In this document: piece by piece, positions 1 through 44,086 of the stretch
Layout: each line of letters starts with the position of its first letter
Numbering within the stretch: position 1 is the first letter of the stretch
Source of the DNA: Arcicella sp.
GTDB taxonomy: Bacteria; Bacteroidota; Bacteroidia; Cytophagales; Spirosomataceae
Assembly: GCA_025354645.1 (NCBI GenBank)
Contig: JANXML010000334.1
Span: 1-44,086 of the forward strand
Direction: 5' to 3'
Length of the DNA stretch: 44,086 bases
Program-made: the position numbers and the translations under genes
Notes under the pieces: model-generated
What the model saw: only the letters and a program-made list of their open reading frames with translations
Database searches by the model: none
What the model was told of the DNA's origin: nothing

Positions 1-1103
1 TAGCCCAATAAAGCGGCTCTTTTCTTGGGATTATTAGAAATTAATCTAAGTTTACTTACGCCCAAATCTCTTAGAATAGAAGCCCCAACACCATAATCAC
101 GTTCATCCATTTTAAAGCCTAATTCTAAATTCGCTTCCACCGTATCACGCCCCATTTCTTGAAGTTTATAAGCCTTCAATTTATTAACTAAACCAATACC
201 TCTGCCTTCTTGAAACATGTATAAGATAATTCCTTTTCCTTCTTTTTCAACCATCTTCATTGCCTTGTGTAGTTGTCCACCACAATCGCATCGACACGAA
301 CCAAAAATATCACCCGTCACGCACGAACTATGTACTCGCACCATCACGGCTTCATCTTTTTCCCAAGAACCTTTAATTAATGCCAAATGAATGTCGCCCG
401 TGGTTATTTGTTTAAATGCAATTAATTCAAAATGACCAAATTCAGTGGGCATATCAACGCCAATTTCACGTTTAATCAAGCTCTCGTGTTTGAGGCGATA
501 TTCAACTAAATCCTTGATTGTCACTAATTTAAGGTCAAATTTATCGGCAATTTCACGTAAATCTGGCAAACGAGCCATTGAACCATCATCCTTCAAAACT
601 TCAATCAAAACGCCCGATGGCTTAAAGCCTGCCAAAGAGGCAAAATCCATGGCAGCTTCAGTGTGTCCCGTTCTTCTTAAGACTCCTTCTTTCTTAGCTT
701 TCAAAGGAAAAATATGCCCTGGACGACCTAAATCTTCTGGTTTTGTTTTTGAATCCACTAAGGATAAAATGGTCTTGGCACGGTCTTGGGCAGATATTCC
801 TGTGGTGCAACCTTGTCCCAATAAATCAACGGAGACAGTAAATGGCGTTTCGTGAGTGGCAGTGTTTGAGCCAACCATCATAGATAATCCCAATTCTGTA
901 CAACGTTCTTCGGTCAGAGATACGCACATCAATCCACGCCCTTCCCGAATCATAAAATTGGCTAACTCGGGGGTCATTGCCTCGGAGGCACAAATCATAT
1001 CTCCTTCATTTTCACGGTCTTCATCGTCTGCAACAATGATTATTTTCCCTTGACGGATTGCTTCAATGGCTTCCTCAATGGTATCTAATTTTATATTTGA
1101 CAT
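1..1103 (-). CDS. ribBA: RibBA, riboflavin biosynthesis bifunctional enzyme (partial, C-terminus outside window)
   Basis: Bifunctional 3,4-dihydroxy-2-butanone 4-phosphate synthase and GTP cyclohydrolase II, which supplies both precursors of riboflavin in the cytosol. I translated the minus strand from the ATG at 1103-1101 (start [16 protein letters not shown]). The first half shows the RibB motif [10 protein letters not shown], then GHTEAA. The second half shows the RibA zinc-site pattern [19 protein letters not shown] with its three cysteines, then EGRGIGL, and ends in [11 protein letters not shown] at the window edge. About 367 codons are present; full-length family members are about 400 residues, so only a short tail is missing. 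A 7-bp dyad (1115-1136) lies just upstream of the start. I see no FMN riboswitch. The + strand open frames across this gene are antisense shadows. Confidence 0.96.
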
Positions 1104-1730
1104 TCTCTGCGGTCAGTCCATGTTTGAAAATGGACTTTTAAAATAATTATTAATCAGTTTTTAAATATGTACAAGATAATAGGCATTTCATCAAATTTTT
1201 TTAAATATTTCTGTTTAAAACACTTTCTCATACCCAAGAAAAAAATCCTTTCTTATACAATTCAAATTTACGAACTTTTGTTCTTTTAAGTGATTAAATA
1301 TCTATGCGATAAATTTTGTGATATTAATTACAATGAGACATTCGTGCTTGTAACTATTTGATTATTAAAATATTAGCAATTAATATAGTTATAAATTAGA
1401 TTTTGGATTGTATATTTACATAACAAATTCTTTCAGCAATTCCTTTCTTGCATACAAATATTTCCTTCCTACTTTTTCTTAATTTACGATTTGGCACGTT
1501 AATAGCATATCATTACGCAACCAACAAATTTTTAACGGTTTTCTATTCCACAAAAACGGTTTTTTAAATCTTAGCACAATTTTTGCACAGTTTTCTTATG
1601 TAACCCATGTAAAAAAGCCTAAGGTTTTCGTTCAGAATAATATAAAGATTTATTAAATCATCGGAGTGTTCAATTAGGTGATTTTTGTAGTTTTCTGTGC
1701 GAACTGGAGAGGAAGATATACCCATAAAAT
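1104..1730. other. 627-bp divergent intergenic region
   Basis: AT-rich gap between the divergent ribBA and T9SS-protein genes, with no open frame that looks coding. The only clear local structure is a dyad, AGTCCAT at 1115-1121 and ATGGACT at 1130-1136, in the ribBA leader. A CAAATTTA sequence at 1263-1270 could be a minus-strand -7 box for ribBA, but I find no convincing -33 element with it. No riboswitch core or tRNA was recognised. Confidence 0.5.
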
Positions 1731-4019
1731 ATGAATAGGATTATACGAAACATAAGAACTGTGTTTATAGGCATTGTTGCTTTGACTTCTTGGTCAACAG
1801 AAATGTTCGCTCAATGCCGAAACGAAACTGGCGACCCCGTAAAAGGAGAATTTAGTATTAATGGAAATAAAGTGAACGTCAAAGGCGATGGTGGTGGGTC
1901 TTTAACTGCCTCAAACAATATTCCTATCAAAATTTGCGAAGGAGAACTTATTGTTCTCAAAAATACATTGCCAGTTACTTCTCTCACCAGTAATAGTTAT
2001 TGGATAACCGAATACGGAGCCTATAATTCTCGAACCTCTTCCTTAGCGAGTAGTACTGGAAGTATTGATGCTTCATACAACACAATTACTGGAAATGCTG
2101 GAATTAAAATGATTTCAAAAACAGCGGATCCTGCTGGGTTTAGTTTTTATGATAAACCAGGAAAATACGTAATTACTCAATACGATAATTCTTCCACTGC
2201 TACGAATGGACCAGGTTTTCACCATGCCTGCCAAGTTATTGAAATTATTGCTCCTCCAAAACCTGTTGTAACAACGAGCGTTTGCAGTGGCGATGAAATT
2301 CAAATCACTTTTCCTGCAAGCCCCAATAATATATTTGATGATTATGAAATTAAATTCAACGCAACTGCGGGTTCATATAATCCTGTGCTTAAAACAGGAA
2401 AACCAACCTCATATCCCTTTGTAGTAAAAAGCGGAACGTTATTGTCGGGGTTTACTCAAGATATAATTTTAACCGTTCAAGGACTTTCTGTAACTGGCAA
2501 TTGTGTTGCTCCAATTGAAAACAAAGGTAGAATATCGGTTAATGCAGCAACTATTTATAGACCTGTGGTTAGTTCAATTATTGGAACCACTAAGAAAGGA
2601 GAATTTAAATTAGCCGTTTCAGCACAAAATAATATTAGTAGAAACTTATACATTAGAGATCCTTTATTGACTAATACTTACGATTATAACACTGTTTTTA
2701 AAACATATGGTTCAACGGCAACAACAACAGATTCAACGATTTTACAGGTTCCAGATGGAAATAAAACGTATTGTTTCAGAGCAGAAGCCCTTGATTTAGT
2801 TTGTCCTTCAACCACAAGTAATCCAAATCTTACCAGTAACGAAGAGGTTTGTACAACTCCCGCAACAGTCACGGCAGTTAGCAATTTGAACACTATAACC
2901 TGGTTAAAAGCGATTGGTTCTGTCACAGGCGGAGCTTTTAGTTATTATCAAGTGGAGCGATTGAATTCAAATGGAAACATAGATAAATTATTTCCACCGA
3001 TAAATAATATAACAGAATTGAAAGTTGAAGACTCAGGAATTACTTGCGGACAAGAATATACCTACCGAGTACTCACTAATTATAGTCAAAAGTCTTATTC
3101 TCAGATAATTAAAGTGAAAGCCGTTTCGGACGATATACCCACAAAAATTCCACGTTTTTTTGCCACAATGACCAATGATGCCAAATATGCAAGTATTCAA
3201 GGACAATTCGACCCAAGCAATGTTCCAGTTAATATTAAGACAAATAATTATAAATTTTACCGAGCTGATGCCATAAATTCTGCTTATTCTCTAATAAAAA
3301 TTGGGAATCAATTAATTAATGATTCAACTGCCGAAGTTGATAAAAAATCCTATTGTTACTATATGACCTGGACAAACCTTTGTGATAAAGAATCAAGTCC
3401 ATCAGAAAAAGTTTGTACTGTATATTTGAAACCATCTGGAGCAACCATTAATTGGACAAAAGAAACGTCTATTTCTGCTGGAACAGATAGTTACATCGTT
3501 CAACGAGTAAATCCTTCCAATGGAACGAATGTAAAGGAATTAGCCAGTAATTTAAAAAATATTTACTCGTACAATACCCAAGTTTTACCAGAAACAGAAG
3601 GGCAAGAAATTTACATACAAATAGAATCTCGACCCGTGGGATGGAATGTCATTGGTAGTAATTCTTTGCCAAGTACGCTCTCAAACATAGTCCGAATTTT
3701 TAGACCTTCATTAATGATGAGTCCGCAAATATTCACGCCAAATGGAGATAATAATAATGATAAATTTATAGTACGAGGTAAGTTCATTAAGAAATTAAAA
3801 ATGTCAATTTACGACCGTTGGGGTAATGTGATTTTTTATGAAGAAATGGACGGTTATCCCACTGAAAATAACCAGAATGAATCAACCGTTGTGGGATGGA
3901 ATGGTATAATGAACAATGGAAATAAGGCAATTGAAGGTAGTTACGCATTCAAAATTGAAATTGAAGATACGATTGGTCAAGTTTCAGTTAAAGAAGGTGC
4001 TTTATTATTAGCGTATTAG
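1731..4019 (+). CDS. Large secreted protein with T9SS type B (gliding-motility-associated, CHU_C) C-terminal domain
   Basis: A 762-residue exported protein of unknown function. The N-terminus is a signal peptide (basic start, hydrophobic core, then SWSTEMFAQC with likely cleavage after FAQ). The middle (about residues 30-660) is Asn/Thr/Ser-rich and repetitive, with paired cysteines such as ICEGE and CSGDEIQI, like the beta-sandwich modules of surface adhesins. The last ~95 residues are a clear type B sorting domain: FTPNGDNNNDKF, then IYDRWGNVIF, then GWNG...AIEGSYAFKIEIED and a final hydrophobic LLLAY. Known family behaviour is export by Sec and then across the outer membrane by the type IX system. 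A strong hairpin terminator follows. The gene is monocistronic and has no partner beside it from which to infer a ligand. Confidence 0.9.
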   Translation: MNRIIRNIRTVFIGIVALTSWSTEMFAQCRNETGDPVKGEFSINGNKVNVKGDGGGSLTASNNIPIKICEGELIVLKNTLPVTSLTSNSYWITEYGAYNSRTSSLASSTGSIDASYNTITGNAGIKMISKTADPAGFSFYDKPGKYVITQYDNSSTATNGPGFHHACQVIEIIAPPKPVVTTSVCSGDEIQITFPASPNNIFDDYEIKFNATAGSYNPVLKTGKPTSYPFVVKSGTLLSGFTQDIILTVQGLSVTGNCVAPIENKGRISVNAATIYRPVVSSIIGTTKKGEFKLAVSAQNNISRNLYIRDPLLTNTYDYNTVFKTYGSTATTTDSTILQVPDGNKTYCFRAEALDLVCPSTTSNPNLTSNEEVCTTPATVTAVSNLNTITWLKAIGSVTGGAFSYYQVERLNSNGNIDKLFPPINNITELKVEDSGITCGQEYTYRVLTNYSQKSYSQIIKVKAVSDDIPTKIPRFFATMTNDAKYASIQGQFDPSNVPVNIKTNNYKFYRADAINSAYSLIKIGNQLINDSTAEVDKKSYCYYMTWTNLCDKESSPSEKVCTVYLKPSGATINWTKETSISAGTDSYIVQRVNPSNGTNVKELASNLKNIYSYNTQVLPETEGQEIYIQIESRPVGWNVIGSNSLPSTLSNIVRIFRPSLMMSPQIFTPNGDNNNDKFIVRGKFIKKLKMSIYDRWGNVIFYEEMDGYPTENNQNESTVVGWNGIMNNGNKAIEGSYAFKIEIEDTIGQVSVKEGALLLAY

Positions 4020-4037
4020 ATTCAAAAAAATATTCCC

Positions 4038-4076
4038 AAAAAGAAACCTCAGCACATAAGTTGAGGTTTCTTTTTT
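4038..4076 (+). terminator. Intrinsic terminator after the T9SS type B protein
   Basis: A perfect 12-bp stem (AAAGAAACCTCA at 4040-4051, TGAGGTTTCTTT at 4062-4073) with a ten-base gap between the arms and a T-run on the right. It lies 20 bases after the stop codon and before ebfC. Confidence 0.9.
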
Positions 4077-4128
4077 GCGTTACATGAATAGTATCGTAAA
4101 TTGCGTTTGAAATTTAATAAACAAAAAT

Positions 4129-4464
4129 ATGTTCGACATGATGGGAATGCTTGGTAAAGTCAAAGACCTCCAAGTCAAAATGAAAGAAGCACAAGAATCA
4201 TTAGGGTCAATCACGGAAATCGGTGAATCTGGTGGTGGAATGGTGAAGGCAACCGTTAATGGTAAAAAACAATTGCTCAATATCGAAATTGATGAAGATC
4301 TCATCAAGCCCGAAGACCGTGAAATCCTTCAAGATTTAATCGTTGCTGCAACAAATAAGGCAATGGAAAATATTGATGATAAAGTAAAAGATCATCTTCA
4401 AAATGCCACAAAAGGTATAATGCCAAATATTCCAGGGATGGATTTGGGCGGAATGTTTTCATAG
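4129..4464 (+). CDS. ebfC: YbaB/EbfC family nucleoid-associated protein
   Basis: A 111-residue protein of the YbaB/EbfC family, small dimeric DNA-binding proteins that coat the nucleoid. The length is typical. The N-terminus MFDMMGMLGKVKDLQVKMKE is the characteristic amphipathic helix. It is followed by the glycine-rich turn GESGGGMVKATVNG, the strand IEIDEDLI, a helical segment with TNKAMENIDDK, and a flexible tail ending in PGMDLGGMFS. In many bacteria the family sits beside dnaX and recR; here it lies upstream of a gldA-like ATPase. The whole gap to that gene is a heptad inverted repeat that starts directly after the stop codon. Confidence 0.93.
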   Translation: MFDMMGMLGKVKDLQVKMKEAQESLGSITEIGESGGGMVKATVNGKKQLLNIEIDEDLIKPEDREILQDLIVAATNKAMENIDDKVKDHLQNATKGIMPNIPGMDLGGMFS

Positions 4465-4578
4465 TTTCGATGTTCGGGATTCGATGCTTGATTTTCGATT
4501 TTCGATGTTCGTAGTATCGAACTTTGAACATCGAATCACGAACATCGAATCTCTGAACATCGAATCACGAACATCGAA
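4465..4578. repeat. Heptad inverted-repeat array (GAACATC family) filling the ebfC-gldA gap
   Basis: The gap is almost wholly built of 7-base units. The left arm is 4465-4513 (TTTCGAT, GTTCGGG, ATTCGAT, GCTTGAT, TTTCGAT, TTTCGAT, GTTCGTA). The right arm is 4515-4578 (TATCGAA, CTTTGAA, CATCGAA, TCACGAA, CATCGAA, an 8-base unit TCTCTGAA, CATCGAA, TCACGAA, CATCGAA). The arms are reverse complements with mismatches, so an RNA hairpin is expected. The right arm ends three bases before the gldA-like ATG, so it replaces any normal ribosome-binding region. Confidence 0.92.
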
Positions 4579-4581
4579 ATC

Positions 4582-5286
4582 ATGTTAAAAGTACAAAATC
4601 TAACCAAAATTTACGGTACTCAAAAAGCCGTGAACAATATATCTTTTGAAGCCAAAGCGGGTGAAATCGTTGGTTTTTTAGGACCAAATGGTGCTGGAAA
4701 ATCTACGACCATGAAAATTGCTACGTGCTACCTTACTGCCACTTCTGGAAGCATAGAAGTCTGTGGATTCGACGTTCAGAGAAATTCCATAGAAGTTCGG
4801 CAAAACATTGGTTATTTACCCGAACATAATCCACTATACTTGGATATGTACGTTAGAGAATTTTTAGAATTTATTGGCGGAATATACGGTTTGAAAGGTC
4901 AGCACCTGCAAAAACGTATTTCAGATGTCATTGAATTATTTGGATTAACGTTGGAACATAAAAAGAAAATTGGACAGCTTTCCAAAGGGTATCGCCAACG
5001 GGTTGGTCTCGCACAAGCCCTCATACACGACCCAAAAGTATTGATTTTGGACGAACCCACCACAGGACTTGATCCAAATCAATTAGCTGAAATAAGACAA
5101 ATAATTAGAAATATTGGTAAAGAAAAGTCCGTAATTTTTTCCACCCATATTTTGCAAGAAGTTGAAGCAATTTGTAATAGAGTTGTGATTATCAATCACG
5201 GAATAATCGTAAAAGATTGCCCAATCAATGAATTAAAGCAAGTGGGTAAAACGATGGAGGATGTGTTTAGGGAATTAACGGTTTGA
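4582..5286 (+). CDS. gldA: GldA-like ABC transporter ATP-binding protein
   Basis: A 234-residue ABC ATPase closely resembling GldA, the ATPase of the GldAFG transporter linked to gliding motility. Motifs in order: Walker A GPNGAGKST, GYLPEHNPLYLDMYVREFL (very typical of GldA), signature LSKGYRQRVGLAQAL, Walker B and D-loop LILDEPTTGLDPNQ, and switch STHILQEVEAICNR. Flavobacterial GldA is about 300 residues. This protein stops soon after the nucleotide-binding domain with MEDVFRELTV, so the usual ~60-residue C-terminal extension is missing. No gldF or gldG permease gene is adjacent. The leader is a heptad hairpin ending three bases before ATG. The assignment to GldA rather than a generic ABC-2 ATPase is probable, not certain. 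Confidence 0.8.
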   Translation: MLKVQNLTKIYGTQKAVNNISFEAKAGEIVGFLGPNGAGKSTTMKIATCYLTATSGSIEVCGFDVQRNSIEVRQNIGYLPEHNPLYLDMYVREFLEFIGGIYGLKGQHLQKRISDVIELFGLTLEHKKKIGQLSKGYRQRVGLAQALIHDPKVLILDEPTTGLDPNQLAEIRQIIRNIGKEKSVIFSTHILQEVEAICNRVVIINHGIIVKDCPINELKQVGKTMEDVFRELTV

Positions 5287-5318
5287 TTTGTAAATGATAA
5301 TTTTATTCTGTATTTTTA
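5287..5318 (+). promoter_or_regulatory. Candidate promoter of the toxin-antitoxin operon
   Basis: TTTG at 5287-5290, a 20-base spacer, then TATTTTTA at 5311-5318. This matches the Bacteroidota TTTG-N19-21-TAnnTTTG promoter at all but the last base. Initiation would fall just ahead of the ATG at 5333. It begins immediately after the gldA-like stop codon. Confidence 0.5.
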
Positions 5319-5332
5319 AAATAAAAAAGGAT

Positions 5333-5557
5333 ATGAAAACATTAGAATTAGATATTTTTTCAGATACTGACGAAGATGAAGTTATGAAATATTTAAGAGT
5401 TTTAGAAGATAAGCATTTAATAGGTTTACGCAAATCTAAATCAACTGTTTTACCAGGCGAACCACTTACAGTTGAACAATTAAATAAGCAAATTGAAAAA
5501 TCTGAAACAAGTAGAGCCTATACTCCACAGGAAGCACGTAAATACTTAGGAATATAG
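5333..5557 (+). CDS. Antitoxin-like protein of a ParE/RelE module
   Basis: A small acidic protein of about 74 residues starting MKTLELDIFSDTDEDEV. I chose the ATG at 5333 because a purine-rich AAAAAAGG lies just upstream and the longer frame would begin with an unlikely hydrophobic leader. It ends SRAYTPQEARKYLGI, which resembles the C-terminal toxin-binding tail of antitoxins (Y-T-x-x-E-A/V). The ParE-like toxin gene starts two bases after its stop codon, so the two are almost certainly cotranscribed. Family knowledge: such antitoxins neutralise the partner and often repress their own promoter. No DNA-binding fold is recognisable from sequence alone. Confidence 0.75.
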   Translation: MKTLELDIFSDTDEDEVMKYLRVLEDKHLIGLRKSKSTVLPGEPLTVEQLNKQIEKSETSRAYTPQEARKYLGI

Positions 5558-5559
5558 GC

Positions 5560-5877
5560 ATGGCAAATAGTTATAAAGTAATTTTTAGAGAAGAATTCCT
5601 TGATGAACTCCTTGAAATACAAGAATATTTAGAAGGAGAATCGTTTGGAAGAGGCAAAAAATTTATTAGTAGAATTTACGATTTTATGATGGATATCATT
5701 GAACGTATGCCGTTCATGTTTCAAGAATATCCTTACAAAATAACAGAAGATAAAATCTATCGTAGAGCTATTTTTGAGATTCAATATGTAATTATTTATA
5801 AAGTAATTGTTGATGAAATTTTTATTTTGAAAATTTATCATACCAGTAGAAATCCAGATAATATTCAACTTGATTAA
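5560..5877 (+). CDS. ParE/RelE-family toxin
   Basis: A 105-residue protein of the RelE/ParE toxin superfamily. It has the usual layout: N-terminal strand YKVIFREEFLDEL, a long helical hairpin (residues ~15-50), then YRRAIFEIQYVIIYKV and the C-terminal strand with IYHTSRNPDNIQ, the conserved H-x-x-R-(N/D)-P ending. Members either inhibit DNA gyrase (ParE) or cleave mRNA on ribosomes (RelE). The Y-R-R-x-x-F core followed by the I-I-Y pattern favours ParE, but the target cannot be told from sequence. It follows its antitoxin-like gene by two bases and is followed three bases later by a 43-residue frame. Confidence 0.85.
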   Translation: MANSYKVIFREEFLDELLEIQEYLEGESFGRGKKFISRIYDFMMDIIERMPFMFQEYPYKITEDKIYRRAIFEIQYVIIYKVIVDEIFILKIYHTSRNPDNIQLD

Positions 5878-5880
5878 AAT

Positions 5881-6012
5881 ATGAAACGAATTTCAATATC
5901 CATCCCAGGCTATCCTATCAATACAAAAGAATTGATAGACCAAATAGAATTAGCCAGAAAATCTTCTAAAATATACACTTTGGCAGAAGTAAAAAAGATT
6001 TCACAATTATGA
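5881..6012 (+). CDS. Small 43-residue frame after the toxin, possible antitoxin remnant
   Basis: This ATG-started frame begins three bases after the toxin stop codon and encodes MKRISISIPGYPINTKELID, continuing to a tail SSKIYTLAEVKKISQL. The tail resembles the C-terminal motif of Phd/ParD-like antitoxins (Y-T-x-x-E-V-K). The close spacing suggests cotranscription with the toxin operon. It could be a truncated second antitoxin, a regulator, or non-functional. A bidirectional terminator follows directly. Confidence 0.4.
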   Translation: MKRISISIPGYPINTKELIDQIELARKSSKIYTLAEVKKISQL

Positions 6013-6032
6013 TTTTTTATTATTCAGTCACA

Positions 6033-6069
6033 AAAAAGCCTTCATTGTTTGAGACAATGAAGGCTTTTT
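6033..6069. terminator. Bidirectional terminator between the TA operon and lspA
   Basis: A perfect 16-bp stem (6033-6048 with 6054-6069; core AAGCCTTCATTGT) with a five-base loop. It has A and T runs on opposite flanks, so it can end transcription from both convergent genes. Confidence 0.92.
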
Positions 6070-6729
6070 CTATTCATTTTCTTTGGTATTAATATCTTCT
6101 ATTTCATTCTCTATTACTTTATTTTCTACTATTTCCTCTTTTTTTGGTTGGTCAAAAAACTTATTTTGAAAAATTAAAATCGAAACAACGCCACAAAAAA
6201 TGGAAGCATCAGCGAAATTAAAAATGGGTGTTGAATACCATGAACCGCCCCAAATTGGCACCCAATCAGGAATCCAGCCTTGATAAGGATCAAAGAAAAA
6301 CATATCAATCACTTGCCCATGAAACCACGGTGTAGGCGAGTCAGGAGGTTGATTTCCTAATAATTTACCATAAAAAGTACTGTCAATAACATTTCCGATA
6401 GCTCCTCCCAAAATGGCTGCAATACTCCACAAAAGCCCTTCATGAGCATTTCTGCGAGCTAATCTTACCAAATAATAGCCAATCCCAACCATTGCCACAA
6501 GCCTAAAAAGACTCAGCACAATTTTGCCATAACCTCCTGGGATAAAGCTCAATTCCATGCCGAAAGCCATTCCTCGGTTTAAAACATAATGCAATTTAAA
6601 CCATTGTCCAAAAACTGCCATTTCATTACCTTCATAAACTAAGTAATGATGAATACAATATTTTATTAATTGGTCAATGGCAATCAACAAGCATGTAAGC
6701 CAAAAATATTTATACGGAGAACGAAACAT
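6070..6729 (-). CDS. lspA: Lipoprotein signal peptidase LspA
   Basis: Inner-membrane aspartic peptidase that removes signal peptides from prolipoproteins. The protein has four hydrophobic segments and both catalytic aspartate motifs: GNVIDSTFYG and FNFADASIF. The family motif N-R-G-x-A-F-G (NRGMAFG) is also present. It has an insertion rich in W and P before the last helix (PTPWFHGQVIDMFFFDP), seen in Bacteroidota LspA, and a charged C-terminal tail rich in Glu and Asn. I place the start at the ATG 6729-6727 (219 residues). The longer frame adds 12 residues encoded by a heptad repeat array. Its substrates in this window would include the OmpA-type lipoproteins and the lipoprotein at 18.5 kb. 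Confidence 0.93.
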   Translation of the reverse strand: MFRSPYKYFWLTCLLIAIDQLIKYCIHHYLVYEGNEMAVFGQWFKLHYVLNRGMAFGMELSFIPGGYGKIVLSLFRLVAMVGIGYYLVRLARRNAHEGLLWSIAAILGGAIGNVIDSTFYGKLLGNQPPDSPTPWFHGQVIDMFFFDPYQGWIPDWVPIWGGSWYSTPIFNFADASIFCGVVSILIFQNKFFDQPKKEEIVENKVIENEIEDINTKENE

Positions 6730-6733
6730 AATA

Positions 6734-6868
6734 CAGTGAACAGTTATCAGTCGAACAAAAATCATTGTAGGTAAATGGCTATCCTTGAATTAGTCTATAA
6801 TATAGTAATTGAATTACAATGTCAAGAATTTTTCTGATAACTATTTACTGTTTACTGATAACTGTCTC
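6734..6868. repeat. Heptad inverted repeat (CAGTnnn family) in the lspA leader
   Basis: The left arm 6734-6757 has CAGTGAA, CAGTTAT, CAGTCGA and a partial unit. The right arm 6834-6868 is five inverted units: CTGATAA, CTATTTA, CTGTTTA, CTGATAA, CTGTCTC. About 75 bases of non-repeat sequence lie between them. The element is immediately upstream of the lspA ATG and would form a stem in its untranslated leader. Confidence 0.85.
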
Positions 6869-6869
6869 G

Positions 6870-6897
6870 CAAAGATAATAAATAAAGAAGCCACAAA
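6870..6897 (-). promoter_or_regulatory. Candidate lspA promoter
   Basis: On the minus strand, TATCTTTG (CAAAGATA at 6870-6877) matches TAnnTTTG exactly. A TTTG (CAAA at 6894-6897) lies 16 bases further upstream, a slightly short spacing for this promoter class. Transcription would start inside the right arm of the heptad repeat. Confidence 0.4.
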
Positions 6898-6951
6898 TTG
6901 ATTAAATCAGTGGCTTCTGGTAAAAATAATATGTATTCAATCTCTAATTAC

Positions 6952-8181
6952 CTAATCCTTATTTTTTTGAAACATCAATCTCTTCCTTCTCACCAATTCA
7001 CGTTTAATCAATACAAATTCACGACTTGCTTGTCCTGCCACCGAAGTATTTTCTTCGGCACGACGGAATAAATAAGGCATAACGGATTCTACAGGACCAT
7101 AAGGAACATATTTCGCTACATTATACCCAGCCTTAGAAAGATTGAATGAAATATTGTCGGACATACCCAGCAATTGGGCAAAATAGAAGTGATTATCAGT
7201 AGGTTGAACATGGTGTTTAGTCATTAATTCCACCAAGCGTTTACAACTATATTCGTTATGAGTACCCACGCAAACAGAAATAACGTCACGATTTTCTACG
7301 GTATATTCCATGGCAGCATTAAAATCGTTATCGGTTCCCGCTTTGGTTTCGTGAACGGGTTCGCAGTAATTATCTTCATGGGCTTTCTGGCGTTCTCTTT
7401 CCATATAAGCCCCTCTCACTAACTTCACACCCAAATGATAATTTTGTTTACGAGCCTCAAAGGTTGCGTTCTTTAAATTATGAAACATATCCTTACGATA
7501 CATCTGGAAAGTATTATAAACCACACATTTATCGTGATTATATTTTCCCATCATTTCATAAGTCAACTCATCAATTGTATCTTGAATCCATGATTCTTCT
7601 CCGTCTATAAAAACTCTAACGTTCAAAATGGCGGCTCTTCCACATAGCATATCTATCCTTTTTCGGACTAACAAAAATGCCTCTTTTTCTTCATCGTACA
7701 ACTCTTCTTGGTTTTGAATTTTTTCCAATAATTCAGCACTTCCAATACCCGTAACTTTGAAAACCGCAAATGGAATTGCTTGATTTTGATTCGCTTTCTC
7801 TATAGTTAATAAAATCTCTTTGGCGGTCTTATCAAAACTTTTTTCGTCATCTTCGCCTTCAACGGAATAATCCAAAATTGTGCCGATATGAGCTTTGTCC
7901 AAATTTTCTATGGTTTTATTACATTCTTGCAGATTTTCTCCCCCACAAAACTGTTCAAAGACCGTCATTTTAATCAACTTTTTTATCGGAAAATGAAGAA
8001 AAAGAAATAGTTTGATAAAAAAAGTACCTAACTTTACGAGCCAATTCTGATTCATACTCGCAAAAATCAAGTATATCTTTTTTAACTGTAAGTTTGATTT
8101 GGAAGAAAAAGCAACGGAAGTATCCTCAAAACTGACTTTGGGGGACATTGTGAGGGGTTTGGTGGTCGGCATCTGAGTCAT
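6952..8181 (-). CDS. Proline dehydrogenase
   Basis: A 409-residue FAD-dependent proline dehydrogenase, catalysing proline to pyrroline-5-carboxylate as the first step of proline catabolism. It shows the PRODH barrel motifs VKLVRGAYMERERQKA, VCVGTHNEYS, FAQLLGMSDNISF and the C-terminal YVPYGPVESVMPYLFRRAEEN, which carries the substrate-binding Arg pair. It is the monofunctional type with no aldehyde dehydrogenase domain, so the second enzyme is encoded elsewhere. About 60 N-terminal residues before LVKLGTFFIK are less typical, but the annotated ATG is the first reasonable start. An internal Met (residue 4) is possible. A perfect palindrome at 8233-8247 lies in the leader. Confidence 0.93.
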   Translation of the reverse strand: MTQMPTTKPLTMSPKVSFEDTSVAFSSKSNLQLKKIYLIFASMNQNWLVKLGTFFIKLFLFLHFPIKKLIKMTVFEQFCGGENLQECNKTIENLDKAHIGTILDYSVEGEDDEKSFDKTAKEILLTIEKANQNQAIPFAVFKVTGIGSAELLEKIQNQEELYDEEKEAFLLVRKRIDMLCGRAAILNVRVFIDGEESWIQDTIDELTYEMMGKYNHDKCVVYNTFQMYRKDMFHNLKNATFEARKQNYHLGVKLVRGAYMERERQKAHEDNYCEPVHETKAGTDNDFNAAMEYTVENRDVISVCVGTHNEYSCKRLVELMTKHHVQPTDNHFYFAQLLGMSDNISFNLSKAGYNVAKYVPYGPVESVMPYLFRRAEENTSVAGQASREFVLIKRELVRRKRLMFQKNKD

Positions 8182-8488
8182 TTCTATGGACTTAATAATC
8201 TTTATATATTTTGTTATTAAAAATAGTTTAACAATTGATTATCAATTTATTAAGATTTAGAATGTTGTCTTTGTTTTATAAAAGCCTGCAAAGATAACAT
8301 ATTAGAATAATACAATATTACGTTTCACTGAATTAAATTTTAATAACTATAAATAACTCCTTCATCTTTGATTATCAAGACGCTATTTTTTTGTAAAGTA
8401 ACAATTAAATTTTGATGTCACTATAAGGTGAAATTACATTTTGTTTAAAAAAATTGTTTAAAAGAAATCACGAATCAAGTTTACCGAA
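8182..8488. other. 307-bp divergent gap between proline dehydrogenase and DAHP synthase
   Basis: AT-rich divergent promoter region. It contains the palindrome AATTGAT-T-ATCAATT (8233-8247), 52 bases before the proline dehydrogenase start. It also contains a minus-strand TATCTTTG -7 match (CAAAGATA, 8289-8296), with CAA at 8313-8315 as a possible -33. Nothing coding is seen, and I found no convincing promoter for the DAHP synthase side. Confidence 0.45.
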
Positions 8489-9583
8489 ATGAATGCTAAT
8501 TTAGATATAACGCCGATGCAGGAATGGATCAATACTGACGGCAAACCTTTGATTATTGCTGGACCCTGTTCAGCTGAAACTGAGGATCAAGTGTTGGAAA
8601 CTGCCAACCGAATTAAAGCCGAAGGTTACGCTCACATCATGCGTGCTGGTGTGTGGAAACCACGTACACGTCCAGGAAGTTTTGAAGGAATGGGAGAACC
8701 CGCTTTGAAATGGTTGGTGGAAGCAAAAAAACAAACGGGTTTGCCTTTGGCTTGCGAAGTCGCCACGCCCGAACACGTTGAATTGTCGTTAAAATATGGC
8801 GTGGATGTGTTATGGATTGGTGCAAGAACAACCGTAAATCCATTCAACGTTCAAGATTTAGCGGATGCTTTGAAAGGCGTTGATATTCCAGTATTGGTTA
8901 AAAACCCCGTAAATCCAGACTTGGCTCTTTGGGTGGGTGCTTTTGAGCGTTTGCAAAATTCGGGTTTAAAGAAGTTAGGAGCTATTCACCGTGGTTTCTC
9001 GAATGCACAAGAAACAAAATATCGTAATTCTCCGATGTGGCAATTAGCCGTGGAGATGAAGCGTTTATTCCCTCAATTGCCCATGATTGGCGACCCTTCA
9101 CATATGGCGGGTAAGCGTTCATTGTTGATGGAACTGTCGCAGAGAATCTTGGATTTGAATTATGATGGAATGATTATTGAAACCCATCGTGATCCAGATG
9201 CAGCTTGGTCAGATGCTTCTCAGCAAGTTACGCCAGAGGTTTTGGGGCAAATGTTGCGTGAATTAGAAGTTCGTCAAGCTAATTATGGTGCTGATTTTAC
9301 GGATGAATTAGCAGCAATGCGTTCAAAAATTGACAATATCGACCGTGAATTGATGGAAGTGTTGGCAACTCGCATGTCAATCGTAGAAAAATTAGGGGAA
9401 TATAAGCGTGATAACAACGTGGCGGTTCTTCAATTGGATCGTTGGAAGCAAGTTCACGCTGACCGTGCAAAACAAGCATCAGGTTTGGGTTTATATCCAG
9501 AATTTGTAGAAGAATTATTCAAATTAGTTCACTTAGAATCAATCCGTAAGCAAACGGAAGTGATGAGTTCTGTGGTGGCGTAA
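8489..9583 (+). CDS. Bifunctional DAHP synthase / chorismate mutase
   Basis: A 364-residue fusion that condenses phosphoenolpyruvate with erythrose 4-phosphate at the head of the shikimate pathway and also converts chorismate to prephenate. Residues ~15-265 form a KDO8P-synthase-like DAHP synthase: IIAGPCSAET, MRAGVWKPRTRPGSFEG, VLWIGARTTVNPF, VLVKNPVNPD, GAIHRGFS, IGDPSHMAGKR and IIETHRDPDAAWSDA, which hold the metal and phosphate ligands. Residues ~275-355 are an AroQ-type chorismate mutase (MRSKIDNIDRELMEVLATRM, then EYKRDNNV). This domain order is usual in Bacteroidota. It is monocistronic with its own terminator. Regulation probably works through the mutase domain sensing aromatic products, which is family knowledge and not visible here. 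Confidence 0.95.
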   Translation: MNANLDITPMQEWINTDGKPLIIAGPCSAETEDQVLETANRIKAEGYAHIMRAGVWKPRTRPGSFEGMGEPALKWLVEAKKQTGLPLACEVATPEHVELSLKYGVDVLWIGARTTVNPFNVQDLADALKGVDIPVLVKNPVNPDLALWVGAFERLQNSGLKKLGAIHRGFSNAQETKYRNSPMWQLAVEMKRLFPQLPMIGDPSHMAGKRSLLMELSQRILDLNYDGMIIETHRDPDAAWSDASQQVTPEVLGQMLRELEVRQANYGADFTDELAAMRSKIDNIDRELMEVLATRMSIVEKLGEYKRDNNVAVLQLDRWKQVHADRAKQASGLGLYPEFVEELFKLVHLESIRKQTEVMSSVVA

Positions 9584-9602
9584 TTTGTTAATATAATTGT
9601 TT

Positions 9603-9637
9603 AAAAAGGCTATTTCTGTTGTGGAAATAGCCTTTTT
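9603..9637 (+). terminator. Terminator of the DAHP synthase gene
   Basis: A 14-bp stem (AAAAAGGCTATTTC at 9603-9616, GAAATAGCCTTTTT at 9624-9637) with a seven-base loop and a long T-run, beginning 20 bases after the stop codon. Confidence 0.92.
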
Positions 9638-9722
9638 TTGTTTTAAAGACAAAATAATTTTACTTTTAATAGTTTTGAGTTATTTTAATGCTAAATTTAC
9701 TTTCTCATTTTAACCACAAAAA

Positions 9723-10214
9723 ATGAAGTTTGAACTTGTTGAATTAAAACGATTATCAGGCAAAAAAGCAACTATTTATTCTCTGTTAATAGACAATGAA
9801 GAAGAGACGTTATTTGATAAATTTATTGAAGAAAATGATGAGCAATTTTCAGAAGAAATAGATTCAATTTTTGAAACAATCAAAAAGATTGGAAATCAAC
9901 ATGGGAATAGTCGTAATTTTTTTAAAGAAAATGAAGGTAAGTTAGGGGATTTAATTTGTGCATTATATGATACCCCAAACTCAAATTTGAGGTTATACTG
10001 CATTAGATTAGGAAATGCAGTAATTATTTTAGGCGGTGGTGGACATAAACCAAAAGATATTACAGCTTTTCAAGAAGATAAAACTTTAAAAGATGCGAAT
10101 TATATTCTAAGAACTTTCTCGCATTTATTACATCAAAAAATGCTTGAAGGTGATATTTACTGGCAAGGAGATATGGAATTAGATGGAAACTTAATAATTG
10201 ACACAGATGAGTAA
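9723..10214 (+). CDS. HigB/Gp49-like toxin candidate
   Basis: A 163-residue protein whose second half looks like the Gp49/RelE-type toxin fold: a KLGDLICALYD lead-in, RLYCIRLGNAVIILGGGGHKPKD, and a following helical stretch with Q-E-D-K-T-L. The pattern R-x-Y-x-(I/L)-x-x-G followed by GGGGHKP is common in toxins paired with XRE antitoxins. The first ~60 residues are acidic and not recognised. The XRE gene overlaps its last bases (ATG at 10207 inside GATGAGTAA), which implies translational coupling. Toxicity and target are inferred from family and arrangement only. Confidence 0.72.
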   Translation: MKFELVELKRLSGKKATIYSLLIDNEEETLFDKFIEENDEQFSEEIDSIFETIKKIGNQHGNSRNFFKENEGKLGDLICALYDTPNSNLRLYCIRLGNAVIILGGGGHKPKDITAFQEDKTLKDANYILRTFSHLLHQKMLEGDIYWQGDMELDGNLIIDTDE

Positions 10215-10593
10215 AGCAAGACAATATGATAGCCCAATTTTAAGAAGAATTGAGGCGAGAATACCCAAAGAATTAAGTGAGCAAATTGACCGCCGTATAG
10301 GTCTTGCCGTGAAAATTGCAGAAACTTTACGTGCAAGGGGTTTAACTAATCAAGAATTTGCTTTTATGATGGGGAAAAAACCTTCGGAAGTTAGCCGTTG
10401 GTTGAGTGGAACGCATAATTTCACGACTGAAACCCTTTGGCAGATGGAACGAGTGTTAAACGTTCAGATACTCACCAGTTCACCAGCCGAACCTCACGTG
10501 GTCAAAGACCAAGAAGAATTAAAGGATTTTATTGCCAATGAAGTACAAAAGGCTTTAACAAAATTTATGAGTAGAAAGAAATTGGCGGTTTGA
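10207..10593 (+). CDS. XRE-family antitoxin (helix-turn-helix)
   Basis: A 128-residue Cro/C1-type DNA-binding protein. I chose the ATG at 10207, which overlaps the toxin stop, over the TTG at 10198. The helix-turn-helix spans about residues 40-88: AETLRARGLTNQEFAFMMGK, then PSEVSRWLSGTHNFT and LWQMERVLN. The segment S-R-W-L-S-G-T-H-N-F-T is shared almost exactly with the regulator at 15304. The C-terminal tail is rich in Lys and Glu. A hairpin (AAATTGGCG at 10580-10588 with CGCCAATTT at 10601-10609) overlaps its stop codon and may attenuate reading into polA. Confidence 0.85.
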   Translation: MSKARQYDSPILRRIEARIPKELSEQIDRRIGLAVKIAETLRARGLTNQEFAFMMGKKPSEVSRWLSGTHNFTTETLWQMERVLNVQILTSSPAEPHVVKDQEELKDFIANEVQKALTKFMSRKKLAV

Positions 10594-10632
10594 TTTTTAC
10601 GCCAATTTCTAAATAATCCCCTCCCTTTTCCG

Positions 10633-10640
10633 TATTTTTG
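10633..10640 (+). promoter_or_regulatory. -7 box upstream of polA
   Basis: TATTTTTG is an exact match to the Bacteroidota TAnnTTTG -7 element, 31 bases before the polA ATG. No clear TTTG lies at the proper distance upstream, so this is only a candidate. Confidence 0.4.
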
Positions 10641-10671
10641 AAAATCGTTATCCCGATTCAAAAATATCCCA

Positions 10672-13536
10672 ATGAAAAAATTATTTCTTCTCGACGCAAT
10701 GGCGTTGATTTACAGAGCCCACTTTGCTTTCCAAAAAACACCTCGAATTTCCTCTACGGGCATGAATACAAGTGCTGTATTTGGTTTTGCTAATACACTT
10801 CTTGAAGTTATTACCAAAGAAAAACCTACGCATATCGGCGTAGCTTTTGATACTTCCGAACCCACATTTCGCCACATTCAATTTGAGGCTTACAAAGCTC
10901 AACGTGAAAAACAACCCGAGGATATTTCAATTGCGATTCCGTATGTCAAGAAACTTTGCGTTGCCATGAATATTCCGATTTTGGTAATGCCAGGCTACGA
11001 AGCTGACGACGTCATCGGGACGATTGCCAAACGTGCCGCCCGTGAACATGAAGATATGGAAATATACATGATGACTCCCGATAAAGATTACGGTCAGTTG
11101 GTTGAGGAACGCATTTTTATGTACAAGCCTGCCTACATGGGCAAGGGTGTTGAAGTGTTGGGCGTAACGGAAATCTGTGCAAAATGGGGCATTGATGATG
11201 TCATGAAGGTGATTGATATTTTGGGATTGATGGGCGATGCTTCCGATAATATTCCTGGTATTCCTGGCATTGGCGAAAAAACTGCCACTAAGCTCGTTGA
11301 AGAATATGGTTCGGTAGAAGGATTAATTGCAAATGTGGATAAATTGAAAGGCAAGCAACAGGAAAATGTACGAAATTTTGCCGAACAGGGCATTTTATCG
11401 AAAGAATTAGCAACGATAATGCTTTCGGTTCCCGTTGATTTTCATGAGGAAAGTTTGAGATTAACGGAGGTGAATAAAGACTTACTTTCACCACTTCTGG
11501 ACGAGTTGGAGTTTAGAACTTTGAGACGGAGGTTGTTGGGGGATGAGTCAGTAAACAGTGAACAGTTAACAGTAAACAGTAGTCAGAAAGCTGAAAGCCG
11601 AAAGCCGAAAGCATCTACTGGACAAATGGATATGTTTGGTAGCCTTGCCCAAGAGAAACAATTAAATGTTTTTGATACAAATGATACTGCTTTTGAACCA
11701 AACATCGAATTACGAAAATCGAACATCGAAAATACCGTTCACCAATACCACCTTATTAATACGCCAGAATTACGTCAATCATTAATTCATTTTTTGAGTT
11801 TGCAAGATGCCATTTGTTTTGATACTGAGACCACTAATATTGATGCTGTGGAAGCAGAATTGGTGGGAATGTCATTTGCTTATCGGAAGGGTGAGGGTTA
11901 TTACGTTCCCGTGCCAGCTAATAAAGCTGAAGCTCAGACAATTGTGAATGAATTCAAGCCCATTTTTTTAAATGAAAAAATTGAGAAAATTGCTCAAAAT
12001 ATTAAATATGACTTGATGGTTTTAACGCAATATGGCGTTGAAGTGAAGGGGAAAACCTATGATACGATGCTGGCTCATTACATCATCGAACCTGAAAAAC
12101 GTCACGGTATGGATATTTTAGCGGAAGATTTCTTGAATTACACGCCAGTATCTATCGAAGAAATTATTGGTAAAAAAGGCGTAAAACAAGGTAATATGCG
12201 GGATGCTGATATTGAGAAAGTGAAAGAATATGCAGCGGAAGATGCGGATATTACGTTGCAATTACGAGATAAATTACACCCCATCTTAGCCAAAAATCCG
12301 AGTGCCGTTCAATTGTTTGAAGAAGTGGAAATGCCTTTGACTCAAGTACTTTGCGATATTGAAATGGAAGGTGTGAGATTAGATATTGACTTTTTAGCCG
12401 CAATGTCGAAAGTTTTGGAGAAAGATATGTTGGAAGTACAAACGATTATTTTTGAATTAGCAGGACAAGATTTTAACATTAATTCCCCCAAGCAATTAGG
12501 CGAAATTTTATTTGACAAACTAAAACTTGATTCAAAAGCTAAAAAGACCAAAACGGGTCAATACATGACGGGCGAGGATATTTTAGTAAAATTAGAATTA
12601 CAAAATCATGAAATTGCCCGTAAAATTTTGGATTTCAGGGAATTACAGAAATTGAAATCGACTTATGTTGATGCTTTACCTCAACTAATTTCTCCGAGAA
12701 CAGGGCGAATTCATACGTCATTCAACCAAGCCGTAACTGCCACGGGACGACTTTCGAGTACGAATCCTAACCTTCAAAATATTCCTATTCGTACCCCACG
12801 TGGGCGAGAAATTCGCAAGGCTTTTATTCCTAAAAATGATGATTTTGTAATCCTTTCTGCCGATTATTCGCAAATAGAATTACGGATTATGGCGGCTTTC
12901 GCCAAGGATGAATCTATGATTGAAGCCTTTAACCAAGGTCGAGATATTCACGCCACAACTGCCGCAAAAGTATTTAATGTGAGCTTGGATGAAGTAACGT
13001 CTGAGATGCGTAGAAAGGCAAAAACGGTCAATTTTGGGATTATTTATGGCGTTTCTGCCTTTGGTTTAGCTGAGCAAATTGGTGTAAGCCGCACCGAAGC
13101 CAAGGAGTTGATTGATAGTTATTGGAAAGAATTTCCCGCCATCAAAAAATACATGAACGATGCCGTGATTAATGCCCGTGACAATCAGTACGTGGAAACC
13201 ATCATGGGCAGACGTAGGTATTTGCGTGACATCAATTCACAGAACATGGTAGAGCGTGGTTTTGCGGAAAGAAATGCCGTGAATGCCCCCATTCAAGGTT
13301 CGGCGGCGGATATGATTAAGGTGGCGATGATAAAAATTAATGATTTCATCAAAGAAAATAAGCTACAATCCCGCATGATTTTGACGGTTCATGACGAATT
13401 AGTGTTCGATGCTCACAAATCGGAAGTGGAATTATTGAAAGCAAAAGTCCACGAATTGATGATTACCGCCATTGATTTCCCTGTGAAAATGGATACAGGC
13501 ATTGGCGTTGGGGCGAATTGGTTGGAGGCACACTGA
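10672..13536 (+). CDS. polA: DNA polymerase I
   Basis: A 954-residue three-domain replication and repair polymerase. Residues 1 to ~290 are the 5' nuclease (LLDAMALIYRAHFAF, GYEADDVIGT, DKDYGQL, LMGDASDNIPGIPGIGEKTA). Residues ~355-545 are a 3'-5' exonuclease that keeps its metal ligands (D384 and E386 in FDTETT, NIKYD, YAAED), so proofreading is probably active. The polymerase follows, with motif A DYSQIELR near 731, motif B RRKAKTVNFGIIYG, and motif C VHDE near 906-909. The O-helix residue is Phe (NFGIIYG). The linker between nuclease and exonuclease (about residues 293-353) is unusual: it is encoded partly by two heptad repeat arrays. The XRE antitoxin gene lies upstream. Confidence 0.97.
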   Translation: MKKLFLLDAMALIYRAHFAFQKTPRISSTGMNTSAVFGFANTLLEVITKEKPTHIGVAFDTSEPTFRHIQFEAYKAQREKQPEDISIAIPYVKKLCVAMNIPILVMPGYEADDVIGTIAKRAAREHEDMEIYMMTPDKDYGQLVEERIFMYKPAYMGKGVEVLGVTEICAKWGIDDVMKVIDILGLMGDASDNIPGIPGIGEKTATKLVEEYGSVEGLIANVDKLKGKQQENVRNFAEQGILSKELATIMLSVPVDFHEESLRLTEVNKDLLSPLLDELEFRTLRRRLLGDESVNSEQLTVNSSQKAESRKPKASTGQMDMFGSLAQEKQLNVFDTNDTAFEPNIELRKSNIENTVHQYHLINTPELRQSLIHFLSLQDAICFDTETTNIDAVEAELVGMSFAYRKGEGYYVPVPANKAEAQTIVNEFKPIFLNEKIEKIAQNIKYDLMVLTQYGVEVKGKTYDTMLAHYIIEPEKRHGMDILAEDFLNYTPVSIEEIIGKKGVKQGNMRDADIEKVKEYAAEDADITLQLRDKLHPILAKNPSAVQLFEEVEMPLTQVLCDIEMEGVRLDIDFLAAMSKVLEKDMLEVQTIIFELAGQDFNINSPKQLGEILFDKLKLDSKAKKTKTGQYMTGEDILVKLELQNHEIARKILDFRELQKLKSTYVDALPQLISPRTGRIHTSFNQAVTATGRLSSTNPNLQNIPIRTPRGREIRKAFIPKNDDFVILSADYSQIELRIMAAFAKDESMIEAFNQGRDIHATTAAKVFNVSLDEVTSEMRRKAKTVNFGIIYGVSAFGLAEQIGVSRTEAKELIDSYWKEFPAIKKYMNDAVINARDNQYVETIMGRRRYLRDINSQNMVERGFAERNAVNAPIQGSAADMIKVAMIKINDFIKENKLQSRMILTVHDELVFDAHKSEVELLKAKVHELMITAIDFPVKMDTGIGVGANWLEAH
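11549..11611. repeat. Nine-unit heptad array (CAGTnnn family) inside polA
   Basis: Nine consecutive 7-base units: CAGTAAA, CAGTGAA, CAGTTAA, CAGTAAA, CAGTAGT, CAGAAAG, CTGAAAG, CCGAAAG, CCGAAAG. The total is exactly 63 bases (21 codons), so the frame is kept. It encodes SVNSEQLTVNSSQKAESRKP in the linker after the 5' nuclease. The units match those of the intergenic CAGTnnn arrays near lspA and after the prohibitin-like gene. Confidence 0.9.
11703..11730. repeat. Four-unit heptad array (GAACATC family) inside polA
   Basis: CATCGAA, TTACGAA, AATCGAA, CATCGAA: the same units as the right arm of the ebfC-gldA array. They encode part of NIELRKSNIENT, just before the proofreading domain. It lies about 90 bases after the first polA array and belongs to a different repeat family. 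Confidence 0.8.
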
Positions 13537-13630
13537 TGCGTTCCAACGCAGTCAGACGATTTCTGATTTTTATTATTTTGTGCATATTTTATTCACTTAA
13601 ATTATAAAACTTACAAACATTTAATTTTTT

Positions 13631-15250
13631 ATGTTAGAAGATAATAATCATGAAAATAATGTCTATGCCCATGATATTAAAAATCAGATAAAGCATATTT
13701 CTGAGGTAGAAAGCGGTAGAAAAGGGTATTACTGTATGGGTTGTAAAAGAGCAATGCAAGCTAAAAAAGGAGCTGTTAATACTCATCATTTTGCTCATGA
13801 CCCCACTGATATTAAACGAAAAGGTAAATGTACTTTCTCTGATGAAACATACAGGCATAAGTTAGCAAAAGACATATTACAGAGAATCCGTAAAATAAAA
13901 GTTCCATCATTATTTAAGTTTCCACCTAATGGAGTTGAAGGAAAACCCAATTTGATTCGTAGTTCTTGGATGATAGAGGCTCATTATGTTAAAATAGAAT
14001 TACAATTTTATGAAGATGAAAATGGTATAGTTAAATATGGAAGAGGAATAAATTTTGAAAAACCTGAAAATGGAAAACAATTATTGATACAGCCCGATGT
14101 TGCATTTTTCGATGAAAATAATAAGCCAATACTTCTAATTGAAATAGTTGCAACTCATAAAATTAATATTGAAAAAGCGTTAAAAATTAGACGATTAGGG
14201 ATTGATACAGTTGAAATTACAATACCTAAAAGTTCTCCAAATGAAATAGAAGAGGCTTTTAATAAAACGGATAGAACACATTGGATTTATAACTATGAGC
14301 AAGAACAAACCAATTATGTACGAGTTCCCGAAGGAGATAACGAGGGAGTATTACTTATTGATGAATTCCAAAGAAAGCTTTTTGAATCTTTCGAATCTTT
14401 CTCGTGTAGAGCATCGCAAATTAGAAACCTTATACGAGCAGTTGGAAAGTGTTTGGATTCAGAGCAATATAGAGGAGTTAAACAATCTGTTACAGAAGAA
14501 ATACAACGAGTTGAGAACAATACAACGACAAATAGACGACAATTACTCGGACTTCAAAGTGGAATTGAAAATGAACTTAGAGAAGAATTTGGACTTAAAA
14601 CAGAAAGAGTTAGAAGCGATTTTAAATCGAATGCAGACCGAATTGACGAAAGACAAGAATACCTTGATGGAGAAAAAGGAAAAATTGAAAGTAGATACGA
14701 TGAATTGGACGAACGATATAAACGAAAAAACCAAGAAATTAGAGATTTACAAGGAAACTATGAATCAAAATTCCAAGAAGAAATTGAACGAATTGAAAAT
14801 TATTTTAACGAATTGGGAACAAGTGGAATCACTCTCGAAGAAAGAATTAGAACAATCGAATCAGAGGAAGAATCTTTTAGAAGAAACATTGAAGCCACTA
14901 CAAAACAAATTAAGATTGACGAAGAACTTGAAATTACAGAAATTGCAAGCATTGAAGGTAGAAGAAGCACCCTTTCTAAACAATATCTCGAGATTGCGAA
15001 CGAAATTATCAACGGAGTTACTGCAAACGAATCAACAGTTAGAAAACGATTTGAAAACCTTAGAGAAGAGTCTATTAGAGCAATATCGAATAGAGATTCC
15101 AAATCGGTATCAAGAATTAGACGAGAAATTGATGAGCTTTTGGATGAAGAAAGACCACTCTTCGCTATTGCGAGCGAAATCAGCAATCTCCGTAGATACA
15201 AAAGGGCAAAAGAGTTTCTTAATTCGAGAGCTTGGCAAAATTGGGTATAG
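13631..15250 (+). CDS. CoiA-like predicted nuclease with long coiled coil
   Basis: A 539-residue protein. The N-terminus has a CoiA-type zinc module: CMGCKRAMQAKKG followed by HHFAH. Residues ~150-178 look like a PD-(D/E)xK nuclease core: QPDVAFFD, then ILLIEIVATHK (D ... E-x-x-x-T-H-K). From about residue 255 to 510 it is a charged Glu/Arg-rich coiled coil with SCRASQIRNLIRAV and SEQYRGV at its start. CoiA itself acts in competence; related CoiA-like proteins are of unknown role. The part after 14295 overlaps a second long open frame. I favour this frame because Lys is nearly all AAA and Glu nearly all GAA, as in neighbouring genes. In the overlap this frame has no Met and unusually high Arg. 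Confidence 0.75.
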   Translation: MLEDNNHENNVYAHDIKNQIKHISEVESGRKGYYCMGCKRAMQAKKGAVNTHHFAHDPTDIKRKGKCTFSDETYRHKLAKDILQRIRKIKVPSLFKFPPNGVEGKPNLIRSSWMIEAHYVKIELQFYEDENGIVKYGRGINFEKPENGKQLLIQPDVAFFDENNKPILLIEIVATHKINIEKALKIRRLGIDTVEITIPKSSPNEIEEAFNKTDRTHWIYNYEQEQTNYVRVPEGDNEGVLLIDEFQRKLFESFESFSCRASQIRNLIRAVGKCLDSEQYRGVKQSVTEEIQRVENNTTTNRRQLLGLQSGIENELREEFGLKTERVRSDFKSNADRIDERQEYLDGEKGKIESRYDELDERYKRKNQEIRDLQGNYESKFQEEIERIENYFNELGTSGITLEERIRTIESEEESFRRNIEATTKQIKIDEELEITEIASIEGRRSTLSKQYLEIANEIINGVTANESTVRKRFENLREESIRAISNRDSKSVSRIRREIDELLDEERPLFAIASEISNLRRYKRAKEFLNSRAWQNWV

Positions 15251-15317
15251 TTTAGAAGATTTTTTAGACAAAATGGACAAAAATGTACCTCAAAATAAGA
15301 TAAATGAAAATATATAA
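14295..15317 (+). other. Long alternative open frame overlapping the CoiA-like gene
   Basis: An ATG-started frame of 340 codons, +1 relative to the CoiA-like gene and overlapping it for 956 bases. The product would be a Lys/Leu/Glu/Asn-rich coiled coil ending IGYSLEDFLDKMDKN. It runs past the CoiA-like stop and overlaps the XRE gene start by 14 bases, like the coupling in the toxin-antitoxin pair at 9.7-10.6 kb. Against it: Lys is about half AAG and Glu is mixed GAA/GAG, unlike genes nearby. It may be a chance frame, a true overlapping gene, or the natural continuation after a frameshift. Confidence 0.25.
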
Positions 15318-15696
15318 AAGACCCGAAACAATAGACATTAGTGATTTACTCAAAGAAATTGAACAACAAACTCCACCTGAGTCTGTCAGATTTATTGAAC
15401 AGTCAATGGCAATGGCTAATTACATTGAGACTCTATTGTTAGATAAAGGGTTGAAACAAAAAGACTTAGCTGACAAATTAGGCAAATCAGAGGCTGAAAT
15501 CAGCAAATGGTTATCAGGAACTCATAATTTTACTTTACGAAGTATTGCAAAAATAGAAGCGGTTTTAAATGAAAAAATAATTGAGTTTCCTCAACGAAGA
15601 GCAAAAAATCGTTTAAAGTCAGAAGACAGAAAAACGTCTATTGATTTTGCTAACAAAATTTCACGTGTCCAATCTAAAAAATTGGCAAAAATATAA
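15304..15696 (+). CDS. XRE-family transcriptional regulator / antitoxin-like protein
   Basis: A 130-residue helix-turn-helix protein. The HTH lies at about residues 44-90: LLLDKGLKQKDLADKLGKSE, AEISKWLSGTHNFT, then IAKIEAVLNEKI. The -W-L-S-G-T-H-N-F-T- element is nearly identical to that of the antitoxin at 10207, so the two are paralogues. Antitoxins of this type are normally coded directly after their toxin; here the upstream partner is the CoiA-like gene, 53 bases away (or overlapping if the alternative frame is real). The basic C-terminus (RRAKNRLKSEDRK) may contact DNA. It ends 22 bases before tatD. Confidence 0.85.
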   Translation: MKIYKRPETIDISDLLKEIEQQTPPESVRFIEQSMAMANYIETLLLDKGLKQKDLADKLGKSEAEISKWLSGTHNFTLRSIAKIEAVLNEKIIEFPQRRAKNRLKSEDRKTSIDFANKISRVQSKKLAKI

Positions 15697-15718
15697 GTCT
15701 AAAAACACTTAAAACCCC

Positions 15719-16519
15719 ATGCAAAACCTAACAGACATAGGCATAAACCTCATCAACAAACAATTTCAAAATGATGCAGAAACCATCATTCAAAACGACA
15801 TTGATGCGGAGGTTTATAAGATGATTTTGACGGGTACGAGTATCCGTAATAGCGAGCAATCTGCCGTTTTGGCGAAGAAATATCCCAACGTTTTGTACGC
15901 TACGGCGGGTATTCATCCGCACGATGCCAAGAGTTTTGATGCTCAAAGTATTCCTAAATTAAGAGCATTATTAAAACAATCATTCGTGGTTTCGGTGGGT
16001 GAATGTGGCTTAGATTTCGACCGTGATTTTTCACCAAGACCCGTTCAAGAACAATGCTATATGGCTCAATTAGAACTTGCCATCGAAACACAAAAACCGC
16101 TATTCCTCCACGAAAGAGCCGCTTTTGAGCGTTTCAATGCCATTACGGATATTTATTCATCCGCACTCCCCAAAGCCGTGGTGCATTGTTTTACGGGTAG
16201 TTTAAAGGAGGCCAAAACATATTTAGACAAAGGTTTTTACCTCGGTTTCACAGGAGCAATCAGCGATGAAAGGCGTTTTGATTTTTTGAAGGAAGTCGTA
16301 AAATATACGCCCTTAGACCGTTTGATGATTGAAACTGATGCACCCTTTATGCTTCCCAAAAATGTTCCGAAACATCAATTAAACAAATACCAAGAACGGA
16401 GAAATGAGCCTAAATTTTTGCCTTTTGTTGCAGCAACAGTAGCAGAATTTAAAGGTATTTCAGTAGAAAAAGTAGCGGAACAAACTTCTTTAAATGCGAA
16501 TACTTTCTTCGGATTATAA
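15719..16519 (+). CDS. tatD: TatD family metal-dependent DNase
   Basis: A 266-residue TIM-barrel hydrolase of the TatD family, cytosolic 3'-5' exonucleases acting on DNA and RNA. It is closest in style to TatD proper. Visible motifs: DIGINL at the N-terminus, GIHPHDAK, VGECGLDFDRDFSP, FLHERAAFERF, AVVHCFTGSLKEA, GAISDERR, IETDAPFMLP and RRNEP near the C-terminus. The metal-binding first motif reads DIGIN rather than D-x-H-x-H, as in E. coli TatD. Length is typical. The gene closely follows the XRE regulator and may be cotranscribed with it. Confidence 0.92.
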   Translation: MQNLTDIGINLINKQFQNDAETIIQNDIDAEVYKMILTGTSIRNSEQSAVLAKKYPNVLYATAGIHPHDAKSFDAQSIPKLRALLKQSFVVSVGECGLDFDRDFSPRPVQEQCYMAQLELAIETQKPLFLHERAAFERFNAITDIYSSALPKAVVHCFTGSLKEAKTYLDKGFYLGFTGAISDERRFDFLKEVVKYTPLDRLMIETDAPFMLPKNVPKHQLNKYQERRNEPKFLPFVAATVAEFKGISVEKVAEQTSLNANTFFGL

Positions 16520-16640
16520 GGTTTTTTTTAAATGTAAAAAGTTGATAATTTCAAAAATGAATCGTTCAATTTTATGGATTTTCTTTTGCTGATTTGCAGT
16601 TAATATATAAATTAAATTCGCTAAAAAGAACCATACTGAT

Positions 16641-16675
16641 AGGGAAAAAGTTACCTTTGTACATACTTTTTCCCT
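16641..16675 (+). promoter_or_regulatory. -7 box flanked by an 11-bp inverted repeat, upstream of the transglutaminase gene
   Basis: TACCTTTG at 16652-16659 is an exact TAnnTTTG match. It sits between two perfect arms, AGGGAAAAAGT (16641-16651) and ACTTTTTCCCT (16665-16675). The start codon follows at 16684. A repressor binding this dyad would cover the -7 region, so an operator is a reasonable reading. A hairpin role in RNA is less likely because the left arm would be upstream of the transcription start. No -33 element is evident. Confidence 0.5.
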
Positions 16676-16683
16676 AACACAAA

Positions 16684-17466
16684 ATGAAACTAAAAGTTGC
16701 TTGTCAGCTCGATTATGATTCAAAAGAAAATGCTCCACTAATTTTGATGCTTAGACCACAAAATGGCTCTCAGCAACAATTGATAGAACAAAATTACTTG
16801 CTCACTCCTAATATTCCCATCTCAGAATATCAAGATGTTTACGGAAATTTATGCCAAAGAATGGTTGCTCCTTTGGGTAAATTAAACATCAAAACTTGCT
16901 CAATTTTTGAAGTTCAGGAAACACTCGAAACTAATTTTGAAGTGGGTTTTGTTCCCGTTGAAAATCTCCCAAATGAAGTGATTATTTATACGTTGCCAAG
17001 TCGTTATTGCGAGTCGGATAAATTATCAAACCTTGCTTATGAAATTACCGAAAATCTTACTCTGGGATATGCCCAAGTGGAAGCCATTCGTTTGTGGGTG
17101 AAATCACATTTAACGTATGAATATGGCAGAAGCTCATCTTCAACTTCGGCTTATGATGTAAGTATTAATAGACATGGTGTTTGTCGAGATTTCACGCATC
17201 TTTGTTTGGCACTTTGTCGAGGTTTGAACATTCCTGCACGAATGGTTGTAGGTTATTTGCATGACTTAAAACCGATGGATTTGCACGCCTGGTTTGAGGC
17301 TTACTTAGGCAACAAATGGTACGCATTTGATGCTACACAAGTTTATACGAAAGGAAGTAGAGTTATAATTGCCTACGGACGAGATGCGAATGATGTGGCT
17401 TTTGCCAGTCAATTTGGAGAAATGGAATTGGTAAATATGTGGGTTTCTGTTGAGGAAATCAAGTAA
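16684..17466 (+). CDS. Transglutaminase-like cysteine protease family protein
   Basis: A 260-residue protein with a transglutaminase core in its second half. The catalytic triad is visible: Cys in RHGVCRDFTHLC, His in DLHAWFEAYL, and Asp in WYAFDAT. The first ~100 residues resemble the N-terminal beta domain that precedes the core in this bacterial family. No signal peptide is seen, so the protein is probably cytosolic. Family members act as peptidases or cross-linking enzymes, and the substrate cannot be told here. A candidate promoter with a dyad lies directly upstream. The gene at 17529 follows in the same direction after 62 bases. Confidence 0.88.
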   Translation: MKLKVACQLDYDSKENAPLILMLRPQNGSQQQLIEQNYLLTPNIPISEYQDVYGNLCQRMVAPLGKLNIKTCSIFEVQETLETNFEVGFVPVENLPNEVIIYTLPSRYCESDKLSNLAYEITENLTLGYAQVEAIRLWVKSHLTYEYGRSSSSTSAYDVSINRHGVCRDFTHLCLALCRGLNIPARMVVGYLHDLKPMDLHAWFEAYLGNKWYAFDATQVYTKGSRVIIAYGRDANDVAFASQFGEMELVNMWVSVEEIK

Positions 17467-17528
17467 TATCCCTATAACATCTTTTACGAAAATCGAGTTA
17501 TCTTGTCAATAATTAATCCAAAAAAATC

Positions 17529-18446
17529 TTGAAAACAATTATTATTGGAGCTGGAATGGCGGGACTTTCAGCCGCCAGAATTTTAGTTCAGAATGGACAT
17601 AATGTTGCGGTTTTAGATAAAAGTCGTGGCGTGGGAGGGAGAATGTCCACTCGCACGATTGATATGGCAAAAGCGGATCATGGAGCTCAATATTTTTCGG
17701 TTAAAACCCCTGAATTTCAAGAACTTATATCGGAATTGCAATTTGAAAATATTGCCGCAGAATGGCATCTTGCCCAGCGAGAGAACGTTCGTTATGTAGG
17801 AACAAAAGGCATGAACTCCATTCCTAAAAAGATGGCTTCAACACTCAATGTTTTGGTGAATGAGAAGGTAATTTCAATTGAAAATAATATTGCCAAAACA
17901 GAATCTGGGAATGAATACGATTTTGATAATTTAATTATAACTATTCCAATTCCACAAGTAATCGAACTTTTTCGTAATTCAAAAATTAAATTTTCTCATA
18001 ATGACAAAAATGTTCTTCGAAAGATTGAATATGAGCCTTGTATTGCCGTTATGGCAGTTTTGAAGCAACCTACGGAAATCGTTAGTGGAGGAATTATTTT
18101 GGAAAATCAGCCCGTTGCTTGGATTGCTGATAATTTTCAAAAAGGCATAACAGAAACTCCAACCCTTACGATTCATGCCTCTGCAAAGTATAGTGCCGAA
18201 CATTTTGATGATGATTTGCAGGAAGTGGCAAAAGATATGTTATCATCTGTAAATCAATACATTAACTTAAAAAATATCGTTACTTTTCAAACGCATCGCT
18301 GGAAATTTAGTAATGCCATAAAGCGTTATGAAAAGCCTTTTTATCAAGTAGAAAACCTACCTATTTATTTAGCGGGTGATGGTTTTGGATTAGGGAATGT
18401 TGAAGGAGCGTTTTTATCAGGTTATTATTTAGGAATGAATCTGTAA
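17529..18446 (+). CDS. FAD-dependent oxidoreductase (renalase-like), TTG start
   Basis: A 305-residue flavoprotein. The N-terminus has the dinucleotide-binding motif IIIGAGMAGLSAARIL, then VLDKSRGVGGRMSTR, which is the G-G-R-M-(S/A)-T-R motif of renalase-like amine oxidases, and DHGAQYFSV. The C-terminus ends in YLAGDGFGLGNVEGAFLSGY, the second FAD-contact segment. The first in-frame ATG lies inside the GxGxxG motif, so translation must start at the TTG 17529-17531. The family oxidises NAD(P)H isomers or amines; the substrate is unknown. It may be cotranscribed with the transglutaminase gene. Confidence 0.88.
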   Translation: MKTIIIGAGMAGLSAARILVQNGHNVAVLDKSRGVGGRMSTRTIDMAKADHGAQYFSVKTPEFQELISELQFENIAAEWHLAQRENVRYVGTKGMNSIPKKMASTLNVLVNEKVISIENNIAKTESGNEYDFDNLIITIPIPQVIELFRNSKIKFSHNDKNVLRKIEYEPCIAVMAVLKQPTEIVSGGIILENQPVAWIADNFQKGITETPTLTIHASAKYSAEHFDDDLQEVAKDMLSSVNQYINLKNIVTFQTHRWKFSNAIKRYEKPFYQVENLPIYLAGDGFGLGNVEGAFLSGYYLGMNL

Positions 18447-18519
18447 CCTGATGGATGTTTATGTGTTGGATTTAGTAAACAAAAATAATTCTAATTTTAC
18501 GATAATTTCAAAACCTCAA

Positions 18520-18981
18520 TCATTGAATTTTCTCAAAAAAGAAATCGTCACCGTCCAAATAGCTTCTTCTAAACGCCAAAGTGTTTTTGCAAAATTCTAT
18601 GTACCCGTCTGTATAAAAGTTGCCGTGCGGGTAGGGTTTTTCAAAAGTAAACATATTTTTTGAACTACTTGATTCATTAATAAGTGAAAATTTGGAAGTA
18701 TTTATCAGAAGCCCATTTTTATAAGTTTTTGTAACCGAGTCGAGAAGGATTGAAATACTTACTACTTCCTTTGTAATTTTATATCCTGAATTAGTACAAT
18801 ATCCACAAAAATCTCCAATGAGTTTCCAATTGCCCTGCATTTTTTGATAGGTAGTCGATTTGTCATAATATTGACGACAATCTGCCCAATTTTTTTCAAA
18901 AGCCTCAGCATTAGAAGCGTTTTTACATGAAATAGATGTTAAAATAATTGAAACAATTGATATTGGAAAGAGTGCTTTCAT
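18520..18981 (-). CDS. Small lipoprotein of unknown function
   Basis: A 153-residue protein with a short basic start, a hydrophobic core and a lipobox ISCKN (Cys at residue 19), so it should be lipidated and exported. The mature part contains MQGNWKLIGDFCGYC, a pattern seen at the start of lipocalin-like domains, and paired cysteines at C-G-Y-C. No specific family was recognised. It is convergent with the oxidoreductase gene and has no terminator that I can see. Confidence 0.75.
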   Translation of the reverse strand: MKALFPISIVSIILTSISCKNASNAEAFEKNWADCRQYYDKSTTYQKMQGNWKLIGDFCGYCTNSGYKITKEVVSISILLDSVTKTYKNGLLINTSKFSLINESSSSKNMFTFEKPYPHGNFYTDGYIEFCKNTLAFRRSYLDGDDFFFEKIQ

Positions 18982-19120
18982 AATGGTAGGAAATTTAGAA
19001 GTTGAGTGTATTGTATGAATAATAAATAAACGATTGTAGTCTCAATTTATTTAGTTTGGCGTATTTTTTCATTGATTTTTAATCATAACCAGAAGAACTG
19101 ATAACTAATCCCTTTTCACG

Positions 19121-19151
19121 TTGTCAAAATAAACTTTCTTGCCTAATTTTG
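19121..19151 (+). promoter_or_regulatory. Promoter of pdhB
   Basis: TTG at 19121-19123, a 20-base spacer, then TAATTTTG at 19144-19151. Both elements and their spacing match the Bacteroidota primary sigma promoter. The predicted start is about 40 bases ahead of the ATG at 19200. Confidence 0.7.
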
Positions 19152-19199
19152 TAAAACTATGAGTTTAAACCTTCATAGCTCATAAACTGTTAAATAAAA

Positions 19200-20183
19200 A
19201 TGAGAGAAATTCAATTTAGAGAGGCACTTCGTGAGGCATTAAACGAAGAAATGCGTAGTGATCCATCGGTTTTTTTGATGGGCGAGGAAGTAGCCGAATA
19301 TAATGGAGCCTATAAAGTATCGCAAGGAATGTTGGACGAATTTGGTCCTGACCGTGTGATTGATACACCCATTGCCGAATTAGGTTTTGCAGGAATTGCG
19401 GTTGGAGCCGCTGCAAATGGTTTGCGTCCCGTAGTTGAGTTTATGACGTTCAACTTTTCGTTGGTTGCCATTGATCAATTAATCAACTCAGCTGCAAAAA
19501 TGATGTCAATGTCGGGTGGACAGTATCATTGTCCAATCGTTTTTCGTGGACCCACTGGAAATGCGGGGCAATTATCATCTCAACATTCGTCGAATTTTGA
19601 GAATTGGTTTGCTAATACACCTGGTTTGAAAGTGGTAGTACCTTCAAATCCTGCCGATGCAAAAGGTTTATTGAAATCAGCAATTCGGGATAATAATCCA
19701 GTGATTTTCATGGAATCAGAATTGATGTATGGCGACAAAGGTTTGGTGCCAGATGGCGAACATATTGTGCCAATTGGGAAAGCAAATATTGTGAAAGAAG
19801 GGGTTGATGTAACGATTGTAACGTTCGGAAAAATGCTTTCGAGAGTGGTAATGCCCGCCGTTGTAGAATTAGAAAAAATGGGAATTAATGCTGAAGTGAT
19901 TGACCTCAGAACGGTGAGACCCATTGATTATGAGACAGTTATCAATTCAGTAAAGAAAACAAACCGTTGCGTGGTGGTGGAAGAAGCCAACCCAATTGCG
20001 GCATTATCTTCCGAAATCGCTTATAATATTCAACGTTGGGCATTTGATTTTATGGATTCTCCCGTTATCCGTGTAAACTCAAAAGATTTGCCTCTGCCTT
20101 ACGCACAAACTCTCTTAGAAGCCATCCTTCCAAGTGTGGCAGGCACAGTTGAGGCGGTGAAGAAAGTGATGTATAAAGCATAG
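19200..20183 (+). CDS. pdhB: Pyruvate dehydrogenase E1 component, beta subunit
   Basis: A 327-residue transketolase-type beta subunit of the pyruvate dehydrogenase complex, which decarboxylates pyruvate with thiamine diphosphate. Characteristic segments are REALREALNEEM, FLMGEEVAEYNGAYKVSQG, DTPIAELGFAGIAVGAA with the conserved Glu that activates the cofactor, HCPIVFRGPTG, SQHSSNFENWF and DLRTVRPIDYETV. The G-A-Y-K-V-S-Q-G and PIAE motifs favour pyruvate over branched-chain substrates, though an acetoin or branched-chain enzyme cannot be fully excluded. The alpha subunit and E2 are not adjacent. It has its own promoter and terminator. Confidence 0.93.
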   Translation: MREIQFREALREALNEEMRSDPSVFLMGEEVAEYNGAYKVSQGMLDEFGPDRVIDTPIAELGFAGIAVGAAANGLRPVVEFMTFNFSLVAIDQLINSAAKMMSMSGGQYHCPIVFRGPTGNAGQLSSQHSSNFENWFANTPGLKVVVPSNPADAKGLLKSAIRDNNPVIFMESELMYGDKGLVPDGEHIVPIGKANIVKEGVDVTIVTFGKMLSRVVMPAVVELEKMGINAEVIDLRTVRPIDYETVINSVKKTNRCVVVEEANPIAALSSEIAYNIQRWAFDFMDSPVIRVNSKDLPLPYAQTLLEAILPSVAGTVEAVKKVMYKA

Positions 20184-20207
20184 ATTTAGAATAATTTTAC
20201 TTTTAAG

Positions 20208-20238
20208 GACGACATTGTTTATAACAGTGTCGTCTTTT
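20208..20238 (+). terminator. Terminator of pdhB
   Basis: GACGACATTGTT (20208-20219) pairs with AACAGTGTCGTC (20223-20234), with one G-T type mismatch, a three-base loop and a T-run. It starts 24 bases after the stop codon. Confidence 0.9.
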
Positions 20239-20304
20239 TTTTGTAATATTTCAAAAGGTTTATGGATACTTGTTTATGGAGTTTTACCAAAGACGAATAA
20301 CAAA

Positions 20305-20338
20305 AAAATGCTTTCCAAATCATTTTAGAAAGCATTTT
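20305..20338 (-). terminator. Terminator of the LytTR gene
   Basis: AAAATGCTTTC (20305-20315) pairs with GAAAGCATTTT (20328-20338). Read on the minus strand it is followed by a U-run, and it begins at the stop codon of the LytTR gene. Confidence 0.8.
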
Positions 20339-20709
20339 CAATCATTTTCTTTTAAAATTTCTTTAAAATCTGCTGTACATTTAAGAATTCTTTTCTTTCG
20401 TCTGGAAATAGTAGCTTCCATATTGTTACTTAACATTATACATTCCTTATCGGAATCATAACTTTTCAAATGAGATTCATTGACAATAAATGAACGATGA
20501 ATGCGAGTAAAAGGATGGTCTTTTAACAAATTATCAAACAATTTCATTGTCCGAGAAATTAGTATTTTCTTCCCGTTCAATAAATGAAGATTGGTATAAT
20601 TCGCTACGGCTTCCAACATAACAATTTCTGTAAGGAGAATTTTCTTTTTTTGATAAATAAAATCCATTTTTCCCTTCGAAATGATGCAGAATTCAGGGGA
20701 GGTACTCAT
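20338..20709 (-). CDS. Stand-alone LytTR DNA-binding protein
   Basis: A 123-residue protein consisting of a LytTR domain with no receiver domain. Visible features are KILLTEIVMLEAVANYTNLHL (the I-x-x-x-E-A-x-x-N-Y pattern), the strand KILISRTMKLFDNLL, and FTRIHRSFIVNESHL (R-I-H-R-S-x-I-V-N), which are the hallmarks of LytTR. Most such domains are the output of AgrA/AlgR-type response regulators; here no histidine kinase or receiver gene is adjacent, so signal input is unknown. Two short dyads (20771-20796 and 20801-20815) lie 60-105 bases upstream and may be regulatory. Confidence 0.9.
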   Translation of the reverse strand: MSTSPEFCIISKGKMDFIYQKKKILLTEIVMLEAVANYTNLHLLNGKKILISRTMKLFDNLLKDHPFTRIHRSFIVNESHLKSYDSDKECIMLSNNMEATISRRKKRILKCTADFKEILKEND

Positions 20710-20770
20710 AAAATTTAGTGTGTTAGTGATATTATTAGAGATAAGACAAGATGCTGATAAATTTCGTTAA

Positions 20771-20815
20771 TAAAATTACCTCGGGATAATTTTATTATAA
20801 CACAAATGATGTGTA
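20771..20815. promoter_or_regulatory. Two adjacent dyads upstream of the LytTR gene
   Basis: ATAAAATTA (20771-20779) and TAATTTTAT (20788-20796) form perfect 9-bp arms around CCTCGGGA. They are followed by ACACA (20801-20805) and TGTGT (20811-20815). They lie upstream of the minus-strand LytTR gene in an otherwise featureless 242-base gap. They could be operator sites; the binding protein is unknown. Confidence 0.35.
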
Positions 20816-20951
20816 AAACGGATTTTTGTATGTGAAATGCAACTATATAGATTTTTTAGGTAATATTAGTAAACAAAGGAAAACCGTAATTCCTTGAACG
20901 CTACATTAGTCATCTTCTAAATGTTCTTTTTAACCGATATTTCCTGTGCGT

Positions 20952-22016
20952 TCAAAAATTCAAGGTCAATTGTTTCCCGACCATTTCGTCCGTAAATTCG
21001 AGATTAGAAAGAGAGATTCCTAAAAGCCTAACCCCTTTTTCAACGGGCTGAATCTGCTCTAATAAATCAAAAGAAATTTTCTCAAAAAAGGCTTTATCCA
21101 TGATAGGAGAGAGGGCAGTTTTGCTCCTTGTAATTTGATGAAAATCAAGATATTTCACTTTCAAGTTCACTGTTCTCCCGTAGCCTTTTGTCCGTTCGCA
21201 GTATCGCCAAACGTCCTCAATCAAAGGCAATAAACCCGCTTCTAATTCAATGCGTGTTTCTAAATCTTTATCAAAAGTATTTTCAGAACCAACCGATTTT
21301 CTGATTCTATCGGGATTGACAGCACGATTATCGATGGCACGGGCAATATCGAAATAGTATCCTCCCGCTTTGCCAAAATGTTTACGGAGAAATGCCTCAT
21401 CTTTTTGTCGCAAATCCAATCCCGTGAAAATCTCCATTTTATTCATTTTCTCGGCAGTAACTTTCCCAATTCCATGAAAGCGATATACGTCTAAACTTTC
21501 CACAAATTTCTCTCCTTGATTAGGTTTTATAATAAATAAACCATCGGGTTTATTATAATCAGAAGCCAATTTTGCCAAGAATTTATTGTAAGAAACACCC
21601 GCCGAAGCCGTTAGTCCTGTGCGTTCCTTTATTTTGATTTTTATCTCTTTGGCAATCTCCGTAGCGGAGGTAATTCCTTTCAAGTTTTCAGTAACATCCA
21701 AATATGCCTCGTCCAAAGAAAGCGGTTCGACCAAAGGAGTGTATTCTAAAAATACCTCTCTGATTTGATTGGAAGCCGCTTTATACGCATCAAAACGAGG
21801 TTTTACGAAAATTAGATTAGGGCATTTTCGAGCCGCCACAACCGAAGCCATCGCCGACCGAACGCCATATTTACGAGCTTCATAACTGGCTGCCGCCACC
21901 ACGCCACGTTCACGAGAACCACCAACTGCCACAGGTTTTCCACGCAACTCTGGATTGTCCCGTTGCTCGACGGAAGCATAAAATGCGTCCATGTCTATGT
22001 GGATGATTTTTCTCAT
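20952..22016 (-). CDS. dinB: DNA polymerase IV
   Basis: A Y-family translesion polymerase of about 354 residues. The start is taken as the ATG at 22016 (MRKIIHIDMDAFYASVEQRD), because the 32-residue longer frame is encoded by repeat sequence. Motifs: HIDMDAFYASVE (first metal Asp), steric-gate region DAFYASVEQ, YEARKYGVRSAM, SLDEAYLDVT (catalytic Asp-Glu), and TASAGVSYNKFLAKLASDYNKPDG. The little-finger region follows, and the C-terminus LTLNF resembles a beta-clamp binding peptide. Family knowledge: error-prone bypass of damaged template, often under SOS control. No LexA-type box was recognised upstream, where a long inverted repeat lies. Confidence 0.95.
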   Translation of the reverse strand: MRKIIHIDMDAFYASVEQRDNPELRGKPVAVGGSRERGVVAAASYEARKYGVRSAMASVVAARKCPNLIFVKPRFDAYKAASNQIREVFLEYTPLVEPLSLDEAYLDVTENLKGITSATEIAKEIKIKIKERTGLTASAGVSYNKFLAKLASDYNKPDGLFIIKPNQGEKFVESLDVYRFHGIGKVTAEKMNKMEIFTGLDLRQKDEAFLRKHFGKAGGYYFDIARAIDNRAVNPDRIRKSVGSENTFDKDLETRIELEAGLLPLIEDVWRYCERTKGYGRTVNLKVKYLDFHQITRSKTALSPIMDKAFFEKISFDLLEQIQPVEKGVRLLGISLSNLEFTDEMVGKQLTLNF

Positions 22017-22026
22017 GATTGTTAAT

Positions 22027-22226
22027 TGGAACGCAGATGAAGCAGATGCTGTGCAACGTAGATTTTCGCTGATTTTTCGTTTGTCTGAATCTTGATGCTT
22101 TGCTAAAATCAAATTAAAATTCCAATACTTGGATTATACATCAATGGAATAATCACAGAAAATTTATCCAGTAAAAATTTGCGTAAATCTGCGTTGTCAA
22201 AGGCATCAGCATCATCTGCGTTCCAA
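22027..22226. repeat. Long inverted repeat upstream of dinB (GCAGATG type)
   Basis: The left arm at about 22027-22069 begins GGAACGCAGATGAAGCAGAT. The right arm at about 22180-22226 contains GCGTAAATCTGCGTTG and ATCATCTGCGTTCC, the reverse complement with mismatches and a small gap. About 110 bases of unrelated sequence lie between them. The units CGCAGATG, AGCAGATG and CGTAGATT recur every 9-10 bases, so this differs from the 7-base families elsewhere. It lies between dinB and the ABC exporter, both on the minus strand. Confidence 0.8.
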
Positions 22227-22235
22227 CACTTATCG

Positions 22236-24071
22236 TCAACGATACCCCTCCGCTTGCAAATTAAACAATTCAGCGTATCGTCCACTCTTTGCTAATAGTT
22301 CTTCGTGCGTTCCGATTTCCAATACTTGCCCTTTATCCAATACCAAAATTCTATCCGCCATTCTTACAGTTGAAAAACGGTGTGAAATCAAGATTGCGGT
22401 TTTGCCTTTGGTCAATTCGGCAAAACGTTTGAAAACTTCATATTCTGCCCGTGCGTCTAATGCTGCGGTTGGTTCGTCTAAAATTAGTACATCCGCCTCC
22501 CGCAAATACGCCCTTGCAAGAGCCACTTTTTGCCATTCACCACCCGATAATTCAATACCATTGGCAAATCTTCGACCGAGTGGTTGGTCGTAAGCCATTG
22601 GTAGCTTGTCGATTACAGAATCTGCCAAACTTTGTTGAGCGGCTCTTTGCAATTCCGTCAATTCTTCTCGATGCACAATATCGCCGACTGCAATATTATC
22701 GCCCGCTGTAAACTGGAATCGCTGAAAATCCTGAAAAATTACCCCAATATGTTCTCGTAATTCAATGAGATTATACTCTTTTAAATCATAGCCATCCAAT
22801 AATATTCGTCCTTCGTCGGGGTCGTATAGTCTTCCTAAGAGTTTTACCAAAGTTGTTTTACCCGCTCCATTTTCGCCAACCAATGCCAATTTCTCGCCTA
22901 CTTGCAACGTAAAATTCAAATATCGATTTGCCCATTTATCAGAATTTGGGTATTTAAAACCTACGTTCTCAAAACGGAATCCTTCCTGAATAATTTTAGG
23001 AAAAGACCTTGGATTGGCGGGAGAGGCTATTTTTGGAATAATTTTGTAAAATTCAAACAAATCATTCAAATACAATGCCCCTTGTGAAATACTGTTAAAT
23101 CTTCCCAAAATACCTTCCAACAAAGAACGCAATTGTCGGAATGAACCCGCCAAAAATGTGAGACTTCCCACCGTGACGGCTCCTTTCACCGTTTGAATAA
23201 TGATTATTCCGTAAGCGGCAAAATATCCCAACGTTCCCACTGCTAAAAGCAAACTTCCCCAAACCGCTCTTTCGATGGACAATTTACGGTTTTCATTGAA
23301 ATAAAGGACGGATAATTTTTTGAAACGTTCAATCAAAAAATCGGATAAACCGAACAATTTTACTTCTTTGGCAGTATCATCACTTGCTCCAATGAAGCGG
23401 TAATAATCCAATTCACGACGTTGGGGAGTCCAACCAAACTGGAGTGAATAACTTTTGGCATTGAAATGTAGTTCACCCATAAATGAGGGAATCACCGCTA
23501 CCAAAAGCAACAAAATTAACCACGGATTAAAAGCAACTAATCCTACCAGAAGTAAGCCCATCGTAATAAAATCTTGCCCCTGTGCAAGTGTCTGCGAAAG
23601 TAAAATGGTGCGTCCAGCGGTTTGTTGTCTGGCACGTTCGAGTTTATCATAAAAAGTGGCATCTTCAAATTGAGCCAAATCCAATGAAGCAGCGTGTTTC
23701 ATTAATTGCACAGAAGTTCTATTGCCAAATAAATCGCCTAATAAGCTGTCAGTCAATGAAATACCTCTTGAAAGCAAATCACCAATGATGGCTAAAACGA
23801 ATTCTATTCCAATCAGAAAGAAGAGTTGACGTAAGTTTTGGGTATGATGATTTACTTGAAAAATGACTTCATCAATAATTAATTTTGCTACATACAAAGC
23901 CAAAACAGGCATTCCAGAGCGGACAAAACGAAGGAAAGTATTGCTAATTGTGAGTGAAGGCGAAGTCTGATAAACCTCCTTCAAAAAAGCTGGAAGATTT
24001 TTCAAAGCCTTAAATCGTTCACGAATATTGGGTTTGTTGTCGGTAGAATCTTTTGGGGAATTTCTTGCCAT
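22236..24071 (-). CDS. ABC transporter, fused permease and ATP-binding protein
   Basis: A 611-residue half-transporter of the exporter type. The N-terminal half (~30-330) contains hydrophobic segments such as LRFVRSGMPVLALYVAKLII, FFLIGIEFVLAIIGDLL and NPWLILLLLVAVIPSF. The C-terminal ATPase shows Walker A GENGAGKTT, Q-loop VIFQDFQRF, signature ELSGGEWQKVALARA, Walker B VLILDEPTAALDA and H-loop ISHRFSTVR. It should act as a homodimer in the inner membrane; the substrate is unknown (lipid, peptide or drug). The proteolytic C39 domain seen in bacteriocin exporters is absent. An inverted repeat follows between it and dinB. Confidence 0.92.
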   Translation of the reverse strand: MARNSPKDSTDNKPNIRERFKALKNLPAFLKEVYQTSPSLTISNTFLRFVRSGMPVLALYVAKLIIDEVIFQVNHHTQNLRQLFFLIGIEFVLAIIGDLLSRGISLTDSLLGDLFGNRTSVQLMKHAASLDLAQFEDATFYDKLERARQQTAGRTILLSQTLAQGQDFITMGLLLVGLVAFNPWLILLLLVAVIPSFMGELHFNAKSYSLQFGWTPQRRELDYYRFIGASDDTAKEVKLFGLSDFLIERFKKLSVLYFNENRKLSIERAVWGSLLLAVGTLGYFAAYGIIIIQTVKGAVTVGSLTFLAGSFRQLRSLLEGILGRFNSISQGALYLNDLFEFYKIIPKIASPANPRSFPKIIQEGFRFENVGFKYPNSDKWANRYLNFTLQVGEKLALVGENGAGKTTLVKLLGRLYDPDEGRILLDGYDLKEYNLIELREHIGVIFQDFQRFQFTAGDNIAVGDIVHREELTELQRAAQQSLADSVIDKLPMAYDQPLGRRFANGIELSGGEWQKVALARAYLREADVLILDEPTAALDARAEYEVFKRFAELTKGKTAILISHRFSTVRMADRILVLDKGQVLEIGTHEELLAKSGRYAELFNLQAEGYR

Positions 24072-24151
24072 GTTTTGGGGAATTGGGGATTAGTTTTCCT
24101 TTGAAATAACGATTAGATTGTTGATTGGGTTCAGAGCCAAAAACAATAAAT

Positions 24152-24174
24152 AAGGCGAACATTTCTGTTCGCCT
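24152..24174. terminator. Hairpin after the OLD-like ATPase gene
   Basis: AGGCGAAC and GTTCGCCT form an 8-bp stem around ATTTCT, just after the minus-strand stop codon. On the minus strand only a broken T-rich stretch follows, so termination may be partial. Confidence 0.6.
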
Positions 24175-24178
24175 CTAT

Positions 24179-25909
24179 TCAATTATTCTTCAATAATTTA
24201 TAAATTTTATCTAATTTTTCAACCACTTCTTTGTCTATATCTATAGATTCTACAGAATCAATTAACTCATAATAAGTTCTTTTAAAATTTTTCCCTTGCG
24301 AATTTAATAGATTCAAACGTTTATAAAATTCTGGAAAAATTCTGTCTAACCATTCGTCTGATAATTTAGCAGTTTCCCACCATTCATTCTCCAAGTCATT
24401 AAAATATAATCTTGGTGTAATGTCCTCTAAAACCTCACTCATTATCTTTGATAGATGTTCTTTGGATAAATGAATATATTTTTTTGACAAAGATTCGGCA
24501 TACTTAATTAAGACTTTTGGCTTGGCAAAATAATTTTCTAATTCTCTTTTACTCCAACACATCACTTCCATCACTTTGATATTTTCGGTGTCTTTATAAA
24601 TTTTATCAAATAGAGCAATTGCTTTTAGCTCAGGAAAAAACTCTTTCAATGACAGATATTTTTTGATGGCAGTTTTTGGAACATTGTCGTCTGTATAATC
24701 AAAATTGGCAAATTGCAAGATTGGATAAACAGGATGATTAAGTTTTAAAGCCAACTCCTGCAACATTAATCTATCTGTAATACCTTCTAAAAAAATAATA
24801 TGCCCTTTTGTCTTAGCTTGATAATAATAATCCCAACCAAATTTATTTAAGGAATCGTGCATGGCGTTAAGCATTTTAGAAGACGTATTTGTATTCAACT
24901 CAAACACTTCATTTTCAATCAATGCAATTACCTTTGACGTTCTTGTAGCTTCATTCAATACAACCTCCGAATGTGATGCAATCATGATTTGAGAGTTAGT
25001 TTCATTAGCCACTTCTCTAAGCACTTTAAAAACTTCTCGCTGTCTCACGACCTCTAAATGTGCATCAGGTTCGTCTAAAAGTAATATTGTGTTGGGATGT
25101 GAATACATATAAGCCAACAAAAGCAACAATTGCCGAAAGCCCGTACCTCCAGCAGAAATATCGTATTGAATTTTATTTTCAAAATAATCTAATTGAATTA
25201 ATCCCGTGGCTTTAATTAATTCAGGCTTTTGTAAATCAGCATTGAATAGTATTTTGATGTGTTTACAAAGGTTTTCCCAACTTTGTTTAGCTTCATAATT
25301 TTCATGTTTGGGTTGTTCAGGATACAAAATATCATAACATATATTTCGTAAAACTTCGGCTGTTTTACCTTCTCCCAACATTCTATCAATTGACCCTTGC
25401 GTTAATTTGTCTTCACTTGTTGATAATCCTGATGTGGGTTGTAAGAAACCGAAATGAACCCCATCATTGGATTCAAATATTTTCTTGATTTCTTCAAGCC
25501 CTTTTGTAATTCTGCAACTAAAAGATTCCTCATTGTAATAATAAAATTCTGCCTTACAAATCCATTTTACCCCGTTATTTTCTCCTTCTAATTCAATTTC
25601 TAATCTGATATGCTTAGGTTTCCCATCCACATGAAAAGTAGTTTTTTTATTTTTCCAAAGAGATTTTATGTCATCCACAGGACTATTTATTAGACTCTTT
25701 CTGTTTAAAGTAACCGCTTTATTGTTGTTAAGGCTCTTTCGTTTTTCAGCTTGTAAATAACTTGTAACACCTATTTCCCAAAGACATAATGCTTGAAAAA
25801 TAGTCGTTTTACCCCCATTATTTGGTCCAATGATTACAACAGAATTATCAAACTGAAAAGATATTTTATCCAGTTTTTTGAAATTATTGATGGTAATTTT
25901 ATGAATCAT
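24179..25909 (-). CDS. OLD-like AAA ATPase with Toprim-like C-terminus
   Basis: A 576-residue protein (ATG at 25909, start MIHKITINNFKKL; the longer frame uses TTG). The ABC-type ATPase spans residues 1 to ~330: Walker A GPNNGGKTT, signature-like SAGGTGFRQLLLLLAY, Walker B TILLLDEPDAHLE and the histidine switch ASHSEVVLN. The second half begins with IIFLEGITDRLML, a Toprim-like Glu motif, and continues to AIALFDK. It is therefore related to the OLD family of ATPase-nucleases, several of which act in anti-phage defence. No UvrD/GajB-like helicase or other defence gene is adjacent. It probably stands alone. Function is unproven. Confidence 0.82.
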   Translation of the reverse strand: MIHKITINNFKKLDKISFQFDNSVVIIGPNNGGKTTIFQALCLWEIGVTSYLQAEKRKSLNNNKAVTLNRKSLINSPVDDIKSLWKNKKTTFHVDGKPKHIRLEIELEGENNGVKWICKAEFYYYNEESFSCRITKGLEEIKKIFESNDGVHFGFLQPTSGLSTSEDKLTQGSIDRMLGEGKTAEVLRNICYDILYPEQPKHENYEAKQSWENLCKHIKILFNADLQKPELIKATGLIQLDYFENKIQYDISAGGTGFRQLLLLLAYMYSHPNTILLLDEPDAHLEVVRQREVFKVLREVANETNSQIMIASHSEVVLNEATRTSKVIALIENEVFELNTNTSSKMLNAMHDSLNKFGWDYYYQAKTKGHIIFLEGITDRLMLQELALKLNHPVYPILQFANFDYTDDNVPKTAIKKYLSLKEFFPELKAIALFDKIYKDTENIKVMEVMCWSKRELENYFAKPKVLIKYAESLSKKYIHLSKEHLSKIMSEVLEDITPRLYFNDLENEWWETAKLSDEWLDRIFPEFYKRLNLLNSQGKNFKRTYYELIDSVESIDIDKEVVEKLDKIYKLLKNN

Positions 25910-25933
25910 ACTATCGTATTTTAGGGTAAACAA

Positions 25934-25965
25934 AAGCGTCTGGCTGTTTCAACAACCAAACGCTT
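25934..25965 (-). terminator. Terminator of the DUF349 gene
   Basis: Imperfect inverted repeat (AAGCGTCTGGCTGTT with CAACCAAACGCTT). On the minus strand it is followed by TTTTGTTT. It lies between the DUF349 stop codon and the OLD-like ATPase start. Confidence 0.75.
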
Positions 25966-25990
25966 TATACTTTTTGCTGAAAGCCGACTA

Positions 25991-28282
25991 CTACTTCGCC
26001 AACTCCTTCAATTTCGCAATTTCCTTTTCAGTTGATTGAATTTTTGCTTCAACATCCTGACGAAATTTATCGGCATTCTTAGATTTTGCGAAAAATTCTA
26101 AGTTATTTCTATACGTTGCAATATCATTTTCAAGGTTCTGAATTTTGCGTTTTGCATCCGAATTTCCACCACCTGTATTGTTTGAGTTATAATCTCCTTT
26201 GTTTGAATTTGAATTATAATCTCTGTTTCCACCTCTATCATTGCCTCGGTCATTACGCTCAAAACGCTCATTTCTTCCACCGCTATTTCCACTTCTCTCT
26301 GGACGGTCGCCACGTGGAGGACGTGGGCTGTCGGTCATGGTTAATTGCTCTTTTTCTTTGCTCGACAATTTACCCATTGCACTCACATACTTGTTAATGG
26401 CGTTGATATAACGTTTCCCAATGGTCTGCATATCTTTCTTTGGCACAAAACCAATGGCAGACCATTCAGACTTAAATTCTGATAAACGAGCGGTATTTGC
26501 ACCTTCTACCGATTCTGCCTCGATGGTGTCACAAAGAGCGGTTTTCTTTTCTAAATTTGCTTCAAAATCTTTCTCAACGTGTTGATTCTTAGCACGTTTT
26601 GCGTTAAAGAACGCATCGCAAGCCGTTTTGAATTTCTCATAAATTGAATCTTTATCTTTCTCTGGAACATGACCAATTTCACGAAATTCTTTTTGTAAAC
26701 GAATCACAGTATTAGTTGCTTCCTGCGAATCGTCTGCACTTTCTAACAATGCCTCAACCTCAACAATAATTGCCGTTTTAGCCACTAAATTTTCATCACG
26801 TTTTGATTCTAAAACTTTGAAGAATTCAGTTTTATTACGGAAAAAAGTTTTAATATCTGCCCAAAATTTATCACTCAATTCTTTACCCTTTTCTTTTGGC
26901 ATAAAACCTTTAATAGCGTTCCATTGGTCTTGAAGAGCCAAAAGTGCTTTTGTACGGTCGTTCCATTCCGTAATGGTTGTTGAATTAAACGTTGAAAAAG
27001 GTTCAATCAATTCAGCAATTGCCAATTTCAAAGCATATACTTGTTCGGCTTCAGCTTTTGAAACTTCTCCTTGTTCACGGCGTTTACCATAAATCAAATC
27101 CAAAGCATCTTTTACTCGTTGCCAAATCAGTTCATTCTCTTCTTTTGGAGCGGGTCCAACGTGTTTATATTCTTCAAAAGCTGCAACGGCTTCATCCAAC
27201 ATTTTGCCCGTAACTGGCTCTGTTTTGGAGGCTTCCGAAATTTTTTCAATCTTGGTACAAAGATCAATTTTTTGTTGAAGATTACGCTTGCGATCGAGTT
27301 CTAATAACTCAAAATAAATACTTCTATTACTGTAAAATCTATCAACTAAGGCGTGGAAAGTTTGCCATAACGTATTATTATGCGGAGAATTAACATTCCC
27401 TGCGGCTTTCCATTCATCTTGAATTTTTTTGAAATCATTAAAGCCCGTTTTGATGTGGGCAGGGTCTGAACTGTCTTCGCTTTCAACGAGTGTACGCAAA
27501 CGATTAATCAATTCGGTTTTTTGATTGAAGTTTTTATCCTTTTCTTTCTCAATACTTTGGAAATATTTTGAACGCTCATCTTTCAACCCTTTGAAGAGTT
27601 TATCGAATTGCTCAACGTCAGCATCAAATTTAAAGTCAAACCCTTCCTCAGAATCTTCGTTTGCTTCTTTGAATTTAGCTAACGCTTCTGCTTTTTCGTT
27701 AGCTTTAATTTGCTCAAATAATGGGCGAACTTCTTTTAAGGTATCTTCTGAACGTCTGAAAGTACCAACTGATGGATTTTCTTTCACCTCAGCCATCACT
27801 TTTTCTAAAATGGCAACAAAATCTTTTTTGCTGTAATTAGAATAATCAACAGCTTCAGTTTCAATTTGAGCAACAATTTCTTCCGAAGGAGCAGCTTCAA
27901 TTGCCATTTCAATTGGTGCTGAAACTTCTGAGATTGGCTCTGGCGTTGATTCCTCAACAGGGTCAGAAACTGGGTCTGATTTTTCAACTTCAGATTCAGA
28001 AACTGGCTCTGGCGTTACTTCTTCTACGGGTGAAGGCATTTCAGTAAATGGCTCTGGTGTAGTTTCTTCAACTGTTTCTGTTACTTCAGCAACTGGCTCA
28101 GAAATTGATTCTTCAAGAGATTCAGTCGTTTCAGCAACAAGTTCAGTAATTGTTTCTTGTATTGGTTCAGGGGCTTCCGATGCCTCGCTTACTGGTGAAT
28201 CTACTTGCTCAGTAGATTCAGTTGTCTCGATAGCATTTGCTTCGATTTCTTCTTTAATTTCTTTTGCTTCTTCGTTAATCAT
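25991..28282 (-). CDS. DUF349 repeat protein with acidic N-terminus
   Basis: A 763-residue protein of the DUF349 family, whose function is not established. Residues ~10-150 are a low-complexity Glu/Pro/Ser/Val stretch with repeats of the type E-P-(V/I)-(A/S)-E. From ~190 to 640 there are several ~75-residue DUF349 helical repeats, each with a W-x-x-(I/A)-G-x-(V/M) element such as EFREIGHVPEKDKDSIYEKF, EWSAIGFVPKKD and EWKAAGNV. The segment ~645-710 is Gly/Arg/Asn-rich (RGDRPERSGN) and may bind RNA. A final coiled coil (residues ~715-763) has Lys and Glu heptads. No signal peptide or membrane segment is present. Confidence 0.88.
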   Translation of the reverse strand: MINEEAKEIKEEIEANAIETTESTEQVDSPVSEASEAPEPIQETITELVAETTESLEESISEPVAEVTETVEETTPEPFTEMPSPVEEVTPEPVSESEVEKSDPVSDPVEESTPEPISEVSAPIEMAIEAAPSEEIVAQIETEAVDYSNYSKKDFVAILEKVMAEVKENPSVGTFRRSEDTLKEVRPLFEQIKANEKAEALAKFKEANEDSEEGFDFKFDADVEQFDKLFKGLKDERSKYFQSIEKEKDKNFNQKTELINRLRTLVESEDSSDPAHIKTGFNDFKKIQDEWKAAGNVNSPHNNTLWQTFHALVDRFYSNRSIYFELLELDRKRNLQQKIDLCTKIEKISEASKTEPVTGKMLDEAVAAFEEYKHVGPAPKEENELIWQRVKDALDLIYGKRREQGEVSKAEAEQVYALKLAIAELIEPFSTFNSTTITEWNDRTKALLALQDQWNAIKGFMPKEKGKELSDKFWADIKTFFRNKTEFFKVLESKRDENLVAKTAIIVEVEALLESADDSQEATNTVIRLQKEFREIGHVPEKDKDSIYEKFKTACDAFFNAKRAKNQHVEKDFEANLEKKTALCDTIEAESVEGANTARLSEFKSEWSAIGFVPKKDMQTIGKRYINAINKYVSAMGKLSSKEKEQLTMTDSPRPPRGDRPERSGNSGGRNERFERNDRGNDRGGNRDYNSNSNKGDYNSNNTGGGNSDAKRKIQNLENDIATYRNNLEFFAKSKNADKFRQDVEAKIQSTEKEIAKLKELAK

Positions 28283-28464
28283 GCGTGCTTTTCGATTTTG
28301 AGGTGGTTTGTGTTATGATTCCAACAAAATCGTTAATTTGAAAAATACATTTTAATCGGGTTTAACCCGCTGACATACATTAATTATTTGTGGTATTGTA
28401 ATTTCAATACAAAAATATGTAAAATACTGAGAGATACGTATAAATAGTAGTACAAATTTAATAT

Positions 28465-29790
28465 TCAACTTTTCCAACTAATCTTCAATTCTTTCGGATA
28501 ATAATTATTTATTCGATTCGGTAAAATTTTCGCCCAACCCAATCCAAAGTTTTCAAAAGTCATTAAAGACCAACCTTTTTGTGCTTGAGGGAAAGTAATG
28601 TCCTCTCTTCTTAAATAATTCAAGGCTTCTACTTCTGTTAATTCTACTCGATTTATATTATCAGAAAGGTACAAACTCAATGCCAATTGATAGTCGGGGA
28701 TTAAATCTTTGCCTGCAATTTTTCCCATTTTTACGCCCGCCTTACGGATGTGTAAGTAGGATTGCAAGACGTTTACTAAATATTCATGTTCAGAATTTAT
28801 CAAGAAAAATTCATCCTTAACATCATACCAATTATAATTATCAATTTCTTTTATCCAAGGTCTGAAAACCTCACGTTGTGTTCGGCGACTATTATTTTTG
28901 ATTGGTCTGCCCGAACGCACATACGTTTCTTTTTCAGAATTATTTTTTTTTAAGGCAGAAATGAAGAACCCTTCGCCTTTTTCGTTTGGATAAAATCGAA
29001 GGGGAGAAGAAAGAACAATTGCTCCATATTTCTCACAAATCCAATCCGTAACTTCCTCATTTTCAGTGGGTGAGTAGGAAGAAGTTGAGTAAATTAATAT
29101 TCCATCCTCCTTCAAACAAGCCCAAGCATCCGCAATAATTCGTTTTTGTTTTTGAGCAAAAAGTGCAACATTTTCTAATGACCAATCTTTTATGGCTTCG
29201 GGATTTTTACGAAATAATCCTGAACCTGAATTTGGTGGGTCGATTATTACCACATCAAAAAAGCCTGATAATTTCCCAAAATCCTTTGGGTCGTTGCTCG
29301 TAACGACGGTGTTCATCGTTCCAAGTTTAGTCATATTATCCGCTAAAATATCTGACCTCGTACTGATTACTTCGTTACTAACTAAAATAGATTCTGCGGA
29401 AATCAAACTGGCAACGTGGGTATTTTTACCACTCGGGGAAGCACATAAATCCAAAATGCGAAGATTTTTCGATAAATCAACCGTATTTTTCAATAGATAC
29501 TCCAAAGACATAGAATTCGCTTCTTGTATTGTATATGTTCCTGTATGAAAAAGTGGGTCTGCGTTAAAATTAGGAAGATTATTTACGTATTTTCCGTTTT
29601 TAGAGAAAGGAATATCATTCGCTTCGCTTGTTGTGGTCTGTGTCTCCAAAGACCACTCGCTTGAAATTTTGAAAGGATTTAGGCGTATTGAAATAGACGA
29701 ATTATCTTGCTCATGGGCTTGTGTGAAAGTTTCTAAATCGAAACCTTTTATACTTTGAAATGAATCAATTAATGCTTGGGGAATTCTCAT
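28465..29790 (-). CDS. RsmF/NSUN-like protein lacking both catalytic cysteines
   Basis: A 441-residue protein with the architecture of RsmF-type rRNA (cytosine-C5) methyltransferases: an N-terminal domain, a Rossmann methyltransferase (~80-280) and a PUA-like C-terminus (FGLGWAKILPNRINNYYP). Family anchors remain (GTYTIQEANSM, ILDLCASPSGKNTH, GLFRKNPEAIKDWS, GILIYSTSSYSPTENEEV). However, motif IV reads DPPNSGSG (residues 184-191), where the family has D-x-P-C-S-G. Motif VI reads S-T-S-S (235-238), where the nucleophile Cys of T-C should be. Asn187 and Ser237 therefore replace both cysteines. I checked these codons in the DNA (AAT and TCT). The protein is probably inactive as a C5 methyltransferase or has another role. 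Confidence 0.88.
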   Translation of the reverse strand: MRIPQALIDSFQSIKGFDLETFTQAHEQDNSSISIRLNPFKISSEWSLETQTTTSEANDIPFSKNGKYVNNLPNFNADPLFHTGTYTIQEANSMSLEYLLKNTVDLSKNLRILDLCASPSGKNTHVASLISAESILVSNEVISTRSDILADNMTKLGTMNTVVTSNDPKDFGKLSGFFDVVIIDPPNSGSGLFRKNPEAIKDWSLENVALFAQKQKRIIADAWACLKEDGILIYSTSSYSPTENEEVTDWICEKYGAIVLSSPLRFYPNEKGEGFFISALKKNNSEKETYVRSGRPIKNNSRRTQREVFRPWIKEIDNYNWYDVKDEFFLINSEHEYLVNVLQSYLHIRKAGVKMGKIAGKDLIPDYQLALSLYLSDNINRVELTEVEALNYLRREDITFPQAQKGWSLMTFENFGLGWAKILPNRINNYYPKELKISWKS

Positions 29791-29824
29791 TGCTTCAAAT
29801 TTACAAAGAAATTATGCAAGAAGA

Positions 29825-31153
29825 TTATTTTACCTTCGGAATCGTAATTATTTCAGTCTGCCTTCCGTCGATGTATCGAAAGCCTTTTTCGTCGAAGAAA
29901 CCGTCTTCTTCTAACATAATTCTAATGGTCTTTTTCCATTGTGGAATTTCAACGGCGGCATTTAATTCAATTGAAAAAGCCGTATTTGGATTTAATGGAT
30001 AATCACCACTGCCGATGGTTTTACCCTGATTATCCCACATCCCAATCGTGGGTCCTGCGGCGTGTCCGTGGTTACCGATGGGGTGGGTATAAATTGTACC
30101 GTTTAAGCCTTCTTTTTTGGATTGTTCCAACGCCTTTGCCAAAATTTCATTACCCGACATTCCCATTTTGAAATTATCCGTCAAGCAATTTTGTACTTGA
30201 TTCCCTTGTTTGAAGGCATTTTTTAAGAAATCAGGAGTGTCAGTTTCGTCCGCTCGTAATACGTAAGCGTGTTGTTGTTGGTCGGTATTGAGGCGTAAGT
30301 AAGTAATCCCAAAATCGCAATGCAACAAATCCCCTTGTTTAATAATTTGCTTGTTTGGACGTTTTGTAAAAGTTCTAAGGTGGTCGAAATTATCAGGGTC
30401 GGCTCGTTGAATGTCCACCGTTGGATGAAACCAAGTTTCCAAACCCAAATCCGTTACTCGCTGACGCATCCACCACACCACATCGTCCGTGGAAGTTACG
30501 CCTGGCTGAATGACTTTATCTGAAAATGCTTCTTGAATAATTTCGTGCGAGATTCTGCAAATTTGTTGGTAAATCGACATCTCTCTTTCTGTGCGAGTTT
30601 CCAACCAATTAACCGCCAAATTGGAGGCAGAAACCACTCTATTTTGAAACTGAGCGGGTAATTTGTCCATAAACTCTTCGTGTTCTGTATAAGTCAGACC
30701 GTCGGCATGGGCGTAATATTTTGAGAAATTGAGTCCGATTTTCTTAGGATTTTTGGCTTGAATGGTTTTCATCAACGCATCCCATTGGTCGGGATTGGTT
30801 TTTAAATCCCACTCACCTTTCAATAAATTCCCGACATCATAACGAGCAATCGCCAGCCGTTCAATGCCTTTTGTTCCGCCACTATCCGAGAAAACCATAA
30901 TTGTTCTCCGCCTTGCCGAAAGCCACACGGCGGGCAACATCGTTTTCATCACGGGGTCTTCGTTGTATTCTCGGGAAATCAAAATCCACATATCAATGCC
31001 TTCTTTACGCATCAATTTGGGCAAAAGATGCGTCATTTTATCTTCCAATAATTCATCAATAACGTCAGCTCTTTCACGCTCTGAAAGGATTTTGGGTTGG
31101 GCTATGGTGGTGAATGTAGTCAGGAGAATAAGGAAGGGGAGGAAGATTTTCAT
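29825..31153 (-). CDS. Secreted M24 family metallopeptidase (aminopeptidase P type)
   Basis: A 442-residue peptidase of the creatinase/aminopeptidase P fold. The N-terminus is a Sec signal peptide (MKIFLPFLILLTTFTTIAQP). Metal ligands are visible in order: Asp in HCDFGIT, Asp in LNTDQQQHAYV, His in GNHGHAAGPTIG, Glu in FSIELNAAV and Glu in RIMLEEDG. Residues ~25-180 match the N-terminal creatinase domain (GIDMWILISREYNEDP). It probably removes N-terminal residues ahead of proline in periplasmic peptides. The gene is within the minus-strand cluster between the RsmF-like gene and porZ. Confidence 0.9.
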   Translation of the reverse strand: MKIFLPFLILLTTFTTIAQPKILSERERADVIDELLEDKMTHLLPKLMRKEGIDMWILISREYNEDPVMKTMLPAVWLSARRRTIMVFSDSGGTKGIERLAIARYDVGNLLKGEWDLKTNPDQWDALMKTIQAKNPKKIGLNFSKYYAHADGLTYTEHEEFMDKLPAQFQNRVVSASNLAVNWLETRTEREMSIYQQICRISHEIIQEAFSDKVIQPGVTSTDDVVWWMRQRVTDLGLETWFHPTVDIQRADPDNFDHLRTFTKRPNKQIIKQGDLLHCDFGITYLRLNTDQQQHAYVLRADETDTPDFLKNAFKQGNQVQNCLTDNFKMGMSGNEILAKALEQSKKEGLNGTIYTHPIGNHGHAAGPTIGMWDNQGKTIGSGDYPLNPNTAFSIELNAAVEIPQWKKTIRIMLEEDGFFDEKGFRYIDGRQTEIITIPKVK

Positions 31154-31246
31154 GGAATTTATATTGTTGAATTCTGTAAATTTTTAATAATGCCATCAAA
31201 GTATATAAGCTAATCATTTTGATTTTTTATAATTGACTATTTTATT

Positions 31247-33226
31247 TCATTTCACCACTGCCAAACGACTCACCAATGTTTCTTCCCCTTTTTTATTAGC
31301 ACTAAAAATTAAATAAATGCCCGTCTCAACTCGCCCTCCCGATAAAGTTTTGCCATTCCAAACGGCTGTACCTCCATTGGCACGAGTTTCATACACTAAG
31401 TTTCCAGCAACGTCTGTAATTTTTACGAAGGCATTTTCTACTAACCCTTCAATACCAATTTGCCCCTCAAAATCTGGTCTGACAGGGTTTGGAAATACTT
31501 TTACGGCATTTTCATCTTGCTTTAAACTTCCTTCGGTTGCAATGCCACGATAAGAAACCATGCCTTTTGAAGTTCGTATATATACTTCGCCTGTATTAAG
31601 TTCGGCTGTGATGTATGAGATTTCGTTTGCGGGAAGGGGGGAATTATTTTCGTTAAAATTATTGACCAATTCCGTTCCGTCTGGACTGAATAAAAAGATG
31701 CCATTTTTTGTGCCAATCCATTTACGATTCCCTCCATCAATGGCAATGGAAGTTATTATTTCATTGCTTAAAAGCCTTCTACGTTCAAACACGGGCGTGT
31801 AAGCATCAAAATTCTTACCACTAAAAACGGCAGGTGGATTATCGAAAACCACAACGCCTTTGTCCGTTCCAACCCACATCTGTCCGTCTCGATCTAAGGC
31901 TAAACACTTTACATTATTAGTTGGTAAATTACCCACTCCAAAGCCTGAAAAAACAAATTGCCGTTGATTTTTTGGACTAATTACCAAAATACCCCCAAAA
32001 TTACCCCTTCTAATCCACCGATTACCATCCAAATCATTTACAATTGAATCTCGTCGGGTTTGATAGAGGGTATCCAAACTATTTGGGCTAAAACTTTTAT
32101 AATTTCCTTCTGAATTACTTAACAATCCATTTTTATAATCCGCAATCCAATATTTTCCAACTGACTCAGATTTAAGTTGTCGAGGTTGTTGAATTTTACT
32201 TTCATTAATTTTAGTAATCTGTAGATTGGTGTTATTTAAAATAATAATTGAATTCAGTGTTTTAATAAAATATTCTTGATTATTAACCATTTCAACGTCT
32301 TCAATTTTACTTGGGAACATCATAAAATTTCCGTATTTACCATTTTGATACGTAAAAATTTCGCCTAAATCAGAGGCTAAAATAATTCCATTTTGAAAAT
32401 TACTGATAGATAAGTTCTTGGCTATCAAGGTTTTCCAGTTACCAAAGAATTGAAGATTTATGTTTGAAGCAAATTTTGCTCCTCTAATACCTTGCGAAGT
32501 TGAAAGATAGATACTGTCAGACGTAAAAACTGTTTTATAAATATTGATTGAAGCACCATTATCCCCTAAATTTTGATAAGTTTCTTTAATATCTTGCTTA
32601 TCGACATCCAACAAAACCAATCCAAAATCATAAGCCAAATAAGCAATTTTGTCTTTGAATTGAATGTGATTTGCCGCTTTATTTCCTTGAATAGAGGCTG
32701 ATTCTTTTAGTAAAGAAATGTTGGTAATTTTGGCAGGTTCACCTTTTGCATTAACTTTGAGAAGGTCGATATTACCCGTTTGATAAGCAATAATTAATGT
32801 TTTCAATGATGAATTATAAGCAATTTTAGCAATGCCAGTTTCGATAAATCCATCAATTTTTGATAGTTTTACAGATTGTTTAGCTTCTATATCATAATAG
32901 AAAAAACCATTTTCTGTAACACCATAAATGTTCTTCTCAACAATTGCTAAGTCTTTGGCATTGAGATAGTTAAAGTGGGTTCGCCAGGTCCCTATTTGAG
33001 CATTAGCTTTTGGGATTAAGCAGTTTGCAGTAGGCAATAGGCAATATAAAAGGATAATTAATTTCGTCAGGCGGACGAACGTCAGGCGTTGGTTCGTTGC
33101 ATTTGTTGTCTTTGAACATTGAGACTTGCAGTTATACAACAGCGTAGAAAATTGTTGAATCAACTTAATTCTCCAATTCTTCAATTCCCAAATCCTTAAT
33201 TTTATAAATGAAAACACGTTCTGCAT
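31247..33226 (-). CDS. porZ: PorZ, type IX secretion system beta-propeller protein
   Basis: A 659-residue protein resembling PorZ, a surface component of the T9SS attachment complex. After the signal region ending PKANAQ the mature protein starts [20 protein letters not shown], the PorZ beginning. Two propellers follow, with repeats such as [23 protein letters not shown] and, in the second, [12 protein letters not shown] and W-I-G-T-K-N-G-I. The last ~85 residues ([12 protein letters not shown] through VSRLAVV) are a T9SS type A-like sorting domain. The ATG start overlaps the tdk end by 25 bases and gives about 75 residues before the cleavage site. Part of that leader is encoded by repeat arrays, so the true start is uncertain. 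Confidence 0.87.
33012..33046. repeat. Heptad array (GGCAATA family) inside the porZ signal region
   Basis: Units GGGATTA, AGCAGTT, TGCAGTA, GGCAATA, GGCAATA. Read on the minus strand the array encodes [12 protein letters not shown], the hydrophobic stretch just before the PorZ cleavage site PKANAQ. An 8-base pattern TTCTCCAA, TTCTTCAA, TTCCCAAA at 33171-33194 also lies in the leader frame. Confidence 0.75.
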
Positions 33227-33780
33227 CTTGCTTCGTAGCTATCGGTTTCGCCCAACATTACTTGTTCTTGGGCGGGTGATTTGCGGTATGAATAATTTGC
33301 CACATCGCCACAAATCACACACACTGCATGAACTTTCGTGATGTATTCAGCAACTGCCATGAGTGCGGGCATAGGTCCAAAAGGTTTGCCTTGAAAATCC
33401 ATGTCTAAACCTGCCACAATGACTCTTTTTCCTTTATTAGCCAATTTATTTACAACCTCAACGATTTCAGAATCAAAGAATTGTACTTCATCAATTCCCA
33501 CAACATCACAGTCGCCCGAAAGCAACAAAATTTCTTGTGAAGCCTGAATTGGAGTGGAGCGTATAGACATTGAGTTGTGCGATACAATATTTTCGTCGTG
33601 GTAGCGAGTATCAAAAGCGGGTTTGAAAATTTCCACTTTTTGCTTGGCAATTTTTGCCCGATTCAATCGTCGTATAAGTTCTTCGGTTTTTCCAGAAAAC
33701 ATTGAGCCACAGACTACTTCAATCCAGCCTGTGCGTTTTTCGTTTTGTTGATGTTGGTTATGATAGGGTTCAATAAACAC
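33202..33780 (-). CDS. tdk: Thymidine kinase
   Basis: A 192-residue type II thymidine kinase, phosphorylating deoxythymidine in nucleotide salvage. It begins with a GTG codon (33780-33778) giving MFIEPYHNQ, which fits the usual M-F-(L/I)-E-P start of Bacteroidota homologues. There is no other start before the P-loop. Motifs: Walker [35 protein letters not shown] (catalytic Glu), [15 protein letters not shown], and zinc cysteines C-V-I-C-G and C-R-T-C. Its 3' end overlaps the porZ start, so the two are probably cotranscribed. Confidence 0.95.
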
Positions 33781-33985
33781 TTTTGATGAATTTTAAAATA
33801 AAAACTGTCCACGAAGATACAAGATTTTGATGGAGCGATAATAGAAAATTTATCATTAAAGTAAATATTTTCTAAATTCAGTAAAATCATCAATAAGTAC
33901 AATAAAACAATATTTAATTTGACTATTCAAAGATTAATTAGTAGTTTTGACTTTATCATTAACTCAAAAAAATCACTAAAATCAC

Positions 33986-34453
33986 ATGAAAACTATCAAT
34001 CAATGGCTTGCCGAATACGGCGAAAGTCACCAAAATCCAACCAATAAAACGGTTCACTGGATATGCGTTCCCCTTATTTTTTTTAGTGTAGTTGGATTAC
34101 TTTTTAGTATTAAACTCCCATTTTTCAGTTTCGGGGATATGCAAGGTAATGTAGCCTTAGTTGTGCTGGTTGTCACATTAATTTATTACTTCACTTTATC
34201 AAAATCTTTAACAGTTGGCTTGCTAATTTTCACGTCATTGTGTGTTTATTTATGTTACCTCATTGAACAATCAGGATTTGCTCCGTTATGGCAGGTATCA
34301 GTTACGGTTTTTGTTTTGGCTTGGATTGGTCAATTCTGGGGGCATAAAGTAGAAGGGAAAAAACCATCGTTTTTAAAAGATTTGCAATTCTTAATGATTG
34401 GACCCGCTTGGTTAATGAGCTTTATTTATCAGCGTTTGGGAATAGCACTTTAA
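33986..34453 (+). CDS. Mpo1-like (DUF962) membrane protein
   Basis: A 155-residue integral membrane protein of the Mpo1/DUF962 family. The conserved motif near the N-terminus is visible: YGESHQNPTNKTVHWICVP, where the H-x-N-x-x-N-K-x-x-H residues are the iron ligands in yeast Mpo1. Four hydrophobic segments follow at about 25-45, 55-75, 78-98 and 104-122, the last ending in GQFWGHKVEGKKP, which has another conserved His. Yeast Mpo1 alpha-oxidises 2-hydroxy fatty acids; the bacterial role is not known. The 3' flank is a heptad inverted repeat, then a terminator. Confidence 0.88.
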   Translation: MKTINQWLAEYGESHQNPTNKTVHWICVPLIFFSVVGLLFSIKLPFFSFGDMQGNVALVVLVVTLIYYFTLSKSLTVGLLIFTSLCVYLCYLIEQSGFAPLWQVSVTVFVLAWIGQFWGHKVEGKKPSFLKDLQFLMIGPAWLMSFIYQRLGIAL

Positions 34454-34456
34454 TAG

Positions 34457-34617
34457 GTATGAATTATGAGGTAGTAGGTAGGAGGTGTTAAGTCGCAAGG
34501 TTTAAGTTTACTTCTCAAGGTTTAAATTTACTTTTCAAGGTTTAAATTTTTTTACTTACTACTTACTACCTCATACCTACGACTTCATACCTCATACCTA
34601 CGACCTACTACCTCATA
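34457..34617. repeat. Heptad inverted repeat (TATGAGG/CCTCATA family) after the Mpo1-like gene
   Basis: The left arm from 34457 has GTATGAA, TTATGAG, GTAGTAG, GTAGGAG, GTGTTAA, GTCGCAA. The right arm 34555-34617 has nine units: CTTACTA, CTTACTA, CCTCATA, CCTACGA, CTTCATA, CCTCATA, CCTACGA, CCTACTA, CCTCATA. In the loop region a 20-base unit beginning CAAGGTTTAA recurs three times (34496, 34516, 34536). The array starts three bases after the stop codon. Confidence 0.92.
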
Positions 34618-34653
34618 CCTAAAAAAGACCTTTCATAACATATCAGAATAAAT

Positions 34654-34690
34654 CCGCATCAAGTAGTTCATATTTGATGCGGTTTTGTTT
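34654..34690 (+). terminator. Terminator after the Mpo1-like gene
   Basis: CCGCATCAA (34654-34662) pairs with TTGATGCGG (34674-34682), followed by a T-rich run. It lies downstream of the repeat array and upstream of the prohibitin-like gene. Confidence 0.82.
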
Positions 34691-34749
34691 TTTTGCAGAA
34701 TCGAATAGACCGAAACGTAATTGTAAATCACAATTTAAACACAAAAACA

Positions 34750-35655
34750 ATGTTCTTAATTTTTTTAGGTATTATTGCTTTAATGGTAGGTTTTGCCATT
34801 AACACACCTTCATTAACCTTTTCTCGTTTTTCTCGTCCAGTAAAAGTTGCGGGTGTGGTACTGATCGTTTTAGGTTTTCTTTCATCGGGCATTAAGCAAA
34901 TAGGTGCTGGTGAAGTAGGAGTTCAATCATTATTTGGTAGTGTTGGGCAAAACACCTTGTCAAGTGGTTTAAACTTCGTAAACCCTTTAGCTAATGTTGA
35001 AACCTTTGATATTAAAACCCAGAATTACACGATGTCTGCCATTCATGATGAAGGCAATCAACAAGGCGACGATGCCATCAGGGTATTAACGGCGGATGGT
35101 TTGGAAGTTGTAATTGATTTGACGGTTTTATACAGAGTTATTCCCGCTGAAGCTCCAAGAATTTTGCGAGAGATTGGCATTGATTATCAAAACAAAGTTG
35201 TTCGTCCAATTACTCGAACAAAAATTAGGGATAATGCCGTTTATTATGATGCTGTGGCACTTTATTCAAGTAAAAGAGATGCTTTTCAGAATGGAATATT
35301 TAAGTCAATCGAGAAAGATTTTCGTTCAAGAGGATTACTTTTAGAACAATTATTGGTAAGAAATATTATGCTCCCAACGTCTGTAAAAGCATCAATTGAA
35401 TCAAAAATAAATGCGGAACAGGATGCTCAAAAAATGCAATTTGTATTGCAAAAAGAGAAACAAGAAGCAGAGCGTAAGCGTGTTGAAGCACAAGGAATTG
35501 CAGATTATCAGAAAATTCTTTCAACGGGATTGAGTGATAAACAATTACAATATGAAGCTATTAAGGCTCAAATGGCAATTGCAACTTCTCCCAACACGAA
35601 AGTAATCATCATGGGTGGAAAAGGAAATTCTCCAATTATTTTGGGAGATAAGTAG
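34750..35655 (+). CDS. Prohibitin-like SPFH/Band 7 protein
   Basis: A 301-residue membrane-anchored SPFH protein. I chose the ATG at 34750 over the upstream TTG. Two hydrophobic segments lie at the N-terminus (FLIFLGIIALMVGFAI, then VAGVVLIVLGFLSSGI). The SPFH domain follows (AGEVGVQSLFGSV, LSSGLNFVNPLANV, TADGLEVVIDLTVLYRV, VVRPITRTKIRDNAVYYDAVALYSSKRD). A coiled coil (~210-260) has KINAEQDAQKMQF and KEKQEAERKRVEAQG. This matches bacterial prohibitins, which form large membrane rings and regulate FtsH or lipid domains; the role here is inferred. Its end is followed by a heptad repeat shared with the convergent OmpA gene. Confidence 0.9.
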   Translation: MFLIFLGIIALMVGFAINTPSLTFSRFSRPVKVAGVVLIVLGFLSSGIKQIGAGEVGVQSLFGSVGQNTLSSGLNFVNPLANVETFDIKTQNYTMSAIHDEGNQQGDDAIRVLTADGLEVVIDLTVLYRVIPAEAPRILREIGIDYQNKVVRPITRTKIRDNAVYYDAVALYSSKRDAFQNGIFKSIEKDFRSRGLLLEQLLVRNIMLPTSVKASIESKINAEQDAQKMQFVLQKEKQEAERKRVEAQGIADYQKILSTGLSDKQLQYEAIKAQMAIATSPNTKVIIMGGKGNSPIILGDK

Positions 35656-35664
35656 GGCTGTTAG

Positions 35665-35825
35665 CAGTTATCAGTAAGCAGTTTTCAGTGAACAATTAGC
35701 AAGAAGCAGTTATCAGTGAATCGCTGATAAATATTAACAAAAGATTAAAATTAACGATAGTTTAACACTAAGTTTTACAACTAAATTTTAATTGATAATT
35801 GTTCACTGATAACTGATAACTGCTC
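35665..35825. repeat. Heptad inverted repeat (CAGTnnn family) between the prohibitin-like and OmpA genes
   Basis: The left arm 35665-35720 is eight units: CAGTTAT, CAGTAAG, CAGTTTT, CAGTGAA, CAATTAG, CAAGAAG, CAGTTAT, CAGTGAA. The right arm 35791-35825 is five inverted units: ATTGATA, ATTGTTC, ACTGATA, ACTGATA, ACTGCTC. About 70 bases lie between them. It fills the convergent intergenic space, where no ordinary terminator is present. Confidence 0.93.
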
Positions 35826-35829
35826 AATG

Positions 35830-36732
35830 TCATTTCACTTGTCCACTCACCAATGCCTGAAAGAATTGCTCTAATTTGGGCATAACAGTTATCTCAATTC
35901 TACGATTTATTTTTTTGTTAGGTTCAGTACCCGTATATTCTTTCGGAGAATATTCTGACCGTCCACCTGCTAAAATTCTATCGGGTTGAACACCAAAACG
36001 AGTTTGAAGTAATCGTGTGATGGCAGTGGCACGTTTTGCACTCAAATCCCAATTATCTTTAATTCCATCCGTTGATACGGGAGAATTGTCGGTATGACTT
36101 TCCACTAAGACATCCAAGTCAGGATGTCCATTTAAGGCTTTTGCAATTTTTTCAAGCGTATTTTCTCCTTTCTGATTGACATTGGCATTATTGGATGAGA
36201 AAAATATTTTATCTGAAATTGAGATGCAGACTAACCCTTTGCGAGCCTTCACACTAAAATCTTCATCCGAAATTTCATAATTAATCATTCGTTTCAAACT
36301 TACCATAAATGAAACATTCAAAGAGTCTTTTCTCTGAATGGCAGTGGTGATATTTTCAATGTATTGACTTTGTTCGTTAATGGTTTCCATTGATTTTCGC
36401 ATACTATCAGCCCCTGCCTTACTCATGAGCGTAAGGTTGGTCATTCTATCCAACAATTTTGAATTTGTTTTCTTTAAAAAATCAATCTGTTCGTCCAAAC
36501 TTTTAATATGTTTTGAACGAATATCTAATTCTTTGTTGCGAGTTTTTGTGGCAGATTCGTAAGCAGAAAGCTGTTTATCTCTATCTTTAAGCTCGTTCTT
36601 AACTTTGGAAATATTATCTCTTGAAGTGGTTTTGAAAGTTGTGTATTCATCTTGTATTTCAACAAACTTTTTCTTACTTACGCATGAATTTGTCAGAATT
36701 ATCAATAAGAAAAACACGGTAATTTTGTACAT
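35830..36732 (-). CDS. OmpA-family lipoprotein (copy 1)
   Basis: A 300-residue lipoprotein with an OmpA/MotB C-terminal domain. The N-terminus is a lipoprotein signal with lipobox TNSCVSKKK (Cys at residue 17). Residues ~25-170 are coiled coil (DEQIDFLKKTNSKLLDRM). Residues ~170-285 are the peptidoglycan-binding domain: ISISDKIFFSSNNANVNQKG, LVESHTDNSPVS, DNWDLSAKRATAITRLL, PDRILAGGRSEYSP and NRRIEITVMP. The usual G-H-T-D reads S-H-T-D. It is a paralogue of the next gene with the same layout. It should tether the outer membrane to the wall. Confidence 0.92.
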   Translation of the reverse strand: MYKITVFFLLIILTNSCVSKKKFVEIQDEYTTFKTTSRDNISKVKNELKDRDKQLSAYESATKTRNKELDIRSKHIKSLDEQIDFLKKTNSKLLDRMTNLTLMSKAGADSMRKSMETINEQSQYIENITTAIQRKDSLNVSFMVSLKRMINYEISDEDFSVKARKGLVCISISDKIFFSSNNANVNQKGENTLEKIAKALNGHPDLDVLVESHTDNSPVSTDGIKDNWDLSAKRATAITRLLQTRFGVQPDRILAGGRSEYSPKEYTGTEPNKKINRRIEITVMPKLEQFFQALVSGQVK

Positions 36733-36879
36733 AATAGTATGTTTGTTTGATGGGTTGAATCAAAGTAATGGTTGCTTTGAAACGCAATTAGCAATAAGCT
36801 AATCTTAATTGAACAAAAACCGTGCAATTATTAAAGGAATAAGAGAAAGATACATGAAAAACGAAAAGAGCGTTTTTAG

Positions 36880-37017
36880 GTACAAGTTATGAGGCATGAG
36901 TTATGAGGTATAAATTATGAGGTATGAGGTAGGAGGCATGAATTATAAGTACGAATTGTGAGGTAAAATTCTTACTTAATTATTTATACATCATATCTCA
37001 TACCTCATATCTCATTC
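36880..37017. repeat. Heptad inverted repeat (TATGAGG family) between the OmpA paralogues
   Basis: The left arm 36880-36962 is about twelve units (GTACAAG, TTATGAG, GCATGAG, TTATGAG, GTATAAA, TTATGAG, GTATGAG, GTAGGAG and others, with one 6-base unit at 36950). The right arm 36990-37017 is ATCATAT, CTCATAC, CTCATAT, CTCATTC. It ends one base before the stop codon of the OmpA gene at 37019. It belongs to the same family as the array after the Mpo1-like gene. Confidence 0.9.
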
Positions 37018-37018
37018 A

Positions 37019-37927
37019 TTATTTCTGTCCATTTGCCAGCATTTGAAAGAATTGGTCAAGTTTTGGCAGTACAATAATTTCAGTTCTACGATTTGTTCTA
37101 CGTCCTATTTCATTTGAATTTGGCACTTTTGGAACAAACTCAGAACGTCCTCCCGCAGTCATTCGTTCGGGCGAAATGCCAAATTTAGCTTGCAGAAGTC
37201 TTACAACTGAAGTTGCTCGTTTTGCAGATAAATCCCAATTGTCCATTAAGCAAATGGTTGAAATTGGCACGTTATCCGTATGACCTTCCACTAAAATATC
37301 TAATTCTTTATGATCGTTCACCACCCTTGAAACTTTCTCTAAAACAACTTCTGCTCGGGGATTAATCATAGCACTACCCGACTGAAAAAGCATTTTATCT
37401 GAAATAGAAATGTAAACAACTCCTTTTTTCACTTCAACTGTCACATCTTCATCATTAATATCTGCCAAAGAGCGTTTTAAGGTCATCATTAAAACTAAAT
37501 TCAAAGAATCTTTTCGTTGAACCGATGAATTCAAGTCTTTGATATATTTGCTTTGGTCGTTTAAGGTTTCCAAGGATTTTCTAATACTTTCTGCCCCTGA
37601 TTTACTGACAATCGAAAGGTCGGACATTCTATCTAAAAGGTTTGTATTGGTTTTTTTTAGATAATCAATCTGATCTTCTAATGCTTTTGTTTGAGCCACC
37701 CACTGCTTTGATTTTGCGTCTAATTCAATTGTTTTTGACTTTAAATCGGATTCCAGACCTGCTTTTGATTTATCACAATCACGCAACTCAGACCTTACTT
37801 TATTCAAATTATTCTCAGAATTCGCCTTAAAAGTTGAATATTCAGCCTGGGCTTCTGCTAATTTTTTCTTGCTTACACAAGATGTCATGAAGACAAATGA
37901 AGTTACTAAAATCAATGCTTTTTTCAT
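37019..37927 (-). CDS. OmpA-family lipoprotein (copy 2)
   Basis: A 302-residue paralogue of the gene at 35830, with the same order of parts: lipobox MTSCVSKKK (Cys at residue 17), coiled coil with DQIDYLKKTNTNLLDRMSDLS, and an OmpA/MotB domain with VYISISDKMLFQSGSAMINP, LVEGHTDNVPIS, DNWDLSAKRATSVVRLL, PERMTAGGRSEFVP and NRRTEIIVLP. This copy keeps the canonical G-H-T-D motif. Tandem orientation and long shared blocks indicate local duplication. The region between the copies is occupied by a heptad inverted repeat. It probably anchors the outer membrane to peptidoglycan. Confidence 0.93.
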   Translation of the reverse strand: MKKALILVTSFVFMTSCVSKKKLAEAQAEYSTFKANSENNLNKVRSELRDCDKSKAGLESDLKSKTIELDAKSKQWVAQTKALEDQIDYLKKTNTNLLDRMSDLSIVSKSGAESIRKSLETLNDQSKYIKDLNSSVQRKDSLNLVLMMTLKRSLADINDEDVTVEVKKGVVYISISDKMLFQSGSAMINPRAEVVLEKVSRVVNDHKELDILVEGHTDNVPISTICLMDNWDLSAKRATSVVRLLQAKFGISPERMTAGGRSEFVPKVPNSNEIGRRTNRRTEIIVLPKLDQFFQMLANGQK

Positions 37928-38554
37928 TTTTATTTTGGTTGTTGATTGTTTTATAAAGATTTGAAAGATAAGATTCTTCTTGAAAATTTTCTTGAATATT
38001 ATTGATTGTTAGTTTAAAAATCATACCATTAATCCATTAAAATATTAAAAGAATTTAATAGAAGAAATTTGAGCGTAAATATAGAACCCACTTCTTATAA
38101 TATTTATTTGACGCTAAAAATTTTGGAACAATTTGAATTCATTCTTTAAAATTTGTTTTAAAATATCTTTATGACAAAATAAAGGAAATTTGCATTATTC
38201 TAATAATGTCATTTATCAGACATTATTTATCAAGCCAATTTATTAAGTTTGATTAGGAATTAATATTAATTTGTAAGGTTGATTAATATTTTTTGCAAAC
38301 TATTAATAATCAGTTATATACACCTCTGTAAGTATCAGAAAAAATAGTTATATCAAAATTATTGCAAAAAACTAACACAAAAATAACATACGTTTAATCG
38401 TTTTTTTATTATTTTGTGTTAAATTTAGGCTTAAACTAAAATAGTATAAAACCGTTATTACATTATTAATAATTTTAATTTGACATAGTGAGAGTTACAT
38501 TCTAAACCAATAGTCGTTTAGAAAATATTCAGAAACTATTAAAATATTGATCCT
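37928..38554. other. 627-bp divergent AT-rich gap
   Basis: Very AT-rich sequence between the divergent OmpA copy 2 and alpha/beta hydrolase genes. I see no coding frame, no heptad array and no tRNA. A TAAATTTA at 38420-38427 resembles a -7 box on the + strand, but no well-placed -33 element accompanies it. Promoters for both flanking genes must lie here. Confidence 0.45.
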
Positions 38555-39334
38555 ATGAACTATAAAATCCACGAAGGCAATGGCTATAAATATATTGATG
38601 AAGGCGAAGGAGAAGTTCTTTTGTTACTTCATGGCTTGTTTGGTGCATTGAGCAATTGGGCGGGAGTAATTGAAGGTTTTAAAGGAAAATATAGAGTAAT
38701 TATTCCCATGATGCCTATTTATGATATGCCCATTTTAAAAGCTGGATGTGAAGGACTTTGCGAGTTCATTGAAGGTTTTGTTGATTGGAAAGGTTTTGAT
38801 GATTTAACACTTTTAGGGAATTCGTTGGGAGGTCACGTATCTTTAATTTATACCTTGAAAAATCCTGATAAAGTCAAAAGATTGGTTCTCACAGGTAGTT
38901 CAGGTCTTTTTGAAGATGGTATGGGCGGTTCATATCCAAAAAGGGGAAATTATGCCTACATAAAGGAGCGAGTTGAATATACTTTCTATGACCCAGAAAC
39001 AGCCACAAAAGAATTGGTGGATGAAGTTTTTGATATTACCAATACGGCATCTAAGGTGATAAGAATAATATCAATTGCCAAATCCGCTCAACGGAACAAT
39101 ATGTCCAAAGAGGTTGTTAACATCAAAACACCCACGCTTTTAGTATGGGGATTAAACGATACAATTACGCCTCCGCAAGTTGGGCATGAATTTAATCGCT
39201 TAATTGAAAATTCTGAGTTGCATTTTATAGACAAATGTTGCCATGCACCTATGATGGAACAACCAGAAACATTTAACGAAATTCTGGAAACTTGGCTTGA
39301 AAAAACACCAATTCAAATGGAGGAATTAGTTTGA
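38555..39334 (+). CDS. Alpha/beta fold hydrolase
   Basis: A 259-residue alpha/beta hydrolase without a signal peptide. Oxyanion region LLLLHGLFGALSNW, nucleophile elbow LLGNSLGGHVSL (Ser in G-N-S-L-G-G), acid in VWGLNDTITPP and catalytic His in DKCCHAPMMEQPE are all in place. It resembles the general esterase/lyase-like branch; the substrate cannot be assigned. A cap region lies between about residues 125 and 190. The CBS-domain gene follows in the same direction after ~96 bases. Confidence 0.88.
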   Translation: MNYKIHEGNGYKYIDEGEGEVLLLLHGLFGALSNWAGVIEGFKGKYRVIIPMMPIYDMPILKAGCEGLCEFIEGFVDWKGFDDLTLLGNSLGGHVSLIYTLKNPDKVKRLVLTGSSGLFEDGMGGSYPKRGNYAYIKERVEYTFYDPETATKELVDEVFDITNTASKVIRIISIAKSAQRNNMSKEVVNIKTPTLLVWGLNDTITPPQVGHEFNRLIENSELHFIDKCCHAPMMEQPETFNEILETWLEKTPIQMEELV

Positions 39335-39430
39335 ATAATTAAATTTGGAAAATACATTTAATTCAGTAATTTATTGTAGCGAATCAAGAATGCTTAGGAC
39401 AAATACTCAACATCCCTACCACTTTCATCA

Positions 39431-40105
39431 ATGAACAATATGCTCGCAAAAGACTTTATTAATCCGATGTTACCTATCTTGAAATCCACCGACACCGTTG
39501 GGAAAGCGATAGATTTAATGGAAGAATACCGAATTGGACAACTACCGATTGTGAATGAATTGGAATATAGAGGTTTAATTAATCAAGATATTTTGATGGA
39601 GGCTGATGAGGATTTGCCTTTATTGGCTCTCCAACCTGAATTTGGGGAAGTCGCAGTTACGGAAAATCAACATGTTTTAGAGATTTTAGCCGTCACCCAA
39701 AAATATGATTTACAGACAGTAGTTGTTTTGGATGAAGAAAATAAATTTACTGGAACTATTAGCGTTAATGAATTATTGAATCAATTTTCAAAGAATTTAG
39801 GAACCCAAGAATTAGGAGCCGTTTTGGAAATTGCAGTAGAAAATAGAAGTTATTCGTTGGCAGAAATCAGTCGTTTGATTGAATCTAATAATACAAAAAT
39901 TATAAGTTCATATTATACAAGTGGCTCATTTTCAGAGGATTCCAAAGATATTTTAACACTAAAATTAAATCGGCAAGATATTACTTCCGTCATTGCAACT
40001 TTGGCAAGATATGAATATGACGTTGTTGGTGCCTACAATTTTGAAGCCCTTGAAACACCAGACCGTGAACGATATGATTTGCTGATGAAGTACTTGGAGA
40101 TGTGA
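39431..40105 (+). CDS. CBS-domain protein
   Basis: A 224-residue protein with an N-terminal CBS pair (residues ~5-125): MLAKDFINPMLPILKSTDTV, EEYRIGQLPIVNE, GLINQDILM, then VLEILAVTQKYDLQTVVVLDE and FTGTISVNELL. The rest, ~140-224, resembles a small alpha/beta (ACT-like) domain with IISSYYTSGSF and LKLNRQDITSVIATL. Such proteins sense adenine nucleotides; the target is not known. The ATG at 39440 is an alternative start. A bidirectional terminator follows. Confidence 0.87.
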   Translation: MNNMLAKDFINPMLPILKSTDTVGKAIDLMEEYRIGQLPIVNELEYRGLINQDILMEADEDLPLLALQPEFGEVAVTENQHVLEILAVTQKYDLQTVVVLDEENKFTGTISVNELLNQFSKNLGTQELGAVLEIAVENRSYSLAEISRLIESNNTKIISSYYTSGSFSEDSKDILTLKLNRQDITSVIATLARYEYDVVGAYNFEALETPDRERYDLLMKYLEM

Positions 40106-40130
40106 TAATAATTAACAGTAAGTAGAAAGT

Positions 40131-40174
40131 AAAAATGCCGATTTGGAATTATTCATTCCAAATCGGCATTTTTT
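40131..40174. terminator. Bidirectional terminator between the CBS and S9 peptidase genes
   Basis: A perfect 19-bp stem (40131-40149 with 40155-40173; core ATGCCGATTTGGAAT) with a five-base loop and A and T flanks. It serves both convergent genes. Three weak CAGT-like heptads (40114-40134) precede it. Confidence 0.93.
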
Positions 40175-40185
40175 ATAATTCATAA

Positions 40186-42327
40186 CTATCTCCCAATATA
40201 TCTTTCAAAAAACTCATAAATCCTCAGCATTCTATCAATTTTTTGGCGAACATTTCCTGTTCTTGAAAGTTCGTGTGTTGCTCCTGGCATTCGTACATAT
40301 TCAACCTCTTTTCCCATGATTTTCAAGGACTTATACATCATTTCTGATTGAATTACGCCCGTCCGTAAATCGTTTTCTCCATGTTTTATTAAGAAAGGTG
40401 TTTTGATTTTGTCCACATAAGTGTATGGCGATTCACGGTCTAAAATATCTTTTGTTTTTGGTTCCCAAGGATAACCCCCGAAGTAATTTGGAGTCAATCG
40501 CCAAGCATTTCCTTCTCCCATAAAAGTGGTCAAATCGTAAACGCCTCGTTGGGCAAAAGCAGCCTTGAAACGATTATCGTGCGAAATTATCCACGCCGTC
40601 AAATATCCCGCATACGAACCACCCGTTATGACTTGTCGGGAAGAATCAGCCCAGGATTCTTTGGCAGCATCACTGGCAGCAGCAAGCACATCTTCCGTGG
40701 GTCCAGTTCCCCAATCCTGAAAATTTGAAATTTGAAAATCTTTGCCATAACCACCTGATCCTCTTGGATTTGCATACACAACGCCATATCCTTGAGAGCA
40801 AAAATATTGCAATTCATGCCACATCGAGGATTCGCCTGGTCCCCACATAGCCGTTGGTCCTCCGTGCATATTCAATAATAATGGATAGGCTTTACCTGCT
40901 TCAAAATTGCTTGGCTTCATAATCCAATAGTCAATTATTTGCCCTTTTGTATTGGCATAAGTTCGCTTTTCTGGAAAACTCAATGCTTTGTTTTTTAAGA
41001 AATTATCGTTGTGAGAACTCAATTTTACTGGATTTTTCATAGATAAATCTGCAAAATATAATTCCGAAGGATTCTTGACCTCGGTTTTACTGAAAACGAT
41101 TTTTTCTTTGCTTACCTCAAAACTCGTAATACCTGAATCAAAATCAGACAACCTTTCAACCTTTTTAGATTGAATATCAAGGCGATAAATTGGGACACCA
41201 CCATTTGAATTAGCGGCAAAATAAACGTACTTAGAATCATCTGACCACTCAAAATTATTGGCTGCTCGGTCGAAAATAATGGGCGTTTTATTACTTCCAT
41301 CAGCATTTGAAATCATCATTTGATTAAAGCCCAACCATTCGGTTTTAGAGGTTGTGAAAATCATCATTTTTCCGTCGGGAGAAAGAGCAACATTGTTGTA
41401 AGACACTCCTTTTTCACCCACCAATTGACGTAGTTCTGAACCATCAAAATTTATCCTTACAATTGATGTATTTTGTTCACGGTCAGGGTGTTGCATTGAA
41501 TCTAAACCACAGACAGCGTAGATTTTTTTACTATCAAATGACCAAATTGCATTATTAAATGACCAAAAATTTTTCGTTACTTGAATGGGTTTTGCACCTT
41601 CTTTTGGTTCAATAATAAATAAAAGATTAAATTTCATTTCGGGTTCAGTAGTAGATTCCCCTTGAAAGTTAAGACGACTGAAAACTTTGGCTTTCTTGTC
41701 TTCAATATCCTTGTCTAAATACGCCCTGATTTCTTCTAAATTACCATCAGGATTTGCCTTTATTTTCTTATTATTTTTCAAGAAATCATTATTTTTAAAA
41801 CCCGCTTTTTCAAAAGACCATGAAGGTAATTTTTTCATTGGATTTAGTAATGAATCTTTCAATAATTCCGAAAAACTAACATTAACTGTAAATAAAATCT
41901 TAGTACCATCAGGCGACCATTGAGGATTATTAGCTCCGTATTTTAAATCAGTTAATTGAAATGCTTCTCCACCGTCCAACGGCATGATAAAAATTTGAGA
42001 TTGTCTTTTCACACTTCTCGCAAAGGCAATTTGTTTGCTATCAGCACTCCACGATGCCCCAGAAACACTCTCAGAACCTCGAGTAATTTGTTTAACTGTC
42101 TGATAATCAGTAATCCACAAATGAGTACGATAATCAAAATCTAATTTGTCAGACTCGTTTGGTTCATTCGTTTTAAGGGCATAAACTGCTCGTTTTCCAT
42201 CGGGAGAAATAGATACATTATTAACTTGTTGAATCTTAGTCATATCTGTTACCAAGATTTTTTCTTTGCCATTTTGGGCGAAAATAATATTTGAAATCAA
42301 AGAAAATAGAAGGAATAGTTTTTTCAT
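40186..42327 (-). CDS. Secreted S9 family prolyl oligopeptidase
   Basis: A 713-residue serine peptidase. The N-terminus is a signal peptide (KKLFLLFSLISNIIFAQ). Residues ~30-440 are a beta-propeller with repeated PD40-type motifs (ISPDGKRAVYAL, WSADSKQIAFAR, WSPDGTKILF, LSPDGKMMIF). The C-terminal alpha/beta hydrolase shows HGGPTAMWG, YANPRGSGGYGKDF, nucleophile TGGSYAGYLTAW, acid KHGENDLRTG and His PGATHELSR. It most resembles acylaminoacyl/dipeptidyl peptidases, probably periplasmic and acting on small peptides. It is monocistronic, with a terminator shared with the CBS gene. Confidence 0.93.
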   Translation of the reverse strand: MKKLFLLFSLISNIIFAQNGKEKILVTDMTKIQQVNNVSISPDGKRAVYALKTNEPNESDKLDFDYRTHLWITDYQTVKQITRGSESVSGASWSADSKQIAFARSVKRQSQIFIMPLDGGEAFQLTDLKYGANNPQWSPDGTKILFTVNVSFSELLKDSLLNPMKKLPSWSFEKAGFKNNDFLKNNKKIKANPDGNLEEIRAYLDKDIEDKKAKVFSRLNFQGESTTEPEMKFNLLFIIEPKEGAKPIQVTKNFWSFNNAIWSFDSKKIYAVCGLDSMQHPDREQNTSIVRINFDGSELRQLVGEKGVSYNNVALSPDGKMMIFTTSKTEWLGFNQMMISNADGSNKTPIIFDRAANNFEWSDDSKYVYFAANSNGGVPIYRLDIQSKKVERLSDFDSGITSFEVSKEKIVFSKTEVKNPSELYFADLSMKNPVKLSSHNDNFLKNKALSFPEKRTYANTKGQIIDYWIMKPSNFEAGKAYPLLLNMHGGPTAMWGPGESSMWHELQYFCSQGYGVVYANPRGSGGYGKDFQISNFQDWGTGPTEDVLAAASDAAKESWADSSRQVITGGSYAGYLTAWIISHDNRFKAAFAQRGVYDLTTFMGEGNAWRLTPNYFGGYPWEPKTKDILDRESPYTYVDKIKTPFLIKHGENDLRTGVIQSEMMYKSLKIMGKEVEYVRMPGATHELSRTGNVRQKIDRMLRIYEFFERYIGR

Positions 42328-42388
42328 GTGTTATCGTTGATTTTTAGTTTGGCATTTCAATAAAAGGAGTAATATCAATCCTCTCTTA

Positions 42389-42396
42389 CAAATCTA
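42389..42396 (-). promoter_or_regulatory. Candidate -7 box of the S9 peptidase gene
   Basis: CAAATCTA, i.e. TAGATTTG on the minus strand, matches TAnnTTTG exactly 62 bases upstream of the ATG. No correctly spaced -33 was seen, so confidence is low. Confidence 0.3.
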
Positions 42397-42398
42397 CA

Positions 42399-42433
42399 AA
42401 AAAAGGTTGTTTCTTGCAGAGAAACAACCTTTT
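42399..42433 (-). terminator. Terminator of the RlpA-like gene
   Basis: AAAAAGGTTGTTTC (42400-42413) pairs with GAAACAACCTTTT (42421-42433) around a seven-base loop. On the minus strand it is followed by a U-run. It starts 22 bases after the RlpA-like stop codon. Confidence 0.88.
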
Positions 42434-42454
42434 AAAATACTTATGGAAAATGTG

Positions 42455-43645
42455 TCAATCTGGTCTTTCAAAACTTGTTGTATCAAGTTTCATTTTACCA
42501 TCCTTGTCTTTATATATTTTGATGTATGAATGCTGTCTAAAACCGTCTTTAAAAATCTCTCTTGGTTTGTTTAGATGCAGTTTTGAGGAATTTGTAGTAA
42601 CCATCGGCTTCACATTATTTGTCAATGTTGTATTAAATACTTGAGGTTTATCCTCTGGTTTATCCGCTTGTTTTTCAATATTTTTCACTAATTGAACGGG
42701 AGCTTTTTGCGTAGTATCCATTCTGATTCTACCTTCGCTATCCGTATATACTCTCACGTATTGATGTTGACGAAACCCACCCACACGATTGTCTGCTTGT
42801 ACAGCCTCAACAACTGATTTCATAATCCCTTGCGTATCATTCAATTTTGTTTCAGTAATTTGTTTTTGAGGCTGACCTCTTATGATTTGAGGGCGAGATT
42901 CGTATAAATTAATTTTATTGTTTTGTGGAGCAACAGAATAGGCTTCTTGTGGTGTAGGAGGGGTAACTATTGATGAATCAAGACGATAGTGACCATCGCC
43001 ATCTTTTATTACTCTGATGTATTTGTGCTGACGAAAACCCATTTTATCACCTTCGGCTTGTTGCCTTCTGAGGCTATCAGCTATCACAAAGGACTCAGTA
43101 ACGGGTTTAGGTTGAAGGCTTTTTACAGTAGGATTATGGGCTAAATAAATGGTGTCTAAAACTACTTTTATTACGTTTTTACCACTAATCGTCACGGGTA
43201 GATACTGATTAAATTCTCGATTAAATTCTCCTTTTATCCCTGCATAAAAACTGGAAATGGTATATTCTGACTTATCCATAGATAAAATCTTCATTTCAAT
43301 TTCTGCCTCACCTGGACCTAAGAGTTCTAAATCCTTGGCGGCGGCAAACGACAAATCGAGCATTCGATTGTAGGCAAAAGGTCCTCGGTCATTGATTTTA
43401 ACTACTGCCGTTCGGTTGTTTGTGGTATTAATTACCTCGACGATAGTATTGAAGGGAAGGTCACGATGGGCTGCTGTATATTCAGCACGGTCATATATTT
43501 CTCCGCTCGATGTTGAGCGTCCATGAAATTTGTCTGCGTAATAAGATGCTCTTCCATAAAATTTTTCCCCAACCTGAGCCTGTAAATTTACTACGACAAT
43601 AAAAGATAAAGTAAGAAATAATGATAATGGTTTGGCTAATATCAT
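42455..43645 (-). CDS. rlpA: RlpA-like septal ring protein with three C-terminal 23-residue repeats
   Basis: A 396-residue exported protein. The signal peptide ends LQAQV. The double-psi beta-barrel (residues ~27-120) has the RlpA motifs GRASYYADKFHGRSTSSGE, TIVEVINTTNNRTAVVKIND, DRGPF and NRMLDLSFAAAKDL. RlpA proteins cleave peptidoglycan strands lacking stem peptides. The SPOR domain seen in E. coli RlpA is absent. Instead, three copies of a ~23-residue unit occur at 203-225, 290-312 and 368-390, each starting GFRQH and of the form GFRQHxYIRVYxDxxGxxxxDTT. Linkers between them are rich in Gln, Thr and Pro. The repeat may be a wall or partner-binding motif; this is inference. Confidence 0.88.
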   Translation of the reverse strand: MILAKPLSLFLTLSFIVVVNLQAQVGEKFYGRASYYADKFHGRSTSSGEIYDRAEYTAAHRDLPFNTIVEVINTTNNRTAVVKINDRGPFAYNRMLDLSFAAAKDLELLGPGEAEIEMKILSMDKSEYTISSFYAGIKGEFNREFNQYLPVTISGKNVIKVVLDTIYLAHNPTVKSLQPKPVTESFVIADSLRRQQAEGDKMGFRQHKYIRVIKDGDGHYRLDSSIVTPPTPQEAYSVAPQNNKINLYESRPQIIRGQPQKQITETKLNDTQGIMKSVVEAVQADNRVGGFRQHQYVRVYTDSEGRIRMDTTQKAPVQLVKNIEKQADKPEDKPQVFNTTLTNNVKPMVTTNSSKLHLNKPREIFKDGFRQHSYIKIYKDKDGKMKLDTTSFERPD

Positions 43646-44086
43646 GCAATAATGTGGTTTTCGTGGGTAAGGAATATGTAAATATACTCAAAAAAATTGA
43701 ATGAGACATATTTGAACTTAGCTTCTTGTTAATCGATGTAATTTCAGCTTAAAATTTATATATTTTTGAGATAAAATTTCAAGTAAAGACGTACAATACT
43801 TTCATTAATTTAGAAGAAGTTTAAATTTAATAAATATCAAAAAATGAATAACTTATAAAATAAACTGTAAGCTCTTTCCGAAATCCCGCTGTTTGAGCGA
43901 AGCGACCGACGCTCGGCGAGTTTCGGGATTTCTTGATTTTCTTTTGCGGTCCGCCCTTTAGATTTGTACTTTGATTATTTATAATAAAAACTGTTATTAC
44001 CGTTGTCTTTTCTTTTTGCTTCTTTTTCTTTTGTTGAGATGTGGATAAGTAAGACATTTACAGTAAAAACTAACCAATCGGTGGCG
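43646..44086. other. 441-bp edge region with a GC-rich palindromic element
   Basis: AT-rich flank of the rlpA-like gene. A compact GC-rich element lies at 43880-43932, described separately. The 76-codon minus-strand frame at 43827-44057 is Lys/Gln-rich and covers the palindrome, so I do not consider it a gene. Confidence 0.45.
43880..43932. repeat. GC-rich nested palindrome (REP-like)
   Basis: Outer arms GAAATCCCG (43880-43888) and CGGGATTTC (43924-43932) match perfectly. Between them lies an inner dyad GAGCG ... CGCTC (43895-43914) and the string GGCGAG. The base composition is strikingly GC-richer than the surroundings, as expected of a REP-type element. Whether it is repeated elsewhere in the genome cannot be seen here. 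Confidence 0.6.

Follow-up and report, generated by a model that had tools for sequence, protein, structure and literature searches.

Heptanucleotide arrays in the DNA polymerase I linker of an Arcicella clade as probable coding members of a genome-wide repeat system

The window analyzed here is the whole 44,086-nucleotide stretch of contig JANXML010000334.1 from an Arcicella sp. assembly (genome G000; A. aurantiaca and A. rosea are labeled G001 and G002). Its polA gene encodes a DNA polymerase I whose Pfam domains comprise a 5' nuclease (residues 3-269), a 3'-5' exonuclease starting at residue 359 and a polymerase (574-952). The linker between the first two domains carries three blocks of heptanucleotide units (Table 1), which encode about 33 residues. 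According to the original prediction, a nine-unit CAGTnnn array lay at 11549-11612; the array is real and in frame, but it consists of five CAGTnnn units (CAGTAAA CAGTGAA CAGTTAA CAGTAAA CAGTAGT CAG) followed, directly after the final CAG, by about four units of the GAAAGCC type (AAAGCTG AAAGCCG AAAGCCG AAAGC). The four-unit array predicted further downstream is also present in frame, albeit as an imperfect CATCGAA array (ACATCGA ATTACGA AAATCGA ACATCGA).

Table 1. Positions of polA, its heptad blocks and the intergenic heptad arrays in the window
Feature	Positions	Strand	Basis or remark
Intergenic hairpin of the CATCGAA family, filling the space from ORF 4129-4464 to ORF 4582-5286	4466..4578	.	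fold -53.4 kcal/mol, without shuffled control
CAGTnnn arm lying between ORFs 6070-6765 and 6952-8181	6830..6864	-	
polA, DNA polymerase I, 954 aa	10672..13536	+	ORF, Pfam
Coding DNA of the sole PolA model segment with pLDDT <50 (residues 291-347)	11542..11712	+	AlphaFold2
Block 1 (aa 293-305), five in-frame CAGTnnn heptads and a final CAG	11549..11586	+	
Block 2 (aa 305-314), about four in-frame heptads of the GAAAGCC type	11586..11612	+	
Block 3 (aa 344-353), four in-frame, degenerate heptads of the CATCGAA type	11702..11729	+	
TGAGGTA/TACCTCA heptad hairpin directly after the stop codon at 34453	34454..34622	.	intergenic
CAGTnnn hairpin between convergent ORFs	35658..35829	.	fold -52.3 kcal/mol, without shuffled control
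TGAGG-type heptad hairpin adjoining the stop codon of ORF 37019-37927 (-)	36878..37019	.	intergenic

The linker had been proposed as the part of Pol I most tolerant of extra residues, and the structural model bears this out: pLDDT falls below 50 at residues 291-347 and nowhere else, and no helix is modeled there. The further suggestion that selection keeps the frame open is borne out for blocks 1 and 2, which contain stops in both other sense frames and are open in the polA frame only; block 3, which has no stop in any of the three sense frames, is uninformative. Judged by eye, the polA blocks lack an inverted partner and are not palindromic within the gene.

The 7-nt periodicity of the linker exceeds chance. 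Its best 35-position window at lag 7 contains 28 matches, compared with 17 in the best window elsewhere in polA and a maximum of 22 in 300 codon shuffles of the whole gene, and shuffling of linker codons yielded p = 0.0005, the floor of 2000 shuffles. Related repeats abound in the same genome, where CAGTNNNCAGTNNNCAGT occurs 172 times and its reversed control pattern not once, and where tandem TAACTGA-type runs such as CAGTTATCAGTTATCAGT are found many times. A survey of 227 kb of G000 (the window plus ten stretches, several of them on contigs already known to be array-bearing) detected 22 arrays at lag 7 and 27 at lag 14, compared with 0-2 at each other lag from 4 to 15 and no lag-7 arrays in a Markov-1 control. 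No two or more consecutive TAACTGA/TCAGTTA units occur in the polA array, whose units are variants; by its spelling, the polA block is thus a relative of the TAACTGA repeats and not an exact member.

Alignment with relatives agreed with expectation in that the flanking domains are conserved and some relatives carry blocks of different heptads. Periodicity at 7 nt was detected in the PolA linkers of all seven members of one clade (p <= 0.008; clade support 100/100 in a tree built from 18 of the 26 PolA rows). The predicted absence of linker periodicity outside this group holds for A. rosea and 17 of 18 other relatives (p >= 0.19), the remaining one (L064) being borderline at p = 0.04 with no significant window. 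Two parts of the earlier proposal are not supported. A recent arrival confined to this lineage conflicts with the linker heptads of all seven clade members, and an insertion of about 30 extra residues conflicts with a linker of 68 aa in the window's PolA versus 66 aa in A. rosea. Across the heptad clade the linker measures 68-74 aa, exceeding that of A. rosea by only 2-8 aa; outside the clade it spans 54-66 aa in Flectobacillus and Pseudarcicella and 68-82 aa in Emticicia. Since each of the seven heptad linkers slightly exceeds in length the eight closest linkers lacking heptads (54-66 aa), a few residues may have been gained relative to the nearest relatives. With about 33 heptad-coded residues and so small a gain, these alignments suggest that an existing disordered linker was mostly overwritten, and they do not support whole arrays inserted on top of the old linker.

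What looks recent, from comparison of polA sequences, is re-spelling in place rather than the arrival of the arrays. Between two near relatives, L001 (genome G003) and L020, the flanks share 92-97% of their DNA and the stretch between the blocks 93%, compared with 47% and 55% in the heptad blocks; at the residue level, the blocks are 36% and 41% identical and the flanks 97-100%. The L001 gene uses CAGTCGG, a spelling common in G003, and its block matches 34 other places in that genome, 2 in G001 and 5 in G002 (E <= 0.1). The window's own block has 53 other matching places in a search within G000. Among the 40 of 83 candidate donors in G000 that were scored, no perfect donor was found, and the best reached 96% over 28 nt, 94% over 34 nt and 88% over 41 nt.

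In-frame heptads also occur in RNase R, mutS and another, MutS-like gene, in a GT9 gene and in the gene for a putatively AddB-like PD-(D/E)XK nuclease (PDDEXK_1 being its sole Pfam assignment). These genes came from stretches picked by contig extent or array matches and so have no bearing on any enrichment of DNA-repair genes. Arrays in L145 and L147 were scored as coding, without a family search, and are left out of the gene count; an array at ExbD (L103) was dropped, as it lies upstream of the likely true start. The predicted insertion of repeats into a gene, not supported as proposed for polA, does find a counterpart in mutS: the orthologous slot holds 63-91 aa in G000 versus 3-20 aa in A. 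rosea and in 23 further genera of the family. This is a true net insertion, also containing non-heptad sequence, so overwriting is not the sole mode. Orthologous slots in mutS, RNase R and the MutS-like gene contain different heptad families or spellings between genomes, as does the PD-(D/E)XK slot in 2 of 8 genomes. The GT9 loop carries CAGTTAT units in G000, G001 and G007 and, by eye, a GC-rich palindrome in G003 and G004.

Both heptad families of the original prediction indeed recur as intergenic inverted repeats in the window, CATCGAA at 4466-4578 and CAGTnnn at 35658-35829, the latter with arms adjoining both stop codons (35655 on the + strand and 35830 on the - strand). Two gaps could be compared with their A. 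aurantiaca orthologs. The gap of the CATCGAA hairpin there contains inverted heptads of another family, and that of the arm at 6830-6864 also contains CAGTnnn, as two arms; one gap has therefore switched family and one has kept it. In the comparison with A. rosea, just polA and one other of 34 ORFs taken from the window were matched in 80 kb.

Paired CAGT arrays have a fixed polarity in 20 of 20 cases, a further 19 clusters having arms on one strand only; because slippage and neutral filling do not predict fixed arm polarity, a structured element or a function is suggested. Of 64 CAGT arms, 38 were kept for the analysis of position, and 25 overlapping ORF calls (a mixture of real genes, ORF ends and probably spurious ORFs, with one arm listed twice) and 1 with no neighboring ORF were left out. 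Among those kept, 25 start within 10 nt of an ORF edge, compared with 2.8 expected. On the stop-codon side, 13 of 19 lie within 3 nt of the stop codon; on the start-codon side, 12 of 19 lie within 7 nt of the ATG, where stops in the array itself may bias the ORF starts. A terminator or 3'-end role was considered and dropped, since divergent gaps are not avoided (15 intergenic clusters, sorted by eye into 9 co-directional, 3 convergent and 3 divergent). The idea that a bridging hairpin couples translation was likewise rejected: arms adjoin ORF edges in convergent (35658-35829 and L139) and divergent (L155) pairs as well. Overall, the repeats occupy DNA on which constraint seems weak: intergenic gaps, often up to the stop or start codon, and variable protein loops, the PolA example being a segment modeled as disordered.

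Heptanucleotide repeats of the TAACTGA family and in-frame repeats within genes are both already known kinds of sequence. Direct TAACTGA repeats have been described in Beggiatoaceae, Cyanobacteria and five Bacteroidetes (MacGregor 2015, PMC4679880), where those of Beggiatoaceae were proposed as sites of a nucleic-acid-binding protein. The core is shared, CAGTTAT being a rotation of the TAACTGA reverse complement, and so, in the portions of that article available, is much of the placement: often intergenic, near start codons and occasionally within ORFs in the "reverse" sense. Forward-sense placement a few nucleotides upstream of start codons is also seen here (the 12 of 19 arms above). The reverse in-ORF cases given in those portions are mostly short hypothetical proteins or protein ends, unlike in Arcicella, where core genes (polA, mutS, RNase R and the MutS-like gene) carry heptads in their linkers and loops. 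Also unlike that description, Arcicella has several heptad families, often in inverted pairs of fixed polarity and re-spelled between near relatives. Rickettsia palindromic elements (RPEs), whose primary literature is represented here through excerpts of PMC10969869 and PMC3767692, provide a second parallel, as they are in-frame repeats within unrelated genes, with differing families at an orthologous site (PMC3767692), and in-frame repeats in unrelated genes are what polA, mutS, RNase R and the PD-(D/E)XK, MutS-like and GT9 genes display. However, an RPE is a palindrome of some 100-150 bp and lengthens the protein, whereas in polA the tandem heptads are one-sided and the linker has grown little or not at all; the residue-adding trait is clear in mutS, and in polA it would amount to a few residues at most (linkers of 68-74 aa versus 66 aa in A. 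rosea and 54-66 aa in the next relatives). The heptameric GGGNATC repeats of Xanthomonas and Nostoc (PMC4692102, which in the part available also mentions heptanucleotide repeats in Calothrix) share a 7-nt unit, degenerate positions, genome-wide occurrence and a preference for non-coding DNA, but they are G-rich, form quadruplexes and are under-represented in coding sequence. Borg tandem repeats are fast-evolving and form disordered regions when in proteins, but by the accessible text of PMC9879509 their in-ORF units all have lengths divisible by three. As the Arcicella unit of 7 nt is not a multiple of three, its frame is kept solely by unit choice and total length. Among the literature matches listed, as titles and abstract openings, no title concerned heptads inside core genes of Arcicella or its relatives. 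Re-spelling in place inside core genes and placement at edges seem to be new.

The best explanation, to which we assign a probability of about 0.6, is that the in-frame polA arrays belong, as coding members, to a multi-family heptanucleotide system that spans the genome in the Arcicella clade. The linker would already have been variable when heptads overtook it, and a single takeover in the common ancestor of the seven clade members, adding a few residues at most, is the simplest course. Units have since been re-spelled in place, the G003 polA spelling being that genome's own common heptad type, and we infer that they are copied and replaced by slippage and by short template switches or conversion between arrays sharing the 7-nt register. 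Selection on the protein may just purge stops and frame changes and keep the linker flexible; no heptad function for Pol I itself is indicated. Against this explanation count the slight extra length of the heptad linkers, the fixed polarity of paired arms, the net insertion in mutS, the gap that kept its family and the failure to find a perfect donor. In addition, the RNase R array of G003 is AT-rich (CAATTAA-like), unlike the CGG spelling of that genome, and the window's genome and several of its relatives are draft or metagenome assemblies.

It is rather doubtful, yet worth considering, that the repeats are instead an RPE-like mobile palindromic element with heptad arms, the polA blocks being insertion remnants trimmed by deletion. 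The fixed polarity of paired arms, the palindrome seen by eye in the GT9 loop where other genomes hold CAGTTAT units, the enlarged MutS slot and the RPEs of differing families that share one site in Rickettsia orthologs (excerpts of PMC3767692) would all suit such an element, but polA lacks both the partner arm and a substantial length gain, the centers of the intergenic elements looked unrelated from site to site by eye, and no common end or target duplication was noticed in an unsystematic look. Polarity, together with the proximity of arms to start and stop codons, which agrees with MacGregor's description in the available part of PMC4679880, may also be taken to mean that TAACTGA-like heptads are putative sites of a nucleic-acid-binding protein and that the polA copies function in mRNA or DNA. 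This regulatory role is improbable given that spelling, and at some sites even family, differs between near relatives, that the polA units depart from the TAACTGA consensus, and that arms upstream of the ATG may partly be forced by the array's own stops.

Two further accounts concern polA more narrowly. Homologous recombination swapping linker segments between lineages could create the differing spellings, and by eye L001 resembles L055 in block 1 and the window in block 2, against the tree; nevertheless, the high identity of the L001/L020 sequence immediately around and between the blocks (93-97%) restricts any tract to about block size at most, and spelling or family has also switched in several other genes and one gap, making this very unlikely. 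Selection on the protein for a seven-residue repeat, such as a coiled coil or binding motif with the DNA period as a by-product, is disfavored to the point of being scarcely credible. Although a 7-nt period does generate a seven-residue pattern (VNSEQLT VNSSQKA), protein selection would favor lag 21, and blocks 1 and 2 match themselves better at lag 7 (0.83) than at lag 21 (0.67). Moreover, the model predicts no helix there at a confidence below 50, and the block residues have diverged between relatives with nearly identical flanks.

Returning to the genome-wide heptad system, there is no consensus on the mechanism behind the heptanucleotide repeats recorded in bacteria, and near-identical PolA domains with different heptads at the same codons make the rate, direction and donors of repeat rewriting measurable. 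Flexible protein linkers can evidently derive from repeats even when the unit length is no multiple of three, and the arrays are possible markers of weak selection. More tentatively, a lineage-specific DNA-writing process may lay down 7-nt-period sequence wherever selection is absent, halting at the edges of constraint (a stop codon, a start codon or a folded domain) and keeping its spelling largely in step across the genome, so that the linkers of repair genes (polA, mutS, the PD-(D/E)XK nuclease gene and the MutS-like gene) are rewritten in the local heptad dialect too. If this were true, the arrays would naturally map where DNA is unconstrained and would exemplify microsatellites evolving in concert at coding and non-coding loci alike.

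Three 7-nt periodic blocks, each in the polA frame, lie between the 5' nuclease and 3'-5' exonuclease domains of the window's DNA polymerase I (PolA). Their periodicity is above chance: the best 35-position lag-7 window scores 28 in the linker, whereas the rest of the gene reaches 17 and none of 300 codon shuffles exceeds 22. The in-frame heptads noticed here earlier are confirmed, but the supposed nine-unit CAGTnnn array resolves into two adjoining families, CAGTnnn followed by GAAAGCC-type units. The open frame is kept, yet easy to come by, because blocks 1 and 2 lack stops in the polA frame and contain them in both remaining sense frames, while 15 five-unit CAGT windows of the sampled genome (a set including coding arrays) offer 12 open sense frames out of 45; in block 3, all three sense frames are open. 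In an AlphaFold2 model of PolA (29 PolA sequences; mean pLDDT 86.4), the sole segment below 50, residues 291-347, nearly coincides with the heptad stretch (residues 293-353), and low confidence is also expected wherever the alignment varies.

Features of polA and its heptad blocks in the window
Feature	Position	Strand	Basis or location
polA, full-length DNA polymerase I	10672-13536	+	domain matches (Pfam)
PolA 5' nuclease domains	aa 3-269		
PolA 3'-5' exonuclease domain	from aa 359		
PolA polymerase domain	aa 574-952		
Block 1, five CAGTnnn units, in frame	11549-11586	+	polA linker
Block 2, about four GAAAGCC-type units, in frame	11586-11612	+	polA linker
Block 3, degenerate CATCGAA, in frame	11702-11729	+	polA linker

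Among 26 PolA rows tested, the linker is 7-nt periodic in all seven of the window's clade (window, L001, L002, L003, L019, L020 and L055; p 0.0005-0.008) and not significantly so in 18 of the 19 rows outside it (p >= 0.19); the remaining row, L064, gives p 0.04 without a significant window. In a tree of 18 of the 26 rows with the linker removed, in which two rows are less than half filled and six inner forks stay open, the seven form one clade with support of 100/100, and A. rosea falls outside. Linkers of the seven measure 68-74 aa; those of A. rosea and P. hirudinis have 66 aa, the remaining Flectobacillus/Pseudarcicella rows 54-63 aa, Emticicia 68-82 aa and L017/L058 55 aa. Most simply, heptads entered polA a single time, no later than the base of the seven-member clade, and mainly replaced linker sequence, since the linkers of the seven exceed that of A. 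rosea by 2-8 aa and the window's three blocks encode about 33 aa. With so small a gain, insertion of the arrays in full as extra residues is not supported, though a few residues may have been added. The alignment of relatives did reveal different heptads between conserved flanks (L001 and L020) and no 7-nt periodicity in 18 of the 19 rows outside the clade; linkers there are a little shorter in the nearest relatives but not in Emticicia.

Re-spelling with intact flanks is evident between L001 and L020, whose polA DNA is 92-97% identical in the flanks and 93% in the inter-block stretch, as opposed to 47% and 55% identity across the heptad windows. Block 1 reads CAGTCGG in L001 and CAGTGAA/CAGTTAT/CAGTAAA in L020. 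By eye, five of the seven (window, L003 from G004, L019, L020, L055) have a CATCGAA-like block 3, whereas that of L002 (A. aurantiaca) resembles CCAAAAT and that of L001 CAGAACC. At some loci, heptads resemble the genome's own spelling. The polA block of L001 matches 34 further places in its own genome (G003), 2 in A. aurantiaca and 5 in A. rosea, and units ending in GG occur in most of the G003 places listed versus almost none of those listed for the window's genome, G000 (by eye).

Across the eight Arcicella genomes sampled, G000 included, CAGTNNNCAGTNNNCAGT matches 172 places in G000 (a draft assembly; completeness 95.4, contamination 4.35), 442 in A. aurantiaca (G001), 0 in A. rosea (G002), 35 in G003, 291 in G004, 4 in G005, 8 in G006 and 169 in G007; its reversed control matches none, save one place in G004. 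At least one match occurs in 58 of 81 family genomes (own genus included), some of which also match the reversed control many times. A 227-kb sample of G000 contains 22 lag-7 arrays, 27 at lag 14 and 0-2 at each remaining lag from 4 to 15; the Markov control yields no lag-7 arrays. Sequence around polA in other species has 9 lag-7 arrays across 60 kb from Arcicella (7 being the polA blocks), 2 across 91 kb from A. rosea, 8 across 427 kb from other Bacteroidota (0-4 at remaining lags 4-13), and none across 68 kb from Flectobacillus/Pseudarcicella, 94 kb from Emticicia or 107 kb from outside Bacteroidota. A. rosea thus lacks the CAGT family but not heptads altogether, because it has lag-7 arrays without any CAGTNNNCAGTNNNCAGT match. 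A very long minus-strand ORF (L105:10330-19998) has internal repeats at multiples of 243 nt and is not a heptad array.

In-frame heptads also occur in other genes. The mutS gene of G000 carries CAGTTAA and CCAAATC units; the same slot holds CAGTCGG in G003 and CATCGAA-like units in G004 and G007, while G005 and G006 show traces of CAGTCGG, the units of G001 are degenerate, and A. rosea has no heptads there. This region is a true insertion, because the gap between aligned halves, worked out by hand, is 63-91 aa in G000 and 3-20 aa in A. rosea and 23 further family genera (of 25 other family genomes, one gave no match and one a mutS-family match only). A PD-(D/E)XK protein gene, presumably AddB-like, has CATCGAA in G000, AAAGCC/GACAGCC at the same slot in G003 and no heptads there in the remaining six genomes. 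In G001 (L138/L134) and G003 (L137/L133), this gene contains a 600-700 bp in-frame insert, absent from G000, that encodes a DUF559 nuclease-like domain (Pfam E 2.6e-35 in G001) and is flanked by palindromic repeats translated as SPLSRRGVG; it looks like a mobile endonuclease carried in frame within a repair gene.

A GT9 glycosyltransferase has CAGTTAT in G000, G001 and G007 and plain sequence in G002, G005 and G006; in G003 and G004 (L184, L186), an in-frame GC-rich palindrome occupies this loop. A MutS-like protein gene carries CAGTnnn in G000, G001, G003 (CAGTCGG) and G004, and little or none in G002, G005, G006 and G007; in the opening 45 residues of the MutS-like ORF L157, the stretch from about 10 to 42 has many further matches in G000 and G003, with some in G005 too, and is apparently a dispersed repeat. 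RNase R has in-frame heptads in G000, CAGTnnn, CATCGAA and CTAACCC units together in a single G001 loop, CAATTAA-like and AAAGCC units in G003, and none by eye in A. rosea. Overall, 7 of 22 CAGT clusters, from 20 stretches fetched for holding arrays, scored as coding, and for five of these the gene has a Pfam match.

Gene ends are affected as well. In G000, the N-terminal, signal-peptide-like stretch of a DUF4159 protein is heptad-coded, with an arm running into the gene start: a paired element (L141:2736-2851) covers one ORF's end and this start, its ACTG arm encoding the core of the stretch. A UDP-glucose/GDP-mannose dehydrogenase (L151:1192-2511) ends within a CAGTAAA array that supplies its C-terminus and stop.

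Between genes, heptad arms pair as a hairpin in 7 of 10 folded gaps and do not do so in the other three (by eye). Polarity is uniform: 20 of 39 CAGTnnn clusters in G000 sequence contain both strands, some overlapping ORF calls, and the CAGT arm comes first in all 20 (e.g., window 35658-35829); a single order also holds for CATCGAA (2/2) and TACCTCA (3/3) pairs. Placement is often at ORF edges: intergenic arms start, on their outer side, within 10 nt of one in 25 of 38 cases, whereas random placement within those gaps predicts 2.8 and never exceeded 10 in 5000 trials. Thirteen of 19 arms overlap a stop codon or start no more than 3 nt from it, and 12 of 19 start no more than 7 nt from an ATG; stops that the array contains bias the latter count, whereas the stop-codon figure should be free of such bias. 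Two gaps were compared with G001: one (4465-4581) has CATCGAA in the window and inverted CTAACCC-like heptads in G001, and the other has CAGTnnn in both.

Over-represented heptameric repeats have been described in bacteria (PMC4692102). The CAGTnnn family is the TAACTGA family of MacGregor, who likewise found copies at start codons, inside ORFs in reverse sense, and in a few Bacteroidetes (PMC4679880). Rickettsia palindromic elements come closest in having in-frame repeats within core genes and different families at the same site (PMC3767692; PMC10969869); Borg repeats come closest in forming disordered segments, but their unit lengths in ORFs, unlike the heptads here, are divisible by three (PMC9879509). 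In Arcicella, units may be rewritten by slippage together with short template switching or conversion, exchange could take place between arrays sharing a common 7-nt register, and selection would set the boundary to heptad writing.
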